A stretch of DNA of 64,000 nucleotides from Rhizosphaericola mali (GTDB lineage Bacteria; Bacteroidota; Bacteroidia; Chitinophagales; Chitinophagaceae), in contig NZ_CP044016.1 of assembly GCF_004337365.2 (NCBI RefSeq), positions 2,976,001 to 3,040,000 of the forward strand, given 5' to 3'. How positions within the stretch are numbered: the first letter of the stretch is position 1; every line of letters begins with the position of its first letter. A model generated the notes under the pieces. That model saw only the letters and a list, made by a program, of their open reading frames with translations. It did not search any database and had not been told where the DNA came from. A program made the translations under genes and the position numbers. Shown here piece after piece: positions 1 to 64,000 of this stretch.

Positions 1-1
1 G

Positions 2-1384
2 AGTGAGAGAAGAACTAATACGACTATGATAACCGCTAATTCAACGATTACAGCCTTCGTTACTAATAACCTACACTTAACCGCAGGTATTTCTATCCGA
101 TATCAAAATAATAGAAACTTTAGAAAAATACAAGATTTACTTGGTGCTAAATATTGGGTAAATATAAATCCTTACATCGAACAGAGCTATCCCTCAGATA
201 CCTCCATTATTCAAAATAATGTTGAATTTCCAAATGAGAAAATTTATAAAAATGGAAAATATGGCTACGATTTTGCTATTAATTTATCCGAACAAAATAC
301 TTGGGTACAACTTGACTGGACTAAAAACAAATGGAACTATTCCTTCGCAGCAGATTATTTTACACATCAAATAAAAAGACAAGGATATTTTCAAAATGGC
401 TTATTTCCCAATAATTCAAAAACAATTTCGCCTAATTACTCATTTTCAAATGTAAATATCAAATTAGGCATTAACTATGCAATTAATGGAAAAAATTACG
501 TTCAAATACTTATCGCTAATTTATACCAACCACCAAATGTCAACAGTGTATTCATCAATCCCAATACAAGAGATTTTGTAAACAATCAAGTAAAAAATAC
601 CCATATCCAAACCACCGAATTGAGCTATATAAAAAATGATAGCAAAATCAAATTACAAATAAACACTTATTATACATTAATCAAAAATGCGAATGAAAAT
701 AGATATTTCTATGACGACTATTATCAAAGTTTTGCTTCGTACATTTTAAGTAATATCCAAAAACTGCACTATAGCGGAGAGATTGGAATAGAATATAAGT
801 TTACACCCAATTTTTCTACGACAGGCGTTGTAGCCTTGTCTAATAATAAATATCGAAATAACCCCAAACTACTTGTATCGTCAGAAAATAATACCACAAC
901 ACTTTCCAACGAAACCGTTTATTTAAAAAATTTACATATTCCTACAAGCCCTAACAATCTATACGCTTTAGCTGCCAACTACAGCAATGGCTATAAATGG
1001 AGTATTCGATTCATCGGAAATTATTTTCAAAATAGGTACGTAAGTATTAATCCCTATCGCAGAACACAACTATTATTACAAGACTTAAACCCTATTACGC
1101 AAAACGAATCTATCCATTCCATTACACACCAGGAAAAATTAAACAATAGTATACTTTTCAATAGTTTATACTCCTATTCCATTCCCATATACGAAAAAAA
1201 CAAAGTCCAAACTATCAGCTTTTTCTTCATTTGCAATAATATTCTCAATACCAAAAATATAATCAGTTCGGGTTATGAACAAATGCGCATGGATCTTAAA
1301 AGTTATGACATCAATAAATTTCCGAATAAATATAATTATGCTATTGGTAGAAATATTTATATCTCCGCCTCAATCACCTTATAA
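2..1384 (+). CDS. TonB-dependent receptor, C-terminal part (cut by left window edge)
   Basis: The reading frame is open from the first bases of the window, so the internal ATG at 26 is not the true start and the N-terminal plug is missing. What remains is about 460 residues of alternating hydrophobic/polar strands rich in aromatic residues and Asn, as in an outer-membrane beta-barrel. Motifs typical of TonB-dependent receptor barrels are visible: a PPNVNS stretch near residue 170 followed by strands of the form TELSYIKN, and a C-terminal strand ending ISASITL. The family takes up large ligands across the outer membrane using TonB energy. The next gene, a DUF5689 lipoprotein 9 bp downstream, fits a receptor/surface-lipoprotein operon. 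The ligand cannot be read from this fragment. Confidence 0.8.
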   Translation, partial: SERRTNTTMITANSTITAFVTNNLHLTAGISIRYQNNRNFRKIQDLLGAKYWVNINPYIEQSYPSDTSIIQNNVEFPNEKIYKNGKYGYDFAINLSEQNTWVQLDWTKNKWNYSFAADYFTHQIKRQGYFQNGLFPNNSKTISPNYSFSNVNIKLGINYAINGKNYVQILIANLYQPPNVNSVFINPNTRDFVNNQVKNTHIQTTELSYIKNDSKIKLQINTYYTLIKNANENRYFYDDYYQSFASYILSNIQKLHYSGEIGIEYKFTPNFSTTGVVALSNNKYRNNPKLLVSSENNTTTLSNETVYLKNLHIPTSPNNLYALAANYSNGYKWSIRFIGNYFQNRYVSINPYRRTQLLLQDLNPITQNESIHSITHQEKLNNSILFNSLYSYSIPIYEKNKVQTISFFFICNNILNTKNIISSGYEQMRMDLKSYDINKFPNKYNYAIGRNIYISASITL

Positions 1385-1393
1385 AACAAATTT

Positions 1394-3415
1394 ATGAAGA
1401 CTATAGCCTTATTTGCAATTTCATTTATCCTAACTATGTTTTATAGTTGTTCTAATAAATATGACATACCACAACTATCTTATGATTCTGCAACCGCAAC
1501 TATAACAATCATGGAATTAAAACATTTGCATACAGTAGGAAAATTTGAATATATTACAACTAACGAAGTTATTAGTGGAATAATCACCGCAGATGACAAA
1601 AGCGGTAATTTTTACCAAACGATCATTTTACAAGATCATACGAGTGGTATCGTTTTAAAAATTGGAGGCTACAACAACTACAGCGAGTATCCTATCGGCC
1701 GAAAAATATATATAAAATTAAAGGGATTATATCTTGGCGACTATGGAAATACAATTCAAATTGGTGGCGGCATTGATAGTAGCATAGCTTACAATCCTCA
1801 ATTAAGCAGTATTGCCAATCCTTTATTAGATCAGTATATTTTAAAAGGAAGTTTTAATAATAATGTAATACCAAAACTTGTAGAACCCGAACAATTAACA
1901 ACCGAATTATATGATTCTTTGCAAAGTTGTCTGATTCAAATAAATAATATTCAATTTGCAGAAAGTGATGTGAATAAGACATTAGCAGATACTAGTAAAT
2001 TAACCAGCGCAGTCAGTTATCTACTCAGTACCTGCACAGGACAAGATATACAATTACGCAATAGTAGTTATTCTAATTTTGCTAATGTAAAAACTCCAGC
2101 GAGAAATGGAACTATAACAGGTATTTACTCTATATATAACACAACTAAACAAATCATCATCAGAGATACGAGCGATCTTAATTTCCAAAATGATAGATGC
2201 AATCAACAATTAGCAGATACGAATAGGATCACAAGTATCGCAACAGTTAAAAACCTTTATTCTAATAAATCTATAACGATTCCTTATGGTACAGTGATAA
2301 AAGCAAAAGTTATTTCTAACTATAAAAATGAAGCGAATGGAAACTATAAATTGCAAGATGAATTCGGAAATGGAATTATTTTATACAGTACAAAAATTCC
2401 AACCATCGAATTAAATGCCAATTTAGTATTAGACCTTGGCGGCTCAACTTTAGAAATGTTTAGTAATGAATTAGAGATTACGAATATTTCAGCAGATAAA
2501 TTATATACGACATCTCCTATAAATACGGTTATCAAACCTACTAATATTTACCAAATTTACGATAGTGCTTCTAAGTGGAACAACTCTTTAGTTCAACTTT
2601 CAAATGTGACCATTTCTACTCCCACGGTGAGTAGTTCTGGGCGCAGTTATACTTTGATGGATGCCACAGGTTCTATGGAAACGTTCGTAAAATCCTCCGC
2701 TGGTTATAATTTACCACAAGGAAATATCTTATCAATCACGGGTTATTTAACCATGAATGCAGGAAAAATTCAATTAGTGACTCGAACAAATGAAGATATT
2801 TCTTATCAAAACTCCACGACTATAATCGCTCATAACATAGAAGTGAATTATACATTTAGCAATGTAACTACTATTTCTGGGACGATTGATCCCACGCCAG
2901 CGCCAATAGTAACTAATTTACAATGTGGTAATTTTAGAGCGATTGGTCTGAATAGCAATCCATCAGCAAGCGGACGATTTTCTTTTACCAATTGGCCAAC
3001 AGGTGCTACAAGCGCAAGCAATGATTTTACGGGAGTTATTGATTTGAACAAATATTATGAAGTAACTTTTACACCTGACCAAAATGCGCAATTAAATTTG
3101 GACAATTTCTCATTCTCCATTCAAAGATCAGCAACAGGGCCAAGACAATGGAGCGTAAGATCTAGTTTGGATAATTTTCAAAATGATATCGCATCAAGTT
3201 ACGTCGGGGAAAAAGTACGAATTGTCCAAGGAAATATTTTCCAAATTGCAGATAGGGCCACCAATACTAGCATTTCCAATTGCATTTTAGAATTAGGAAG
3301 TAATTTTCAGAATTTGAATAAATCTATTTCCTTTAGATTTTATGCTTTCAATTCTGAAACGACAGGTGGTAGTTTTTCCCTAAATAATGTGAAAATTTCT
3401 GGAAAAATTCAATAA
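1394..3415 (+). CDS. DUF5689 domain-containing lipoprotein
   Basis: This 673-residue protein starts with a lipoprotein signal peptide (hydrophobic stretch, then FYSCSNK, lipobox Cys near residue 19). Residues about 35-265 resemble DUF5689, an OB-fold-like domain common in Bacteroidota surface lipoproteins, with motifs such as ISGIITADDKSGNFY and IILQDHTSGI. Two further OB-like segments follow (about 275-370 and 390-470, with KLQDEFGNGI and YTLMDATGSM). The C-terminal third is a beta-rich domain, probably a jelly roll. It lies 9 bp after the TonB receptor and is probably cotranscribed with it. Such lipoproteins usually sit at the cell surface next to their receptor. The substrate is unknown. 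Confidence 0.75.
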   Translation: MKTIALFAISFILTMFYSCSNKYDIPQLSYDSATATITIMELKHLHTVGKFEYITTNEVISGIITADDKSGNFYQTIILQDHTSGIVLKIGGYNNYSEYPIGRKIYIKLKGLYLGDYGNTIQIGGGIDSSIAYNPQLSSIANPLLDQYILKGSFNNNVIPKLVEPEQLTTELYDSLQSCLIQINNIQFAESDVNKTLADTSKLTSAVSYLLSTCTGQDIQLRNSSYSNFANVKTPARNGTITGIYSIYNTTKQIIIRDTSDLNFQNDRCNQQLADTNRITSIATVKNLYSNKSITIPYGTVIKAKVISNYKNEANGNYKLQDEFGNGIILYSTKIPTIELNANLVLDLGGSTLEMFSNELEITNISADKLYTTSPINTVIKPTNIYQIYDSASKWNNSLVQLSNVTISTPTVSSSGRSYTLMDATGSMETFVKSSAGYNLPQGNILSITGYLTMNAGKIQLVTRTNEDISYQNSTTIIAHNIEVNYTFSNVTTISGTIDPTPAPIVTNLQCGNFRAIGLNSNPSASGRFSFTNWPTGATSASNDFTGVIDLNKYYEVTFTPDQNAQLNLDNFSFSIQRSATGPRQWSVRSSLDNFQNDIASSYVGEKVRIVQGNIFQIADRATNTSISNCILELGSNFQNLNKSISFRFYAFNSETTGGSFSLNNVKISGKIQ

Positions 3416-3470
3416 TCATTTAAAAGTCAATGCAGAATTGTTTTTCTTTGCCCATTCAAAAGAAAATATA

Positions 3471-4313
3471 ATGAGACTTTTTAGACCGATAATTGCGTTT
3501 TTCCTATTTACTTTAATAATTATTAGTTGTAAAGACGACCCCAAGAAATATACAGAAAGCATTGGTTCACAAGGAGATGTAAAATATTTGCTTAAAAATG
3601 ATACTTTAACTGCATTTATGATGGGTGGAGTATACACTTTCCAAGGTTATGGTGGAGCGGACAAAACATTTGGTCTAATTAAGGCTGAAATGAAAAAATC
3701 TCCTGGCGACGACGGCTTCGCTACAGATTTGGAAAAAGTCTATGAAAAATTATTTGAATATCCTTTTCATATTTCTCCAAAAGAAAAATTAGACTCAAGA
3801 AATGTATTAAAATCTTGGTGGGACATTTCCAATGAACATGAGTTTCATTTGTTATTGACGCAATTGCAAGACCAAGGTCATGAGGCACTTTATGAAAAAT
3901 GTAAAGCTGTTTTGGATGCCAATGGAGGCATGGATGCGGACCTTGATAAAATTGATTATGCAAAAGATAGTTTGACTCCTGACGCAAAAATCCTTTTACA
4001 ATTTATCAAAAATAATTACCGTTCTTTCAATCCATCTGGCATTAAAGCATGGGATCTTACACGTTATATCAACGTTGTTTGCCTAGGTTATTCTGCAGAA
4101 TATATTGATCGTACGACCGGCATTAATTATGCATTATCTGCCTTAAAATCAGCTCGTGCAGTATATCCAAATTGGAATAAATATTACTATGATTTTGTAT
4201 TAGGTAGAAAATTTTGGGGTGGTGACACTGCTACAGATGCCACTTATCAAAAATTAACTACTGACATGCAAAAAGGTGATTATAGTATCTATCGCTATTT
4301 ACCTTTAAAATAA
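3471..4313 (+). CDS. DUF1266-like lipoprotein
   Basis: I start this gene at the ATG at 3471 rather than an upstream TTG, because that places a clean lipoprotein signal directly at the N terminus (MRLFRPIIAFFLF, then IIISCKDD). The 280-residue protein carries the DUF1266 pattern: a first block with SWWDISNEHEF and GHEALYE near residues 105-145, and a second block with AWDLTRYINV, GYSAEYID and NWNKYYYDFVLGRKFWGG near 195-255. DUF1266 proteins have no established biochemical role. The gene follows the DUF5689 gene by 55 bp and converges on the sirtuin gene. Confidence 0.7.
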   Translation: MRLFRPIIAFFLFTLIIISCKDDPKKYTESIGSQGDVKYLLKNDTLTAFMMGGVYTFQGYGGADKTFGLIKAEMKKSPGDDGFATDLEKVYEKLFEYPFHISPKEKLDSRNVLKSWWDISNEHEFHLLLTQLQDQGHEALYEKCKAVLDANGGMDADLDKIDYAKDSLTPDAKILLQFIKNNYRSFNPSGIKAWDLTRYINVVCLGYSAEYIDRTTGINYALSALKSARAVYPNWNKYYYDFVLGRKFWGGDTATDATYQKLTTDMQKGDYSIYRYLPLK

Positions 4314-4325
4314 TTATAAAGGTAA
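4299..4325. terminator. AT-rich hairpin between convergent genes
   Basis: A perfect 9-bp inverted repeat (TTACCTTTA / TAAAGGTAA, 9-nt loop) spans both stop codons of the convergent DUF1266 lipoprotein and sirtuin genes. It could terminate in both directions. It is weak because it is AT-rich and has no long T tract. Confidence 0.35.
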
Positions 4326-4985
4326 TTGTAACACGCCATTGGTTGCATTGTCATGGATGATATGCACATTCTCGGAAATATCATTTAGTTCCAAATGTGG
4401 ATCAATCACATAGACGGGGCAACCAATGGGCGCATACTCCATCAGTGATGCAGCAGGATACACTTGCAAAGAGGTTCCTATAACTATAAAAACATCTGCC
4501 TGTTTTGCCTCTCGAACAGCATCTTCTATTTTAGGCACCATTTCTCCAAACCACACAATATTAGGGCGTAATTGTGCGCCATCTTCGGCTAAATCTCCTA
4601 GTTTTACATCTTTGGTCCATGGATAAATAAGAGCATCATTTTTCTCACTTTTTACTTCAGTTAATGATCCATGCAAATGAATGATATGAGAAGAGCCTGC
4701 GCGCTCATGCAGATTATCTACATTTTGCGTAATGATAGTTACCACATATTTTTCTTCCAATTTAGCTAAATAAATATGCGCAGCATTTGGTTCAACCATC
4801 TTTAATTGTCGTCGTCTCTGATTATAAAATTCTAATACGAGAGCGGAATTACGCTTCCATCCTGCTGGACTTGCAACAGCCTCCACAGAATGATTTTCCC
4901 AAAGACCATTACTATCTCTAAACGTTGCAATACCACTTTCCGCACTTACTCCAGCTTCAGTCAACACGACAATTTTTGTTTTCAT
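4314..4985 (-). CDS. cobB: Sirtuin NAD-dependent deacylase (SIRT5-like class)
   Basis: At 223 residues this is a compact sirtuin, which removes acyl groups from protein lysines using NAD. Visible motifs: TFRDSNGLW, TQNVDNLHERAGS near 94-106, the catalytic His in HLHGSL, NIVWFGE, and GTSLQVYPAASL. The FYNQRRRQL segment near residue 53 has the Tyr-x-x-Arg pattern that, in SIRT5-class sirtuins, favours succinyl/malonyl-lysine. Two oddities: there are no zinc-ribbon Cys residues (one Cys in the protein), and the first Gly of the NAD-binding GAG motif is Glu10 (LTEAGVSAESG). The lack of zinc Cys has precedent in bacterial relatives; the Gly-to-Glu change I would want checked. It converges with the DUF1266 gene and is divergent from xerD. 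Confidence 0.88.
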   Translation of the reverse strand: MKTKIVVLTEAGVSAESGIATFRDSNGLWENHSVEAVASPAGWKRNSALVLEFYNQRRRQLKMVEPNAAHIYLAKLEEKYVVTIITQNVDNLHERAGSSHIIHLHGSLTEVKSEKNDALIYPWTKDVKLGDLAEDGAQLRPNIVWFGEMVPKIEDAVREAKQADVFIVIGTSLQVYPAASLMEYAPIGCPVYVIDPHLELNDISENVHIIHDNATNGVLQLPL

Positions 4986-5043
4986 TCTTCGCTTTTTTGT
5001 AAAATTAAAATTCGTATTTAATTGAAATAACTATATTGCTGCT

Positions 5044-5946
5044 ATGTGGGAAAGTTATAAAAATGGATTCAAATCTTTTTTACAATTGGAAAAATCTTTG
5101 GGAGAAAATTCTGTCGAGGCGTATTTGCGTGATGTCGACAAATTAATCGCTTTTTTAACTGAATTCCATAGCGGTATTTCCATTCATAATATTGATCTCA
5201 AACTATTACAATCTTTCGTTCATTGGGTAGCGGAGTTGGGCATGACTGCACGCTCTCAAGCAAGAATAATTTCTGGCATCCGCGCTTTTTTCAAATACTG
5301 TGTGAGCGAAGAAATCATTACTAAAGATCCTTCTTATTTACTTGAATTACCCAAACTACAACGCAATCTTCCCGATTTTTTGAGTGTGGAAGAAATTGAA
5401 AAAATATTTTCGGCTATTGATATGAGTCGCCCCGACGGGCAACGCAATCGAGCAATTTTAGAAACTATGTATAGTTCGGGTTTACGCGTGAGTGAAGTCG
5501 TGGATTTAAAATTAAGCTGTTTGTATTTTAACGAAGGATTTATACGCGTTATCGGAAAAGGTGATAAGGAAAGGTTGATTCCCATCGGTCATGAAGCTAT
5601 TAAATTTATTCAGATTTATATTACTACAATCCGCGTCCATCAAAAAATTGCCAAAGGTTTTGATGACTTTGTGTTTTTGAATAGGTTTGGGAAAAGTCTT
5701 TCGCGTATTATGATTTTTAATATCATCAAAAATTTGACACAAATTGCCGGCATACAAAAACAAGTTTCTCCACATACGTTCCGACATTCTTTTGCGACGC
5801 ATTTAGTGGAAGGCGGTGCAGACTTGCGTGCTGTTCAAGAAATGCTCGGTCACGAGAGCATCACCACTACAGAAATATATACGCATTTGGATAGAGATTA
5901 TCTCAAAGCCACTTTGAATATGTATCATCCAGCGTTTAAGAAATGA
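5044..5946 (+). CDS. xerD: Tyrosine recombinase XerD
   Basis: This 300-residue protein has the standard Xer length and layout: an N-terminal SAM-like DNA-binding domain (about 1-95) and a C-terminal catalytic domain. Catalytic residues are all visible: Arg in SSGLRVSE near 148, Lys in GKGDKERLIPI near 172, HTFRH near 243, the His in LGHESITTTEIYTH near 267, and the nucleophilic Tyr in EIYTHLD near 277. Xer recombinases resolve chromosome dimers at dif during division. Nothing nearby suggests an integron or a phage, so housekeeping XerD is the simplest reading. XerC-type assignment cannot be fully excluded from sequence alone. Confidence 0.9.
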   Translation: MWESYKNGFKSFLQLEKSLGENSVEAYLRDVDKLIAFLTEFHSGISIHNIDLKLLQSFVHWVAELGMTARSQARIISGIRAFFKYCVSEEIITKDPSYLLELPKLQRNLPDFLSVEEIEKIFSAIDMSRPDGQRNRAILETMYSSGLRVSEVVDLKLSCLYFNEGFIRVIGKGDKERLIPIGHEAIKFIQIYITTIRVHQKIAKGFDDFVFLNRFGKSLSRIMIFNIIKNLTQIAGIQKQVSPHTFRHSFATHLVEGGADLRAVQEMLGHESITTTEIYTHLDRDYLKATLNMYHPAFKK

Positions 5947-6016
5947 TCCTAATTGGATACTTTCTAGTTTTTGCTCTTTAGTTTCTTAACTAAAAATCAA
6001 AATAATGTAATTCCAT

Positions 6017-6673
6017 TTACAACCTTACATATCCAAACCTTTCTAAATCATCCAACTCATTAATGAGCATTGTCCGACTATTATTTAATAGATAAATAGC
6101 ATCACTAATATCAAGCACATTTTGATAAAGATGATCGGTAATAATAAATCCCTTGTTTGATTTTTCGTATTGAATTAGTTCCATTATTTTCTCGATTTGA
6201 ATTGGCGTTAGATGAGAAAATGGTTCATCCAAAATGGAGAATTGCGATTTTGCTTTTAAAATAACAAATACTTCTACTAATCTTCTCTGCCCACCAGATA
6301 AATGTCCAAATGTACTTTTTCTCAAATTTTTAAATTCGGAAAATACATCCACAAAGCTGTAAAAATCTATTAGAAAATCGTTGAAAACCCTATCTAAAGT
6401 AAGGTTAGCAGGTATAAAATTAAATTGGGGAAGAAAGGTTAGTTGTTCATTATTTCTAAAAGCGGAATTCAAAGTTATTTTATCTATTCTAACAGATTTG
6501 CTGAGAGGCTTCAAATTTCCATAAATAATATTCAATAAACAAGATTTACCTTGCCCATTTCTGCCGAGAATCCCAGTAATCGTATTTGTTTCACATTTTA
6601 TATAAATATTGGACAATATACGCTTTGCACCAAAATCTAACAATATTCCGTCAGCTTCGAGTATATGCATCAT
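6017..6673 (-). CDS. ABC transporter ATP-binding protein
   Basis: A 218-residue single ABC ATPase. Walker A is GRNGQGKSC near residue 38, the Q-loop lies around FLPQFNF, the signature is LSGGQRRL near 125, Walker B is FSILDEPF near 148, and the H-loop is ITDH near 178. Its start codon overlaps the stop of the upstream small membrane-protein gene (ATGA, 6670-6673), showing translational coupling. The likely partner is that membrane protein, but it is small for a full permease, so the transport substrate is not evident. Confidence 0.85.
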   Translation of the reverse strand: MMHILEADGILLDFGAKRILSNIYIKCETNTITGILGRNGQGKSCLLNIIYGNLKPLSKSVRIDKITLNSAFRNNEQLTFLPQFNFIPANLTLDRVFNDFLIDFYSFVDVFSEFKNLRKSTFGHLSGGQRRLVEVFVILKAKSQFSILDEPFSHLTPIQIEKIMELIQYEKSNKGFIITDHLYQNVLDISDAIYLLNNSRTMLINELDDLERFGYVRL

Positions 6674-6993
6674 CTGATTTTATAAGTTAAAATCATCAAT
6701 ATGATAAAGAGTATAAAATCAAACAATAACGTAGTTGCCCACAGCAAGACTTTTGGGATTCCTAGATTTTGAAAATAATAGAATTCTTTAAATTTATATT
6801 TACCAATAAAGTAATAAATCAAACCTAAAGTAAATATTTTAAACAAAAATAGTGTTCCGAAAACAAGCGGCCCATATTTTTGGAAAATACCAAGACAAAC
6901 TAATGTAATTATAGAAGATGCAATTATAAAAAACCTATAAAAGGTGAAAATTATTCTAACCGATTTTAAAATATAATTTCCTTTTAAATGCAT
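6670..6993 (-). CDS. Small integral membrane protein paired with ABC ATPase
   Basis: This 107-residue protein has three to four hydrophobic segments (about 18-38, 42-62, 82-105) and Lys-rich ends. I do not recognise a family. It overlaps the ABC ATPase gene by 4 bp, so the two are almost certainly made together; an accessory or permease-like role is an inference from that coupling only. Confidence 0.6.
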   Translation of the reverse strand: MHLKGNYILKSVRIIFTFYRFFIIASSIITLVCLGIFQKYGPLVFGTLFLFKIFTLGLIYYFIGKYKFKEFYYFQNLGIPKVLLWATTLLFDFILFIILMILTYKIR

Positions 6994-7013
6994 TTTTATT
7001 ATACAGTTTATTT

Positions 7014-8180
7014 CTACTCCACCGGTATTACATAGTCTGGTTTTCCTGTGAAAATGCTCGAGATAGCTTTAGCGCCATAAATCCTTTTATCCAAACGATT
7101 ACCAATTACTATTATCGTCGCTGTATCTTGAAGTAAACGAGTAAAGACAGAATTTGTTCCATGCCATTTACCATTATGATAAATAATAGAATCCCCATTT
7201 TTGTTGAAAAGCATGCGCCAAGCTAAACCATAATTATGCATTGAAACGCGTTCATTACTTTGTGGTTCATACGCCATTTTCAATGTAGTTGCTTTGATAA
7301 AACTATGTTCATATAAGCTCCTATCCCATTGCAATAGATCGCGCACCGTGCTATACACATTTTTATCCCCATAAGTAACATCCAAATGATCCATAGGGTA
7401 TGGTCGATTACCATTGTAGGTCATGACATAATTGACCGTATCTTTGGGTTCGAATATATGCGTGTGCATCATCCCCAATGGTGTAAATACGCTATCTTTC
7501 ATGTATTTAGGAAAAGTCATTCCCGTCACCTTTTCAATAATAGAAGCCAACATCATAAAGTTGGTATTGCAATAATGGAAATGCTTGTCCGGATTAGCTT
7601 GCAATGGCGGTACATGCGTAACCATATAATCAATTACTTCTTGATTCGTTGCCTTATGACGACGATTATAGTCAACGTCTAAAAAATTTAAATAATTGGG
7701 CAAGCCACTTCTGTGTGCTAACAACATCTTGATGGTGATGCCGTGATAGGGGAAATTAGGGAAAAATTTCTGAATCGTGTCATCCAAAGACAATCGCCCC
7801 TCCTCCCATAAATGCAAAACTGTCATTCCGGTAAACGTTTTGGAAATGGAAGCGATATGCAATGAAGTCGTTGGCGTAATGGGAGATTTCGTTTGAAAAT
7901 TATATATACCATCATATTCTTCAAATACGATTTGCCCATTTTTAGCAACGAGTATTTGCCCATTAAAATTATTTCCCAAGATACGATGTGCCGCAGCCAA
8001 TGCGGAATCGTGATATTTTTGTAATTCTTCAGGAGTTAATTGGCGGAAATAAGAAGTATCTCCTTCGTATAATCCGGTTTCCGGATCTTTGGAGGCAACC
8101 AAGTGATTGCTATTAGATTTTCCTTTGCAGCTACCTAATGCAATAAGACTTGCCCCGATAATATATAAAAATTTCTTCAC
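7014..8180 (-). CDS. Serine hydrolase, beta-lactamase/class C fold lipoprotein
   Basis: A 388-residue protein with a lipoprotein signal peptide (IGASLIALGSCKGK, Cys at 18). The class C beta-lactamase/DD-peptidase triad is present: SISK (Ser-x-x-Lys) near residue 112, YCN (Tyr-x-Asn) near 203, and an HNGKWHG box near 336 in place of KTG. Many such proteins are esterases or peptidases rather than true beta-lactamases, and sequence alone does not decide which. Probably attached to the outer membrane on the periplasmic side. It stands alone, divergent from the nucleotidyltransferase-like gene at 8441. Confidence 0.82.
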   Translation of the reverse strand: MKKFLYIIGASLIALGSCKGKSNSNHLVASKDPETGLYEGDTSYFRQLTPEELQKYHDSALAAAHRILGNNFNGQILVAKNGQIVFEEYDGIYNFQTKSPITPTTSLHIASISKTFTGMTVLHLWEEGRLSLDDTIQKFFPNFPYHGITIKMLLAHRSGLPNYLNFLDVDYNRRHKATNQEVIDYMVTHVPPLQANPDKHFHYCNTNFMMLASIIEKVTGMTFPKYMKDSVFTPLGMMHTHIFEPKDTVNYVMTYNGNRPYPMDHLDVTYGDKNVYSTVRDLLQWDRSLYEHSFIKATTLKMAYEPQSNERVSMHNYGLAWRMLFNKNGDSIIYHNGKWHGTNSVFTRLLQDTATIIVIGNRLDKRIYGAKAISSIFTGKPDYVIPVE

Positions 8181-8440
8181 TAGATGAAAAGACGTTCAAT
8201 TGTACAATGATTTCAAAATAAAGCTATTGCTTGCAAAATCAATCATTTTTTTTCTTATTTATTTTATAAAAATATTTTTTCTAAAATAATCGATTTGGGT
8301 ATCATAATTGCGCTTGACTATTTTGAAACAAATCATTGTCTTGATTTAGCAACAATTGGCAAAATTGAATGTTAAATTTGAATATTTTTGTTTCGATTCG
8401 CTTATTTTGGCAGACAATTATATCTAAGAAAATTTACGAT

Positions 8441-9607
8441 ATGTCCATAGTTTTATTTGATACAGAAGATAGGAAAAGTTTATACCCATTAACCACAGCA
8501 AGGTCTGTAGCCGATATCCGTATTGGTATTTTAACCAGAAAAGAATGGTGGGAAGTAGTATCCAATCAAAAAGTCTATGTTTCCACCGAAAAACATTTAC
8601 AACCGTTGTATGCAAAAATCCCAGAGGGAAAACATCTATATATTCGTTCCACTATTTTACCGGAAGCTCATTTATTGAAAAAACTATTGCTTCTAAGTGA
8701 AAATCGTGCGTTATTGGATGAAAATGGACAATTAATTGCAGCCAACGGCTCTGATACATTTTTCCAAGAAATTTTATCTGGAAAAAGTCAAAATAAACAA
8801 ACGTCTAAAATCAATTCAGTCAAAAAATTAGAATTTCCATGGCAAATTTTCCAATGGAATGAGGTCTATTTGCGTGCAGATTTCGAGCTTTTGACTAAAA
8901 ATAGAAAAAGTGCTAAAATTTCGAAAACCAATCAAGTGATTGCGCCAGAAAATATTTTTATAGAAAAAGATGCTGTTGTTGAATGCAGTATTTTGAACGC
9001 AAGCACGGGGCCTATATACATTGGTAAACAAGTCACGATCATGGAAGGTGCTTGTATTCGCGGGGCATTTGCAATACTAAAAAATTCCGTGGTCAAAATG
9101 GGTGCAAAAATTTATGGAGCTACAACTATTGGTCCTAATTGTGTAGTGGGCGGAGAAATAAAAAACAGCGTCCTAATGGCCAATAGTAACAAAGCCCACG
9201 ACGGTTATCTCGGTGACTCCGTTATTGGACAATGGGTCAACCTCGGAGGCGGTACAACCAATAGCAATATCAAAAATACAGTTGGTCCCATCAAAATGTG
9301 GAATATTGACACGGATAAAGAAACTGAAATTGGAAAAAAAGGAGGTTGTATTGTCGGCGATTATTCACGGACAGCAATTAATTCATCTATTAATACAGGC
9401 AGTATTTTTGGTATAGCTTCCAACATTTTTGGTAATGGCTTGTTACCTACAAAGATTCCAAACGGAATATGGGGTACGGACAATAAAAGTCCTTATCTTG
9501 TAAAAAATGCTATTAGAGATATCGAAAAATGGATGGAATTGAAAAACCATACGATCAAAAATACCGAAAAAGAAATCATTGAATTTATCCTAGAAAAAAA
9601 AGCCTAA
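8441..9607 (+). CDS. GlmU-family sugar nucleotidyltransferase-like protein
   Basis: I place the start at the ATG at 8441 (MSIVLFDTEDRKSLYP), because residues from the earlier in-frame ATG at 8369 do not look like protein of this family. The 388-residue protein has an N-terminal nucleotidyltransferase-like region (YPLTTARSVADIRIGI) and a C-terminal left-handed beta-helix of hexapeptide repeats from about residue 185 (for example GKQVTIMEGACIRG, GAKIYGATTIGPNC, VNLGGGTTNSNIKN). The N-terminal half lacks a clear GlmU GTR loop, so catalytic activity is uncertain. Its stop overlaps the tpiA start by 1 bp. A TAAATTTG box at 8373-8380 may be the promoter -7 element. Confidence 0.78.
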   Translation: MSIVLFDTEDRKSLYPLTTARSVADIRIGILTRKEWWEVVSNQKVYVSTEKHLQPLYAKIPEGKHLYIRSTILPEAHLLKKLLLLSENRALLDENGQLIAANGSDTFFQEILSGKSQNKQTSKINSVKKLEFPWQIFQWNEVYLRADFELLTKNRKSAKISKTNQVIAPENIFIEKDAVVECSILNASTGPIYIGKQVTIMEGACIRGAFAILKNSVVKMGAKIYGATTIGPNCVVGGEIKNSVLMANSNKAHDGYLGDSVIGQWVNLGGGTTNSNIKNTVGPIKMWNIDTDKETEIGKKGGCIVGDYSRTAINSSINTGSIFGIASNIFGNGLLPTKIPNGIWGTDNKSPYLVKNAIRDIEKWMELKNHTIKNTEKEIIEFILEKKA

Positions 9608-10365
9608 TGCGAAAAAAAATTGCCGCCGCCAATTGGAAAATGAACCTTACGATTCAAGAAGGAAAAGAACTTGTGAATTCTATATTGAATGAAATTCAAA
9701 GTATTCCTGAAGGAAAGGAATTGATATTTGCTGTTCCATTTCCATATATAACCGAAATTGAAACCCAATTAAAAGGACATCAAAACACTTCCGTTGCAGC
9801 TCAAAATATTTCTAATCTAAAAGCTGGGGCATACACGGGAGAGGTTTGCGGATTTATGCTGCAATCTATTGCAACCAAATATGTTATTATCGGACATTCG
9901 GAAAGGAGAATGTATTTTCATGAGACAAATGAAGTAACTAAAAGCAAGGTGGACTTAGCATTAGAATACAAAATCTCTCCTCTTTTTTGTTGTGGAGAGC
10001 CATTAGAAATCAGAGAATCAGGAAGTCAAAATGAATTTGTATACAAGCAAGTGGAAGAATCCTTATTTCACTTGGATGCCGAAAATATTCAAAAAGTAGT
10101 CATAGCATACGAACCAATTTGGGCAATCGGAACGGGACTTACTGCCAGTTCGGAACAAGCGCAAGAGATGCATGCGGCAATTCGTAATTTGCTTTCTAGC
10201 AAATATGGTCATAACGTTGCTGAAAATATTTCTATTCTATATGGCGGCAGTGTGAAAGCAAATAACGCAGCAGAATTATTTGCGATGAAAGATGTTGACG
10301 GAGGATTAGTGGGCGGCGCTTCTTTGGATGCACATGAATTTGCTGCTATTGTAAAAGCTTTATAA
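9607..10365 (+). CDS. tpiA: Triosephosphate isomerase
   Basis: A complete 252-residue TIM barrel enzyme that interconverts dihydroxyacetone phosphate and glyceraldehyde 3-phosphate in glycolysis. Catalytic residues are visible: Lys in AANWKMN (about 11), His in IGHSERR (about 96), Glu in AYEPIWAIGTG (about 168), plus the phosphate-binding LYGGSVK and GGLVGGASL loops. It is translationally coupled to its neighbours through TAATG overlaps on both sides. Confidence 0.97.
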   Translation: MRKKIAAANWKMNLTIQEGKELVNSILNEIQSIPEGKELIFAVPFPYITEIETQLKGHQNTSVAAQNISNLKAGAYTGEVCGFMLQSIATKYVIIGHSERRMYFHETNEVTKSKVDLALEYKISPLFCCGEPLEIRESGSQNEFVYKQVEESLFHLDAENIQKVVIAYEPIWAIGTGLTASSEQAQEMHAAIRNLLSSKYGHNVAENISILYGGSVKANNAAELFAMKDVDGGLVGGASLDAHEFAAIVKAL

Positions 10366-10751
10366 TGGAAAAGTCATTATTCAAATCACTCAAACCCGTA
10401 TTTTTCACAAAAGAAATACAGGAAACTGTTGATTTTTATTCTAAAATATTAGGATTCAAAGTAAATGCTTTTGATCCTGAAATCGGTTGGGCAGCACTTG
10501 CAAAAGACAATATAGAAATTATGCTGTCCATTCCGAATGTACATTTTCCTTTTACGGATTCTAAATTTACCGGAACAATCTATTTCGAGATTACGCATAT
10601 CGATGATTTTTGGGAAAAGGTAAATACAGTTGCCAAAATTTGCTATCCTATTGAAACCTTTGATTATGGCATGAGAGAATTTGCCATTTTTGACAATAAC
10701 GGCTATATACTTCAATTTGGTGAGGAAGTCGTAAGTCCTGATTTCTCTTAA
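10365..10751 (+). CDS. VOC/glyoxalase-fold protein
   Basis: A 128-residue protein of the vicinal oxygen chelate fold: KPVFFTKEIQETVDFYSKILGF at the start (beta-alpha-beta module with the typical FYSKILGF), a GWAALAKDNIEIML strand, and a C-terminal GMREFAIFDNNGYILQFGE in which the final Glu could be a metal ligand. Family members include glyoxalases and antibiotic-binding proteins; the substrate is not evident. Its start overlaps the tpiA stop by 1 bp, so it is the last gene of that operon. Detoxification of methylglyoxal formed next to TIM is attractive but only an inference. Confidence 0.75.
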   Translation: MEKSLFKSLKPVFFTKEIQETVDFYSKILGFKVNAFDPEIGWAALAKDNIEIMLSIPNVHFPFTDSKFTGTIYFEITHIDDFWEKVNTVAKICYPIETFDYGMREFAIFDNNGYILQFGEEVVSPDFS

Positions 10752-11200
10752 GAAAAACAAAACTAGATTCCATCGAGCTTATAGACAATCCTTAATTTAT
10801 CGCATAGTCTCTCGAAGTGGACTTTGTGCGATGATTGTTGATTGTCACTTTTCCCTCGAATGAAATTGCGAAGCAATTATCAATACACCCGAAAAACTCA
10901 TTATTCCATTTGTGACAACATAGCTCCACCATTTTCTGCACTTTGCTGCCAGACGACGGACTGTTTAGATTTTAAGATACAGTAAATTAATCTGTATATT
11001 CCTTCCTTCTCCAAATCCATAATAGATTAAATACCTTGAAAAATACCCCAATTTAGGTATTGTTTTTTGTTTTGAAGCATATCAACTTTGCAAGATTATA
11101 ATGCAATAAAAAATCCATAACAAACAGAAATCCGAAACAAAACTAACTAACGGAATATTAAAACCAAATACTTAAATATCACATTCAAATCAATTATTTT
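10752..11200. other. 449-bp intergenic region with an imperfect hairpin
   Basis: No convincing gene on either strand. An imperfect long inverted repeat lies at 10784-10846 (outer arms GACAATC/GATTGTC, inner arms ATCGCA/TGCGAT), followed by a short AATTGC-GAA-GCAATT stem at 10864-10878. Near 11064-11092 a TTG and a TCAACTTTG could form a weak promoter for the exported-protein gene at 11201. Confidence 0.4.
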
Positions 11201-11623
11201 ATGAAAAAAAACAAAACTATCTTAAGATTAAGCTTGCTGTTACTTATCCTGTCAACATTCTCCTTTCTGACAAAAGCATCTGCGCAATCCCAAGAAACAA
11301 ATGTCTACGGATTTGGCTATTCTTATAACTATAACACAAAAACCCTATATGTATCTAATATAGTTTCAGGAGTTATTAATAGCGAAGTCTATGTTGATGC
11401 AATGACAATCAATCTAAAAAATCAATGGAATGATAAGATGAAAGTAATAACTAAGGACTATTATACTTACAATTCAACAGCAAATGGGTTTGCGTCAGAC
11501 AGGGATGTTTACGATAAAATATATAAAGAGAGGACAAAGCTAATAGGAAAGTACAAGGCAGAGGACTTTTCTATAATTAATGTGACCGATTTCTATTTTG
11601 CAAAGGAGAAAAAAAATGAATGA
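11201..11623 (+). CDS. Small exported protein of unknown function
   Basis: A 140-residue protein with a clear Sec signal peptide (hydrophobic LSLLLLILSTFSFLT, cleavage after KASA at about 28). The mature part is polar and Tyr-rich (YGFGYSYNYNTKTLYVSNIV) and ends with a charged tail. I recognise no domain. It opens the accessory block of exported proteins that runs to 15502. Confidence 0.65.
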   Translation: MKKNKTILRLSLLLLILSTFSFLTKASAQSQETNVYGFGYSYNYNTKTLYVSNIVSGVINSEVYVDAMTINLKNQWNDKMKVITKDYYTYNSTANGFASDRDVYDKIYKERTKLIGKYKAEDFSIINVTDFYFAKEKKNE

Positions 11624-11677
11624 TTAAATGTGTTAATGGCCCCATTAGACAAATCTATATAAATCCCCTTACCAATC

Positions 11678-12095
11678 ATGAAAACTATTAATATAATCCT
11701 TATCTTCTTATCGCTTATAACTTTCAGCCAAAGTCAAGCACAGACAAAGGAAGAAACTGTAAAATGGCTGACGGAAAAGATGATGCAACCATCTTTTTGG
11801 CTTGAAAGCAGCCATAGACAGGAAAAAATGCTATTACGAAGATTATAGCAGTCAAATAGTTTACAGTATTGATGAAAATGATCTGAACAGTCAACATAAG
11901 TATAGTGGTGCTGCATCAGCAAGTGTCCAAGACAAAAAAGGGAATACAAGAACACTAAATGTAACTACATCTTGTAATTCTTTGGAGGTTCCTAACGCAA
12001 AAGAGTCATTTTTGATTAAACTCGAAAAAGAAATGAGGTTCGGAGATGAAAAACTAATTTCTCCTATCAATTACAATATAGAAACGTGCAACTAA
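11678..12095 (+). pseudogene. Frameshifted exported protein gene
   Basis: From the ATG at 11678 the frame encodes a signal peptide (MKTINIILIFLSLITFSQSQAQ) and KEETVKWLTEKMMQPSF, then hits TAG at 11846. The downstream reading (LKAAIDRKKCYYEDYSSQIVY..., ending at 12095) is in another frame. Removing one T from the T5 run at 11794-11798 joins them into one protein of about 138 residues. The KEETV-(K/E) start of the mature part matches that of the intact gene at 14960, so the two are probably paralogues. Either a real mutation or a homopolymer sequencing error would explain it. Confidence 0.7.
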
Positions 12096-12183
12096 TGAAC
12101 CTTCCGATTCCCACAGCGGGCATTATCCATAAATGATCCCTAAACCAAGAAACTTTTTAAGAAACCACTAAAAATCAACCACT

Positions 12184-13485
12184 ATGAGAAAATGGATATT
12201 GCTACTTCTACTCTGCTGTATTAGTGGAGTAGGTTGGGGGCAGGAAAAGGATAACTTAGATAAAAGCCTATTCAGTATTGGTTTTAAAAATGATACTATC
12301 TATGCGGAAAAAAGTTCAAAAGAAGAATATATTACCATTCCATTAAAAGTAAACATTGGGGATCCAAAGGATTGGAGAGGATATAATCTAAAAGTAGAAA
12401 TAGACCCAACAAACACATCCATGTCTCCAATGGACTATAAACTACTTGCATCTAATTTTGATTTTACAGCATTGAATGACGATAAAATAATCAATATCCT
12501 ATTAAAAATAGATACAATCGAGGACAGAAACAGATATATTGTTGTTAACTTAAAGACATTGAAAGACGAGAAAATTGATGTAGAAAAAAGAAATATAAGC
12601 TCAAACAAAAAAGTAGTGATTCTCGTAAAAACTAAACAAAAAAACACTGAAAATCAAATAATTAATGATTACAATTTCTTGTCGTACATGGGGACAAATT
12701 TTGATATTGTGGAAGGAAAAACAAAACCCAAAAACCTTTTTTTTGCTATGAATATATTTATCCCACCAGTCACAAAAAAAAATAAAGTAGGATTCTATTT
12801 TAGCTTATATGGAAACAGAACTATGAGCGATATAGACTCCACAGGTAATGTCCGGAGGACTTATAAATTAGAATCCATAGATGAGGCATCTCATACAAGA
12901 TACACCTCTCAAAATAAGATGATTACCAACAGGGTGTCAGATAATGTAGGAGCGTATATAAGTCCAGTCTTCAAAATTATCGAATCGTCTAATAAAAATC
13001 TCAACTTGTATTATTCTCCATCATTGGAATTTATTTGGAGAAAATCAAGTACAATCACACAATTCGAAGATCCCACAAATTTAGAGAAAGACACTATTAA
13101 TACCCCCATATCCGGAACGATCGTTATGGACGACCTTACTCAATCTGTTCAAAATGAATATGTTTTTAATTTAGGTGTGGCAGGCATATTACTCGTTTAC
13201 GAAACCAATAGTTTCAGTTTTAGAGTTCAGTCTTCAGTAGGCTATTCATCTTATTTTTATCCGAGCAACTCCTTAACATTCAATGGTCAAACAAAAGTCG
13301 GAAGAACTAATGATATTTTCTTTTCAGGAAGATCTTGGATAACAGAGGCTTCAACCGGATTGACTTTGCAAGCAGAAATAATGAATACGTCAAGAAATCC
13401 AAGACCTTTTTTTGGAATAACCCTATCCAAAGCATTTAAATTAAACGAGCTTGGGTCTATATTTAAACCAATAACATCTAGATAA
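12184..13485 (+). CDS. Exported protein of unknown function, possible beta-barrel tail
   Basis: A 433-residue protein with a signal peptide (WILLLLLCCISGVGWGQ). The N-terminal half (about 25-185) is beta-rich and charged, with the pattern of an immunoglobulin-like domain. The C-terminal half has alternating strands (KVGFYFSLYGNRT, LNLYYSPSLEF, FSFRVQSSVGYSS, FFGITLSKAF) that look like an outer-membrane barrel. No family recognised. It sits between the frameshifted gene and the GC-rich SUMF1-fold gene; the 22-bp gap to the latter would allow cotranscription. Confidence 0.6.
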   Translation: MRKWILLLLLCCISGVGWGQEKDNLDKSLFSIGFKNDTIYAEKSSKEEYITIPLKVNIGDPKDWRGYNLKVEIDPTNTSMSPMDYKLLASNFDFTALNDDKIINILLKIDTIEDRNRYIVVNLKTLKDEKIDVEKRNISSNKKVVILVKTKQKNTENQIINDYNFLSYMGTNFDIVEGKTKPKNLFFAMNIFIPPVTKKNKVGFYFSLYGNRTMSDIDSTGNVRRTYKLESIDEASHTRYTSQNKMITNRVSDNVGAYISPVFKIIESSNKNLNLYYSPSLEFIWRKSSTITQFEDPTNLEKDTINTPISGTIVMDDLTQSVQNEYVFNLGVAGILLVYETNSFSFRVQSSVGYSSYFYPSNSLTFNGQTKVGRTNDIFFSGRSWITEASTGLTLQAEIMNTSRNPRPFFGITLSKAFKLNELGSIFKPITSR

Positions 13486-13507
13486 TTTTTAAAACCAATA
13501 AACAATT

Positions 13508-14254
13508 ATGAAAAAACTATTTACCACGCTCGCCCTATTCCTGTTGTTTGGACTAGTGAATGCGCAGGAATACCCACAGATGATCCTGGTAGAAGGTGGC
13601 ACCTTTACGATGGGCGATTCCGAGATGGAGGGCAGTGCTGATGAGCTGCCCGCGCACGATGTTACCCTCAAGACCTTCTCCATTGCCAAGACTGAAACCA
13701 CTGTGCTGCAGTGGAAAACCTTTTGCAATGCCACGGGGCGCACCTTTCCATCAGAGATGGCAGACGAGGTAGATGAGGCGCCTATGGCGTATGTCTCCTG
13801 GTACGATGCCGTTGCCTATACAGACTGGCTTGCCGACAAAACCGGCAAAAACTACCGCCTGCCTACCGAAGCCGAGTGGGAATATGCCGCACGCGGCGGC
13901 AACAAAAGCAAAGGCTACAAATACAGTGGTGGCCGCAGCCTGGACAACGTAGGCTGGTTTGCCGACAACAGCGGTAGGCAGACCCACAAAGTGGGATACA
14001 AACAGCCCAACGAGCTGGGCATCTACGACATGAGCGGCAACCTCTGGGAATGGTGCAAAGACTGGTCTGGCGAGGACTATTATGGCAAAAGCACGAAAGA
14101 TAACCCCAAAGGTCCCGCTACTGGCACTTACCGTGTTTGGCGTGGCGGTAGCTGGGACGACACCGCAGCTGGCTGTCGTATAGCTAATCGCAACGGCGGC
14201 ATGCCGGAGAACCGTGGCTACTACTGCGGCTTCCGGGTTGTACTTTCCCAGTAA
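13508..14254 (+). CDS. Exported SUMF1/FGE-sulfatase-fold protein, GC-rich and probably acquired
   Basis: A 248-residue protein: signal peptide (LALFLLFGLVNAQ), then a complete formylglycine-generating-enzyme (SUMF1) fold with MILVEGGTFTMGD, AYVSWYDAVAYTDWL, YRLPTEAEWEYAARGG, ELGIYDMSGNLWEWCKDW, VWRGGSW and GFRVV. The copper-binding Cys pair of true FGE, expected just after RGGS, is absent (RGGSWDDTAAGC), so it probably does not make formylglycine; FGE-like folds also serve as ligand-binding domains. Base composition is unlike the neighbours: the row at 13621-13680 has 36 G/C of 60, the row at 12481-12540 only 14 of 60. This is strong evidence for recent transfer. The first 50 bases are more AT-rich than the rest. 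Confidence 0.85.
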   Translation: MKKLFTTLALFLLFGLVNAQEYPQMILVEGGTFTMGDSEMEGSADELPAHDVTLKTFSIAKTETTVLQWKTFCNATGRTFPSEMADEVDEAPMAYVSWYDAVAYTDWLADKTGKNYRLPTEAEWEYAARGGNKSKGYKYSGGRSLDNVGWFADNSGRQTHKVGYKQPNELGIYDMSGNLWEWCKDWSGEDYYGKSTKDNPKGPATGTYRVWRGGSWDDTAAGCRIANRNGGMPENRGYYCGFRVVLSQ

Positions 14255-14270
14255 ACAGTTGGGTTATTCC

Positions 14271-14309
14271 CCCTCCTTTTTAGCAGGTGCTTTTTGCTAA
14301 AAAGGAGGG
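14271..14309 (+). terminator. 15-bp perfect hairpin after the SUMF1-fold gene
   Basis: Arms CCCTCCTTTTTAGCA (14271-14285) and TGCTAAAAAGGAGGG (14295-14309) pair perfectly around a 9-nt loop, 16 bp after the stop. There is no T tract after it, so it may be a transcript-end stabiliser or a relic of acquisition rather than a classical terminator. Confidence 0.55.
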
Positions 14310-14440
14310 AGGGACGACCAACAATTTAAATTCAAAACAATATAGAGTTAATCCATTTGTAAGCCTTTCATTTAGGTTTGACAAGAATCCTTTAATAAAA
14401 GCACTGAATAAGACTTCCATTCAACCTCAAAATCGATAAG

Positions 14441-14839
14441 ATGAAAAAATTAGTAATAACACTGCTCACAATATTCCTAGGGTTAGGAATATTGTGAGCA
14501 CAGATTAAAGATTCTCTAAATGCAAACTTTGAAAATCCGAATATTGAAAATAATAAAATCTCTGTAGGAAATACATTAAGAATTGAGGCAAATCTCAATG
14601 CTTCATGGGGTGGTGTTAGTGGCTGTGCCACTGCACCTACGCCAAAACAAAATATTGAAAAAACTGCAAACCAATGGATTAAAGATCAAATATTTGAAAA
14701 TCGAACACTAAAATGGATTAGATACGGATGGAATATTCCAGTCATTAATTACAATTATTGGAAAGAGGACTTTCCTAGCAATAGGAGGCATTGTAGAGGA
14801 AAGGCCCAATTCAAAATATTTATAGAATTTGAAAAATAG
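14441..14839 (+). pseudogene. Exported protein gene interrupted by an in-frame TGA
   Basis: From the ATG at 14441 the frame reads a signal peptide (MKKLVITLLTIFLGLGIL), a TGA at 14495-14497, then AQIKDSLNANF and continues open for another 114 codons to TAG at 14837. The AQ right after the stop is exactly what is expected at the signal-peptidase site, so the TGA replaces a residue (TGG Trp is one change away). The downstream part is Trp/Asn-rich (TANQWIKDQIFENRT, KWIRYGWNIPV). No family recognised. The TGA lies inside a perfect hairpin (see 14463-14500). Confidence 0.65.
14463..14500. repeat. Perfect 17-bp inverted repeat with 4-nt loop
   Basis: TGCTCACAATATTCCTA (14463-14479) and its exact reverse complement (14484-14500) flank the loop GGGT. 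The repeat lies wholly in the signal-peptide coding part of the interrupted gene, and its right arm contains the premature TGA. Confidence 0.85.
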
Positions 14840-14892
14840 CACTCCTCCCTTCAATGTATTTCAAAAGAAAAACAAATAACTAATCACAATAA

Positions 14893-14918
14893 AAATCCGC
14901 TCCATTAGGAGCGGATTT
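14893..14918 (+). terminator. 11-bp perfect hairpin
   Basis: AAATCCGCTCC and GGAGCGGATTT pair perfectly around ATTA, 53 bp after the interrupted gene and 41 bp before the next start codon. Likely separates the two transcription units; no strong T tract follows. Confidence 0.55.
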
Positions 14919-14959
14919 AGGCAATATCCTTTTATCAACAGTAAAAAATAATCTAAAAA

Positions 14960-15502
14960 ATGAAAAAGTTATTAACAGCTTTATGCATGATATTTCTAAC
15001 CATAATCACCGCTCAACAATCTCATTCTCAGATCAAGCTTTCTAAAGAAGAAACAGTCGAATATATCAATAAAATCCTCTCTATTTCATTAGGTAAATAT
15101 AAATCGGATCCTAATGAAAGCTTCTGGGCTATAGAAGAACAATCTTTTTCTTTGGATAAAGTTGCTATAACTAAACAAGTTTATGCCAAAGATTCTGATA
15201 ATGGAGGATGGAGAAAGTCATGTAAATTCACCGATAATATTTCTCAGATACCTTGGGAGACGCTACAAAGTGTAAGCATTGATACTACGCTTAAATTTGA
15301 ATTAGGTCTAATTAATCTTTTGTTCAAAACATCCTCTCGTGAGGAGCTAATCACAGATTGCCATATGAAGGAATTTGATGGAACAAAAATTTATACTCCT
15401 AAAGAAATTAGCTTGTATGTTACAAAAGATAAAGCAGAAAATGTAAAAAAAGCATTTCTGCACTTAAAAGAACTGATGTATAAAAAAGATCCTTTTGAGT
15501 AG
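14960..15502 (+). CDS. Exported protein of unknown function
   Basis: A 180-residue protein with a signal peptide (MKKLLTALCMIFLTIITAQQSHSQ). The mature part begins KLSKEETVEYINKILS, like the frameshifted gene at 11678, and contains GGWRKSCKFTDNISQIPWETLQSV. Two Cys could form a disulfide. The C-terminal third is helical and Lys-rich (KDKAENVKKAFLHLKEL). No family recognised. It is the last gene of the accessory block before uvrC. Confidence 0.65.
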   Translation: MKKLLTALCMIFLTIITAQQSHSQIKLSKEETVEYINKILSISLGKYKSDPNESFWAIEEQSFSLDKVAITKQVYAKDSDNGGWRKSCKFTDNISQIPWETLQSVSIDTTLKFELGLINLLFKTSSREELITDCHMKEFDGTKIYTPKEISLYVTKDKAENVKKAFLHLKELMYKKDPFE

Positions 15503-15648
15503 ATTGCCTTTCTTCAAAATATTCTACAAATGGAAACCTCAAAATCCAAAGGGGACTTTGCGAAATATCACAACTAACACCACAAAGTCCTCAAAGCAGT
15601 GAATAAATAGAGAAAAAAGCATACGTTCTGGAACAAAAAGATTCTTTG

Positions 15649-15656
15649 TAATTTTG
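15649..15656 (+). promoter_or_regulatory. Putative -7 box (TAATTTTG) for uvrC
   Basis: Matches the Bacteroidota -7 consensus TAnnTTTG. Only 6 nt separate it from the uvrC ATG, so transcription would begin at or just before the start codon. No good TTG -33 element is seen at the usual distance. Confidence 0.4.
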
Positions 15657-15662
15657 TTGTAG

Positions 15663-17474
15663 ATGACACAATTGGAATTTCAACAAATAGCGAAGGACAT
15701 ACCTTTACATCCGGGCATTTACAAATATTTTGATGCAAAAGGAACCATCATATACGTAGGCAAAGCAAAAAGTTTGCGTAAAAGAGTCAGTTCCTATTTC
15801 AATAAAACGGGTCAAAGTTACAAGACACATGAGCTTGTACAGCATATACATCATATAGAATTTACGATTGTAGATACGGAACAGGACGCATTTTTATTGG
15901 AAAATGCGCTTATTAAGCAGTATCTACCGAAGTACAATATCATGCTCAAGGATGACAAAACTTATCCTTACTTAGTCATCAAGAAAGAGCCGTTTCCACG
16001 TGTTTATCTGACAAGAAAAAAGTTGAAAGATGGTTCGGAATATATCGGACCATTTACCTCTGTGGCTAAAGTGCGCGAGATATTGGATTTCATTCGCTTG
16101 TATATTCCTCTGCGTACATGCAAACTTCCATTGACGCAAAATAATATTCAAAAAGGGAAATTTAAAGTTTGCCTAGAATATCATTTGGGTAATTGCAAAG
16201 GACCTTGTGAAGGACTACAACAAGAGGACGATTATGCGGATGGAATACGTCAAATACGAGAAATCGTCAAAGGAAATCTTTCGCCTGTTTTGAATCATTT
16301 GAAAGAGGAAATGAATCGCTATGTCGCAAATTTAGAATTTGAAAAAGCGGCACAGATAAAAAGCAAAATTGAAGGATTAGAAACTTATCAAGCAAAATCA
16401 GTTATAGTTAGTAAGCATTTGGGGAATTTGGATGTATTTTCTATAGTCAAAGAGCATGAAATTGCATTTGTCAACTATTTGATTGTTGAAAATGGGACGA
16501 TTATCATGACTAATACGGTAGAACTAGAAACAAAAATCGAAGAGGAAGAAGAAGATGTTTTGATATTTGCGATAGCGCAATTGAGAGAAAAATTCAATAG
16601 TCCATCAAAGGAAATTATCGTCCCCTATGCAATTGATTATCCGGAAGAAAATCTGACTATCTCCGTACCAAAAGCGGGTGACAAAAAGAAACTATTAGAA
16701 TTATCGCAAAAAAATGTGAACTATTTCCGCGAAGAATTAAAAAAGAAAAAAATACTTCAACTCGAAGGAAAAACAGATATAGAAAAAGAAAAAGTACTAG
16801 AACAAGTACAAAAAGACTTGAAACTACCACAGTTGCCCGTCCACATTGAATGTTTCGATAATTCCAATTTTCAAGGAAGTTACCCCGTAGCAGCGATGGT
16901 GTGCTTTAAAAATGGTATTCCAAGCAAAAAAGACTATCGACATTTTAATATAAAAACCGTAGTCGGCATTGATGACTTTGCGAGTATGTATGAGTGTGTA
17001 TATAGGCGTTACAAGCGCCTAAAAGACGAGGGGCAATCTTTCCCACAATTGGTCATTATCGACGGCGGAAAAGGACAATTGGGCTATGCCGTAAGAGCAA
17101 TAACAGATCTTGGATTATTGGGAAAAATGACTTTAGTCGGTCTTGCAAAAAGAGAGGAAGAACTTTTTTACCCCGGAGATTCAGAGTCATTGAAACTCTC
17201 CTGGGATAGCGAAAGCCTTAAACTCATAAGACATATAAGAGATCAGGTGCATCGATTTGGCGTAACATTTCACAGACAAAAAAGATCTAAAGGCACTTTT
17301 AAAAATGAATTGGAAGGAATTAGCGGTATAGGAAAATTAACCGCAGATCAACTATTAAAAAGATTTCGTTCCGTCGCGAATATTAAAACATTAACAGAAC
17401 GTGAATTGACTAGTGAAATCGGTCAATCAAAAGCAACAATAGTGTGGCGACATTTCCATAGTGATGAACTATAA
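15663..17474 (+). CDS. uvrC: Excinuclease ABC subunit C
   Basis: A full-length 603-residue UvrC, the nuclease that makes both incisions in nucleotide excision repair. Domains in order: GIY-YIG endonuclease (about 14-95, with GIYKYFDAKGTIIYVGKAK), a Cys-rich segment (CKLPL, CLEYHLGNCKGPCEG) near 155-185, the UVR motif that contacts UvrB near 205-240, the RNase H-like second nuclease domain (ECFDNSNFQGSYPVA; IDGGKGQLGYA) near 395-500, and helix-hairpin-helix repeats at the end (LEGISGIGKLTADQLLKRF). Monocistronic or followed by the small hydrolase 10 bp downstream. Confidence 0.97.
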   Translation: MTQLEFQQIAKDIPLHPGIYKYFDAKGTIIYVGKAKSLRKRVSSYFNKTGQSYKTHELVQHIHHIEFTIVDTEQDAFLLENALIKQYLPKYNIMLKDDKTYPYLVIKKEPFPRVYLTRKKLKDGSEYIGPFTSVAKVREILDFIRLYIPLRTCKLPLTQNNIQKGKFKVCLEYHLGNCKGPCEGLQQEDDYADGIRQIREIVKGNLSPVLNHLKEEMNRYVANLEFEKAAQIKSKIEGLETYQAKSVIVSKHLGNLDVFSIVKEHEIAFVNYLIVENGTIIMTNTVELETKIEEEEEDVLIFAIAQLREKFNSPSKEIIVPYAIDYPEENLTISVPKAGDKKKLLELSQKNVNYFREELKKKKILQLEGKTDIEKEKVLEQVQKDLKLPQLPVHIECFDNSNFQGSYPVAAMVCFKNGIPSKKDYRHFNIKTVVGIDDFASMYECVYRRYKRLKDEGQSFPQLVIIDGGKGQLGYAVRAITDLGLLGKMTLVGLAKREEELFYPGDSESLKLSWDSESLKLIRHIRDQVHRFGVTFHRQKRSKGTFKNELEGISGIGKLTADQLLKRFRSVANIKTLTERELTSEIGQSKATIVWRHFHSDEL

Positions 17475-17484
17475 ACTTTAGAAC

Positions 17485-18042
17485 ATGAGCAAAAGATTAT
17501 TTATTACACATGGGTATATGGCTTATCCCGGGAAACATTGGTTTCCTTGGTTAAAAGAGCAACTCTCTCCTCTTGGTGTAGAAGTTACTATTTTAAAAAT
17601 GCCGAATCCTGATAAACCTATTTTAGAAGAATGGATCGCGACTATACAGGAAAATGTAAAACAACCCGACACTGAAACGTATTTTATCGGTCATAGTTTG
17701 GGTTGTATTGCAACTTTGCAATATTTGAATACATTAAATATTGTAACAGGAGGGACTATATTAGTTGCAGGATTTGACCAAAAAATCAAAGAATTGCCCG
17801 AATTAAATAACTTTGTGACACCCCCATTGAACTATACAAAACTACAAGAACAGGCTACACCATTTATAGTTTTTGGTTCTCCTCAAGATTATATAGTACC
17901 ATTTTCCATGACACAAAAACTTGCAAATAGTTTGGAAGCTGAGTTAATTTCTATCCCAAATGCTGGACACTTCATGCAAGATGATGGCTTTCTAGTATTC
18001 CCACAGATATTGGATGTTGTAAAAAAGGTGATGCACTTATAA
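17485..18042 (+). CDS. RBBP9/YdeN-like alpha/beta hydrolase
   Basis: A 185-residue alpha/beta hydrolase of the small serine hydrolase (RBBP9/YdeN) family. The oxyanion segment THGYMAYPGKHWFPWL is at the N terminus, the nucleophile is Ser in GHSLG near residue 73, the acid is probably Asp in GSPQDYIVPF near 135, and the His is in NAGHF near 155. The natural substrate is unknown. It lies 10 bp after uvrC and its end overlaps the convergent GH3 gene by 6 bp. Confidence 0.8.
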   Translation: MSKRLFITHGYMAYPGKHWFPWLKEQLSPLGVEVTILKMPNPDKPILEEWIATIQENVKQPDTETYFIGHSLGCIATLQYLNTLNIVTGGTILVAGFDQKIKELPELNNFVTPPLNYTKLQEQATPFIVFGSPQDYIVPFSMTQKLANSLEAELISIPNAGHFMQDDGFLVFPQILDVVKKVMHL

Positions 18043-18058
18043 AGTGATCACCTTTTTT
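18021..18058. terminator. Bidirectional hairpin terminator
   Basis: An A-tract, a stem GGTGATgCACTT / AAGTGATCACC with one bulged base, and a T-tract. It contains both stop codons of the convergent genes ending at 18042 and 18037, so it can end both transcripts. Confidence 0.75.
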
Positions 18059-20397
18059 AATCGAATATCTTCAGAAGATGCTCCAACCATAACTACAAAT
18101 TGTCCTGGCTCAACCACCATTTTTAAATCTTTATTATACATGGAGAACGCAGTATAAGGAAGTTTAAATGCAATCTTTTTTGATTCACCTGCTTTTAAAT
18201 TTACCCTTGCAAACTCACGTAATCTCATAGTGTAAGGCACCAAACTAGCCAAACTATCTTTTATATAAATTTGCATAATTTCTGTACCATCTACATTTGA
18301 AATATTCTCAACTTGAAACTGAACAGAAACACTATCATTTTTCCAATTCTGCGGAACTGTTACATATAAATTTGAATAAACAAATTTCGAATAACTAAGA
18401 CCAAATCCAAATGGGTACAAAAAACCCTTTTCCGAAGCATTGCCGCCTGCATCATCTGACATTTTTTGCGGAAACGTTAGTGGAATTTGACCTACATTTT
18501 TAAGGATTGGCGTTGCTAACTTCCCGCTTGGGTTATATTTTCCAAAAATTACATCAGCAATAGCATTACCAGTATATTCACCCAAATAATAAGTTTCTAG
18601 AATTGCATTCACTGAGTCTGCTGCTAGATTATAACTCGTAGGTCTACCACCAACATGTATAAATATTATTGGCTTTTTACAGTGAATCATTTCCTTAACC
18701 AATTCGTTCTGATGACCTGGCAGATCAAGACTCAATCGAGACTTGCTTTCTCCTACGGTTTCTAAATTATCTCCAACAACTAAAATTATAACATCTGATT
18801 TTTTAGCAATATTTACGGCAACATTAATACTATCCTGTTCTGCAGCATCCAAAGGAAAATATTGAATATCACTTTGAGGAAAATGCTCGTCAATATGATC
18901 TAAACCTTTTGTATAATTTAAATTTACAGCACTTGGCAAAGCATCACTAATTCCATCATATACAGTTTTTACCGCTGAATTCACTGGACCATATCGCGAT
19001 AACAAAGATCTTATTTCTTTAGCATTAGGGCCAATGATAGCAATATTCTTATATTTTTTAATATCTAATGGGAGTATATTTTGCTCATTTTTTAAAAGAA
19101 CAATACTCTCATGTGCCGCAGTCAAAGCAATGTGTTTAGCAGCTGTATTATGTACAATAGTATCTGCAGCTTTTTCATCTATATAAGGATGATCAAATAA
19201 TCCTAACCTAAATTTTACAGACAACACTTCACTAACTCTTTTATCCAAATCAGCCTCAGATAATTTACCCGTTTTGACAGCTTGTTTTATCGCGGCTAAA
19301 TATTCCTTAGGCTGATCAAAATTTGTGCGAACATTCATTCCTGCATGTAATGCCATTGCCGCAGCTTCTGTCGCATCTTTGGCTACATGATGTTTGGAAA
19401 ATAAATATTCAAATGCTTCGCTATCACTTACTACATATCCAGAAAATTGAAAAGCCTTCCTTAATATTTCAGTCAAAAAATAATAACTTCCTATAATGGG
19501 CTCACCATCATAATCATTATAACTTGCCATAACGCCCATCGGTCTAGCTTCTAAAAACGCAACTCTAAAAGGTTCCAAATAGATTTCCCATAATTCTCTT
19601 GGAGTCATTTGCGGATTGGCTCTCACATTCCCATCACGGCCTCCAATTGGAATACTATAAGCGGCAAAATGCTTCACTGTAGACGCAATACCATTAGATT
19701 GAATTCCCAATATTTGCTGTTTTCCTAATTGACTAATCAAATATGGTTCTGACCCATAAGATTCTTCTACTCGTCCCCATCTTGGATCCGTGGCAACATC
19801 TAAAATTGGGGAATATATATTCGTATATCCCAAGACTTTTCCTTCTTTTCCTGTAATTTTTCCAATATCGTATATTAAAGCACGATCAAAACTATTAGCT
19901 TGAGCTAATTGTGAAGGGAAATAGGTGGCTTTCATATGATTTAATCCCCTTATTCCTTCTGAGGTAAAGTCAACAGGGATTCCCAATCTAGTCTCCTCAA
20001 TAAACCATTTTTGAATAATGTTTAATGCATATGCATGGGATGAATACGGATATGCATAAACAGTATCTTTTCTTAGACCTGTTAATTGCTCGTCTATATT
20101 TCCAATCCCATATTTCCATAAACTATCTTTCCATCCTTCAGTCGGAAGACGATCATTTAAAACAGCTCCATAACCATACAAGGTGGCTAATTGATTTGCT
20201 TTTTCATTTAAAGTCATTTGACTTAGAAGATTTTCCACTCTATTTGAAATAGATTTAGATGCATCTTCATAAATATCCAATTTCCCATTTTTATTAAAAT
20301 CAATCCATTTGGGAGGATTACTCTGAGCTGTAGCATGAATAATGCTCATAATGTATATAGACAAAAGGAAAGATTGCCGTAAGTCAAAAATTTTCAT
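18037..20397 (-). CDS. Glycoside hydrolase family 3 beta-glycosidase
   Basis: A 786-residue exported GH3 enzyme with a signal peptide (SFLLSIYIMSIIHATAQ). The N-terminal TIM barrel carries TSEGIRGLNH, FPSQLAQANSFD, DPRWGRVEESYGSEP and the nucleophile region GYVVSDSEAF near residue 320. The C-terminal alpha/beta domain has IALTAAHESIVLLKNE and VIILVVGDNLETVGE, and the end is a fibronectin III-like domain (YPFGFGLSYSKF onward). Such enzymes act on beta-glucosides or beta-xylosides in the periplasm; the exact substrate is not readable. A near-leaderless promoter lies just upstream. Confidence 0.92.
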   Translation of the reverse strand: MKIFDLRQSFLLSIYIMSIIHATAQSNPPKWIDFNKNGKLDIYEDASKSISNRVENLLSQMTLNEKANQLATLYGYGAVLNDRLPTEGWKDSLWKYGIGNIDEQLTGLRKDTVYAYPYSSHAYALNIIQKWFIEETRLGIPVDFTSEGIRGLNHMKATYFPSQLAQANSFDRALIYDIGKITGKEGKVLGYTNIYSPILDVATDPRWGRVEESYGSEPYLISQLGKQQILGIQSNGIASTVKHFAAYSIPIGGRDGNVRANPQMTPRELWEIYLEPFRVAFLEARPMGVMASYNDYDGEPIIGSYYFLTEILRKAFQFSGYVVSDSEAFEYLFSKHHVAKDATEAAAMALHAGMNVRTNFDQPKEYLAAIKQAVKTGKLSEADLDKRVSEVLSVKFRLGLFDHPYIDEKAADTIVHNTAAKHIALTAAHESIVLLKNEQNILPLDIKKYKNIAIIGPNAKEIRSLLSRYGPVNSAVKTVYDGISDALPSAVNLNYTKGLDHIDEHFPQSDIQYFPLDAAEQDSINVAVNIAKKSDVIILVVGDNLETVGESKSRLSLDLPGHQNELVKEMIHCKKPIIFIHVGGRPTSYNLAADSVNAILETYYLGEYTGNAIADVIFGKYNPSGKLATPILKNVGQIPLTFPQKMSDDAGGNASEKGFLYPFGFGLSYSKFVYSNLYVTVPQNWKNDSVSVQFQVENISNVDGTEIMQIYIKDSLASLVPYTMRLREFARVNLKAGESKKIAFKLPYTAFSMYNKDLKMVVEPGQFVVMVGASSEDIRLKKVITL

Positions 20398-20402
20398 AAA
20401 CT

Positions 20403-20434
20403 CAAATATATTCTATTTTTTATGTAAATTACAA
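20403..20434 (-). promoter_or_regulatory. Promoter of the GH3 gene
   Basis: Read on the minus strand: TTG (20434-20432), 21-bp spacer, TATATTTG (20410-20403), a perfect -7 consensus. The start codon at 20397 begins 5 nt later, so the transcript is expected to be leaderless or nearly so. Confidence 0.6.
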
Positions 20435-20473
20435 TCAGTGGTTAACCATAACCAATTTCAAAACTAAACACTT

Positions 20474-21742
20474 ATGAAAACGCTTTCTTATTTACCCAAA
20501 CTATTGCTATTTTTTATTGGTATTCCTAACTCTCATGCTCAAATCATCTACGAAGATCATTTCGATTATTCTACGACACTAGATCAAAATGGTTGGATTC
20601 CATATGCTGGCGTAAATACAACAGCGCTTGCAACAACAAATGGGTTAAACTATCCCAATTATCCAAGTGTTGGAAATGCGGCCTACATTAGAGGAATTAC
20701 AGGCCAAGATGTTTACACACCATTTTCATTGAGGACTTTAGTTTATGGAAGTTTTCTTTTACAAGTTACAGAAAATGCCAACAAAGCTGGCTACATTACA
20801 TTTTTCAGTAAGAAAAATGCAGACAATAGTATTAATACGCAATACATTGGGAGGATTGTTATTAAATCTAATAATGATGGTACGTTTAAAATAGGCGCAA
20901 CAAACAATGCATTAACGAATACAGCCTATCCTCCAGTTTATTCTGTTAGCAATTTTAATAACAACCAGGTCTATTTAATATACATCAAATTTGATATCGC
21001 GAATAGTTATAACTTAAAAATCTGGGTAAAAGATCAAGGGATTTACAATACGGAGACCGATGCAGGACCTCCAGATGTTTCGACTATTGGTATCGCATCT
21101 GCCGGAAGTATATCTACTTCGGTAGATGCATTTGCGATAAGACAAGATCCTGATAATGTGACGGTTATTCTAGACGAATTGAGATTATTTGACAATTGGA
21201 ATCCTGAAACGCTACCACTACACCTTTTAAAATTCGAAGCTAAATATAAAAGCAATTCAGTACAATTGAATTGGACTACAACTAACGAAATTAACGTAAG
21301 TCATTTTGAGATTGAAAAAAGTATTGACGCTAACCACTTTGAAACAATAACCTATATCAAAGCAAATAATATTCCAACTATAATAAATGAATATCAATAT
21401 ATAGATGAAAAAACAACCGACTCTATCAATTACTACAGATTAAAAAATATTGACTTTGATGGAAGATTTACGTATAGCTCTATTATTCAAATTAAGATTA
21501 ACAACACTGGATTTAAAATTGGTTATTTAGGAAATAAGAAATTTTCATTTTTCCACCCAACTATAAAAAATAATTCCAAAGCTAATATTTACAATTCGTC
21601 TGGCATTTGTATAAAGACATTACAACTTTCTAATTTTTCCGAAAAAACAGAATTTGAACTTTCTAATTATCCACAAGGTATTTATTGGTTAAAATTTTTT
21701 GAGCAAAATCGACAAGCATGCATTCAATTTTCCAATAATTAA
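20474..21742 (+). CDS. Secreted protein with T9SS type A sorting domain
   Basis: A 422-residue protein with a signal peptide (LLLFFIGIPNSHAQ). Residues about 23-245 look like a LamG/concanavalin-like beta-sandwich (IIYEDHFDYSTTLDQNGW; GSFLLQVTENANKAGYITFF). Then comes the module often found before T9SS tails (LPLHLLKFEAKY, VQLNWTTTNEINVSHFEIE, INYYRLKNIDFDG), and finally a C-terminal sorting domain (NIYNSSGICIKTLQLSN, LSNYPQGIYWLKF). It should be exported by Sec, then across the outer membrane by the type IX system. Divergent from the GH3 gene with a short shared promoter region, so possibly a carbohydrate-binding partner (inference). Confidence 0.78.
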   Translation: MKTLSYLPKLLLFFIGIPNSHAQIIYEDHFDYSTTLDQNGWIPYAGVNTTALATTNGLNYPNYPSVGNAAYIRGITGQDVYTPFSLRTLVYGSFLLQVTENANKAGYITFFSKKNADNSINTQYIGRIVIKSNNDGTFKIGATNNALTNTAYPPVYSVSNFNNNQVYLIYIKFDIANSYNLKIWVKDQGIYNTETDAGPPDVSTIGIASAGSISTSVDAFAIRQDPDNVTVILDELRLFDNWNPETLPLHLLKFEAKYKSNSVQLNWTTTNEINVSHFEIEKSIDANHFETITYIKANNIPTIINEYQYIDEKTTDSINYYRLKNIDFDGRFTYSSIIQIKINNTGFKIGYLGNKKFSFFHPTIKNNSKANIYNSSGICIKTLQLSNFSEKTEFELSNYPQGIYWLKFFEQNRQACIQFSNN

Positions 21743-21804
21743 TAATTCTAATAATTTGACATAAAATTCAAAGAATATTACAGCACTAAACATATGCATA
21801 ATTG

Positions 21805-21812
21805 TAACTTTG
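21805..21812 (+). promoter_or_regulatory. Putative -7 box (TAACTTTG) of the MFS gene
   Basis: Perfect TAnnTTTG match ending 5 nt before the ATG at 21818, predicting a leaderless transcript. No convincing -33 TTG at standard spacing. Confidence 0.4.
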
Positions 21813-21817
21813 AATAA

Positions 21818-22999
21818 ATGGAAAAGGAACTCTCAAAAAGTCAAGTATATCTAATGGCAGTTGCCGCTGGTGTATCTGTTGCAAATATTTATTACAATCA
21901 ACCGATACTAAAAGACATTGCCAATTATTATCACATAGAGGAAGCCGCTGTGGGCAGCATTTCCATGCTTACTCAGATCGGTTACGGATTGGGATTGTTT
22001 TTTCTAATTCCCTTGGGCGACAAAATGAATAGAAAGAAATTAATTATCATTTTATTTTCTTTACTCATTTTAAGTCTATTGGGAATGGTCTTCGCTCCTA
22101 GTATTTTGACGGTGCAAATACTAAGTGTACTTATAGGAATACTTTCCGTAACTCCACAAATAATGATCCCAATGGCGGCGCAAATTAACCATCGAACCAG
22201 AGGCAAAACTGTTGGTACTATTTTAAGTGGATTACTTATTGGTATTCTTGCGGCAAGAGTTTTAAGTGGGTGGATTGCCGAGATATCTGCATGGAAAACC
22301 GTCTATGGGATTTCTGCCATACTATGTTTGGTTATGCTTTTGTTATTAGTCAAAACATTGCCCAACATACCCAATAGTTTTGAAGGAAATTATTTCTCCT
22401 TACTCGGTTCTGCATTAAAACAATTTACGAGATTTGGACACTTACGCGAGGCGGCTCTGATGGGAGCAGCATTATTTGGTGTATTTTGCTCCTTCTGGAC
22501 GACACTAACATTTCATTTAAGTGGAGATCCATTTAATTATTCTTCGGAAAAAATTGGCTTATTTGGAATTGTTGCAATAGTTGGAGCGATGATGGCTCCT
22601 ATAGTTGGCACTATTACCGATAAGGGGAAAACACGTATGGCATTAATCATTTGTGCGATTTTATGTTTAATAAGCGCTGTTTTAATCAAATTTTTCCCAA
22701 CATCTTTACTATTTTTCATCATCGCAATTATCCTAATGGATATTGGCGTACAAGGCGCGCAAGTTGCGAATAGTGCACGCATTTACGGTTTGGATAAAAA
22801 TGCGGGTAGTCGTATTAACACCATTTACATGACTTCCTATTTTTTAGGGGGAGCATTAGGTACTGCCGCAGGATTATTTTGTTGGAAAAATGGAGGTTGG
22901 GATATGGTAACCAATCAGATGATTTTATGGAGCCTCATTGGCTTATTAGTTGTCATATTGGGTGGATATTTTTTAAAAAATAAGAAAAAAGGAGTATAA
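21818..22999 (+). CDS. MFS transporter
   Basis: A 393-residue major facilitator with about 12 hydrophobic segments. The cytoplasmic loop 2-3 motif is visible as LGDKMNRKKL near residue 65. NIYYNQPILKDIA near residue 25 is typical of the subgroup annotated as drug or arabinose-efflux-like carriers (YgaY/YdhP-like). It ends 1 bp before the dehydrogenase gene at 23001, so the two form an operon; the substrate may be a hydroxyacid or a related compound (inference). Confidence 0.87.
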   Translation: MEKELSKSQVYLMAVAAGVSVANIYYNQPILKDIANYYHIEEAAVGSISMLTQIGYGLGLFFLIPLGDKMNRKKLIIILFSLLILSLLGMVFAPSILTVQILSVLIGILSVTPQIMIPMAAQINHRTRGKTVGTILSGLLIGILAARVLSGWIAEISAWKTVYGISAILCLVMLLLLVKTLPNIPNSFEGNYFSLLGSALKQFTRFGHLREAALMGAALFGVFCSFWTTLTFHLSGDPFNYSSEKIGLFGIVAIVGAMMAPIVGTITDKGKTRMALIICAILCLISAVLIKFFPTSLLFFIIAIILMDIGVQGAQVANSARIYGLDKNAGSRINTIYMTSYFLGGALGTAAGLFCWKNGGWDMVTNQMILWSLIGLLVVILGGYFLKNKKKGV

Positions 23000-23000
23000 T

Positions 23001-23864
23001 ATGAGTAGCATTAAAATTGGTTGGATTGGTCTAGGTGCAATGGGAAATCCAATGACAAATAATCTATTAAAAGCAGGATTTGAATTAAGTGTGTATAATC
23101 GTACCAAATCCAAAACCTCAGATTTAGTTGAAAAAGGAGCCAAAGCAGTTGATACACCAGAAGAATTATGGGAAGTAGCGGATGTAATTTTTATGATGGT
23201 GAGTAATGATCAATCTTGCAAGGACATCGTTTTGGAAGACGCTAATTTTCTGAATGCACCATCGGCAAGTGGAAAATTTTTAATTAATGTAAGTACCATT
23301 TCACCAGAGACTAGTTTGCAATTATTTGAAGCAGCAAAAGAAAAAGGTATTAAATATATTGACGCTCCTGTTTCTGGTAGTGCTGGAGCAGCGGCAACCG
23401 CAAGCCTTTTATTTTTAATTGGTGCAAAGGAATCAGAAGTACAAACGATCATTCCTGGGTTTGATGCGATGGGTAAGAAAAATTACTTTTTAGAAGAAGT
23501 CACTAAAGGTAATAAAGCGAAAATTGCAATTAACTATCTAATTGCTATTAACTATTTGGGAATTGCAGAGACCGTATTATTTGCACAAAATTTGGGGGTT
23601 GATAACGCAACGATGTTAGATGTCATTAATAATAGTGGGGCAGGAAATGTGACGAGCAAAATTAAAACAGAACCGATCGTTACAAAAAACTTTACGCCTA
23701 TCGCTTTTGCATTGGAAAATATGCTAAAGGATGTCAAACTTGCAAAAAATGAAGGCAATAATTTCCCATTGAGTGATGGATTATTGAAAGCATACACGGA
23801 TGCAAATGATGCTGGTTTTGGCAAAAAAGATGTGATGGAAATTTTAAGTTTTTTGGATAAATAA
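23001..23864 (+). CDS. NAD(P)-dependent beta-hydroxyacid dehydrogenase family protein
   Basis: A 287-residue member of the 3-hydroxyisobutyrate/glyoxylate reductase family. The Rossmann motif GLGAMGNPM opens the protein, followed by YNRTKSK (the Arg suggests NADP preference), the substrate-binding DAPVSGSAGAA near residue 118, and the catalytic Lys in GNKAKIAINYL near 173. It reduces or oxidises small beta-hydroxyacids in the cytoplasm. Cotranscribed with the MFS gene and followed by a strong terminator. Confidence 0.88.
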   Translation: MSSIKIGWIGLGAMGNPMTNNLLKAGFELSVYNRTKSKTSDLVEKGAKAVDTPEELWEVADVIFMMVSNDQSCKDIVLEDANFLNAPSASGKFLINVSTISPETSLQLFEAAKEKGIKYIDAPVSGSAGAAATASLLFLIGAKESEVQTIIPGFDAMGKKNYFLEEVTKGNKAKIAINYLIAINYLGIAETVLFAQNLGVDNATMLDVINNSGAGNVTSKIKTEPIVTKNFTPIAFALENMLKDVKLAKNEGNNFPLSDGLLKAYTDANDAGFGKKDVMEILSFLDK

Positions 23865-23867
23865 AAT

Positions 23868-23900
23868 AAATAAAGGGTTGCCAATTGCAACCCTTTATTT
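23868..23900. terminator. Bidirectional 14-bp hairpin terminator
   Basis: AAATAAAGGGTTGC and GCAACCCTTTATTT pair perfectly around CAATT. A-rich before and T-rich after, it sits between convergent genes ending at 23864 and 23899. Confidence 0.8.
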
Positions 23901-24150
23901 ATTTTGAAGCATTATATTTTTCAATATATTTTTCAATTTTTTGCAAACCATAAAGTGTACCTTGAAAAACAGGATTACCTACATTATCTTCTGCTCTAGT
24001 CATAAATGTTTGAATCGCTATTTTTAAATCTTTAATCTTAGATGCTTCATCAATCTGATGTTCACCTGGAGCAGGAATTTCTGTAGTAGAAAAAAATTGT
24101 TTTAATCTGGTCAATTCTGCGGACCACTCCGCTTTGGAAGAATAATTCAT
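23899..24150 (-). CDS. Small protein, possibly DUF6965-like
   Basis: An 83-residue soluble protein with the pattern LKQFF...EIPAPGEHQIDEASKIKDLKIAIQTFM and ending GTLYGLQKIEKYIEKY, which resembles small Bacteroidota proteins of the DUF6965 type (tentative). It lies 23 bp downstream of the NlpC/P60 gene on the same strand and is probably cotranscribed. Function unknown. Confidence 0.6.
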   Translation of the reverse strand: MNYSSKAEWSAELTRLKQFFSTTEIPAPGEHQIDEASKIKDLKIAIQTFMTRAEDNVGNPVFQGTLYGLQKIEKYIEKYNASK

Positions 24151-24173
24151 ATTGCAAATTTAAAAAACGATCT

Positions 24174-24929
24174 TTAAAAACGTTTGATAATTCTCAGATG
24201 ATGGGTTCTTTGTACCAACTCTTTGCTTATAATTCCTTCGTTATCAATTGAATCTATATGCACTCTTCCGGAAGAATGGATAATAGTAAATGGATCTAAT
24301 AAAATACCAACGTGCGTAATATTTCCTTCTGCATTATCAAAAAATGCCAAATCTCCACATTGCGTTGCTTGCAAAAATCCAACAACTTCTCCTTCTTTTG
24401 CCTGTTGAGATGCGTCACGCGGAAGCGTTTTTCCAAAAAACTTTAAAACATTTTGTACAAATCCGCTGCAATCTATCCCAAAGCTACTTCGTCCTCCCCA
24501 CAAATAAGAAGTGTTCATAAATTGCAGTGACAATTCTCTAATCGCATCCTCATTAAAACTGTTATAGTCCAATTTTAAAGAGCGCATTTTTTTGTAACGC
24601 ACTTTAAATTTTCCTATTTGTCGTACTTTATAAATCGGTGTACCTACCGAAATATACATCGGAGTTTCATTAAGGTAAACCATCGCACCATTTCTTTCTA
24701 CAAATCCGAGGGGAGCTTTTGCAACAAAGTGTTTAGTCACTTCCGTTAATTGAGTTGTTTGTACCCATCCTTCATAATGGTCAGCTATACATTTAACTTT
24801 GGTAAAATCCCCTTTTTTGTCCATTACCAATGCCTTTTCCCCAAATAAAATTTGGCTGATCATTTCGCTTCTATGCGAATTTTCGGCACGTATGGGAGCC
24901 GTAGCAACTATTGCGGCAACATATTGCAT
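24174..24929 (-). CDS. NlpC/P60 family peptidase with SH3-like domains
   Basis: A 251-residue protein: bacterial SH3-like repeats in the first 120 residues (MISQILFGEKALVMDKKGDF; GWVQTTQLTEV), then NlpC/P60 with catalytic Cys in WGGRSSFGIDCSGFVQ near 153 and His in ITHVGILL near 206. The layout matches YkfC-type gamma-D-glutamyl-L-diamino-acid endopeptidases that recycle cell-wall peptides. There is no signal peptide, consistent with the cytoplasmic recycling role of that class. Confidence 0.87.
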   Translation of the reverse strand: MQYVAAIVATAPIRAENSHRSEMISQILFGEKALVMDKKGDFTKVKCIADHYEGWVQTTQLTEVTKHFVAKAPLGFVERNGAMVYLNETPMYISVGTPIYKVRQIGKFKVRYKKMRSLKLDYNSFNEDAIRELSLQFMNTSYLWGGRSSFGIDCSGFVQNVLKFFGKTLPRDASQQAKEGEVVGFLQATQCGDLAFFDNAEGNITHVGILLDPFTIIHSSGRVHIDSIDNEGIISKELVQRTHHLRIIKRF

Positions 24930-25001
24930 AAATAAATTTACGGATTTTGGGCGTTAAGGTATGGAAATTAATACAATAGAGCATCTTACTCATAATATTT
25001 T

Positions 25002-25009
25002 TATCTTCG
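25002..25009 (+). promoter_or_regulatory. Putative -7 box (TATCTTCG) of the ECF sigma gene
   Basis: TATCTTCG is one base from TAnnTTTG and ends 4 nt before the GTG start at 25014, again implying a leaderless mRNA. No -33 TTG seen. Confidence 0.35.
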
Positions 25010-25013
25010 GTTA

Positions 25014-25586
25014 GTGAATTTTAGTAATAAACCATATAGAACGGATGAGGAAATTCTTTTCGATTTTGATAAATCGAAGGACAATCGTTTGTTGGGTGTA
25101 TTACTCCAACGTTACACATTACTTTTGCTCGGTGTGTGTATGAAATATCTGAAAAATGAGGAGGATGCCAAGGATTGCGTGCAACTCATTTTTATGAAAA
25201 TCATTGCTTATCTTCCCAATAATAAAGTGAGTAATTTTAAAAGCTGGTTGTATACTGTAGCTAAAAATCAATGCTTTATGTATCTTAGGTCTAAAAAATC
25301 GCAGGTACATGCCGAAGAAATCAACGATGATATTTTAGAAGAATTTCAAGCATTTAATTTTGATGCAGATAGAGAATATCTTCTATCCTTAATGGAAACT
25401 AAAATATCAGAATTACCTAATGGACAAAAAGAATGCATCGAATTATTTTTCTTAAAAAAAGAAACTTATAACGAAATTGTAGCACATACGGAGTTTACTT
25501 TGTTACAAGTCAAGAGTCATATACAAAATGGTAAAAGAAATTTAAAATTAATGATGGAAAAAAGCTTAAATGATTCCAACAGATAA
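25014..25586 (+). CDS. ECF RNA polymerase sigma factor
   Basis: A 190-residue sigma-70 family factor starting at GTG. Region 2 (about 25-95) contains LLLGVCMKYLKNEEDAKDCVQLIFMKI and NFKSWLYTVAKNQCFMYLR; region 4 (about 125-185) has ISELPNGQKECIELFFLKKETYNEIVAHTEFTLLQVKSHIQNGKRNL, the helix-turn-helix that reads the -35 element. It overlaps the next gene, a single-span membrane protein, by 17 bp; that protein is the candidate regulator. The regulon is unknown. Confidence 0.9.
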   Translation: MNFSNKPYRTDEEILFDFDKSKDNRLLGVLLQRYTLLLLGVCMKYLKNEEDAKDCVQLIFMKIIAYLPNNKVSNFKSWLYTVAKNQCFMYLRSKKSQVHAEEINDDILEEFQAFNFDADREYLLSLMETKISELPNGQKECIELFFLKKETYNEIVAHTEFTLLQVKSHIQNGKRNLKLMMEKSLNDSNR

Positions 25587-25929
25587 AGACATATTATCCC
25601 AAATTCCCATCTCTGATGAGTTACTTAACAAGTCATTGAAACATCAATTGTCTGATGATGATCAGCGATTGATGGATGAGGCGATATTGTCTTCTGATTT
25701 TTTGCAAGATGGCATTGATGGCCTCAGCAACTATTCTTCTTTGGAAAAAGCAAATAGGCAAGCTACAGATCTTAACGCTTATCTGCTCCAACAGTTAAAG
25801 CAAAAAAATAATGCCAAAAAACAATTAGGTTTAAAATACAGCAAAACAACCATTTTGTTGGTATTTGGCATTTTGTTGTTAATTGTGTTGGTGTTCTATC
25901 TTTTATTCGTAATTCCACACAAAATTTAA
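25570..25929 (+). CDS. Single-pass membrane protein coupled to ECF sigma factor
   Basis: A 119-residue protein: an acidic, helical cytoplasmic part (residues 1-90, with LSDDDQRLMDEAILSSDFLQDGIDGL) and one C-terminal membrane span (TILLVFGILLLIVLVFYLLFV). No zinc-binding HxxxCxxC anti-sigma motif is present. Position and the 17-bp overlap with the sigma gene suggest an anti-sigma or membrane tether role; this is inference. Its end overlaps convergent hemW by 4 bp. Confidence 0.6.
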   Translation: MIPTDKDILSQIPISDELLNKSLKHQLSDDDQRLMDEAILSSDFLQDGIDGLSNYSSLEKANRQATDLNAYLLQQLKQKNNAKKQLGLKYSKTTILLVFGILLLIVLVFYLLFVIPHKI

Positions 25930-27050
25930 AAGAAATCAGCAGCAATTCCATCTGCTAATAAAAAACCCTTATCCGTAAGAATTAAATAACCGTTTTGTTT
26001 GATCATCAACTCATTATCTAAAAATTTCTTGGCTAGTTTTTCAATTCTTTGGACGGAATTTTCGCCCCAATTTTCTGTAATTAATTGCAAATTAAGACCT
26101 TCCATCGTACGAAGGCTCGTCATAATATATTCTTCCAATTGCTGATGTGGAGTCAGGTTTTCAATTTCAAATGGAATTTCATTATTGCTAAGCGTTTGTA
26201 TATATTTCGCATTATTGGCGATATTCCATTGGCGACTATTTCCATTAAAAGAATGAGCAGAAGGACCAATTCCGATATATTTTTTCCCTTGCCAATATGC
26301 GCTATTGTGTCTACTATGAAATCCGGGTTTGCCAAAATTGGACACTTCATAATGATCAAATCCTGCTGTTTTCAATCTCTGCATCAAATATTCAAAATGG
26401 CGCGCTTGCTTGTCTGGATCTGTATTCTCTTTTTTATGTTGCGCAATCATTTTATCCAACGCCGTTCCCTCTTCCACCGTCAATGCGTAACAAGATAAAT
26501 GTGGAATATTTAATTGAATAGCTGTTTCTATATTCTTTTCCCAATTTTCATCAGAAAGCGTCGGTGTACCGTAGATTAAATCAATCGTAATATTTTCAAA
26601 ACCAGCCTCTTGTATATCTTTTATGCTTTGTAAAGATTGTTGCGAATTGTGCGCTCGATTCATCCAAACAAGATCTTCATTTTGAAAAGATTGTACTCCC
26701 AAACTGAAACGATTAATTCCGATACTTTTCCAAAATGCCAGTTTATTTTTCTGAATATCATCTGGATTGGCTTCTAAAGTAACTTCAGCATTTTCAGCTA
26801 TATTATATTGATTTCTAACCGTTTGTAATATCTCAGATAATTGTTCATCATTTAATAAAGACGGCGTACCTCCACCAAAATAAATACTTTCTATAATTTC
26901 ATTTTTGGGCAAATAAGTACTTCTTAATTGAATTTCTTTACAAATAGAAAGTATCATTTCAGACATAGAATGTAATGTCGTAGAGAAATGAAAATTACAA
27001 TAATAGCACGCTTTTTTGCAATAGGGAATATGTATATAGATCGATGCCAA
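25926..27050 (-). CDS. hemW: Radical SAM heme chaperone HemW
   Basis: A 374-residue radical SAM protein with the cluster motif CKKACYYCNF; the CxxxCxxCxF pattern (Phe, not Cys, after the third Cys) marks HemW rather than the oxidase HemN. YFGGGTPSLL, LEANPDD, RFSLGVQSF and ISCYALTVEEGT-like segments (here LSCYALTVEEGT) follow, with a C-terminal HemW domain. HemW carries heme to respiratory enzymes. The start is unsettled: the only canonical start is TTG at 27050, whose last bases lie inside a TACGTTTG box (27055-27048) that looks like a promoter -7 element. Confidence 0.9.
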   Translation of the reverse strand: MASIYIHIPYCKKACYYCNFHFSTTLHSMSEMILSICKEIQLRSTYLPKNEIIESIYFGGGTPSLLNDEQLSEILQTVRNQYNIAENAEVTLEANPDDIQKNKLAFWKSIGINRFSLGVQSFQNEDLVWMNRAHNSQQSLQSIKDIQEAGFENITIDLIYGTPTLSDENWEKNIETAIQLNIPHLSCYALTVEEGTALDKMIAQHKKENTDPDKQARHFEYLMQRLKTAGFDHYEVSNFGKPGFHSRHNSAYWQGKKYIGIGPSAHSFNGNSRQWNIANNAKYIQTLSNNEIPFEIENLTPHQQLEEYIMTSLRTMEGLNLQLITENWGENSVQRIEKLAKKFLDNELMIKQNGYLILTDKGFLLADGIAADFF

Positions 27051-27114
27051 ACGTAAAATTTAGGGCAAAGTTCCGGCAATTTTGTCCTTCGTCAAAATTT
27101 GAATAGAATAAACC

Positions 27115-27798
27115 CTATTTCAATTCAGTATAATCCAAATCTAGCAATGGATAAATTTTACTATTTGACAAAGAAAAATGCCACCATTCTGTTGATAATG
27201 GTTTCAATCCCACGGCAATCATTGCATCTTCCAATATTTTACGATTTTTTATTTGCGTAGCGGATAATTGCATATAACTGCGATGCGCTTTTTCAGTAAA
27301 ATTGTCAAATTCCGTAGGCATCGCCAATTCCTTTCCTGTTTTTAAATCATACAAACTAATATCTACGGCAGTCCCTCTATTGTGATCGCTACCATGTGCA
27401 GGATTGGCGGCATAACGATCATCGGGAACAATTTTCCACATCAATTGCGTGATATGATAAGGTCGATACGCGTCAAAAAGTAAAATACCAAAGCCTGATT
27501 CATTCAACGCTTGATTTGCTTTTTGTAATGCTTCTGCCATTTCAATAGTTGCAAATGGTTGAAAATCATGATATAATACTTGTTTAGTAAAATTATGTGT
27601 AGTACTGTAAGATATATTTTCTTTTAAATTGGGTATGTATTGAGACAATAGAACCAAGCGTTTATTTTTCGGCACGCTTTTTTCATATTGAGATACGCTT
27701 TTTATAGAAGTGAGTTGCGCGCCACTTTTTCCATAAATTATGCTCAAAGTCAATATTATAGAAATAGAAATGAATGGATTTAAACACTTATTTTTCAT
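27115..27798 (-). CDS. VanX/DdpX-like D-Ala-D-Ala dipeptidase (M15D)
   Basis: A 227-residue exported protein with a signal peptide (SISIILTLSIIYGKSGAQ). The M15D zinc site is visible: SDHNRGTAVDISL (His and Asp ligands) near 137-150 and EWWHF (catalytic Glu, His ligand) near 205. The Arg of FDAYRPYHI matches the catalytic Arg of VanX. It hydrolyses D-alanyl-D-alanine; here, in the periplasm, cell-wall dipeptide turnover is likelier than vancomycin resistance, because no vanH/vanA neighbours are present. Confidence 0.87.
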   Translation of the reverse strand: MKNKCLNPFISISIILTLSIIYGKSGAQLTSIKSVSQYEKSVPKNKRLVLLSQYIPNLKENISYSTTHNFTKQVLYHDFQPFATIEMAEALQKANQALNESGFGILLFDAYRPYHITQLMWKIVPDDRYAANPAHGSDHNRGTAVDISLYDLKTGKELAMPTEFDNFTEKAHRSYMQLSATQIKNRKILEDAMIAVGLKPLSTEWWHFSLSNSKIYPLLDLDYTELK

Positions 27799-27903
27799 TT
27801 TTTGTTATATTGCGAAACATTGAATAATAAATATAGAAACGAACCCAAACAAAGATAATTTGAAAGTATTGAAATCATCCTCTCTAAATTTTAATCCATT
27901 TTA

Positions 27904-28335
27904 GTGGCGAAACGTGGCTCATTTGTAATCTGGCAACTCCTCCTATTTGTAGGAGTAGTTTTCATTTGCACAAAATCTTATGGACAAGCCAAAATACAAC
28001 CTGCAAATGCGGATCATGGGAAAATTGTACTTGGAGTTGCTAGTTTCTACAGCAAAAGCCTACAAGGAAGTGAAACATCTACGGGAGAAACTTTAGATCA
28101 AGATAAAATGACGGGAGCAAGTAATTTTTTTAAATTAAATGCTTGGGTTCGCGTTACCAATCTAAGTAATAACAAATCTATTGTAGTAAGGATAAATGAT
28201 CGAATGCACCAAAGAATGGCAGATAGAGGAAGAGTGATTGATGTAACTCGAGGAGGGGCCATTCAATTAGGTTATCTATATAGAGGACTTACACGAGTAA
28301 AACTCGAGGAAGTCCCTCCAAATACAAAAGAATAA
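27904..28335 (+). CDS. RlpA-like double-psi beta-barrel protein
   Basis: A 143-residue exported protein starting at GTG, with a signal peptide (LLLFVGVVFICTKSYGQ). The mature part is one RlpA double-psi beta-barrel: GVASFYSKSLQGSETSTGETLD, WVRVTNLSNNKSIVVRINDRM, GRVIDVTRGGAIQLGY. RlpA domains bind or cut denuded peptidoglycan glycans. There is no SPOR domain. It converges on ppx with a 5-bp gap. Confidence 0.85.
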   Translation: MAKRGSFVIWQLLLFVGVVFICTKSYGQAKIQPANADHGKIVLGVASFYSKSLQGSETSTGETLDQDKMTGASNFFKLNAWVRVTNLSNNKSIVVRINDRMHQRMADRGRVIDVTRGGAIQLGYLYRGLTRVKLEEVPPNTKE

Positions 28336-28340
28336 ATGGA

Positions 28341-29240
28341 TTATTTTTTTATAGTGCGAATTAAAAAATCGGCATACATTTTATGAATAAGACCGTCAGC
28401 TAATCCGATTTTTGGCACCAAAATCTCTTTAATCCCTGCCCATTTCATTACATTGACATAGATCTGAAGTGCAGGCACAATTACATCTGCACGATCCTCT
28501 CTTAAATTGAATTTTTCAATTCTTTCTATTACAGTTAAAGGTTCTAATTCAGTTAAATACTCTTTCAAAAGTGGTAAATGCAGAGGTGTACCATCCTTGC
28601 GTTTACTCATTGAGAAGACCTTATTAATATTACCACCAGAACCAATTGCCGTCAAAGGAACGGACGCATTTTTGATATAGGTTTTGATAGCTAATTGTAA
28701 TTCCTCCCAATTTTCTTTCGTTACCAAACCTTGCAAAATTCTGATCGTACCAATATTGAATGATTTACGGTAAATATGTTTTCCATCTTTGAAAAAACTC
28801 AATTCCGTACTACCACCACCCACATCTATATATAAATAACCATTTTTGCTATCCAAACTTTCCGCAAAATGATTTTCAAAAACTAATGAAGCTTCCTCAT
28901 CGCCTGAAATAATTTCAATATTGATGTCTGCTGCTTTCTTCACTTTCTCAATAATCTCACTACTATTTTTGGCATCGCGCATCGCACTTGTAGCACAAGC
29001 ACGCAAATAGGGAACTTGGTAAGCGGAAAGTAAATGGCGAAATGCTTGCATGGATTCCAATATCATATCTTCTCTCTCGGGACTGATTTGTTTGGATTTA
29101 AATACATCCAAACCCAATCTCAATGGCACACGAACAAGATTAATCTTATTGAATTCAGGCTTTTTATTTTTTTGTTCGATTACATCGACAATAAGCAATC
29201 GAGCAGCATTACTTCCTATATCTATAGCGGCAAACTTCAA
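28341..29240 (-). CDS. ppx: Ppx/GppA family exopolyphosphatase
   Basis: A 299-residue protein of the ASKHA-fold Ppx/GppA family, shorter than E. coli Ppx (domains I and II only). Motifs: AAIDIGSNAARLLI at the N terminus, ATSAMRDAKNS near 88, YIDVGGGSTELSFF near 137, and SGGNINKVF near 206. It removes terminal phosphates from polyphosphate or pppGpp. It follows ppk1 by 13 bp, giving the classical kinase/phosphatase pair. Confidence 0.92.
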   Translation of the reverse strand: MKFAAIDIGSNAARLLIVDVIEQKNKKPEFNKINLVRVPLRLGLDVFKSKQISPEREDMILESMQAFRHLLSAYQVPYLRACATSAMRDAKNSSEIIEKVKKAADINIEIISGDEEASLVFENHFAESLDSKNGYLYIDVGGGSTELSFFKDGKHIYRKSFNIGTIRILQGLVTKENWEELQLAIKTYIKNASVPLTAIGSGGNINKVFSMSKRKDGTPLHLPLLKEYLTELEPLTVIERIEKFNLREDRADVIVPALQIYVNVMKWAGIKEILVPKIGLADGLIHKMYADFLIRTIKK

Positions 29241-29253
29241 ATTTTGAATAATT

Positions 29254-31320
29254 TTATTTAGTTAAATAATTATAGATTTCCACTTGCGAACGGTGAATTT
29301 CTTGACCTTTATGAGAAACATATTTATTGGACAATTTATTATCCAAAATACGTGCTTTAACATTGTCTTTTAACTGTAAAGCAATGATTTCTTTTATTTC
29401 TTTTTTGATACTGTCTTTCAATACAGGAATTGCAACCTCAATACGGTGATCTAAATTGCGTACCATCCAATCAGCAGAAGAAATATAGATTTTTTCTTTA
29501 CCTCCGTTGTTAAAAATTAAAATACGTGCATGTTCCAAATATTCATCAACAATGCTTATTGCTTGTATTTTCTTTTTAAACTTCGGATTTTCTACTTTTG
29601 CACAGAAAATACCACGGATAATCAATTTTATTTCCACTCCAACTAAGGCGGCCTCATATAGCTTATCAATTAAATCATGATCACTCAATGAATTAACCTT
29701 GATAGTGATTGCTGCAGGCTTTTTTGCTTTTGCCAATTTGATCTCTCGATCTATCAGTTCTGTCAGTTGAGATCGCATACCCGTTGGACAGACCATCAGA
29801 GTTTTACATTGATTTAGATAAATCCGTGAAGCAACTTTTGGATTTTCTAAATATTTAAATAAGCGATTAATATCTGCCATTACATTACGGTTTTTGGTCA
29901 TTATGAGTTGATCACAATAAAACCGAGCCGTCTTCTCATTTAGATTACCTGTGCTAACAAAACCATATTGAATTGTACTATTTTTTACACGTTTTTTTAT
30001 GATGCATAGCTTGCCATGCACTTTCATATTAGGAACACCAACAAGAACAACCACTCCTTCTTCTTCTAAGCGTTCTTTCCACTCCAAATTAGCTTCTTCA
30101 TCAAAACGAGCTCTCAATTCCAACATCACAGTTACTTGCTTTCCATTGCGAATTGCATTGATTAAAGCGTTGACTATTTTAGAATTAGATGCTAATCGAT
30201 AAGCGGTAATTTTAATACTCGTTACATCTGGATCCATTGCCGCCTCACGAATTAAATCAATTACAGACCCAAAAGAATGATAGGGAAAAGAAAGCATAAC
30301 ATCTTTCTTTAACACTACATCAGTTACCCTATTAGAATTTTTAAAATCTGGATGTATAATTGGTTTCTGAACAATCGAGTTTTCTGATTTAGGGAAAACA
30401 TTAGGGAAATCCATAAAATGTCTAAAATTATGAATATGACCTCCAGGTATGATATTACCTTTACGATTTATATTCATTCTTGACAACAAATATTCTAACA
30501 ACCCCGCATCCATTTCCTTATCATATACAAAACGGACTGTTTTGCCTTGACGACGACTTTTTAACCCTTTTTCAATTTTTTGTACAAGTGACGTAGAAAG
30601 ATCGTTATCTATATCAAACTCTGCATCTTTCGATATTTTAAATACATGCGCATCAAATTGATTGAATTCGAAATACGAGAATATAACAGGTAAATTAAAC
30701 TTGATGACATCTTCCAACAAGATGATTTCATGTCTTCCTGGTGCAGACGGCGGCAATTCTTTGAATCTGCCAACGATACGAGAAGGCACTTCTATAATGG
30801 AATATTTCTGCGAATATGCAGAGTCTTTCATGCTTAAAACAACGCCGAGGTACAAACTTTTTTCTCTTAAATAAGGGAAATTTGTGATATTTTCTATTAG
30901 TAATGGTATAATATTAGATTCCACCTCTTCATCAAAATATCTTCTTACATATTGTTTTTGTTCTTCGTTAAGTTGATGATCATTGACAATATACACATGT
31001 TGACTAGCCATTTCTTTTTCGACATTTTCCCAAATTCGATTAAACTCATTTTGCTGTCGCAAAACAATAGATTGAATTTCATCTAAAATTTTCTGAGGAT
31101 CTTCTTCGAAATGAAAATTAACTTTTTTACCTTTAAGATCAACCATTCTCTTCAAGGCTGCAACTCTTACTCTAAAAAACTCATCTGTATTATTAGAAAA
31201 AATACCTAAGAAATGTATCCTCTGAATCAAAGGGACAGTTGGATCATTGGCTTCCTGTAACACTCTTGCATTGAAACTTAACCAGCTAATATCTCTTGGT
31301 ATGTATTCTTTTTGCTTCAT
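29254..31320 (-). CDS. ppk1: Polyphosphate kinase 1
   Basis: A full-length 688-residue PPK1, which makes polyphosphate from ATP. The N domain begins YIPRDISWLSFNARVLQEA; the catalytic C domains carry IKITAYRLASNSKIV, the phosphorylated His in MKVHGKLCIIKKR near 437, STGNLNEKTARFY, and the second active-site His in YLEHARILIFNNG near 600. It heads the ppk1-ppx operon and has its own promoter at 31338-31368. Confidence 0.96.
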   Translation of the reverse strand: MKQKEYIPRDISWLSFNARVLQEANDPTVPLIQRIHFLGIFSNNTDEFFRVRVAALKRMVDLKGKKVNFHFEEDPQKILDEIQSIVLRQQNEFNRIWENVEKEMASQHVYIVNDHQLNEEQKQYVRRYFDEEVESNIIPLLIENITNFPYLREKSLYLGVVLSMKDSAYSQKYSIIEVPSRIVGRFKELPPSAPGRHEIILLEDVIKFNLPVIFSYFEFNQFDAHVFKISKDAEFDIDNDLSTSLVQKIEKGLKSRRQGKTVRFVYDKEMDAGLLEYLLSRMNINRKGNIIPGGHIHNFRHFMDFPNVFPKSENSIVQKPIIHPDFKNSNRVTDVVLKKDVMLSFPYHSFGSVIDLIREAAMDPDVTSIKITAYRLASNSKIVNALINAIRNGKQVTVMLELRARFDEEANLEWKERLEEEGVVVLVGVPNMKVHGKLCIIKKRVKNSTIQYGFVSTGNLNEKTARFYCDQLIMTKNRNVMADINRLFKYLENPKVASRIYLNQCKTLMVCPTGMRSQLTELIDREIKLAKAKKPAAITIKVNSLSDHDLIDKLYEAALVGVEIKLIIRGIFCAKVENPKFKKKIQAISIVDEYLEHARILIFNNGGKEKIYISSADWMVRNLDHRIEVAIPVLKDSIKKEIKEIIALQLKDNVKARILDNKLSNKYVSHKGQEIHRSQVEIYNYLTK

Positions 31321-31337
31321 CTAAATCTGTATTAATA

Positions 31338-31368
31338 TAAATATACAACCTTGGTACTAAGTTTACAA
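31338..31368 (-). promoter_or_regulatory. Promoter of ppk1-ppx
   Basis: On the minus strand: TTG (31368-31366), 20-bp spacer, TATATTTA (31345-31338), one mismatch to TAnnTTTG. The expected start site is about 12 nt before the ppk1 ATG. Confidence 0.45.
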
Positions 31369-31474
31369 TTTCTCCATTAAAATTATAAACACTTTCACTT
31401 GGTCCGCAATTTAGAAGAATGTATCGGTTAATCTGGAAAAACAGTAAGTCTTAATATAAAAATAAAAGAACAGG

Positions 31475-31966
31475 TTACCTATGGATTAATTTGTCGATAA
31501 CAGATGTCGTAGAATAACCACTAATGATCGGGTTGATAATAACCTTACCTCCTGCATTCTGCACCTCTTTTGCTCCCACAATCTGATCTATTGTATAATC
31601 CCCCCCTTTAACCAAAACATCTGGTTTTAGCCGTTGAATTAATTCTAAAGGTGTATTTTCATCAAAGATAACCACAGCATCAACGATAATTAAAGAAGAT
31701 AACATTTCAGCTCTGTCTGATTGATTATTAATAGGACGTTCCGGACCTTTTAAACGTTTAACACTATCATCAGAATTAATCCCTACAACTAAAATATCTG
31801 CGCTTTCAGCAGCTTGAGATAATGAGGCTATATGGCCTTTGTGTAAAATATCAAAGCAACCATTGGTAAATGCAACGGTTAATCCTTTCAATCTCCATGC
31901 TTCTCGCAACAATTCAATATCTCTCGCAGAAAGAATTTTGTGTTCAGGAAAAGTTACATTTTTCAT
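31475..31966 (-). CDS. rfaE2: D-glycero-beta-D-manno-heptose 1-phosphate adenylyltransferase
   Basis: A 163-residue stand-alone nucleotidyltransferase like the C-terminal domain of HldE. Motifs: FTNGCFDILHKGHIASL (with the HxGH signature), VGINSDDSVKRLKG, RPINNQSDRAEML, and KPDVLVKGGDY. It adenylylates heptose 1-phosphate for the LPS core. The kinase half (RfaE1) must be encoded elsewhere. Confidence 0.9.
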   Translation of the reverse strand: MKNVTFPEHKILSARDIELLREAWRLKGLTVAFTNGCFDILHKGHIASLSQAAESADILVVGINSDDSVKRLKGPERPINNQSDRAEMLSSLIIVDAVVIFDENTPLELIQRLKPDVLVKGGDYTIDQIVGAKEVQNAGGKVIINPIISGYSTTSVIDKLIHR

Positions 31967-32077
31967 AATAACATTTTTATAAATCTAAACGTAACGATGC
32001 CGAGTTTAGATGTTATTCATTCCGTGGCCCGACAAGGTTCATTAAAACCGTAAGTTGATTTAATCTTTATTAAAAAC

Positions 32078-32107
32078 AAAATAAATAAAATTGATTTTAT
32101 TTATTTT
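32078..32107 (-). terminator. AT-rich 14-bp hairpin after panD
   Basis: AAAATAAATAAAAT and ATTTTATTTATTTT pair perfectly around TG, 26 bp downstream of the panD stop on the minus strand. All A/T pairs, so only a modest terminator. Confidence 0.45.
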
Positions 32108-32133
32108 TTAACAATTGTCGTATTTATACGAAT

Positions 32134-32481
32134 TTATAATTTGTTTGTTCCTTCTTTAGGAAAAACAATTGTCGGTTGAAAAGATTTTGCTTCTTCAAAT
32201 GGCAATATTCCATAAGAAATAATAATTATCACATCTCCAACAGCGCCCTTTCTAGCGGCCGGTCCATTAAGACAAACTGTTCCACTACCTCTCTTACCCT
32301 TTATTAGATAAGTTTCAATGCGTTCTCCATTATTGACATTAACAATCTGGATTTTCTCACCTTCTATCATATTTGCAGCATCCATTAAATCTTCATCCAA
32401 TGTTAAACTACCAACGTAATTCAAATCTGCTTCCGTGATTACTGCTCTGTGAACCTTTGATTTTAATACTTGTATTTGCAT
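32134..32481 (-). CDS. panD: Aspartate 1-decarboxylase
   Basis: A 115-residue pyruvoyl enzyme that makes beta-alanine for pantothenate and CoA. The self-cleavage site YVGS (Gly-Ser bond) lies at about residues 22-25, with [16 protein letters not shown] before it, and [20 protein letters not shown] later. Normal length. A strong near-leaderless promoter lies upstream. Confidence 0.95.
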
Positions 32482-32489
32482 AGCGTTTG

Positions 32490-32521
32490 CAAATTTATAT
32501 TCATTTTTTGGTTATGAACAA
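32490..32521 (-). promoter_or_regulatory. Promoter of panD
   Basis: On the minus strand: TTG (32521-32519), 21-bp spacer, TAAATTTG (32497-32490), a perfect -7 box. The ATG at 32481 is 8 nt beyond the box, leaving a leader of only a few bases. Confidence 0.6.
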
Positions 32522-32591
32522 AACTAATATTTCACCAAATCACATAATTTAATTTTAATAAAAATACATTGAGACTCAAAATATTAAATAA

Positions 32592-32653
32592 AAAAGACTA
32601 TAGAATTTCAATTTTTGATATATATCAAAACTGAAAACATCCCATAGTCTTTT
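32592..32653 (-). terminator. Terminator with nested palindrome after the Hint gene
   Basis: Outer arms AAAAGACTAT (32592-32601) and ATAGTCTTTT (32644-32653); inside is a perfect 18-bp palindrome TTTTGATATATATCAAAA (32613-32630). It lies 20 bp downstream of the Hint-domain gene on the minus strand. Confidence 0.6.
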
Positions 32654-32672
32654 GCAAAAATTAACATTTCTA

Positions 32673-33659
32673 CTATTTCTGACGAACAATTACACCATTC
32701 ATAATAATAGTATTTCCTTCTTTTGTTTCTAAATTATATACTTTCTGTATACCACCTGCTTTTTCCTCTGAATCCCAAACTTTAAATTCTTCAATTTTGC
32801 CATTTTTAGGATTCACACTTTCAATATTTTCCCCTATTTGAATGGATCCAATGTTCTTCAATCCAGTAGTTGTTTGCATTGGATGATTAGGCGTTGCAGA
32901 CAATTGTTGAATCGTCAAGGCTATATCATGACCATCATTTGAAATAATACTTTTCACGACAGTCAATTTAGTTAATGCGTAATTTTTTTCCTCATGTGCC
33001 ATTACTTGGCTTACCGTCGTCACTTTAGTTGTATGTTCCGCTTCATTTGCAACAAAAATCTGATCTCCTAATTTCACATCTTTAATCATTTTTTTGGAGC
33101 CATCTGCCATCGCCACCAAATCTTCGCCAGGAAAACAAATATCATTACCGTAAGTTCCCGCTTCTGCGCGATTTGCATCTTCGCCCTTCAATGTTGCCTT
33201 ATATCTCAAATAACTAAATTCTTTGGATAAAACATAAGATAATTTCAAAACGAAAAACGGTTCTATTTTATCAATACCATGAATATCTTCAAAATATTTT
33301 TCCCAAACTTTACCATCCGAAAAGTTATTGGGAATACAAGAAATGTAACGCTTACCTGTTTCTGTTGTGTAATAAATCATCGTTCCCAAAGGAGCGTCTT
33401 CACCTTTAATCGACAAAGAATACAAATCGATTCTCTTTTTCTTACCATCATCACCCGTTATAAAATAGGGTTTACGGTCTTCGTATCTTTCAACGATATA
33501 TTTATTATCTCCAAATTTGGCATAATCATCTTTATCCAAATCCTTAATATCAAATGTCTTCGCTTGTTGAAACTCTTCCATAGTCAGTCCTTTATTTTTC
33601 TGCGCTAAAAGAACTGTCAAATTCAATAAACTAAATAGTAATACAAAAATCTTTTTCAT
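32673..33659 (-). CDS. Exported protein with C-terminal Hint (intein-like) domain
   Basis: I start at the ATG at 33659, which puts a signal peptide (MKKIFVLLFSLLNLTVLLAQ) at the N terminus; an earlier ATG at 33704 would overlap the aminotransferase gene. Residues about 20-185 are a polar domain of no known family. From CFPGEDLVAM near 187 a Hint domain follows: VKLGDQIFVANE, TPNHPMQT (the TxxH splicing block B), IGENIESV, and VYNLETKEGNTIIMNGVIV near the end. The first Cys could drive N-S acyl shift and self-cleavage; there is no C-terminal Asn, so full splicing is unlikely. It follows the Tat-exported aminotransferase by 28 bp. Confidence 0.78.
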   Translation of the reverse strand: MKKIFVLLFSLLNLTVLLAQKNKGLTMEEFQQAKTFDIKDLDKDDYAKFGDNKYIVERYEDRKPYFITGDDGKKKRIDLYSLSIKGEDAPLGTMIYYTTETGKRYISCIPNNFSDGKVWEKYFEDIHGIDKIEPFFVLKLSYVLSKEFSYLRYKATLKGEDANRAEAGTYGNDICFPGEDLVAMADGSKKMIKDVKLGDQIFVANEAEHTTKVTTVSQVMAHEEKNYALTKLTVVKSIISNDGHDIALTIQQLSATPNHPMQTTTGLKNIGSIQIGENIESVNPKNGKIEEFKVWDSEEKAGGIQKVYNLETKEGNTIIMNGVIVRQK

Positions 33660-33687
33660 CTCTTTACATTTTACATTCAAAAATTGA

Positions 33688-34866
33688 TTAAGAAACCTTT
33701 GCAAGTGCCAATGCGAATGTTTTCATTTCCTCCAAAGTCCCAATTGAAACACGACACCATTGTTTATCATTAAATTCCCAGCTACGCACACTGACACCAT
33801 ATTTCATCATATTCATTACAAATTTTTTACTATCTTCTTTTACGGGAAAAACTAGAAAATTGGTATCAGATGGAACATACTCATAACCTTCTTTTTTCAA
33901 AGCGTCGTATAAATATTTTTTTGAAGTTTGTATACCATCATAGGACATTTTCATAAATGGTTTATCCTGATAAGACACAAGAGCGGCAGCCCAAGTGGCA
34001 TTAGCTACGCTCATAGAGCCTGGCGTAATCTGTTCAAATTTCTTTATAGTTGCAGGCTGACCGATCATATAGCCGAAACGCATGCCAGCCATTCCATACA
34101 ATTTGGAAAAAGTACGCGTAATAATGATATTATAACCTTCCTTAATTAAGGGAATCATGGTAGTCTCTGCAGGATTTTCCACTAAATCTATATATGCTTC
34201 ATCTACGAAAATCATTGTTTTTTTAGAAACTCGTTTACAAAATTCGCGTAATTTATTGGAGTCAACTATCGTTGCTGTGGGATTATTAGGGTTACATATA
34301 TAAACTAAAGAGGTATTGCTATCAACAGCTTTCTCAATTGCATCCAAATCAAACTTATAATCAGAAGTCAAAGGCAATCTTAAGACTTTAGTTCCCATAC
34401 TTTCGGCAGTACTCAACAAATCTTCATAAGTAGGTTTAGAAGATACAATCGTTCCTTTTCCATATAGAATGGCTCCGGCTTGTAATATCGGAGAAGAACC
34501 TGCACTCAACAACAAATTATCGGAACTCAGACCCTCAAAATCTGCAATTTTTTTCGACATTTCTCTTCCCTCATAAAAAGCATATTGATAACTTTTATCA
34601 ATGGATTTTTGAATTGCTTCTTTTGCACTAGCAGAAGGCCCGAAAGGATTTTCATTGGCACTAAGCCTTGCCTTAATTTCTGGAGGAGTAGTCTCCATGG
34701 CGATAAGGTTGTCAGTCAAAAAACTTTGGCTCAAAGTTTCCTTAATCTCTGCAGCTGACGCTTTTTTCAAAGAAGTAAAAAAGCTAGTACCAAAAGCCAA
34801 ACCACCCGTCAATAGTGCGCTATTTTTAATCCAACGCCTTCTATCTAATTGAGTTTCTGTAGTCAT
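33688..34866 (-). CDS. Tat-exported PLP-dependent aminotransferase (HisC-like)
   Basis: A 392-residue class I/II aminotransferase resembling histidinol-phosphate aminotransferase: RLSANENPFGPSASA, SPILQAGAILYGKG, YICNPNNPTATI, FVDEAYIDLV, and the PLP-binding Lys in TRTFSKLYGMAGMRFGY near 257. Unlike cytoplasmic HisC it begins with a twin-arginine signal (DRRRWIKNSALLTGG, then a hydrophobic stretch and KKASA), so a folded, cofactor-loaded enzyme should be sent to the periplasm. No his genes are near. It lies 38 bp after a Tat-exported amine oxidase, probably in the same operon. The substrate is unknown. Confidence 0.85.
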   Translation of the reverse strand: MTTETQLDRRRWIKNSALLTGGLAFGTSFFTSLKKASAAEIKETLSQSFLTDNLIAMETTPPEIKARLSANENPFGPSASAKEAIQKSIDKSYQYAFYEGREMSKKIADFEGLSSDNLLLSAGSSPILQAGAILYGKGTIVSSKPTYEDLLSTAESMGTKVLRLPLTSDYKFDLDAIEKAVDSNTSLVYICNPNNPTATIVDSNKLREFCKRVSKKTMIFVDEAYIDLVENPAETTMIPLIKEGYNIIITRTFSKLYGMAGMRFGYMIGQPATIKKFEQITPGSMSVANATWAAALVSYQDKPFMKMSYDGIQTSKKYLYDALKKEGYEYVPSDTNFLVFPVKEDSKKFVMNMMKYGVSVRSWEFNDKQWCRVSIGTLEEMKTFALALAKVS

Positions 34867-34904
34867 AGTGTATAGTTTATTATGTGTAAAAAGTGTTCCA
34901 ATAA

Positions 34905-36491
34905 TTATTTACTTAATTCAAAATTTTTCTGAGTTACTTTACTATGGATCGCATTCACCACACTCCTACCAGACTCTAACGCACCTGCCATCCAGCCATT
35001 TAGATAAGTGAGATTATCTCCAGCGAAATAGGTACAACGATCAGGCTTAAGTAAGGTTTGATAGATAGTTTGTCTTTCTTTTTCAGAATAAATACCCCAA
35101 CCACCTAAAGTATATTTCGTTTTATGCCAACTCACAGAGAAACTTTTTTTCTCGTATTCTGTCGCATATTGAGGATGAATTAAACTACCTTTTTCAAATG
35201 CTAATTTTTCTCTATCTGCATAGGACAACTCTCCCACTTTTTGCGCTCTCTCATTAAAATTATAGTAGCCAATCAACATTCCTTTTTGACTCAAATAATC
35301 ATTTGAAGGATAAAAAATCTGATACAAGTCATTATTTGTATGTGTAATTCCTCCAAAAATTTCTTCATCCTCTTCCCAAAATCGGCGTTTAAATTGCATA
35401 CCAATTTTTCCCGCCATGATGTATTCAGTTTTATCAATCGCTCGACTATAACTTGATGCAAAATTATGAGAAATATCACTCAACACTTTCAATGGAATCG
35501 TACTGATACAAAAGTCACCTGAGATCTTGTGAGTACCCACTTTATCTTTGTATGTTATAGTCACTTTTTCATCGCCATTTTCGATATTAGTCACTTCACT
35601 ATTCAAATGAATATTTTGCTCGACTTTTTTCGCCATAGCTTTTACTAAAGCGTCATTTCCCCCAACCATTTGCAGCATTGTTTGTTGCAATTCATATACA
35701 TATTCGGCTACACCATAAAAATCACTCCCCAATAATCCTGAGGAAATAATTTGATCTAATTTAAAAGGTTCACCCACAGTCCCAGGATGATCGCCATCGG
35801 CAGGATAACTCGTATAACCACGTCGCGAAGAGCCTTTGTATAAATCATCCATATTTAGTGCACCTTCGGCACGTAAATATTCCAAATATTTCTCTCCATC
35901 CTCCTTTGTCATTGGAAGATCTAGCGCTTTAGCATCTATTGCTTTAGCCAACAATTCTGCCGTGTATCCGCGCATATCATTGTGCAAAGCTGCTTTCTTA
36001 ATTTTTTTATTGGAAAGCGGACCATTTCCTTCACTATAATAATAGGTAGCTTCGTCAACATTATTATACACTTCCATTGGAATTTTAAATTCCTTGCAAT
36101 AGTGTAACGTCACTTGGTGAAAATGCGGCACTCTAGAAGGTCCTGCATTAAAATACATACCTGAGTCAAAATGAGCAGTTTGAACACCATTTGTAATTTC
36201 CTCTGAACTGGCACCATTTCTTACGGAAAAAACACGACCACCCACACGTCCTCTTGCCTCTAACAAAATACATTTGTAACCCAATTTACCTAACTCATAC
36301 GCAGAAACAATACCTGAAAGACCCGCGCCGAGGATAATCACGGTCTTACTACCATTGGGAATCTTAGTATCCAAAGGAGGCAATTCGTGTAATTTAGCTT
36401 CTGCTTTGAGTAAGCCCAAGGATAACATACCTGGTAAAGCACCACCGGTTAAAATACCTAATTTCGTCAAAAAATCTCTTCTCGTAGTCAT
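34905..36491 (-). CDS. Tat-exported flavin monoamine/L-amino acid oxidase
   Basis: The ATG at 36491 is preferred over an upstream one at 36524 because it places the twin-arginine signal (MTTRRDFLTKLGILTGGALPG) at the N terminus. The 528-residue enzyme has the FAD dinucleotide motif VIILGAGLSGIVSAYELGKLGY, GRVGGRV, and the C-terminal FAD contact YFAGDNLTYLNGWMAGALESG. It oxidises amines or amino acids to imine plus peroxide, here in the periplasm. Upstream of the Tat-exported aminotransferase and downstream of the M28 peptidase, all on the minus strand. Confidence 0.9.
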   Translation of the reverse strand: MTTRRDFLTKLGILTGGALPGMLSLGLLKAEAKLHELPPLDTKIPNGSKTVIILGAGLSGIVSAYELGKLGYKCILLEARGRVGGRVFSVRNGASSEEITNGVQTAHFDSGMYFNAGPSRVPHFHQVTLHYCKEFKIPMEVYNNVDEATYYYSEGNGPLSNKKIKKAALHNDMRGYTAELLAKAIDAKALDLPMTKEDGEKYLEYLRAEGALNMDDLYKGSSRRGYTSYPADGDHPGTVGEPFKLDQIISSGLLGSDFYGVAEYVYELQQTMLQMVGGNDALVKAMAKKVEQNIHLNSEVTNIENGDEKVTITYKDKVGTHKISGDFCISTIPLKVLSDISHNFASSYSRAIDKTEYIMAGKIGMQFKRRFWEEDEEIFGGITHTNNDLYQIFYPSNDYLSQKGMLIGYYNFNERAQKVGELSYADREKLAFEKGSLIHPQYATEYEKKSFSVSWHKTKYTLGGWGIYSEKERQTIYQTLLKPDRCTYFAGDNLTYLNGWMAGALESGRSVVNAIHSKVTQKNFELSK

Positions 36492-36529
36492 ACATACATT
36501 TTTGATAGTTTGCCGAAAAAACAAACCAG

Positions 36530-38152
36530 TTATTTTTCTCTTACTCTTTTAAACATTATCCCCTCATTCCATCGAGGAAATACATTCGTGTTTGCTAGTT
36601 TTTTACCTACATAATATATAAACGACAAATCATCCATCGTACCACTTATATCCCAATCTGCACTATAATTATCTGAAGGTTTATGATAATTGTATTTTAC
36701 ATAGTCTTCGTTCTTCTTCATTCCCCATACTTCTCCATATTGAAGGGAATTAATGCCTCCTTCTGTGTATAACGTAGGTACTCCCACTTTGGCAAAACTA
36801 AAATGATCGGAACGATAGTACCACCCATTACTTGGATCAGGAACAGCTTTTACATCCCTATGAAAATATATTGCTGCACTATCTGCATATTTATCCACGT
36901 CAGACATTCCTTTTCCTATTACAAAAATGTCTTTCATTTTACCAAAAGGTTGTAAAACATCCATATTAATATCAACAACTGTTTTTTTCAACGGAAATAT
37001 TGGATGTGTACAATAATATTCTGAGCCCAATAGTCCGGCTTCCTCACCCGTAACGGAAAGAAATATAACGGTTCTTTCATTCATACCTGCAGACTTAAAT
37101 TTTTCTGCTAGTGTTAGCAAACCAGCAGTACCAGATGCATTGTCTGCAGCTCCATTATAAATACTATCTCCGTCAATAGCTTCCCCTACGCCAAAATGAT
37201 CCCAATGCCCCGTATAAATAATATATTCATCCTTTTTGATCGTTCCAGGCAAAACACCAATAACGTTTGTGGATATCGATTTTTTAATTTTATTATTCAG
37301 CGTACCATTTAACACCAATGGAAAAGAAATAGCCGTGCTACTTTTAGTATGAGCTTGTTCGAAAGTACCCCAATTTATTCCAGACATAGCAAAAAGCTTC
37401 TTTGCTGTCGATTCTGAAATCCAACCTTCAATTGCGCATCTTTTATTATTTTCAGAACTATTAAGATATAATTTAGATTTAGACCAACTAGATCTTACTA
37501 CGCTCCAATCATAGGCTGCTGGTTTTGTTTCATGCACAATTAGTACACCCAATGCGCCTTTTCTTGCAGCCTCTTCAAATTTATAAGTCCATCGTCCATA
37601 ATAGGTCATATCTTTTCCTCGAAAAAGGGAATTATCATAGTATCCAGGATCATTAATCATCACAATTACAATTTTCCCTTTTACATCTATTCCTTTATAA
37701 TCATTCCAACCATACTCGGGAGCGTCTATACCAAAGCCAGCAAATACAATTGATGCATTATTTATTTTAACTTCTTTTTCAACTCGTCGTGTACCACCTA
37801 CGATATCTGTAAGATTTTGTAAAAATAAACTCTGCTCTTTTCCTTTAACAATCATACCATTGGATTGAAATGAACCAGACAGTTCAACCATTGGAACTTT
37901 TTGAAAATAGCTTTTTTTATTGCATGGAATTAACCCAATAGATTTAAATCTTGAGGCTAGATAACTGGTAGTCAATAGCTCCCCCTCTGTAAAAGGCTTT
38001 CTACCTTTAAAAGAATCAGAAGCTAACATACTTATATCTTTTCGATAACAGATTTCTTCCTTACTCGAAAATTGATAATCATCTTGATGCTGTGCCAACG
38101 CGAGAGTATGTACTATAATTGTAAATATAGTGAAGAGGATTTTTTTCATCAA
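36530..38152 (-). CDS. M28 family zinc metallopeptidase
   Basis: A 540-residue exported peptidase with a signal peptide (ILFTIFTIIVHTLALAQ). A PA-like insert (about 110-240, GRWTYKFEEAARKGALGVLIVHE) precedes the M28 core: YTGHWDHFG (His ligand), GAADNASGTAGLL (bridging Asp), VTGEEAGLLGS (catalytic Glu pair), DINMDVL, and RSDHFSFAKVGVP (last His ligand). M28 enzymes are aminopeptidases or carboxypeptidases; exact preference is not readable. It would supply amino acids to the two exported amino-acid enzymes downstream (inference). Confidence 0.92.
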   Translation of the reverse strand: MMKKILFTIFTIIVHTLALAQHQDDYQFSSKEEICYRKDISMLASDSFKGRKPFTEGELLTTSYLASRFKSIGLIPCNKKSYFQKVPMVELSGSFQSNGMIVKGKEQSLFLQNLTDIVGGTRRVEKEVKINNASIVFAGFGIDAPEYGWNDYKGIDVKGKIVIVMINDPGYYDNSLFRGKDMTYYGRWTYKFEEAARKGALGVLIVHETKPAAYDWSVVRSSWSKSKLYLNSSENNKRCAIEGWISESTAKKLFAMSGINWGTFEQAHTKSSTAISFPLVLNGTLNNKIKKSISTNVIGVLPGTIKKDEYIIYTGHWDHFGVGEAIDGDSIYNGAADNASGTAGLLTLAEKFKSAGMNERTVIFLSVTGEEAGLLGSEYYCTHPIFPLKKTVVDINMDVLQPFGKMKDIFVIGKGMSDVDKYADSAAIYFHRDVKAVPDPSNGWYYRSDHFSFAKVGVPTLYTEGGINSLQYGEVWGMKKNEDYVKYNYHKPSDNYSADWDISGTMDDLSFIYYVGKKLANTNVFPRWNEGIMFKRVREK

Positions 38153-38214
38153 TTTCTCATTAAATATATTAAGTAGCTATTAGGTTAAAGATAGTCCAAT
38201 AATTTCAAACAAAA

Positions 38215-38240
38215 AAGAGATTGCTAATTAGCAATCTCTT
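38215..38240 (-). terminator. 26-bp perfect palindrome terminator
   Basis: AAGAGATTGCTAA directly abuts its reverse complement; on the minus strand it is followed by a T run (complement of 38211-38216). It ends the RRM-protein transcript 33 bp after its stop codon. Confidence 0.75.
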
Positions 38241-38273
38241 CTAAGTTAATTTCTGATAAGTAATGGTTACATT

Positions 38274-38627
38274 CTAGTAACCACCTCCTTGACGACCACC
38301 GCGATATCCACCACCATTGGAGTTACCACCTTTATAGCCACCACCGCCATTACCATAAGATTTTTTTCTAAATTCACCTTCTGGTTTTGGTGTTGATTCG
38401 TTTACAATAATTTTTCTACCACTAATCTCAGTTTCATTTAAGTTACTGATTGCATTTCTTGCTGCTTCGTCATCAGACATTTCAACAAATCCAAATCCCT
38501 TACTTCTGTTGTTGTTAAATTTATCGGTAACAACTTTAGCAGAAGCTACTTCTCCATATGGAGAAAAAAGATTGAATAAATCATCACTAGTAATCGCCCA
38601 GCTTAGGTTTCCTACGTAAATGTTCAT
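38274..38627 (-). CDS. RRM RNA-binding protein with Gly-rich tail
   Basis: A 117-residue protein: one RNA recognition motif (residues 1-80) with RNP2 IYVGNL and RNP1 KGFGFVEM both intact, and a Gly/Arg-rich tail (GGGGYKGGNSNGGGYRGG). The layout is like cyanobacterial and plant glycine-rich RNA-binding proteins and small Bacteroidota RNA-binding proteins that may act as global post-transcriptional regulators. The promoter at 38740-38769 predicts an unusually long 5' leader for this window (about 110 nt), which may carry regulation. Confidence 0.92.
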   Translation of the reverse strand: MNIYVGNLSWAITSDDLFNLFSPYGEVASAKVVTDKFNNNRSKGFGFVEMSDDEAARNAISNLNETEISGRKIIVNESTPKPEGEFRKKSYGNGGGGYKGGNSNGGGYRGGRQGGGY

Positions 38628-38739
38628 GGTTTTTTTTTATTAATTTTTATATTTTATAACAGTAAACCAAAACCCAAAACCATCTTCAGCTAACGCGACC
38701 GGATTAATTGAGATATTGAAATTGACTGCGTTTACCTAA

Positions 38740-38769
38740 CGAAGATATAATTATTTATTTACTTAACAA
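38740..38769 (-). promoter_or_regulatory. Promoter of the RRM-protein gene
   Basis: On the minus strand: TTG (38769-38767), 19-bp spacer, TATCTTCG (38747-38740). The expected start site leaves a leader of about 110 nt before the ATG at 38627. Confidence 0.5.
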
Positions 38770-38824
38770 CTTTTTGCGTATACTTTCAAAAAAATTAAAA
38801 AAAAATTAAAATTCTTATTTAAAG

Positions 38825-40444
38825 TCAATTTTCATTGAAATTTTTACAGTAATTAATGTTCCATAATGTGTACCTCTCTAATTCACTTTTAAGACGACCA
38901 TTAAAGTCAGGCAAATCTTTATTCTTTTTCTCTGTCCATAAAGTCTCTGACAATGCAGCTAATCTCGGGAATACCATATACTCCACCTTAGTAGGCCCAG
39001 CCATGTATTCCGTCCATACGTTACCTTGCGCCCCGAGCACATATTTATACTCATCTTTGGCTAATTCTTTAGGAATCGGATCATATTTGTAGACATTTTG
39101 GTAAGGCAAATAACCACCTATAGTCAAAGAATCTTCGTGTTTTAATTGTGCGTGATCTAGGTATACATACTCCCCAGGAGTCATAATTACATTATGATGT
39201 AATTTAGCGGCTGCGATACCGCCTTTTTCCCCCCTCCAACTCATAATCGTCGCATTCGGAGCAATACCACCTTCAAGAATTTCATCCCAACCAATAACGC
39301 TTTTGCCTTTACTATTTAAAAACTTCACAATTCGTTCAACAAAATAGCTTTGCAAACCTTCCTCGTCTTTCAATCCTTTTTCCTTAATTAATTGTTGACA
39401 AAATGCAGATTTTTTCCAGTAATCTTTTGGTGCTTCATCTCCACCAATATGTACATATCTTGATGGAAACAATGGCAGAACCTCACTCAACACATTTTCC
39501 AAAAAAGTAAATGTATTCTCAGAAGGTACATATATATCAGGATAAACACCCCAAGATTGTTGCACTTCTTTCTTATCTCGTGGTCCGAACCAAGTCACTC
39601 CAGGTAAAACTTCGGTAGGTTGTTCTGGGAAACAGCTTAATTCAGGGTATGCTGCAATTGCTGCAGAGGAGTGCCCAGGCATTTCAATCTCTGGAATAAC
39701 GGTAATATAACGATCTGCCGCATATTTCACGATATCTTTCACTTGTTCTTGCGTATAAAAACCACCTTCTTTAGTTTCATCATTGCCCGTCCCAGGATGA
39801 TGTCCTATAATTGTTCCGTTTCTCCATGCTCCAACCTCTGTTAATTTTGGATATTTTTTTATTTCGATACGCCATCCCTGATCTTCTGTCAAATGCCAAT
39901 GAAACGTATTCATCTTATGTAAAGCAATAAAATCAATATATTGTTTTACAAAATCAGCTGGCATAAAATGTCTACCACAGTCTAACATCAAGCCACGATA
40001 CTGAAATCTTGGTGCATCTATAATGGCTACATCGGGAATAGAGATAGAAGTTTCTTTTGTTGTAGGTAAAAGCTGTAATAATGATTGCATCCCATAAAAT
40101 ACACCTTCTTCATTATCCGCTTTTATTACAACATTTTTAGGTGTTACATTTAAAGAATATGCACCTTTTACGCCTTTACCAGAGCCCACTTCCAGTAAGA
40201 CTTGCGCATCTTTTTTATTTGTAGTAATAGTAGTGACATCCAAATAATCTGCTAAATATTTTTTCAAATAATCTGCAGTTTTTTCTCCACCTTTTCCTAC
40301 ATAAATTTTTAATTCTTTGGAAAATGTAAAATTACCTGCATTAACCGTTAATTGATTTGGTTTGGGAATAATGTTTACTTGAGTTTGCGCCTGCATTCCT
40401 TCTACTGCAAGTAAGAAAGACAGAGCCAGTAACAATTTTTTCAT
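38825..40444 (-). CDS. GH20 beta-N-acetylhexosaminidase
   Basis: A 539-residue exported GH20 enzyme: signal peptide (LLLALSFLLAVEGMQAQ), an N-terminal GH20b domain (about 22-140), then the barrel starting at FQYRGLMLDCGRHF. The catalytic Asp-Glu pair is in HIGGDEAPKDYW near residue 322; FHWHLTEDQGWRIEIKKYP and WTEYMAGPTKVEYMVFPR are also typical. It cleaves terminal GlcNAc or GalNAc from chitin fragments, glycans or cell-wall sugars. It follows the CocE-like gene by 14 bp in the same operon. Confidence 0.94.
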   Translation of the reverse strand: MKKLLLALSFLLAVEGMQAQTQVNIIPKPNQLTVNAGNFTFSKELKIYVGKGGEKTADYLKKYLADYLDVTTITTNKKDAQVLLEVGSGKGVKGAYSLNVTPKNVVIKADNEEGVFYGMQSLLQLLPTTKETSISIPDVAIIDAPRFQYRGLMLDCGRHFMPADFVKQYIDFIALHKMNTFHWHLTEDQGWRIEIKKYPKLTEVGAWRNGTIIGHHPGTGNDETKEGGFYTQEQVKDIVKYAADRYITVIPEIEMPGHSSAAIAAYPELSCFPEQPTEVLPGVTWFGPRDKKEVQQSWGVYPDIYVPSENTFTFLENVLSEVLPLFPSRYVHIGGDEAPKDYWKKSAFCQQLIKEKGLKDEEGLQSYFVERIVKFLNSKGKSVIGWDEILEGGIAPNATIMSWRGEKGGIAAAKLHHNVIMTPGEYVYLDHAQLKHEDSLTIGGYLPYQNVYKYDPIPKELAKDEYKYVLGAQGNVWTEYMAGPTKVEYMVFPRLAALSETLWTEKKNKDLPDFNGRLKSELERYTLWNINYCKNFNEN

Positions 40445-40458
40445 GTATATTTTTTGAT

Positions 40459-42330
40459 TTATTTTTCAATAATTGGAAGTAATATTTTGCTAGCAGCATT
40501 AGAACTATGATGAATACTAATTTCTGCTTTTTGAAAATCGCTGTCTTTTGCATGATAGATATCTACAAATTTTTGAGGATTTCTATCCACAAGAGGGAAC
40601 CATGTACTTTGAATCTGCACCATGATACGATGTCCTTTTTTGAATGTATGTGCAATATCGGGCATGGTATATTTTACCTCTTCTACTTTTCCTGGTGCAA
40701 ATGGCACTGGATTTTCCAAACTTTTCCTAAATCTTCCTCGGAATACATCTCCACGTACCAACATTTCATAGCCATTCATAACATACGCATCCTTATCGGA
40801 ATAACTAAAATCATCTGGAAATACATCAATCAACTTCACTACAAAATCAGCGTCTGTTGTGCTAATACTTACCTGCAAGTCTGCTGTTAGCGGACCGGCC
40901 AATGTAATATCTTTATCCAATATTTCCGTTTGAAAACTTAATACATCTGGTCTCCAAGAGGCAAATCGTTGATCGTCGGTCATATATTCTCTCGTACGAT
41001 ATGCTTTTACGCCGTCTGTATAAGGCACTGGTTTGAATGGATCACTGATATAGCTCGTAGCTTCTTTTTCTGAATCCGTTGGAGTTGAAAAGCTCAAACT
41101 ATTATTTTCATGTAAATAAATAGGCGTTTCTTTTTCTTCTGCAGGAGGCCATTTTGCAAAATGATGCCATTGATTTTCACCTGTAAAGAAAATATTTGCT
41201 TCATTAATACTATCAATATTTCCTTTACCTAATAAATAATAATCGAAAAATGGGATTTCTATATTTTTTGCATAGTAATCGCTTGTAGCACTACCAAATT
41301 GTACATTTCCCAAATTAGAACCATCGCTACCACGACCAGCCCATTGTCCGTGAAACCAAGGTCCCATAACTATTTTATTGTTGTTTTTTGCTTTTGATTC
41401 TATCGCACGATATGTACTCCATGCTCCAAAACAATCTTCCGCATCGAACAAGCCACCAACGACCATCGTATTAGTTGTCGGCAACACATTCTCTGCGAAA
41501 TTGCGCACATTGCGTTCCTTCCACCATTTATCATAATTAGGATGATTCATTAAATCATTCCAAAATTTAATACTGTCGCCCATTAATTTTGTCAAATTAG
41601 GTAAAGCTCCTTCTGTTAAAAAGAAACCATATTTATCCTGCGTAGGAAAATCAAAACCAGGGGTTCCTTTCGTAGTCGGCACAGGTCTTGGTTTACCAAA
41701 ACTTGAATAAAATGAAAAGGCGTCCATCGCCATAAATGCGCCATTATGATGAAAATCATCTCCTACAAACCAATCTGTAACCGGCGCCTGCGGACTTACT
41801 GCAACCACTGCTGGATGTTTGGATAAAGACGCCATTGTGGAATAAAAACCTGGATAGGAAATACCAAATACACCGACTTTTCCATTATTATTTTTAATAT
41901 TCTTTATCAACCAATCTACAGTATCATAGGTATCGGAAGACTCATCAATATCTTTTTTCGTTTTCTTATCCGCAATATAAGGTCGCACATCCACAAATTC
42001 TCCTTCACTCATCCATCGACCACGTACATCTTGCAAGACCATGATATAGCCTTCTTTCAAATATTCCTTATAATGATTTGCATAAAAGGCGCGATATTCA
42101 TTTCCGTATGGAGCACAAGAATAGGGCGTGCGTGTCATTAAAAACGGATGTTTTTCCTTATTATCTTTAGGAACATATACAGCGGTAAATAATTTCACGC
42201 CATCTCTCATTGGGATAGAAATTTCCTTTTTTTCATAATTATTTCTAAACCACGCGGAGTCAATTGTTTGTGCATGCACAGTGGCAAACAAAACAATGCC
42301 GGAAAAAAGCGACACAATTTTTTTCATCAA
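40459..42330 (-). CDS. CocE/NonD family X-Pro dipeptidyl-peptidase-like hydrolase
   Basis: A 623-residue exported protein (signal peptide IVSLFSGIVLFATVHAQ). The N-terminal alpha/beta hydrolase of the CocE/PepX type has IPMRDGVKLFTAVYVPKD, TRTPYSCAPYG, DVRGRWMSEGEF and the nucleophile Ser in GVFGISYPGFYS near 165; the acid and His lie near GLFDAEDCFGAW and GPWFHGQWAGR. A C-terminal jelly roll (DITLAGPLTADLQVSIS) completes the fold. Members are X-Pro peptidases, glutaryl-7-ACA acylases or esterases; the substrate is unknown. Confidence 0.9.
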   Translation of the reverse strand: MMKKIVSLFSGIVLFATVHAQTIDSAWFRNNYEKKEISIPMRDGVKLFTAVYVPKDNKEKHPFLMTRTPYSCAPYGNEYRAFYANHYKEYLKEGYIMVLQDVRGRWMSEGEFVDVRPYIADKKTKKDIDESSDTYDTVDWLIKNIKNNNGKVGVFGISYPGFYSTMASLSKHPAVVAVSPQAPVTDWFVGDDFHHNGAFMAMDAFSFYSSFGKPRPVPTTKGTPGFDFPTQDKYGFFLTEGALPNLTKLMGDSIKFWNDLMNHPNYDKWWKERNVRNFAENVLPTTNTMVVGGLFDAEDCFGAWSTYRAIESKAKNNNKIVMGPWFHGQWAGRGSDGSNLGNVQFGSATSDYYAKNIEIPFFDYYLLGKGNIDSINEANIFFTGENQWHHFAKWPPAEEKETPIYLHENNSLSFSTPTDSEKEATSYISDPFKPVPYTDGVKAYRTREYMTDDQRFASWRPDVLSFQTEILDKDITLAGPLTADLQVSISTTDADFVVKLIDVFPDDFSYSDKDAYVMNGYEMLVRGDVFRGRFRKSLENPVPFAPGKVEEVKYTMPDIAHTFKKGHRIMVQIQSTWFPLVDRNPQKFVDIYHAKDSDFQKAEISIHHSSNAASKILLPIIEK

Positions 42331-42456
42331 CTAAATATTAGAAGTTTAATTTCAGCTTAACTTGAGGTCGTGAAAATACAATAAAAATAGCATAACACTT
42401 CAAAAAAACGCAGCTTCGTTTATATTTGCGCATGATCACAAAATGGTCATTTAGAT

Positions 42457-43164
42457 ATGGAAAATAAAGAAATCATCCTTCAAAATCTTCAACATATATA
42501 TACACGAATAGCTGAGACTTGTTTAAAAGCCGGCAGGAATAAAGAAGATGTTCGTTTGCTATTGGCGACTAAAACGCAAGATGCAGATACGATCAAAATT
42601 GCATTGGATGCTGGAGAAAAATTAATTGGGGAAAATAAAGTACAAGAATATACTGAGAAATGGGAGGAACTAAAAGACTATAATATTGAACGACACTTTA
42701 TAGGACACTTACAAACCAATAAAATCAAGGAAATTATCAAATATGTTACTTGTATTGAATCTGTCGATCGTATTGATCTTGCACAAAAATTAAGCGCAAA
42801 ATTGGTAAGTGAAAATAAAACAATGGAAATATACATTGAAGTAAATACTTCAGAAGAAGATAGCAAATCGGGCGTCTCACCAGAAAATGCAATTGCATTG
42901 ATTCAACAGATTAAAGCACTTCCAAATATCCAAATCACAGGATTAATGACGATCGGTAAACCATCAGAAAATCCAGAAGGTACTAGATTTTGTTTTCAAA
43001 TTTTAAGAAAATTAAAAGAGGAAGCCCAAGCCCAAAATTTGCTACCTCAGAATTGTGCACTTTCCATGGGTATGAGCCATGATTTGGAAGTCGCCATTGA
43101 AGAAGGAAGTACCATTGTAAGAGTCGGCTCCGCTATATTTGGAAATAGAAATTACGCTAAATAA
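42457..43164 (+). CDS. YggS/PLPBP family PLP-homeostasis protein
   Basis: A 235-residue PLP-binding protein of the YggS family. The PLP Lys is in LLLATKTQDADTI near residue 34, followed by IGENKVQEYTEKW, RHFIGHLQTNKIK, EVNTSEEDSKSGV, TGLMTIG, LSMGMSHDLEVAIEEGSTIVRVGSAIFG. The family buffers pyridoxal phosphate and has no known catalytic activity. A TATATTTG -7 box lies at 42421-42428. Confidence 0.94.
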   Translation: MENKEIILQNLQHIYTRIAETCLKAGRNKEDVRLLLATKTQDADTIKIALDAGEKLIGENKVQEYTEKWEELKDYNIERHFIGHLQTNKIKEIIKYVTCIESVDRIDLAQKLSAKLVSENKTMEIYIEVNTSEEDSKSGVSPENAIALIQQIKALPNIQITGLMTIGKPSENPEGTRFCFQILRKLKEEAQAQNLLPQNCALSMGMSHDLEVAIEEGSTIVRVGSAIFGNRNYAK

Positions 43165-43845
43165 TTAGCGTAATTTCTTTAAGATGGGCAGCAATACTTT
43201 TTCCATAATTATATATCCTTCTTTATTGGGATGTACGCCATCATAGGTCAATTTGGTTTGCATTCCGTTTTTATCATCTGCCATTTTGGGAAAATAATTT
43301 ACATAAGTAAACTTCTTTTCTTTTGCATACGCTTCCAACATTTTATTCAATGCGGGAATTTTTTCATTGGGAGACAATCCCTTTCGCCATGGATAATCAT
43401 AAGCTGGCAAAACAGAGCAAATGATAGGTTTAATTTTATGTGCTTCTGCTAATTCACACATAGAAACAATATTTCCTAAAATATTTTCCAAAGAAATAAA
43501 TCCTTGATTTTGCGCAATATCATTCGTTCCAGATAGTATCACAACATAAGAGGGGTGTAAATCAATTACATCTTTTCGGAAACGAACCAACATCTGCGAG
43601 GTTGTCTGACCACTGATACCACGATCTATATATTTATTTTCTATAAAAAATGAACTGTCAAATCTATACCAGCCTTCCGTAATAGAATTACCCATAAACA
43701 CAACATTGCGCTCCCTTTGAGGTAATATTTTAACTAGATCATTCGACTTTTCATATTTATTAAATTGCGCCCAATCTTTTTCCGTCTGTGCATTCAATTT
43801 TCCAACCAAAGTGATCGTAGCAACAAACAACCATTTTCTTACCAT
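43165..43845 (-). CDS. SGNH/GDSL family hydrolase
   Basis: A 226-residue exported hydrolase (short signal peptide ending KLNAQ). All SGNH blocks are present: VVFMGNSITEGW (Ser, near 52), GISGQTTSQM (Gly), LSGTNDIAQN (Asn) and DGVHPNKEGY (Asp and His, near 203-206). This type acts on acetylated sugars or lipids. It is convergent with the YggS gene and shares no gap with it. Confidence 0.9.
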   Translation of the reverse strand: MVRKWLFVATITLVGKLNAQTEKDWAQFNKYEKSNDLVKILPQRERNVVFMGNSITEGWYRFDSSFFIENKYIDRGISGQTTSQMLVRFRKDVIDLHPSYVVILSGTNDIAQNQGFISLENILGNIVSMCELAEAHKIKPIICSVLPAYDYPWRKGLSPNEKIPALNKMLEAYAKEKKFTYVNYFPKMADDKNGMQTKLTYDGVHPNKEGYIIMEKVLLPILKKLR

Positions 43846-44014
43846 AAATTATGTTTTAAGAGTCTATTAACGTTAGAGATTAAACTTCATTTCTCATCTG
43901 AAGTCCTATATATGTAGCACAACACTACGAAACATCAGCATCAATACTACAATTGATATTCCTGCTCCGCCTCAAAGCTACAAATTCATTCATTCACCAA
44001 TAAATTATTCTATT

Positions 44015-44458
44015 ATGAAAAAGGAATTTGATTTGAACTATGACACATTTACAAAATGTATGTTAACCAGTTTATTTGTAGGCATTTCTGCAGTTTATAT
44101 CAATTTAGCATTTGATATGTTATTCAGATATTTCACTAGATACAATTTATCCGCTATTATCAATGTATCATCGATTATCATGGGTTGTGTAATTTTACTC
44201 TTGATATGTGGTGTATTTTACTACGGATTCAAAAGATTGTTTAAAGGATCAGCAAGCACCGTATTTGGTATAGTTTTTTTAGCCATTACCGCTTTTGCAA
44301 TCTATAAAGTTAGTGGTGTTGTAAGATCTCCCATCTTTAAAGAAACCGTAGAATTTAGAGAAGAACTTTCTGGAATCTTAGCAATCAATGGCATTTTGGC
44401 CGCTATTTTTATACCATTTCTTTATAAAAAAGATAAATTAATCAGTAAGGTTTTATAA
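44015..44458 (+). CDS. Membrane protein of unknown function
   Basis: A 147-residue protein with four hydrophobic segments (about 14-35, 45-72, 80-98, 118-138) and short Lys/Arg loops. No family recognised. It is followed by a strong terminator, so it is monocistronic. Confidence 0.65.
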   Translation: MKKEFDLNYDTFTKCMLTSLFVGISAVYINLAFDMLFRYFTRYNLSAIINVSSIIMGCVILLLICGVFYYGFKRLFKGSASTVFGIVFLAITAFAIYKVSGVVRSPIFKETVEFREELSGILAINGILAAIFIPFLYKKDKLISKVL

Positions 44459-44483
44459 ATATATAAATTTAGAATGATGACTT

Positions 44484-44515
44484 GGTCGTTGAATCATCAA
44501 CGACCTTTTCTTTTT
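44484..44515 (+). terminator. Rho-independent terminator
   Basis: GGTCGTTGA and TCAACGACC pair around ATCA, followed by TTTTCTTTTT. It ends the membrane-protein transcript; the T tract runs into the stop codon of the convergent thioesterase gene. Confidence 0.85.
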
Positions 44516-44921
44516 AATCAAAGAATTCTACCATTTTATCTAATAAAACTTTGGGAGTACTAACCCTTTCAAAGGTTTTGGAACTGACAAAAAATAAGGT
44601 AATCTCACTCTTAGTTAATATTTTACCTTCAGCGTTTAGTATTTCCGAATGAAAAACAATACGATGTGACGGAGCTTGACGCACCTGCGTCTTTATCGTA
44701 AGTAAATCATCATACATAGCAGGACGTAAATATTTGATTTTCATATCAACGACGGGCATCATAATACCATCTTCCTCCATTTGCTTATAACTGTACCCCA
44801 AACCACGTATTGCCTCTACCCTACCCACTTCAAAATAAGTTGGATAATTTCCATAATAAACAATACCCATTTTATCCGTCTCGGCATATCGTACACGTAT
44901 CTGAGTTGTCGCTTCAAACAT
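44514..44921 (-). CDS. YbgC/FadM-like acyl-CoA thioesterase
   Basis: A 135-residue hot-dog-fold thioesterase. The 4HBT signature is VRYAETDKMGIVYYGNYPTYFEVGR, with the catalytic Asp in ETDKMG near residue 15 and the ligand loop after it. It hydrolyses acyl-CoA; chain-length preference is not evident. Divergent from the aldo/keto reductase gene. Confidence 0.87.
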   Translation of the reverse strand: MFEATTQIRVRYAETDKMGIVYYGNYPTYFEVGRVEAIRGLGYSYKQMEEDGIMMPVVDMKIKYLRPAMYDDLLTIKTQVRQAPSHRIVFHSEILNAEGKILTKSEITLFFVSSKTFERVSTPKVLLDKMVEFFD

Positions 44922-44985
44922 AATTTCTTAATTTACAATTCAATTAATAAAATTTACTTTCATTTTTCTAGAAAATAAAAATTAT

Positions 44986-45882
44986 ATGGAATATAACACT
45001 TTAGGAAAATCAAATATAAAGATTAGTGAAATAGGATTTGGATGTATGTCTTTAAAAAATATCGAGTCCGAAAATATTAACATAATTCACTCCGCAATAG
45101 ATCAGGGCATCAATTACTTTGACACTGCGGATATGTATGACAAAGGTGACAACGAAATATTAGTAGGAAAAGCAGTTAAGGAAAAAAGAAAAGAAATCAT
45201 ACTTGCGACCAAAGTAGGCAATCAATGGAGAGCTGATGTAACTGGCTGGGATTGGAATCCTACAAAAGAATATATACTTAAAGAAATCGACAATAGTCTG
45301 CAAAGATTACAAACGGACTATATTGACCTTTACCAATTACATGGCGGGACACTGGAAGACAATATAGATGAAACGATTGAAGCCTTTGAAATATTGAAAG
45401 AAAAAGGCAAAATATTGGAATATGGCATTAGCAGCATTCGTCCAAATGTAATTAGAGAATATGTCCAAAAATCCCATATAGTAAGTGTGATGATGCAATA
45501 TAGTCTTTTAGATCGTAGACCAGAAGAAGCGATGTTGGGCTTGTTAAAGGAAAATAATATTAGTGTACTTTCTCGTGGTACCTTGGCAAGTGGATTATTA
45601 GTAGACAAACCTGCAAAAGCTTACTTAGACCACACGGAAAAAGGAATTAAAGATTTTCAAAATCTTATACATAAGCAAACTAATGGCAAAGATACTGCAA
45701 CCGCTGTCGCGATTAGTTTTGTACTTTCCGCACCAGCGTTAGCATCAGCGGCGATTGGAATAAGAACACAAGCTCAATTGGATTCCATCCTGCATGCTTA
45801 TAGTATCCGAAACGAATTCAAACAATTAGCAAAGGAACTTGCAGATCATTTATATCCGTTGAAATACAGCCAACATCGTTAA
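44986..45882 (+). CDS. Aldo/keto reductase
   Basis: A 298-residue NADPH-dependent aldo/keto reductase. The catalytic tetrad is visible: Asp in YFDTADMYD near 45, Tyr in the same segment, Lys in ILATKVGN near 76, and His in YQLHGG near 113. YGISSIRPNVI and LSRGTLASGLL follow, with the C-terminal AAIGIRTQAQLD cofactor loop. Substrate not evident. Its stop codon lies at the edge of a 36-bp palindromic terminator. Confidence 0.92.
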   Translation: MEYNTLGKSNIKISEIGFGCMSLKNIESENINIIHSAIDQGINYFDTADMYDKGDNEILVGKAVKEKRKEIILATKVGNQWRADVTGWDWNPTKEYILKEIDNSLQRLQTDYIDLYQLHGGTLEDNIDETIEAFEILKEKGKILEYGISSIRPNVIREYVQKSHIVSVMMQYSLLDRRPEEAMLGLLKENNISVLSRGTLASGLLVDKPAKAYLDHTEKGIKDFQNLIHKQTNGKDTATAVAISFVLSAPALASAAIGIRTQAQLDSILHAYSIRNEFKQLAKELADHLYPLKYSQHR

Positions 45883-45917
45883 ATAAAAAAGCTTGCCAAT
45901 TGGCAAGCTTTTTTATT
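45882..45917. terminator. 36-bp perfect palindrome, bidirectional terminator
   Basis: An uninterrupted palindrome centred at 45899/45900 (core GCTTGCCAATTGGCAAGC, flanked by A6 and T6). It separates the convergent aldo/keto reductase and pncB genes and can end both transcripts. Confidence 0.88.
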
Positions 45918-47102
45918 CTAATCTATATTCAAAATTTCCTTTGCTAAGTTGATCATTTTAGGATCACCTGTATATTTTCCTCTTTCATCTGAAAGCTTGA
46001 CGGTTTCCGTCCAATCGTGATGTAAAGTTTTTACTTTCAAAAGTTTCATAACTATATTCATAGGTCTCAGCCCGGTATCATTGGTAAGATCAGTACCGAT
46101 ACCAAAGGAAAATCCCACTTTACCTTTGCAATATTCTGTGATTGTTTTTACTTTTTCTGGATTTAAGGCATCCGAAAAAACGATCGTTTTATACAAAGGA
46201 TTGATACCCATTGAATGATAGTGATCAATGGTTTTTTGTGCAAATTCAATAGGATCGCCGCTATCATGACGCACACCATCAAATAATTTGGCATATAGTT
46301 TATCAAATTGTTTGAAAAATACATCCGTAGTATACGTATCCGTCAAGGCTATCCCTAGATCTCCTTGATAAACATCCACCCATCTTCCTAGCCCAATAGA
46401 ATTGGCAATTTTAAATCCATACTTAGCCGCGTGAAACATAAACCATTCGTGTGCATGCGTGCCTATTGGTTTCATTCCATGCAACATTGAAAGATGCACA
46501 TTACTTGTACCCACAAAACCTTCTCCTTTAAATTTCATCAAGGCTTGCATAACTTTTCTATGCACTTCATACGAATGTCTTCTTCTAGTTCCAAATTCAG
46601 CAACGGTAATATTCAAATCTTTATACAAAGACATTTTTTCATCAGTTCTGGCAATAATCTCTTCATCACTGACGCGTTCCAAATGAGACATTTTATAGTA
46701 TAGTTCACTTATTAAAGATAAAATTGGAATTTCCCATAAGATAGTTCGATACCAATAGCCATTTACATCAACAGTTACTTGTGCACCTTCTTGCTTGATT
46801 GTAACTTCTGATGGATCATAGTGATAGCCTTGCAAAAAATCTAAATAAGCAGGATTAATATAAGGACAATTAACACGTAAAAATTCTTTTTCCTGTTTGG
46901 TTAATTGTAGTCCAGCCATTGCATCAATATGCTTACGTAATTCTACACCAAAACCCTCTGGAAATGCATGCTGTCCGCGATTGATAAATTCGTAATGCGC
47001 CATTGCAGAAGGGTACAATTTGATAACAGCGCATTGCATCGTAAATTTATAGAAATCATTATCTAGTATAGAGACAAAGCTAAATGGGTAATTTTCCATC
47101 AC
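45918..47102 (-). CDS. pncB: Nicotinate phosphoribosyltransferase
   Basis: A full-length 394-residue PncB, which makes nicotinate mononucleotide in NAD salvage. YKFTMQCAVIKLYPSAMAHYEFINR, EFGTRRRHSYEVHRKVM, the regulatory His region in HGMKPIGTHAHEWFM, GVRHDSGDP and FSDALNPEKVK are all present. It shares NAD supply with the sirtuin elsewhere in the window, but the two are not linked. Confidence 0.95.
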   Translation of the reverse strand: MMENYPFSFVSILDNDFYKFTMQCAVIKLYPSAMAHYEFINRGQHAFPEGFGVELRKHIDAMAGLQLTKQEKEFLRVNCPYINPAYLDFLQGYHYDPSEVTIKQEGAQVTVDVNGYWYRTILWEIPILSLISELYYKMSHLERVSDEEIIARTDEKMSLYKDLNITVAEFGTRRRHSYEVHRKVMQALMKFKGEGFVGTSNVHLSMLHGMKPIGTHAHEWFMFHAAKYGFKIANSIGLGRWVDVYQGDLGIALTDTYTTDVFFKQFDKLYAKLFDGVRHDSGDPIEFAQKTIDHYHSMGINPLYKTIVFSDALNPEKVKTITEYCKGKVGFSFGIGTDLTNDTGLRPMNIVMKLLKVKTLHHDWTETVKLSDERGKYTGDPKMINLAKEILNID

Positions 47103-47218
47103 TCAAACTTAGCAATTTGCATTGATTGTGCAAAAAACTTGATTCTCAAGAAAAAAATTTGAGCAAGATATAATTGGAATATTCCATTATTTTTGGGGCT
47201 GTAAAATCTAGAACTTAC

Positions 47219-47713
47219 ATGAAGGAATTAATTTTGGTTAGGCATGCCAAGAGTAGCTGGGCAGACGTTTCTCTCGCTGATTTTGATCGTCCATTAAATG
47301 AAAGAGGAAAAAAAGATGCTCCAGTTATGGCGCAAAAACTTTTTTCTCGTGGCGTACGCCCACAGCTATTTGTTTCTAGTCCATGCAAAAGAACACGCTC
47401 AACATGTAAATTTTTCCTGAATGTCTTTGACAAAAAGATGTCAGAAGTTTTATTTCTTGACCATTTATACGATGCTAATAGCGATGAAATGCTAAAAATT
47501 GTCAAAAATTTACCTGAACCTTTTTCTTCCATAATCTTATTTACACACAATACAGGATTGACTGATTTTGTGAATGAGTTGACCAATGTGCACGTAGATA
47601 ATGTCCCAACTTGTGGTGTATTTGGCGTTAAAATAGAAACCGATACTTGGAAAAATTTCCCCAAAGCACACAAAAAATTCTGGTTTTTCGATTATCCCAA
47701 ACTATATATCTAA
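47219..47713 (+). CDS. sixA: SixA-type histidine phosphatase
   Basis: The ATG at 47219 is chosen because the phosphatase motif LILVRHAKSSW then begins at residue 4; the earlier in-frame ATG (47174) adds 15 unrelated residues and lies upstream of a TATTTTTG promoter-like box (47188-47195). The 164-residue protein has RHA near residue 9, RPLNERGKKDAP, SSPCKRTRST and LFTHNTGLTDFVN, the standard SixA layout. It removes phosphate from phospho-His or small phosphoesters. Its end overlaps the convergent glycosyltransferase-like gene by 12 bp. Confidence 0.9.
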   Translation: MKELILVRHAKSSWADVSLADFDRPLNERGKKDAPVMAQKLFSRGVRPQLFVSSPCKRTRSTCKFFLNVFDKKMSEVLFLDHLYDANSDEMLKIVKNLPEPFSSIILFTHNTGLTDFVNELTNVHVDNVPTCGVFGVKIETDTWKNFPKAHKKFWFFDYPKLYI

Positions 47714-48811
47714 ACACAAGTCTTGCAAGCTTTCCCTAATGGCATATTTATATGTATCGTAATCCATGGGTAAATCTTGAAAAGAAAATTGTTGGGCTTC
47801 ATTAATTTTCTTCACAAAATCCACATTTTCTTGTTCGAATGAAAAGGCTAATTGAGACGACATTAAATATTTACCCAAATATTCTTGTTCCGTCTGTCCT
47901 GGCGTCGGAATTAAAATGGATTTCTTATTCCAACTTAATAATTCCATGACAGTTGTATAACCTGATCGAGAAACTATAAATTCGGATTGAGCAAAAGCCA
48001 ATTTCATATCTTCATTTGAAAGATGGGAAACTACTTCGCAATTGGTGGGAACTTCTAATTTATCTGTAGCATTTGGTAGTCCACGAACAAACAAAAATTT
48101 GCCTTTCATTTGCGTGGCGACTTCAATTAATTTATTTTCCAAAATTGTACGCTGTGGTTCCGGCCCCGACATAACACACAAAAAACGATATTTAAAATCT
48201 TGTGTTTTCTTTTTACCCAAGCGAGATAACGGTCCAATGTATTTTAGTGGAATTTTGGGCAAATACTTAGGATGTGACAAGGAGCCTGCGATATTCACAA
48301 CACCTGCAGCATCAGGCACCCAACATTGTGCGAATTGATTAACGTAAGAATAATTCCTTTTTTGCACCCAAACTTTCAACCATTGAAAAGGCATAATCAT
48401 CTCAAGCTGATGTGTCATAAAAATGGAAGGAACTTTTTTCGTAGAAAATCCATACCGATTATCTGAAATAACGAGATCAATAGAATGGGTTTTTATATAG
48501 TTATTAAGCCATCTTTTTTCATTTGCAATTGCCCGCAAAATTCTGGGAATTTGTAACATCATTTTCCAAGCAAACGTTTTTCGTTTTCCAGTATACGTAA
48601 TACCGTAACCACGTAAATTTTCAAATTTTATCTGTGGAAATTCTTGCTGTAATATATAAAATGAATTACTATATGATGTGCAAGCAATCACTACATCCCA
48701 ATGATTTTCAATAAAATACTGAATAATGGGAATACATCGCGTTGTATGACCTAATCCCCAATCCAATGGAGAGAGTAACAATGTTTTAGAATTATGTGTA
48801 GCTTTGCCCAA
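47702..48811 (-). CDS. Glycosyltransferase-like protein (GT28/MurG-type fold)
   Basis: About 369 residues if begun at the TTG at 48811 (LGKATHNSKTLLLSPLDWGLGHTTRCIPI). The next upstream ATG (48877) would overlap the oppositely oriented lipoprotein gene at 48852, and a still longer reading from 49033 is antisense to that gene. Motifs: a glycine-rich N-terminal loop GLGHTTRC, YIGPLSRLG, RFLCVMSGPEPQRTILEN, and the C-terminal nucleotide-binding region VSRSGYTTVMELLSWNKKSILIPTPGQTEQEYL. The family transfers sugars from UDP or similar donors; the acceptor is unknown. Start uncertain. Confidence 0.8.
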   Translation of the reverse strand: MGKATHNSKTLLLSPLDWGLGHTTRCIPIIQYFIENHWDVVIACTSYSNSFYILQQEFPQIKFENLRGYGITYTGKRKTFAWKMMLQIPRILRAIANEKRWLNNYIKTHSIDLVISDNRYGFSTKKVPSIFMTHQLEMIMPFQWLKVWVQKRNYSYVNQFAQCWVPDAAGVVNIAGSLSHPKYLPKIPLKYIGPLSRLGKKKTQDFKYRFLCVMSGPEPQRTILENKLIEVATQMKGKFLFVRGLPNATDKLEVPTNCEVVSHLSNEDMKLAFAQSEFIVSRSGYTTVMELLSWNKKSILIPTPGQTEQEYLGKYLMSSQLAFSFEQENVDFVKKINEAQQFSFQDLPMDYDTYKYAIRESLQDLCLDI

Positions 48812-48851
48812 AATAAATACCGTAAAAATAATTACATATTTCAAAAACACT

Positions 48852-48983
48852 ATGACAAACAGGAAATTTTTAAGCATTTTAATTTTATTAGTTACATTAG
48901 CAGTAGCATTCACATCATGTGCCTCAGCTAAAGGTGGAGGTTTAGCAGGTTGCGGCTGTGCAGCCAAGAAGCCCATCGGATAA
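48852..48983 (+). CDS. Very small lipoprotein (43 residues)
   Basis: ATG at 48852, TAA at 48981. The protein has a lipoprotein signal (KFLSILILLVTLAVAFTSC, lipobox Cys at about 23) and a tiny mature part, ASAKGGGLAGCGCAAKKPIG, with two close Cys (CGC) after a Gly-rich spacer. It is followed 12 bp later by the next plus-strand gene. The compact, Cys-rich design looks like a real gene despite its size; function unknown. Confidence 0.65.
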   Translation: MTNRKFLSILILLVTLAVAFTSCASAKGGGLAGCGCAAKKPIG

Positions 48984-48995
48984 ATTTTACAACGT

Positions 48996-49235
48996 ATGCA
49001 GGATAGAGATTTATTGGTAATCACAAGAGACAAAATCTATACAGACGAGCAACTACAAGATTATGTTGAGAGTCTAACTAGGATGTTATTCTATGCGGAG
49101 AGCATGGACAACTTTTGTATTGCCAATGAAATTCTAGATTTGAATCGTTATAAATTGATCAATCGTCCATTTCGGATAAAACAAATTATCAGCGAGCCAG
49201 AAAAACCATTTGTTTTTATCGTAAATAAAAATTAA
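48996..49235 (+). CDS. Small cytoplasmic protein of unknown function
   Basis: A 79-residue protein, helical in its middle (DEQLQDYVESLTRMLFYAESMDNFCIANEILDLNRYKL), without signal peptide or membrane segment. It is sandwiched between the tiny lipoprotein and the pseudouridine synthase with 12- and 5-bp gaps, so it is part of that operon. No family recognised. Confidence 0.6.
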   Translation: MQDRDLLVITRDKIYTDEQLQDYVESLTRMLFYAESMDNFCIANEILDLNRYKLINRPFRIKQIISEPEKPFVFIVNKN

Positions 49236-49240
49236 TTCTA

Positions 49241-49831
49241 TTGGCAGACCCGCTGAAGTATTACATCGTCCATAAGCCATTCCAAACTTTATCTCAATTT
49301 TCTCCTGAAGAAGGGAAAAAAACGTTGAAAGATTATTTCAATGTACCAGCTGATGTATATCCAGTTGGCCGTTTGGATTATGATAGTGAAGGTTTGTTAC
49401 TATTGACAAACGATAAATATCTCAATCATCGATTGCTTAATCCAAAATTTAAACATCCCCGTGTTTATTGGGTACAAGTGGAAGGTGACATAACGCAAGA
49501 TGCAATACAGCGTTTGAATACAGGCGTTGAGATTAGTTTAAAATCGGGTAAATACAAAACTTTGCCAGCAGTGTGTACTATTTTGGATAATGTAAATATA
49601 GATGAACGAAATCCCCCTATTCGCTTCAGAAAAGAGCAACCAACCACTTGGATCAGTTTACAATTGATAGAAGGAAAAAATCGACAAGTACGCAAAATGA
49701 CCGCTTCTGTAGGTTTTCCAACCTTAAGATTATTACGTTTTTCTATAGAAAAATTGCAATTAGAAGAACTTACCTCTGGCAAGATGAAAGAAATCAGTAG
49801 AGAAATGGCCTACAAAATGCTAATAAAATAA
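49241..49831 (+). CDS. RluE/RsuA-type pseudouridine synthase
   Basis: A 196-residue pseudouridine synthase starting at TTG 5 bp after the previous stop. The catalytic Asp is in VGRLDYDSEGLLLLTND near residue 45; KYYIVHKPF at the start and LIEGKNRQVRKMTASVGFPTLRLLR near 145-165 complete the fold. There is no S4 domain, as in RluE, which modifies 23S rRNA helix 89. RluE is the best guess; RluF/RsuA relatives are alternatives. Confidence 0.88.
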   Translation: MADPLKYYIVHKPFQTLSQFSPEEGKKTLKDYFNVPADVYPVGRLDYDSEGLLLLTNDKYLNHRLLNPKFKHPRVYWVQVEGDITQDAIQRLNTGVEISLKSGKYKTLPAVCTILDNVNIDERNPPIRFRKEQPTTWISLQLIEGKNRQVRKMTASVGFPTLRLLRFSIEKLQLEELTSGKMKEISREMAYKMLIK

Positions 49832-49899
49832 AAAATTAGTCATTTTTTTTATTGAAAATCAATCGTTTACAAAGATACAAATTAATAACTGCACTTAAC

Positions 49900-49933
49900 T
49901 TGTATCAAATATCAACAATATATCTGACCTTTG
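49900..49933 (+). promoter_or_regulatory. Promoter of rplM-rpsI
   Basis: TTG (49900-49902), 23-bp spacer, GACCTTTG (49926-49933), one mismatch to TAnnTTTG. The expected leader is about 46 nt. No ribosomal-protein leader structure was evident by eye. Confidence 0.5.
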
Positions 49934-49984
49934 CACTCCAAATTAAAAAATTCGGTGGGATAGCATCGAACAAAATTTTAAAAA

Positions 49985-50428
49985 ATGAGTAACTTACATT
50001 TCACAACCAAACATGCCAATGCGGCTACCGTTCAGCGTAACTGGTACGTTGTTGACGGTACTAATCAAACCGTAGGTCGTATCAGCGCTAGAATCGCTGC
50101 GATCTTACGTGGTAAAAACAAAGCGTATTACACACCTCACGTAGATTGTGGAGATTACGTAATCATCATCAATGCCGAAAAAGTTAAACTTACAGGTAAC
50201 AAGATGAATGATAAAGTATATGACCATTTCACAGGATATCCTGGTGGATTGAAAGAAGAATTAGCAAAAGACTTGTTGAAACGTCGTCCAGAAGTTTTAT
50301 TGGAAAGAGCTATCAAAGGTATGCTTCCAAAAAACAGATTGGGTCGTAAAATGTATGGTAAACTTTTCGTTTACGCTGGAGAAGTACATCCACATACAGC
50401 ACAAAAACCACAAGATCTTAAATTCTAA
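49985..50428 (+). CDS. rplM: Ribosomal protein uL13
   Basis: A 147-residue uL13 of normal length. [25 protein letters not shown] opens the conserved core, with [38 protein letters not shown] and the C-terminal HPHTAQKP. Structural protein of the large subunit. It starts the rplM-rpsI-rpsB-tsf series, with rpsI 50 bp downstream as in most bacteria. Confidence 0.97.
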
Positions 50429-50478
50429 TTAAATCATTTAGTCAAAGAATATTTCTGAGATTATAACATTCGTATTCA

Positions 50479-50868
50479 ATGGAAAAACAAAAAAATGCAG
50501 TTGGTCGTCGTAAGGAAGCTGTAACTCGTGTGTACATCGCAAAAGGTACTGGAGCTATTACAGTAAACGGCAAAAACTATAAAGAATATTTCTCATTAGC
50601 ATATTTACAAAATCAAGTTGAGTCACCTCTTAAAGTGGTAGAAGGTTTGGATAAATATGATATTTCTATCAACGCACAAGGTGGTGGAGTTAAAGGTCAA
50701 GCAGAAGCGGCTAAATTAGGTATCGCTCGCGCATTGATCGAAACAGATTCTGAATTACGTCCAGCGTTGAAAGCTGCAGGATTGCTTACTCGTGAAGCAC
50801 GTAGCGTAGAACGTAAGAAATTTGGTCACAAGAAAGCACGTCGTAGCTTCCAATTTAGCAAACGTTAA
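50479..50868 (+). CDS. rpsI: Ribosomal protein uS9
   Basis: A 129-residue uS9. AVGRRKEAVTRVYIAKGTGAI at the start, GGGVKGQAEAAKLGIARALI in the middle, and the very basic tail KKARRSFQFSKR whose last Arg reaches the ribosomal P site. Cotranscribed with rplM. Confidence 0.97.
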   Translation: MEKQKNAVGRRKEAVTRVYIAKGTGAITVNGKNYKEYFSLAYLQNQVESPLKVVEGLDKYDISINAQGGGVKGQAEAAKLGIARALIETDSELRPALKAAGLLTREARSVERKKFGHKKARRSFQFSKR

Positions 50869-50968
50869 TATTGTACTTAATTCTCCCTTTAAGCAATTAA
50901 AGGAAATTCTAATAATTTTATCACAAATGCTAATAGCATATTGCTGATAGCAAAAAGACTCAAAATAA

Positions 50969-51862
50969 ATGGAACAAAATACTTCTTTACAACAACAGCT
51001 TTTAGATGCTGGTGTTCACTTCGGACACTTGAAGAAGAAATGGAATCCTAAAATGTTACCATACATTTTCGCTGAGAAAAAAGGAATCCATATCATCGAT
51101 CTTAACAAAACAGTTGACGGTCTTCAAGAATCAGCAGCTGCATTGAAACAAATCGCAAAAAGCGGTAAAAAAATAATGTTTGTAGCTACTAAAAAGCAAG
51201 CTAAAGACATCGTTGCTGATTGCGCTAAAAAAGTAAACATGCCTTTCGCTACAGAAAGATGGTTGGGTGGTATGTTGACTAACTTCAACACTGTACGCAA
51301 AAGCGTTAAGAAAATGCAAAGTATCGACAAATTGTTGGCTGATACAAACGCAGAAAGCTTAACTAAAAAAGAACGTCTTACTTTAAGCCGTGATAAAGAT
51401 AAAATGGACAAAGTTTTAGGTGGTATCGCTACTATGGGTCGCCTTCCAGCCGCATTGTTCATCGTTGACATAGGTAACGAACATATCGCTTTATCTGAAG
51501 CTAAAAGATTAGGTATCACTACTTTCGGTATGGTTGATACTAATTGTGATCCTAATAAAGTGGATTTTGCTATCCCATCTAATGATGACGCTACAAAATC
51601 AATCGCTATTATCACTAACTATATCACTGCAGCTATCGCTGAAGGTTTGGCAGAACGTCAAGCAGCGAAAGATGACGATGATGAAGAAATCGATAACGAA
51701 GCTGAAAAGAAAGCAGCTCGCCTTCAAGCAGAAGCAGAAGCAGAAGGTAATGGCGCTTCTCGTGGCGGTAGAGGTCAAGGTGGTAACAATGGTGGAGCAG
51801 CTAAACGTCGTGTACCAGGTGGTGCAAGCCGTCGCCCTCAACAAGGTCCAGCTAAAAAATAA
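50969..51862 (+). CDS. rpsB: Ribosomal protein uS2 with long basic Gly-rich C-terminal tail
   Basis: A 297-residue uS2. The core (about 1-225) is ordinary: LLDAGVHFGHLKKKWNPKMLPYIF, TKKQAKDIVADCAKK, RWLGGMLTNF and FGMVDTNCDPNKVDFAIPSNDDA. From about 228 there is an extra tail: an acidic stretch DDDDEEIDNEAEKKAA, then a Gly/Arg-rich end (SRGGRGQGGNNGG, RRVPGGASRRPQQ). E. coli uS2 has 241 residues. The tail looks disordered and could bind RNA. tsf follows after a 131-bp gap. Confidence 0.96.
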   Translation: MEQNTSLQQQLLDAGVHFGHLKKKWNPKMLPYIFAEKKGIHIIDLNKTVDGLQESAAALKQIAKSGKKIMFVATKKQAKDIVADCAKKVNMPFATERWLGGMLTNFNTVRKSVKKMQSIDKLLADTNAESLTKKERLTLSRDKDKMDKVLGGIATMGRLPAALFIVDIGNEHIALSEAKRLGITTFGMVDTNCDPNKVDFAIPSNDDATKSIAIITNYITAAIAEGLAERQAAKDDDDEEIDNEAEKKAARLQAEAEAEGNGASRGGRGQGGNNGGAAKRRVPGGASRRPQQGPAKK

Positions 51863-51993
51863 ATTATAAACATTAGATAATACAATTTATTTGATGTAGC
51901 AAACCTTATGGGCGAATTTTACTTCCTCATAAGGTTTTGTCTTTCATTTATATAAAAATTTAAACGGTCTAAAAAACCAAGGAGATTAATATT

Positions 51994-52833
51994 ATGTCTA
52001 CAGCAACAATTACTGCAGCTGAAATTAACAAATTGCGTCAAGCAACTGGCGCAGGTATGATGGATTGTCGTAAAGCATTGGTTGAATCTAACGGAGATTT
52101 CGAAGCTGCTATCGACTGGTTACGTAAAAAAGGTCAAAAAGTAGCTGCTAAACGTAGCGACAGAGAAGCTAAAGAAGGTGTTATCATCGCTCAAACTACA
52201 GCTAATAACAAAAAAGGATATATCGTAAGCGTAAGTTGCGAAACTGACTTCGTTTCTAAAAATGAAGATTTCGTAGCATTCGTAAAATCTATTGCAGATG
52301 CTGCTGTTAGTAATAACGTAGCTACAATTGAAGAATTGAATGCAGTTTCTGTAAATGGTCAAAAAGTAGAAGATTTGATCAGTGATAAATTAGCATCTAT
52401 CGGTGAAAAAATCGAAGTAACGCATTTGGATATTATTGAAGCTCCTTATGTTGCTTCTTATATCCACGGTGCATACAGAATCGGTGTATTAGTAGGTCTT
52501 ACTGCTGATGCTGAAGAAGTAGGTAGAGATGTTGCGATGCAAATTGCTGCATTAAATCCTCTTGCTGTTTCTCCAGAAGCAATCGCTCCTGAAACAGTAG
52601 CACATGAAAAAGGTTTGATCATTGAAACAATGAAAGCAGATCCTAAAATGGAAGGCAAACCAGAACAAATGATAGAAAAAATCGCTGAAGGTAAATTGAA
52701 CGCATTCTTTAAAGAAAATACATTATTGGCTCAGCCATTTGTAAAAGATGCTTCTTTATCTGTTGAAAATTATATCAAAAGTGTAAACAAAGATTTGAAT
52801 GTTATTTCATTCAAACGTGTTGCTTTAGGATAG
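51994..52833 (+). CDS. tsf: Elongation factor Ts
   Basis: A 279-residue EF-Ts, the guanine-nucleotide exchange factor of EF-Tu. ITAAEINKLRQATGAGMMDCRKALVE at the N terminus and VSCETDFVSKNEDFVAFV in the core are diagnostic. A Shine-Dalgarno sequence AAGGAG (51979-51984), rare in this window, precedes the ATG by 9 nt. A 48-bp palindrome closes the operon. Confidence 0.97.
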   Translation: MSTATITAAEINKLRQATGAGMMDCRKALVESNGDFEAAIDWLRKKGQKVAAKRSDREAKEGVIIAQTTANNKKGYIVSVSCETDFVSKNEDFVAFVKSIADAAVSNNVATIEELNAVSVNGQKVEDLISDKLASIGEKIEVTHLDIIEAPYVASYIHGAYRIGVLVGLTADAEEVGRDVAMQIAALNPLAVSPEAIAPETVAHEKGLIIETMKADPKMEGKPEQMIEKIAEGKLNAFFKENTLLAQPFVKDASLSVENYIKSVNKDLNVISFKRVALG

Positions 52834-52851
52834 TTTTTCTAATAAGAAAAA

Positions 52852-52899
52852 ATATAAAAAAGGTTTTCGTTAAATATTTAACGAAAACCTTTTTTATAT
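52852..52899 (+). terminator. 48-bp perfect palindrome after tsf
   Basis: A loop-less perfect palindrome centred at 52875/52876, whose core is GGTTTTCGTTAAAT and its complement, flanked by A6 and T6. It is the terminator of the translation gene cluster. Confidence 0.88.
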
Positions 52900-52937
52900 A
52901 TAAATACATATAAATCAATTAATTATAATTCATATAG

Positions 52938-52958
52938 CGTTTGTCCCCTATTTGTCCC
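52938..52958. repeat. Direct repeat copy 1 (21 bp, two TTTGTCCC octamers)
   Basis: C-G-TTTGTCCC-CTA-TTTGTCCC: two octamers start 11 bp apart, about one helical turn. An identical 21-mer lies at 55151-55171. This copy is 63 bp upstream of the tail-collar gene and could be a regulator site or promoter part. Confidence 0.85.
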
Positions 52959-53021
52959 GCCGAGAATTTCATCTTTCCTTAGTTGTAAAATAGTTTTACA
53001 CCTCAGCTATATTAAGAAACA

Positions 53022-53624
53022 ATGAAAAGATCTTTACATTTCACGACGGCATTTATATTTTGCTTTTTACTCTCCAATTCAATCAAAGCCCAGTACGCAT
53101 ATGTAGGAGAAATACGCATGTTTGCAGGAAATTTTGCACCGAGTGGTTGGGCATTTTGCGATGGTAGCATACTGCCAATTAACGGAAACGCCCCACTATT
53201 CTCACTTCTTGGTACAATGTATGGAGGAAATGGGAGTTCGACTTTTGCACTTCCAGATTTAAGAGGGCGATTTCCAATAGGAATGGGAAATGGCGCAGGA
53301 AGTAATATACAAACAGGAAGAACAGGAGGAGCTTCAACTGTTACTTTAACAACATCTAATCTACCTGCCCATACACACACTTTCAATGTATATGATGGTA
53401 ATGCTACAGATAGTTTAAAACCAGCAGGCAATACACTTTCGGTTCCACTTTCTGCAGACCTAATACCTTTACGTAGTCAATATTCGACAAATGCTCCTAA
53501 TGCGACAATTTCTTCACAATCTATTGGAACTACAGGAAATGGAACAGCAGTAAATATATTACCACCATATACTGGTATAAATTTCATCATTTGTGTAAGT
53601 GGAATATTTCCTTCAAGAGATTAA
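53022..53624 (+). CDS. Secreted phage tail-collar-domain protein
   Basis: A 200-residue protein with a signal peptide (FIFCFLLSNSIKAQ). The mature part is a tail-collar/MdpB-like domain: YVGEIRMFAGNFAPSGWAFCDGSILPI, LFSLLGTMYGGNGSSTFALPDLRGRFPIG, LPAHTHTFN and the C-terminal PPYTGINFIICVSGIFPS. Such domains occur in phage tail fibres and in free-standing bacterial proteins (microcystin-dependent protein type). Here the signal peptide and the lack of phage neighbours point to a secreted bacterial protein. The NHL/T9SS gene follows after 4 bp, so the two are an operon. Confidence 0.87.
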   Translation: MKRSLHFTTAFIFCFLLSNSIKAQYAYVGEIRMFAGNFAPSGWAFCDGSILPINGNAPLFSLLGTMYGGNGSSTFALPDLRGRFPIGMGNGAGSNIQTGRTGGASTVTLTTSNLPAHTHTFNVYDGNATDSLKPAGNTLSVPLSADLIPLRSQYSTNAPNATISSQSIGTTGNGTAVNILPPYTGINFIICVSGIFPSRD

Positions 53625-53628
53625 AAGC

Positions 53629-55110
53629 ATGAAATCAATTATATCATTTGTTTTGTTAGGATCACTCTCATTTATCATTAAAAATACATTTGCACAAACC
53701 CCAACAATTATTGCTGGAAATAGCACAACGCAAACATCCAGTACAGGGATTGGTACGCCCAATAGTATTGCGGTAGATGATAACGGAAATATATACTTAT
53801 CAACTGGTGGAAAAAATGTCATCCTTAAAATTGGAACAGATGGAACTAAAAGCATTTTTGCAGGGTTAGGAACGTCTGGTTACTCTGGTGATGGAGGTAC
53901 TGCTACAAGTGCACAACTGAATTTTCCAACAGACATCACCATTCAAAATGGTATTTTATATATTGCAGATCTCGGAAACAACAAAATACGTACGGTAAAC
54001 CTATCAACCAATATTATCCAGTCTGTTGATACGAAAGGAGTTTCCATTGGAGTAGTAAGAGCAATAGCACTAGATGCAAATGATAATATCTATGTTACAA
54101 ACGGAGGTCAAAATACAATCAAACAAATCACGTCTGCAGGTATCATTTCTACCATTGCAGGAAATGGAACAGCAGGATTTTCTGGTGATAATGCAGATGC
54201 AAAAAGTGCCAATTTGAATGGCCCAACAGATGTAGTAATTCATGAGAATCAACTTTATTTCACGGACATGCTCAATAGACGCATTCGAAAAATTGATCTC
54301 GCGAGCAATATCATTTCAACCGTTGCGGGAAATGGAACGACTGATACGACAGATGGAGGACTTGGAGCAACGAATAGTATAGCTTTGGACAATGATGGTA
54401 ATGTATATGTTGGCGGTGGAGGTAAGGGTACTTTAAAAAAAATAGATACTAAAGGCACAATAACTTCTATGGCTGGCATTCCTGCTATTTCCGCACTTAC
54501 AACAAGTGGAAATGATTTACTTTTAGCAGATCCATCGAATAGTAGCTTATACCAAATCGCGTCTGTATTAACATTACCAGTTACATGGGAAAATTTCACC
54601 GCCTTTTATCAGCAAAACAATATCAAACTTTCCTGGACAACCGCAACCGAAATTAACAACAAAGGCTTTACGCCACAAAGAAGTACCGATGGAAAAAATT
54701 GGATTAATTTAGCCTTTGTACCATCTCACTTTTCGAATGGCACGGGAAATGGATATAGTTACTCTTTGGATGATCAGAATTATACAATGGGAACGAATTA
54801 TTACAGAATTCAACAAACTGACTTAGATGGACAATCAAAATATTCATCGATTATCAGTATCAATGTATTTCAAAATAAGCCTATAGTAAAATTATATCCC
54901 AATCCAGTAATTGACCAAATACATCTGTCTAATGCGAAAGTTGGTGATTCCTATCGAATCATTTCTTTATCTGGACAAATGGTTCAATCTGGAATTATTG
55001 GATCTGAAAATGCGACTATTACGATTATTAATTTACATAGTGGAATGTATATTTTTCAAATTTTAGAAGGAAATCAAGTTTCGCAGAATCTAAAATTTGT
55101 AAAAAAATAG
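53629..55110 (+). CDS. Secreted NHL-repeat protein with T9SS sorting domain
   Basis: I start at the ATG at 53629 (MKSIISFVLLGSLSF, signal peptide ending NTFAQ); an upstream in-frame ATG would overlap the collar gene. Residues about 25-315 are NHL/beta-propeller repeats (PNSIAVDDNGNIYLSTGG, AGLGTSGYSGDGGTATSAQL, IADLGNNKIRTV, and close variants). After LTLPVTWENFTAFYQQNNIKLSWTT comes the pre-tail module, and the last 75 residues are a type A sorting domain (VKLYPNPVIDQIHLS, SLSGQMVQSG, GMYIFQI). The propeller probably binds a partner; function unknown. Confidence 0.88.
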   Translation: MKSIISFVLLGSLSFIIKNTFAQTPTIIAGNSTTQTSSTGIGTPNSIAVDDNGNIYLSTGGKNVILKIGTDGTKSIFAGLGTSGYSGDGGTATSAQLNFPTDITIQNGILYIADLGNNKIRTVNLSTNIIQSVDTKGVSIGVVRAIALDANDNIYVTNGGQNTIKQITSAGIISTIAGNGTAGFSGDNADAKSANLNGPTDVVIHENQLYFTDMLNRRIRKIDLASNIISTVAGNGTTDTTDGGLGATNSIALDNDGNVYVGGGGKGTLKKIDTKGTITSMAGIPAISALTTSGNDLLLADPSNSSLYQIASVLTLPVTWENFTAFYQQNNIKLSWTTATEINNKGFTPQRSTDGKNWINLAFVPSHFSNGTGNGYSYSLDDQNYTMGTNYYRIQQTDLDGQSKYSSIISINVFQNKPIVKLYPNPVIDQIHLSNAKVGDSYRIISLSGQMVQSGIIGSENATITIINLHSGMYIFQILEGNQVSQNLKFVKK

Positions 55111-55150
55111 AATATATCAATTTGGCATTCAAATAGTTATATAAAGAATC

Positions 55151-55171
55151 CGTTTGTCCCCTATTTGTCCC
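55151..55171. repeat. Direct repeat copy 2 (21 bp, two TTTGTCCC octamers)
   Basis: Identical over 21 bases to 52938-52958 and in the same orientation, 40 bp after the NHL gene. No plus-strand gene follows within reach, so a simple promoter role for this copy is doubtful. Confidence 0.85.
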
Positions 55172-55300
55172 TTTACTATTTTCTTTAGCAGTGCATAACT
55201 TATTATTTTCGTTCAGATTTAAGAATGTAAAGCCTAAGAAAAACACCTACATTTCTTATTGAAATGAATATAAAATTCAACTCTTAACCCTTATATTTAT

Positions 55301-55331
55301 TTTATGTTATCTGCTATGCGGATAACATAAA
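55301..55331 (+). terminator. Hairpin after the collar/NHL operon
   Basis: TTTATGTTATC and GATAACATAAA pair perfectly around a 9-nt loop, 190 bp after the NHL stop. It may end the plus-strand transcript. Confidence 0.4.
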
Positions 55332-55342
55332 AACAAAAAATT

Positions 55343-55364
55343 GCCCCGGTATTTCTATCGGGGC
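55343..55364 (-). terminator. GC-rich terminator of the M1 peptidase gene
   Basis: GCCCCG / CGGGGC arms with extra inner pairs, followed on the minus strand by a T-rich run (complement of 55332-55342). It lies 28 bp after the peptidase stop. Confidence 0.8.
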
Positions 55365-55392
55365 TATTTTTATTAATTGAAAAACATATTAC

Positions 55393-57780
55393 TTATGATT
55401 TTTTAAACGCTTGCATTGGATTCAATCCTGTAGATTGTCCACGTGCTTCTTTTTTCATTTTAAATAATTCCAATTTTGTTGGTTCTGATATTTTTGGCCA
55501 AGTATTATTTGACTCATCAATATCTGCAGTTTCTCTATATGGATCTAACAAAATAGAATTAACTTCTTTGTTAAAAATGAACACTTTAGAAAATTCTTTT
55601 TCATTTTTTCTCCAAATCTGTGCAGGGATTCTTTTGATTTCACTTGTACCATCCGCATAATTGAATTTCAAAATTACCGGCATAACTAGACCACCTTTAT
55701 TGGTAAAATGTAATTCGTATATGAATTTATTTTTCCAATCCGTTTTATCCTCACCAGTCAATTCTTCCAATTCATATTTGGTTTCAGGAACTTTTACCGT
55801 AGAGTCATACATGATAATGCCACGATCGTATTTCCAATAAAAATCTTGTAAGGAGGTATCTTGATCCGTCAAGAAATGAATGCTTTTATCTTCTCTATTT
55901 CTGATTTTGGATATATCATCATATTTTGGAAGTATTGGAGCATCCACAGATTTTGATGGTTTAATTCTTCCTGCAACTTTACCTGTGCCATCATATTTGA
56001 ATGCAGAAACGCTATCCAAAGAAATATCACAAGGCGCAATATCATAAAACCAACCACGCCAAAACCAATCCAAATCTTCCCCGCTTGCATCTTCCATTGT
56101 ACGGAATAGATCAGCAGGAGTTGGATGTTTAAATTTCCATCTTTCAGCATAGGTCTTGAACGCAAAATCAAAAAGTTCGCGTCCCATGATCGTTTCACGT
56201 AAGATATTCAAACCAGTTGCTGGTTTGGAATACGCATTTGGTCCAAATTGTACGATATTTTCACTATTGGTCATAATAGGTTCCAATTGATCTTTTGGAA
56301 GACTCATGTAGTCAATAATATTGTAAGCACCTCCTTTACGTGTTGGGAATTTATTGTCATACAATTCTTCTGTCAAATATTCAACAAAGGAATTCAAACC
56401 TTCATCCATCCAAGTCCATTGTCTTTCGTCGCTATTGACAATCATTGGGAAGAAATTATGTCCAACTTCATGTATTACTACGCCGAGCATTCCATTTTTT
56501 GTTGCTTCACTGTACGAACCATCTTTTTCCGTTCTTCCGTAATTGAAACAGATCATTGGATATTCCATACCGTTAGAAGCTTCTATACTTTGTGCAACTG
56601 GATATGGATAATCTATGGTAAAATGAGAATAACTTCTGATGGTATGGGCCACAACTTTAGTTGAAAATTTGCGATAAAGATTATACGCTTCTTTGCTGTA
56701 TAAACTCATACACATGATTTTCTTATTTGCCACGTAAGTTGGCATTGCATCCCAAACAAATTTATTGGAAGATGTCCAAGCGAAATCACGCACGCTATCC
56801 GCATTGAAAATCCAAGTTTTTGTTTTTGCTCCTGCATCTATGACCTCATTAGCTTTTGCTTCTGCTAAGGTGACAACCTCGACAGGCTCTTTGGCCGTCT
56901 GTGCTTGTTGCCAACGTTTCATTTGCGCAGCAGTTAGTACATCTTGATAATTTTGACAAGTTCCTGTACCCGTTACAATATGATTTGCAGGAACGGTCAT
57001 TTTCACTTTAAAATTTCCAAAAGTCAAAGCAAATTCTCCTCTTCCTGTAAATTGATGATTTTGCCACCCTTGAAAATCGCTATAAACACACAATCTTGGA
57101 TACCATTGCGCCATGGTAAACAAGTAATTTTTGTCTTCAGGGAAATATTCATAACCGCCACGACCGCCTTCTTTCATTCGATCGGTAATTTTATAATCCC
57201 ATTTTACATGAAAGACAAATTGTGATTTCGCAGGCAAATCTTTTGGTAAATCAACACGCATCATCGTTTTATTGATGACAAAATGCAAAGGTTTTCCGCT
57301 TGCATCTGTAATCGAAATAATATGATCGCCCAATCCATTATCGGCATCAGACTCTTCCATTTTTGCCAAAGCATTGGCATCCATGATATTTTGTTTGCTG
57401 ATATGCGATGGATCTTGATAATTGGCATTATTCACCGAACTATGTTCATTTTCATCCAATTGCAACCACAAATAGCTCAATGATCCAGGACTATTATTGA
57501 AATAAGTGATCTTTTCTTCCCCATTTAGTACCAATTTTTTTTGATCAAGATTACAAGTAATATCGTAATCTGCTCTTTGTTGCCAATAGTTAGGTCCGAC
57601 ATCTCCACTTGCGGTACGATAACTATTAGGTGTCGGTAAAATGGTTCCTAATTGTTCGAATGCATTTCCGTGATTAGAGGTCGGATTGTTTTTAATGTTT
57701 TGTGCAACAATTGGCATCGAGCACAATATGCACGCTCCGAATCCCATCATCTGTTGCCAAACAGAATGTTTCATTTTCAT
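55393..57780 (-). CDS. M1 family metallopeptidase
   Basis: A 795-residue exported M1 peptidase with a signal peptide (QQMMGFGACILCSMPIVAQ). The zinc site HEVGHNFF with the third ligand Glu in WMDEGLNSFVEYL, 18 residues on, lies near residues 440-463; EASNGMEYPMICFNYG, near 405, stands where the family GAMEN motif would be. Members are aminopeptidases with leukotriene A4 hydrolase-like folds. Its start overlaps the end of the HupE/UreJ gene by 89 bp in another frame, a stronger overlap than usual; that neighbour may have lost its original stop. Confidence 0.9.
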   Translation of the reverse strand: MKMKHSVWQQMMGFGACILCSMPIVAQNIKNNPTSNHGNAFEQLGTILPTPNSYRTASGDVGPNYWQQRADYDITCNLDQKKLVLNGEEKITYFNNSPGSLSYLWLQLDENEHSSVNNANYQDPSHISKQNIMDANALAKMEESDADNGLGDHIISITDASGKPLHFVINKTMMRVDLPKDLPAKSQFVFHVKWDYKITDRMKEGGRGGYEYFPEDKNYLFTMAQWYPRLCVYSDFQGWQNHQFTGRGEFALTFGNFKVKMTVPANHIVTGTGTCQNYQDVLTAAQMKRWQQAQTAKEPVEVVTLAEAKANEVIDAGAKTKTWIFNADSVRDFAWTSSNKFVWDAMPTYVANKKIMCMSLYSKEAYNLYRKFSTKVVAHTIRSYSHFTIDYPYPVAQSIEASNGMEYPMICFNYGRTEKDGSYSEATKNGMLGVVIHEVGHNFFPMIVNSDERQWTWMDEGLNSFVEYLTEELYDNKFPTRKGGAYNIIDYMSLPKDQLEPIMTNSENIVQFGPNAYSKPATGLNILRETIMGRELFDFAFKTYAERWKFKHPTPADLFRTMEDASGEDLDWFWRGWFYDIAPCDISLDSVSAFKYDGTGKVAGRIKPSKSVDAPILPKYDDISKIRNREDKSIHFLTDQDTSLQDFYWKYDRGIIMYDSTVKVPETKYELEELTGEDKTDWKNKFIYELHFTNKGGLVMPVILKFNYADGTSEIKRIPAQIWRKNEKEFSKVFIFNKEVNSILLDPYRETADIDESNNTWPKISEPTKLELFKMKKEARGQSTGLNPMQAFKKS

Positions 57781-58417
57781 TTAAATTAATATTTGTAGGA
57801 AGAAATTTATGATTCAAAAATATCGTGTTATCCTCTTTTTGTTTCCATGGAAGTCGTTCCAAACACATTTCTAATGCAATCGCAGCAATCGCTCCGCAAA
57901 AGAAAATTTTGGATTTATAACGATCAATTCCCAGATAGGCAAGTAAGGTCAATACACTTAATAAACACGCGACAATTAATATTTGTCCTAATTCCAATCC
58001 CAAGTTAAACGCGAATAATTGCTTGATGATCTGCTGGTCATGCCCGAGCATACTTTTCAAAAGTGTACTGAATCCCATGCCATGAACAAAACCAAAAAAT
58101 AATGCAAAGAAATAAATCAACGGATATTTTTTCTCATTCAAATTTTCAGTTTTCAAATCTGCCAATGCCGTAATCAAAATCGTCAAAGCAATTAAAAACT
58201 CCGTCCAAACTGTGGGAATATTTAAAATATTTAATACACTCAAGGCTAACGTAATCGAATGTCCAATGGTAAATGCCGTAACTAAAATTAAGATTTTTCG
58301 CCAATCGCTCCACACATATTTCAAACATAAAGCAGAAATAAATAATATGTGATCAATTCCTTTAAAATCAGCAATGTGTCCAATCCCTGTAGTCAAAAAC
58401 ATCCAAAACTCATCCAT
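57692..58417 (-). CDS. HupE/UreJ family membrane protein
   Basis: A 241-residue protein with about six membrane spans. HIADFKGIDHILFISALC near residue 14-30, VTAFTIGHSITLALS near 48, FFGFVHGMGFS near 110 and FNLGLELGQILIV near 138 carry the His-rich family signatures for Ni or similar metal handling. The part after LERLPWKQ (about 195 on) is hydrophilic and not family-like and overlaps the M1 gene by 89 bp, suggesting a frameshift or stop loss at the end. No hydrogenase or urease genes are nearby, so the metal role is unproven. Confidence 0.82.
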   Translation of the reverse strand: MDEFWMFLTTGIGHIADFKGIDHILFISALCLKYVWSDWRKILILVTAFTIGHSITLALSVLNILNIPTVWTEFLIALTILITALADLKTENLNEKKYPLIYFFALFFGFVHGMGFSTLLKSMLGHDQQIIKQLFAFNLGLELGQILIVACLLSVLTLLAYLGIDRYKSKIFFCGAIAAIALEMCLERLPWKQKEDNTIFLNHKFLPTNINLNENETFCLATDDGIRSVHIVLDANCCTKH

Positions 58418-58485
58418 ACACGTTTCTTAAGTTGTAAAATTAACCAAAAAGGCATTAAATTGTACGCTCAAATACAATTCATTTC

Positions 58486-58965
58486 ATGCATTTACTTTTC
58501 ATTTACATTTTCTCTTGGCTCATGCATCCGTTTTTTGTTTCCATGACGGAAATCAAATACATTCCGAAAAGCCAAAATCTTGAAGTAAGTGTCCGTATTT
58601 TTACAGATGATTTAGAAAATACGTTGAGAAAAAATCACCCAAATGTAATATTTGACATTTTACATCCGAAAGATAAAGCTTTGATCAACAATTGGATAGA
58701 TGCATATATCCGAAAAAGATTACAAATCAAAACCAATGGCAAAGTGAGCAATCTGCATTTCATTGGATACGAACAAGAAAACGAAAGTATCTGGTGTTAT
58801 TTCGAAACGGACAAAGTCACGCCCATAAAAAAATGCGACGTTTTCAATACCTTATTATATGATTACAAAAAGGAACAAATCAATATGATACGTGTCGAAA
58901 ATGGTCCAGAAAGTAAATCAAGCAAAATGGAAGCACCTGAAAATACGGTGCATTTTTCCTTTTAA
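58486..58965 (+). CDS. DUF6702-like exported protein
   Basis: A 159-residue protein with a short hydrophobic N terminus (LLFIYIFSWLMHPFFVS). The mature part matches the DUF6702 pattern found beside M1 peptidase and HupE genes in Bacteroidota: MTEIKYIPKSQNLEVSVRIFTDDLENTL and a middle helix YIRKRLQIKTNGK, then FIGYEQENESIWCYFE. Function unknown. It is divergent from HupE/UreJ by 68 bp. Confidence 0.7.
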   Translation: MHLLFIYIFSWLMHPFFVSMTEIKYIPKSQNLEVSVRIFTDDLENTLRKNHPNVIFDILHPKDKALINNWIDAYIRKRLQIKTNGKVSNLHFIGYEQENESIWCYFETDKVTPIKKCDVFNTLLYDYKKEQINMIRVENGPESKSSKMEAPENTVHFSF

Positions 58966-59010
58966 AACGCATTGAAATAGAATAGTTTGCCAATTTTATC
59001 TAAATTCAAC

Positions 59011-59039
59011 TTGATAAGTCCGCAAAGTGATTAATTTTG
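59011..59039 (+). promoter_or_regulatory. Promoter of rbfA
   Basis: TTG (59011-59013), 18-bp spacer, TAATTTTG (59032-59039), followed by CACTC, a classic Bacteroidota promoter. The leader to the ATG at 59058 is about 14 nt. Confidence 0.7.
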
Positions 59040-59057
59040 CACTCTAAATTATCAATC

Positions 59058-59441
59058 ATGGAAGAAGGAAAACGTCAAAGACAAGTAGCGAGTGTAATTA
59101 AGGAATATGTGAATGAGATTTTCCAACATCTAGGTCTCTCCATGTATGAAGGTGGATTAATTTCTATTTCTGACGTAAAAGTTACGCCGGATTTATTGGA
59201 AGCGCGTATATATGTAAGTTTTTTTAAAATTGAAAATAAGGCAGCAGCTTTGAAAAAAGTAGAAGATCGCGCTTGGGAAATCAAAAAACTTTTATCTGAA
59301 AAAATGCGCCATCAATTACGTCGTATTCCGGTAATTCATTATTACGAAGATGATACTTTGGATAATGTATTTCGTATGGAAGACTTATTCGAACAAATCA
59401 AAAAGGAAGATGATAATATCAAAAATCAAGACAACGCATAA
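59058..59441 (+). CDS. rbfA: 30S ribosome-binding factor A
   Basis: Start placed at the ATG at 59058 (MEEGKRQRQV); the earlier reading from 59037 begins inside the promoter -7 box. The 127-residue KH-like protein has GKRQRQVASVIKEYVNEIF, SISDVKVTPDLLEARIYVS and RIPVIHYYEDDTLDNVFRMEDLFEQI. RbfA matures the 16S rRNA 5' end. The permease gene follows after 35 bp. Confidence 0.92.
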   Translation: MEEGKRQRQVASVIKEYVNEIFQHLGLSMYEGGLISISDVKVTPDLLEARIYVSFFKIENKAAALKKVEDRAWEIKKLLSEKMRHQLRRIPVIHYYEDDTLDNVFRMEDLFEQIKKEDDNIKNQDNA

Positions 59442-59476
59442 TATTTTCTCCTCAAATACCATTCGGATACTGATAG

Positions 59477-60694
59477 ATGCAACTTTTATTTGCCTGGCGC
59501 TATTTCAAATCAAAAAAAACAACCAATGTTATCAATATTATCTCTTGGATAAGCATGATAGCCATTGCGGTGGGAACAGCCTCGCTCATTATTATCTTGA
59601 GTGTTTTTAATGGTTTTGAAGGCTTGGTCAAATCACTTTATGGAGATTTTTATGCCGATTTGCGTGTAGAACCAGTAAAAGGTAAATTAATCAAATTCGA
59701 TTCTTTTCAAATACATCAGCTTAATAATATTGGTAATATTGCGGATTACAGTTTGATGTTGGAGGAGAAAGCAGTATTAAAAAATGGAGATTATCAAAAT
59801 ATCGTTTTCCTAAAAGGCGTAGATGATCATTATGCGAATGTGGTTAATATCAAACATCATATCGTAGAAGGTAGTTATTTATTGGGAAGCACGGATGCAC
59901 CAGATATTATATTGGGATATGGTATTCAAAATGCCTTGCAATCCAGTTTTAAATCTCCCGTGCCGTTAACGATCTATATGCCCAATGCAGAAGCGGAAAA
60001 TTTTTCGGATGTACAATCTGCCATGGTTTCTTTTGAAATGGGGCAAACAGGAGCCTTTCGAGTACAAGAAGAGTTTGATAACAAATATGCATTTACCAAT
60101 ATTGGTTTTGTAAAATACATGTTGAATATTTCGGATTCTGAATATTCCGCATTGGAAATCAAGGTTAAAAATGCGGCTCAACTAGATAAAACGCAAGGAG
60201 ATTTACAACGACTTTTTGGAAATAGATATGCAGTTAAAACAAGATTTCAACAAAATACAGGTTTATTTACCATTATGCAAATGGAAAAATGGATCATTTA
60301 CGCCATTCTTTCTATCATTTTATTGATTGCAGCATTTAACATGATCGGCGCATTGACCATGTTGGTTTTGGAAAAAAAGAAAGACATCGCAATACTGAAA
60401 GCACTCGGTGCCGACAAGCGACTTATTCAAAATATTTTCCTAAAAGAAGGCATTTTATTAGGTGTTGTCGGTGGCGTAATAGGAATGTTGCTAGCTTTAA
60501 CAATATGTTTACTACAACAGAAATTCCATTTTGTTAAATTGGGCGGCACAAGCTTCTTGATAGATTATTACCCTATCGTATTATCTGTCGGAGATTTTAT
60601 TCTTGTCGGAGCAACTGTATTATTTGTGGCAGTATTAGCATCATGGATTCCTGCTAAAAAAGCATCCGAACAAGATTTTTCTTTAAAAAGTTAA
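59477..60694 (+). CDS. LolC/LolE-like ABC permease (FtsX fold)
   Basis: A 405-residue permease with the FtsX/MacB layout: one N-terminal membrane span (IISWISMIAIAVGTASLIIIL), a large periplasmic domain (about 50-270), then three C-terminal spans, with MLVLEKKKDIAILKALGADKRLIQNIFLKEG between the second-half spans. FAWRYFKSKKTTNVIN at the start is typical of LolC/LolE lipoprotein-release permeases. The ATPase partner (LolD) is not nearby. Confidence 0.88.
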   Translation: MQLLFAWRYFKSKKTTNVINIISWISMIAIAVGTASLIIILSVFNGFEGLVKSLYGDFYADLRVEPVKGKLIKFDSFQIHQLNNIGNIADYSLMLEEKAVLKNGDYQNIVFLKGVDDHYANVVNIKHHIVEGSYLLGSTDAPDIILGYGIQNALQSSFKSPVPLTIYMPNAEAENFSDVQSAMVSFEMGQTGAFRVQEEFDNKYAFTNIGFVKYMLNISDSEYSALEIKVKNAAQLDKTQGDLQRLFGNRYAVKTRFQQNTGLFTIMQMEKWIIYAILSIILLIAAFNMIGALTMLVLEKKKDIAILKALGADKRLIQNIFLKEGILLGVVGGVIGMLLALTICLLQQKFHFVKLGGTSFLIDYYPIVLSVGDFILVGATVLFVAVLASWIPAKKASEQDFSLKS

Positions 60695-60704
60695 TTCATT
60701 TACA

Positions 60705-61304
60705 ATGAAATACATATTCGTTTTATTTATTGCACTATTTTCCACACAAATATTTGCACAAAAACATAAAAACAAATTGGATTATCTCGTGACAGCAAAT
60801 GGGAACGATACGATTTACGGTAAATTCAAAAAGAAATTTATGGGGGAATTACGTTTCGTCTCCACAGACGATGAGACGTATGCGGTGGATCCAGTTATGT
60901 TCATAGGCTATTATGATGCGAGTGATAAATGTTATTATGAACAAAAAAAAATGGATGGTAAAACCCTTTGGTTAACAAAAATAATTTCAGGAAAAATCAA
61001 TCTGTACGAACAATTTTACAATACGACACAAGCCAATGGCAATTTTATTTCTATAAAACTGTGGATGGCACAAAAAGCAGGATCCCCCTTATTGCAAGTA
61101 CATGCTAGTAGTTATCAATATTCTAAAGTCAATGGCAAACAAAATTTGGAATATCTAGTGCGGGACAATCCTAGAATATTTGAAACATTACAAGGTAGGA
61201 ATACGTATAGTTACAAAATCGTCAAGGATGCTATTGAAGCCTATAATTCCGAACAAGTAATAATAGATACCTCTTCTGTAAAAAGAGACAAGCCGATTCT
61301 ATAG
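60705..61304 (+). CDS. Exported protein of unknown function
   Basis: A 199-residue protein with a signal peptide (VLFIALFSTQIFAQ). The mature part is beta-rich and basic: LVTANGNDTIYGKFKKKFMGELRFVSTDDE recalls small Bacteroidota exported proteins with a repeated D-T-I-Y-G motif. It lies 10 bp after the permease gene, so it may be cotranscribed. Function unknown. Confidence 0.6.
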   Translation: MKYIFVLFIALFSTQIFAQKHKNKLDYLVTANGNDTIYGKFKKKFMGELRFVSTDDETYAVDPVMFIGYYDASDKCYYEQKKMDGKTLWLTKIISGKINLYEQFYNTTQANGNFISIKLWMAQKAGSPLLQVHASSYQYSKVNGKQNLEYLVRDNPRIFETLQGRNTYSYKIVKDAIEAYNSEQVIIDTSSVKRDKPIL

Positions 61305-61396
61305 AAATATCCATAGCTTTCAAATCCTGCAAATGGTGTATTTGGTTAAATGTATTCCTTAACAAATTTCCAAATCATCAAATAATCAAATTATTG

Positions 61397-61404
61397 TACC
61401 TTTG
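61397..61404 (+). promoter_or_regulatory. Putative -7 box (TACCTTTG) of mtaB
   Basis: A perfect TAnnTTTG ending 11 nt before the mtaB ATG, so the leader would be about 6 nt. No TTG at the usual -33 distance. Confidence 0.45.
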
Positions 61405-61415
61405 CAGACTCAATC

Positions 61416-62696
61416 ATGGAAAAAAATAAATCTGTAGCATTTCATACACTGGGCTGTAAATTGAATTTTTCGGAAACATCTACCCTTTCTAGAATGTTGG
61501 AAGCGGATGGTTTTGAGAAAAAATCATTTGACGACGTAGCAGACGTTTACGTTATCAATACTTGCTCCGTTACGGAAAATGCAGATAAAGAATGTAGGCA
61601 AATTGTTCGCAGGATTCAACGCAAAGCACCAGAAAGTATGGTTGTCATTACGGGATGTTACGCCCAATTGAAACCTAAAGAAATTGCAGAAATTCCCGGC
61701 GTCGATCTAGTGTTAGGTGCTGCCGAAAAATTCAACATAACCGAACATCTGAAAGAATTAACCAAAGGCGATTCTACTAAAATATCGAGTTGCGAGATTG
61801 CAGATGTAACTGGTTTTAATGTTTCCTATTCGCTCAATGATCGCACACGTACATTCCTAAAAGTCCAAGACGGATGCGATTATACTTGTGCTTTTTGCAC
61901 GATACCGCAGGCACGTGGCAAAAGCCGTAGCAACCATATTGACAACGTATTGGAAAATATTGATTCCATTGCAGCAACTGGAAATGTGAAGGAAATTGTT
62001 TTAACTGGGATCAATTTAGGAGATTTTGGAAAAGGTCCAGATGGTAACAAAAAGACTGAAGAGTCTTTTTTGGATTTAATAAAAGCGATTGACCAACAAG
62101 ATGCAATTCATAGATTTAGAATTTCGTCTATTGAACCCAATTTATTGACAGACGAGATCATTTATTTTGTCGCCAATAGCAAAAATTTCATGCCGCATTT
62201 TCATATTCCATTACAAAGTGGTAGCAATGAGATTTTGGGTAATATGCGACGCCGATACAAAAAAGAATTGTATCAAGAACGTGTGGAACATATTAAAAAG
62301 GTCATGCCAGATTGTGCGATTGGTGTAGATGTAATTGTTGGTTTTCCGGGAGAAAGTGAAGCGCATTTTCAAGAGACTCATGATTTTTTACATGATTTAG
62401 ATGTTTCCTATTTTCATGTATTTACGTATTCGGAAAGAGCTCGTACCAAAGCATTGGAAATTGAGCCGATCGTACCGATGCATGTAAGACATGAACGAAA
62501 CAAAGTTTTACGCAATCTTTCTTACAAAAAGATGCAGTACTTCACAGAATCTCATAGAGAGGAAGTAAGAAAAGTGCTCTTCGAAGAGCAAAATAAAAAC
62601 GGAATGATGGAAGGTTATACGGATAATTATATTAGGGTAACAGCACCGTATAAAGAAGATTGGGCAAACAATATTGTTGACTGGAATTTGAGATAA
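61416..62696 (+). CDS. mtaB: tRNA t6A37 methylthiotransferase MtaB
   Basis: A 426-residue methylthiotransferase that converts t6A37 to ms2t6A in tRNA. The N-terminal UPF0004 domain has TLGCKLNFSETS, YVINTCSVTENADKECRQ and ITGCYAQLKP with three Cys for the second cluster; the radical SAM cluster is DGCDYTCAFCTIPQARGKSRS near 150-170. The C-terminal TRAM domain is short or absent. GCKLN points to MtaB rather than MiaB or RimO. Confidence 0.93.
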   Translation: MEKNKSVAFHTLGCKLNFSETSTLSRMLEADGFEKKSFDDVADVYVINTCSVTENADKECRQIVRRIQRKAPESMVVITGCYAQLKPKEIAEIPGVDLVLGAAEKFNITEHLKELTKGDSTKISSCEIADVTGFNVSYSLNDRTRTFLKVQDGCDYTCAFCTIPQARGKSRSNHIDNVLENIDSIAATGNVKEIVLTGINLGDFGKGPDGNKKTEESFLDLIKAIDQQDAIHRFRISSIEPNLLTDEIIYFVANSKNFMPHFHIPLQSGSNEILGNMRRRYKKELYQERVEHIKKVMPDCAIGVDVIVGFPGESEAHFQETHDFLHDLDVSYFHVFTYSERARTKALEIEPIVPMHVRHERNKVLRNLSYKKMQYFTESHREEVRKVLFEEQNKNGMMEGYTDNYIRVTAPYKEDWANNIVDWNLR

Positions 62697-62795
62697 ATTT
62701 ACCTAATAAATTTTTATTCTTTATTTCTAACAATTATATTTGTTTAAGAGGTTTTCATCGTTTCGTAAGAAACACACATTTAGTTATTTGATAAA

Positions 62796-62802
62796 AAGGA
62801 GG
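62796..62802 (+). promoter_or_regulatory. Strong Shine-Dalgarno AAGGAGG
   Basis: A perfect anti-SD match, 6 nt before the ATG at 62809. Most genes in this window have no recognisable Shine-Dalgarno. Confidence 0.7.
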
Positions 62803-62808
62803 TTATAG

Positions 62809-63081
62809 ATGTACAGTTATTCGTTATTGGAACCGGATTGTTATTACATCGTGCAATTAGTAGAGGACGCACCTCTTACACTCATTCAAGTCAAAGTCGT
62901 ATCAGATTATGCTATGTATGTCGTACGTTATGAAAATGAAATGAGTATGCAATGGGTAAAAAAGACAGACAAAATTTTTGACATTGTAGAATTATTAAGC
63001 GACGAAGCCGCACAAAAATGGTTAAATGTCTACACCAACAATGAGGAATCATTTTACGGTGGATCAAGTGATGAATTATAA
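62809..63081 (+). CDS. Small cytoplasmic protein of unknown function
   Basis: A 90-residue protein: beta-rich N-terminal half (YYIVQLVEDAPLTLIQVKVVSDYAMYVVRYENEMSMQWVKKTD), then a short helix (DEAAQKWLNVYTNN) and acidic tail. No family recognised; no signal peptide. It has the strongest Shine-Dalgarno seen here, its own terminator, and no close partner, so it may be made at high level. Confidence 0.7.
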   Translation: MYSYSLLEPDCYYIVQLVEDAPLTLIQVKVVSDYAMYVVRYENEMSMQWVKKTDKIFDIVELLSDEAAQKWLNVYTNNEESFYGGSSDEL

Positions 63082-63094
63082 AATTTTTAAAACT

Positions 63095-63120
63095 AAGCTC
63101 TGGTTTTCCAGAGCTTTTTT
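63095..63120 (+). terminator. Rho-independent terminator
   Basis: AAGCTCTGG and CCAGAGCTT pair around TTTT and are followed by TTTT. It lies 13 bp after the small-protein stop and before rimM. Confidence 0.85.
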
Positions 63121-63154
63121 AGCTAAAAGCAATCTACTTTCTCAAAAATAAAAA

Positions 63155-63673
63155 ATGGATTATATAGAAATTGGAAAAATCGTAGGAACACATGGTATCA
63201 ACGGCGAGGTTGTACTTGCGCACGCACTTTCCAAAAAATTGAATTTTAAAAATATACAAGCTTTGTTTATTGAAAATATGAATAAACAAAAAATACCTTG
63301 GTTTGTACTCCAATCCAATCCTAAAAACACAGAAGAAACCATTCTTAAATTTGAAGAGATAGAGACAAAAGAAGCCGCAACTCCTTTACTTAAAAAGAAA
63401 GTGTGGCTAACTCAAGTTGATTTCGAAAAATTAGCAGGCAAAAACAACCCAATTAGCTTGATTGGCTATCAACTTTGGGATAATAAAACCTCACTGGCAC
63501 CAATCGAAGAAATCATCGACCAACCGCATCAAGTATTGGCTCGGATAACCTTAGAGGGTAAAGAAGTACTGATTCCTTTACACAAGGAAACAATTATACA
63601 AGTTGACCATCAGAAAAAAGAAATCATCACGAATCTTCCTGATGGGCTTTTGGAGGTGTATTTAGCTAATTAA
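63155..63673 (+). CDS. rimM: Ribosome maturation factor RimM
   Basis: A 172-residue RimM that assists 30S head assembly through uS19. YIEIGKIVGTHGINGEVVLAH opens the N-terminal domain, and the PRC-barrel is represented by IGYQLWDNKTSLAPIEEIIDQPHQVLARI and EVLIPLHKETIIQVD. Usual neighbours rpsP and trmD are not in the window; rpsP would be upstream in other genomes but is absent here. Its end overlaps the YkuK-like gene by 8 bp. Confidence 0.92.
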   Translation: MDYIEIGKIVGTHGINGEVVLAHALSKKLNFKNIQALFIENMNKQKIPWFVLQSNPKNTEETILKFEEIETKEAATPLLKKKVWLTQVDFEKLAGKNNPISLIGYQLWDNKTSLAPIEEIIDQPHQVLARITLEGKEVLIPLHKETIIQVDHQKKEIITNLPDGLLEVYLAN

Positions 63674-64000
63674 CCATTTTATCGGCACAGGAGCTACTTG
63701 CAAATGCATCTGGTTTGGCCTTAAATACGAATCCCATTCCCAAAATATAGCTCATTGCATCTTTCAATGCACTGTTACTTTTAAATTGGGGATTGGTATT
63801 AATATCCATATGCACTTCCATATCTACATTGTACTGGATAAATAGATCACATAGTTGGTAAGCGACCTCAATACTCATGGTCACTTCAGCCAACATTCGC
63901 TCCTTAATGTGAAATTTTTTTTGCGTTTTTTCTGTGTGGATGAACATAAACCCACCGTTATGTTCTCTTAGAAATACTATTACAGTGGCAAACTCTGTAG
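63666..64000 (-). CDS. YkuK-like RNase H-fold protein, C-terminal part (cut by right window edge)
   Basis: The frame stays open past the ATG at 63947 to the end of the window (TEFATVIVFLREHNGG and on), so the protein starts outside. The visible part has HIKERMLAEVTMSIEVAYQL, MEVHMDINTNPQFKSNSAL, YILGMGFVFKAKPDAFASSSCADKM, matching the end of the YkuK/DUF458 ribonuclease H-like family. Function of the family is not established. It is convergent with rimM. Confidence 0.75.
   Translation of the reverse strand, partial: TEFATVIVFLREHNGGFMFIHTEKTQKKFHIKERMLAEVTMSIEVAYQLCDLFIQYNVDMEVHMDINTNPQFKSNSALKDAMSYILGMGFVFKAKPDAFASSSCADKMVN

Follow-up and report, generated by a model that had tools for sequence, protein, structure and literature searches.

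Quasipalindrome template-switch mutations are established in E. coli (PMC7202029), in yeast genes the process has produced inverted repeats with perfect arms of 11 and 16 bp (PMC8604942), and template switching is reported to create and to maintain RNA stems (PMC8794818). The locus described here shares with these mutations, as known from the thyA hotspot and lacZ reporters of E. coli and from coding genes of yeast, a short-loop inverted repeat with perfect arms and a change located within coding sequence; it differs in that the end state alone is visible, the homologue searches having yielded no sequence that shows the state before the change. Literature searches on template switching and palindromes brought up nothing recognisable as concerning this particular gene, which says little. 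A second point of reference is the signal peptidase site of Bacteroidetes, given as Ala-Gln under the Q-rule (PMC5837995, PMC10653852). Like the Q-rule substrates of signal peptidase I, the gene under study has a signal peptide followed by Ala-Gln, but here a stop codon immediately precedes that dipeptide. Finally, the hairpin resembles the intergenic terminator-like hairpins of the same genome in its long perfect stem and short loop, and differs from them in lying inside a coding frame without a T run behind it on the + strand. In a terminator scan it qualifies as terminator-like solely when read on the - strand; the scan gave 2 such sites in the region, where shuffles predict 0.9.

The features of the locus, numbered within the window (the whole stretch of 64,000 nucleotides that was analysed), are the following.

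14441 to 14494, + strand: Sec-type signal peptide MKKLVITLLTIFLGLGIL, start and 18 codons; past the preceding stop at 14405, the frame contains no ATG other than the one at 14441.
14463 to 14479, + strand: left arm of the inverted repeat, 17/17 complementary.
14480 to 14483, + strand: 4-nt loop GGGT between the arms.
14484 to 14500, + strand: right arm of the inverted repeat, 17/17 complementary, containing the stop codon.
14495 to 14497, + strand: premature in-frame TGA, from the translation.
14498 to 14839, + strand: frame after the stop, with the Ala-Gln signal-peptidase site, 113 codons and then TAG; putative orphan mature protein P0001, with gene-like codon score and no in-frame ATG, GTG, TTG or CTG.

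These positions agree with the initial annotation, whose coordinates and description (ATG at 14441, TGA at 14495-14497, open frame to 14839, perfect 17-bp repeat) were correct. The translation resumes directly after the TGA as AQIKDS... and closes at the TAG at 14837-14839. Read by eye, the N-terminus exhibits a positively charged start, a hydrophobic core and the Ala-Gln site, as required of a Sec/SPI signal peptide under the Q-rule.

Several properties of the frame past the TGA bear on whether it is a gene. Its codon log-odds of 0.042 exceeds that of 99.7% of 610 wrong-frame segments, and 19% of 122 true gene segments score lower. When the bases of the region were shuffled 20000 times, the 113 codons did not once remain open throughout. 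Furthermore, ATG, GTG, TTG and CTG are all absent in frame from these codons, while at least one ATG, GTG or TTG occurs in 44 of 45 gene segments of the same length (taken from 17 window genes); consequently, the downstream frame is unlikely to start independently. Its first two residues are Ala-Gln: in a crude scan of a genome sample, Ala/Gly-Gln occupied the cleavage position in 136 of 309 hydrophobic N-termini, compared with 64 of 13951 dipeptides in protein interiors. TGA itself is a rare stop here, terminating 2 of the 47 window genes and 64 of 874 sample ORFs of at least 150 aa. It is very likely that the downstream frame is part of a gene, and since this gene-like frame lacks its own start and begins with Ala-Gln, the locus is read as one signal-peptide gene split by a nonsense codon. 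We regard a genuine broken gene as highly probable. The signal-peptide gene stopped by a TGA that the initial annotation had proposed is thereby well supported by codon statistics, by the absent downstream start codon and by the Ala-Gln directly past the stop.

The same observations weigh on the idea that the gene makes no more than its 18-residue hydrophobic peptide, for instance as a small membrane peptide, and that the downstream frame is incidental. The peptide has a length and hydrophobicity that we take to be like those of type I toxins, and a strong hairpin overlaps its frame. Against this stand the gene-like codon usage of the downstream frame, its missing start and the Q-rule site at its beginning; in addition, the region 14300-14900 has no second copy in the genome except for the hairpin's own opposite strand. 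A peptide product is accordingly given a very small chance.

Homologue searches with the 113-residue frame returned nothing convincing in 59 relatives, in 394 family genomes, in 396 order genomes or in 395 phylum genomes; these draws overlap, and each contains the genome itself, which matches itself. The family search gave 13 weak places in 12 other genomes, at E values from 0.0025 to 0.05, and at one of them (L006) the ORF shows no signal peptide by eye. The phylum search gave one match at E 7e-4, which lies in the wrong frame of a longer gene. No homologue was found in genome_contigs, viral contigs, phages or plasmids, collections that may omit records very near this genome. Pfam and NCBIfam hold no family for the downstream frame, and the PDB no sequence match to it under E 0.4. 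A single-sequence structure model reached a mean pLDDT of 57.5; Foldseek retrieved nothing for it with E under 0.001, and a second structural look, whose best Z of 6.0 was to a ribosomal protein, was judged uninformative. As far as these searches reach, the downstream protein appears to be an orphan. In another genome of the genus, the contig stops about 1.2 kb past tpiA, too soon for synteny to be traced, and a uvrC query gave a partial match only, with 42% over the first 100 residues. The initial annotation had proposed that a downstream frame lacking any homologue would not be a broken gene; this rule fails, because the coding evidence is independent of homology.

The hairpin itself is well beyond what composition would produce. 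It is the third longest perfect one in the window, where 10 perfect stems reach 11 bp or more when loops of 3-12 are allowed, and the longest perfect stem in 10 first-order Markov simulations of the window did not exceed 12 bp. From base composition and 8 loop lengths, perfect hairpins of at least 17 bp are expected 0.00014 times per window and 0.01 times per genome. The stem ends at 17 bp, the next two positions beyond it being unpaired. A count over 464 kb of the genome gave 53 perfect hairpins with stems of 12 bp or more, 3 of which lie within called ORFs of at least 80 aa. Long hairpins are numerous in real genomes, and those of this genome are mostly intergenic. The hairpin under study was itself scored as intergenic in this survey, because the interrupted ORF is too short for calling.

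A perfect hairpin enclosing a TGA could also be a functional element governing readthrough or recoding of a two-part gene. The intact downstream frame is compatible with such a role, as is the folding of the RNA from 14400 to 14560, which is strong for its composition (z = -3.25, with none of 200 shuffles as stable); this strong fold is what a perfect 17-bp stem gives. The geometry, by contrast, is unfavourable: the stem covers the TGA and otherwise precedes it, and a bacterial SECIS lies downstream of its TGA. Moreover, the selA model (TIGR00474) matches nowhere in the genome, which by this measure lacks selenocysteine synthase; in the control, the model matched in 4 of 14 genomes and above cut-off in 1. 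An Rfam scan gave 5 matches at E up to 1 with none above cut-off, the one overlapping the hairpin (C0719) scoring 18.4 bits against a cut-off of 50. Apart from the two arms at this locus, the arm sequence recurs at one other place in the genome, with 2 mismatches, which is the frequency of a control pattern and not the several copies of a dispersed palindromic (REP-like) repeat. No positive evidence thus emerged for the initial annotation's alternative of a hairpin controlling readthrough, and we consider a functional element very improbable.

A second perfect hairpin, of 15 bp with a 9-nt loop, was observed at 14271-14309, in the interval that separates the broken gene from the FGE-sulfatase-like gene. 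It is not followed by a T run on the + strand; 14 nt of its arm, compared with the loci sampled, recurred nowhere else.

Returning to the broken gene and to how the stop arose, comparison of the arms places all three bases of the TGA at 14495-14497 in pairs within the 17/17 stem. Consequently, a single change must have introduced the stop and completed or generated the stem, unless the left arm was altered afterwards. In the mechanism favoured here, the two arms would at first have matched imperfectly; while the region was being replicated, the growing strand would have switched to the other arm as template and copied it, and the same event would have perfected the hairpin and written the stop. 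A small secreted-protein gene would in this way have lost its function to a nonsense codon where the signal peptide ends, and the event would be recent, as the remaining frame is still open, so that its present output would be at most the 18-residue hydrophobic peptide. Such a history would not require any function of the hairpin. On balance, we favour quasipalindrome template switching as the origin of the broken gene. At this locus, nature offers a compact case of a nonsense codon falling, base for base, within a perfect hairpin; it would add one more instance to a mutational process already described, leaving the picture of that process unchanged.

Hairpins inside ORFs were surveyed in the window and in 60 genome segments, each 20 kb long, together 1.264 Mb or about a quarter of the genome, comprising 1007 ORFs of at least 100 aa and loops of 3-10, with the expectation taken from 8 codon shuffles; the gene under study, being interrupted, lies outside the 1007-ORF set. 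For 14-bp arms, 4 perfect hairpins were found against a shuffle mean of 0.12 (maximum 1), while those with one mismatch (4 vs 4.4) and two mismatches (41 vs 46.8) were not in excess. At 12 bp, the corresponding counts were 6 vs 1.1 for perfect arms, 42 vs 35.6 for one mismatch and 459 vs 401.5 for two mismatches, the last above all 8 shuffles (maximum 436). At 16 bp, they were 1 vs 0, 2 vs 0.25 and 10 vs 5.4, respectively. The excess is greatest for perfect stems, as conversion of imperfect palindromes would give, and a milder near-perfect excess is present at 12 and 16 bp.

Inspection of the individual cases moderates the 14-bp result. Two cases are clear: a perfect 14-bp hairpin just past the lipobox of a glycosidase-like lipoprotein gene (L027:18287-18321) and a perfect 17-bp hairpin in an open glycosyltransferase gene (L037:10073-10111). 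For the latter gene, 294 family genomes, its own being one of them, contained a single relative within an E limit of 1e-30, and at 38% identity it is too distant to reveal an imperfect arm. In a third case (L025:17152-18031, - strand), the two domains of an NYN/OST-HTH gene are separated by a perfect 14-bp hairpin, and the gene itself is broken into two frames; one of the four 14-bp hairpins (L062) lies upstream of the likely true start. Taking into account that the L062 hairpin probably precedes its true start and that the L025 gene is already split, the counts are small and the 14-bp excess rests on two or three cases. The survey hints that perfect in-gene hairpins are made here by converting imperfect ones, as in E. 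coli and yeast. The template-switch repair invoked by the initial annotation is supported only indirectly, by the excess of perfect 14-bp hairpins in ORFs with no near-perfect excess at that length and by precedent. The ancestral TGG codon that accompanied the proposal is not supported: the residue it implies stands before Ala/Gly-Gln in only 1 of the 136 such N-termini of the genome sample.

The stop could alternatively have arisen by an ordinary point mutation in a hairpin that was nearly perfect earlier or was perfected for another reason. The coding evidence for a broken gene fits this equally well, and the sequence would look identical had an ordinary point mutation occurred or had the left arm changed afterwards. 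The cluster also offers a parallel in the gene at 11678-12095, which is split: by a manual count along the translation, one frame is open over 11678-11848 and the next over 11784-12095. Its break has no perfect close hairpin, the flanking 17-nt arms being only 76% complementary and 78 nt apart; thus, ordinary mutations also seem to contribute to the decay of the cluster. The full pairing of the TGA is the difficulty for this explanation, as it needs either chance completion of the stem or a subsequent change in the left arm. A point mutation is therefore judged rather unlikely, and template switching is retained as the preferred origin.

Both readings assume that the stop is real. Hairpins can disturb sequencing, and a sequencing or assembly error within the stem would leave the gene intact in the organism; the two other split genes, at 11678-12095 and the NYN gene of L025, reflect either real decay or base-call errors. 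Weak evidence to the contrary comes from the assembly, a 4.70 Mb genome in 2 contigs with completeness rated 99.71%, and, again weakly, from the dependence of the stop on base identity within the stem and not on run length. An error is considered improbable. If the stop is real, the hairpin might further be imagined as a hot spot at which arm-to-arm template switching turns the gene off and possibly on again. The stop codon would then be one state of a secreted protein whose phase switches slowly and without a recombinase; this extension is highly speculative.

The gene at 11678-12095 is a second small secreted-protein gene of the cluster with a broken frame. Its 3' part exhibits 38% identity over 89 residues to a 155-aa protein of Chitinophagaceae bacterium UBA4857, a metagenome-assembled genome. 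That 155-aa protein adjoins a relative of the gene at 14960-15502, the next after the gene under study; this relative, weak but full-length and 28% identical, is the only one in 294 family genomes, occurring in 1 genome besides its own. Kinship of the downstream protein with a two-repeat secreted protein of the UBA4857 cluster was considered and rejected, neither BLASTP nor profile comparison relating the two. The neighbours of the stop-bearing gene are thus small genes for secreted proteins that have few relatives, and at least one of these neighbours looks broken as well.
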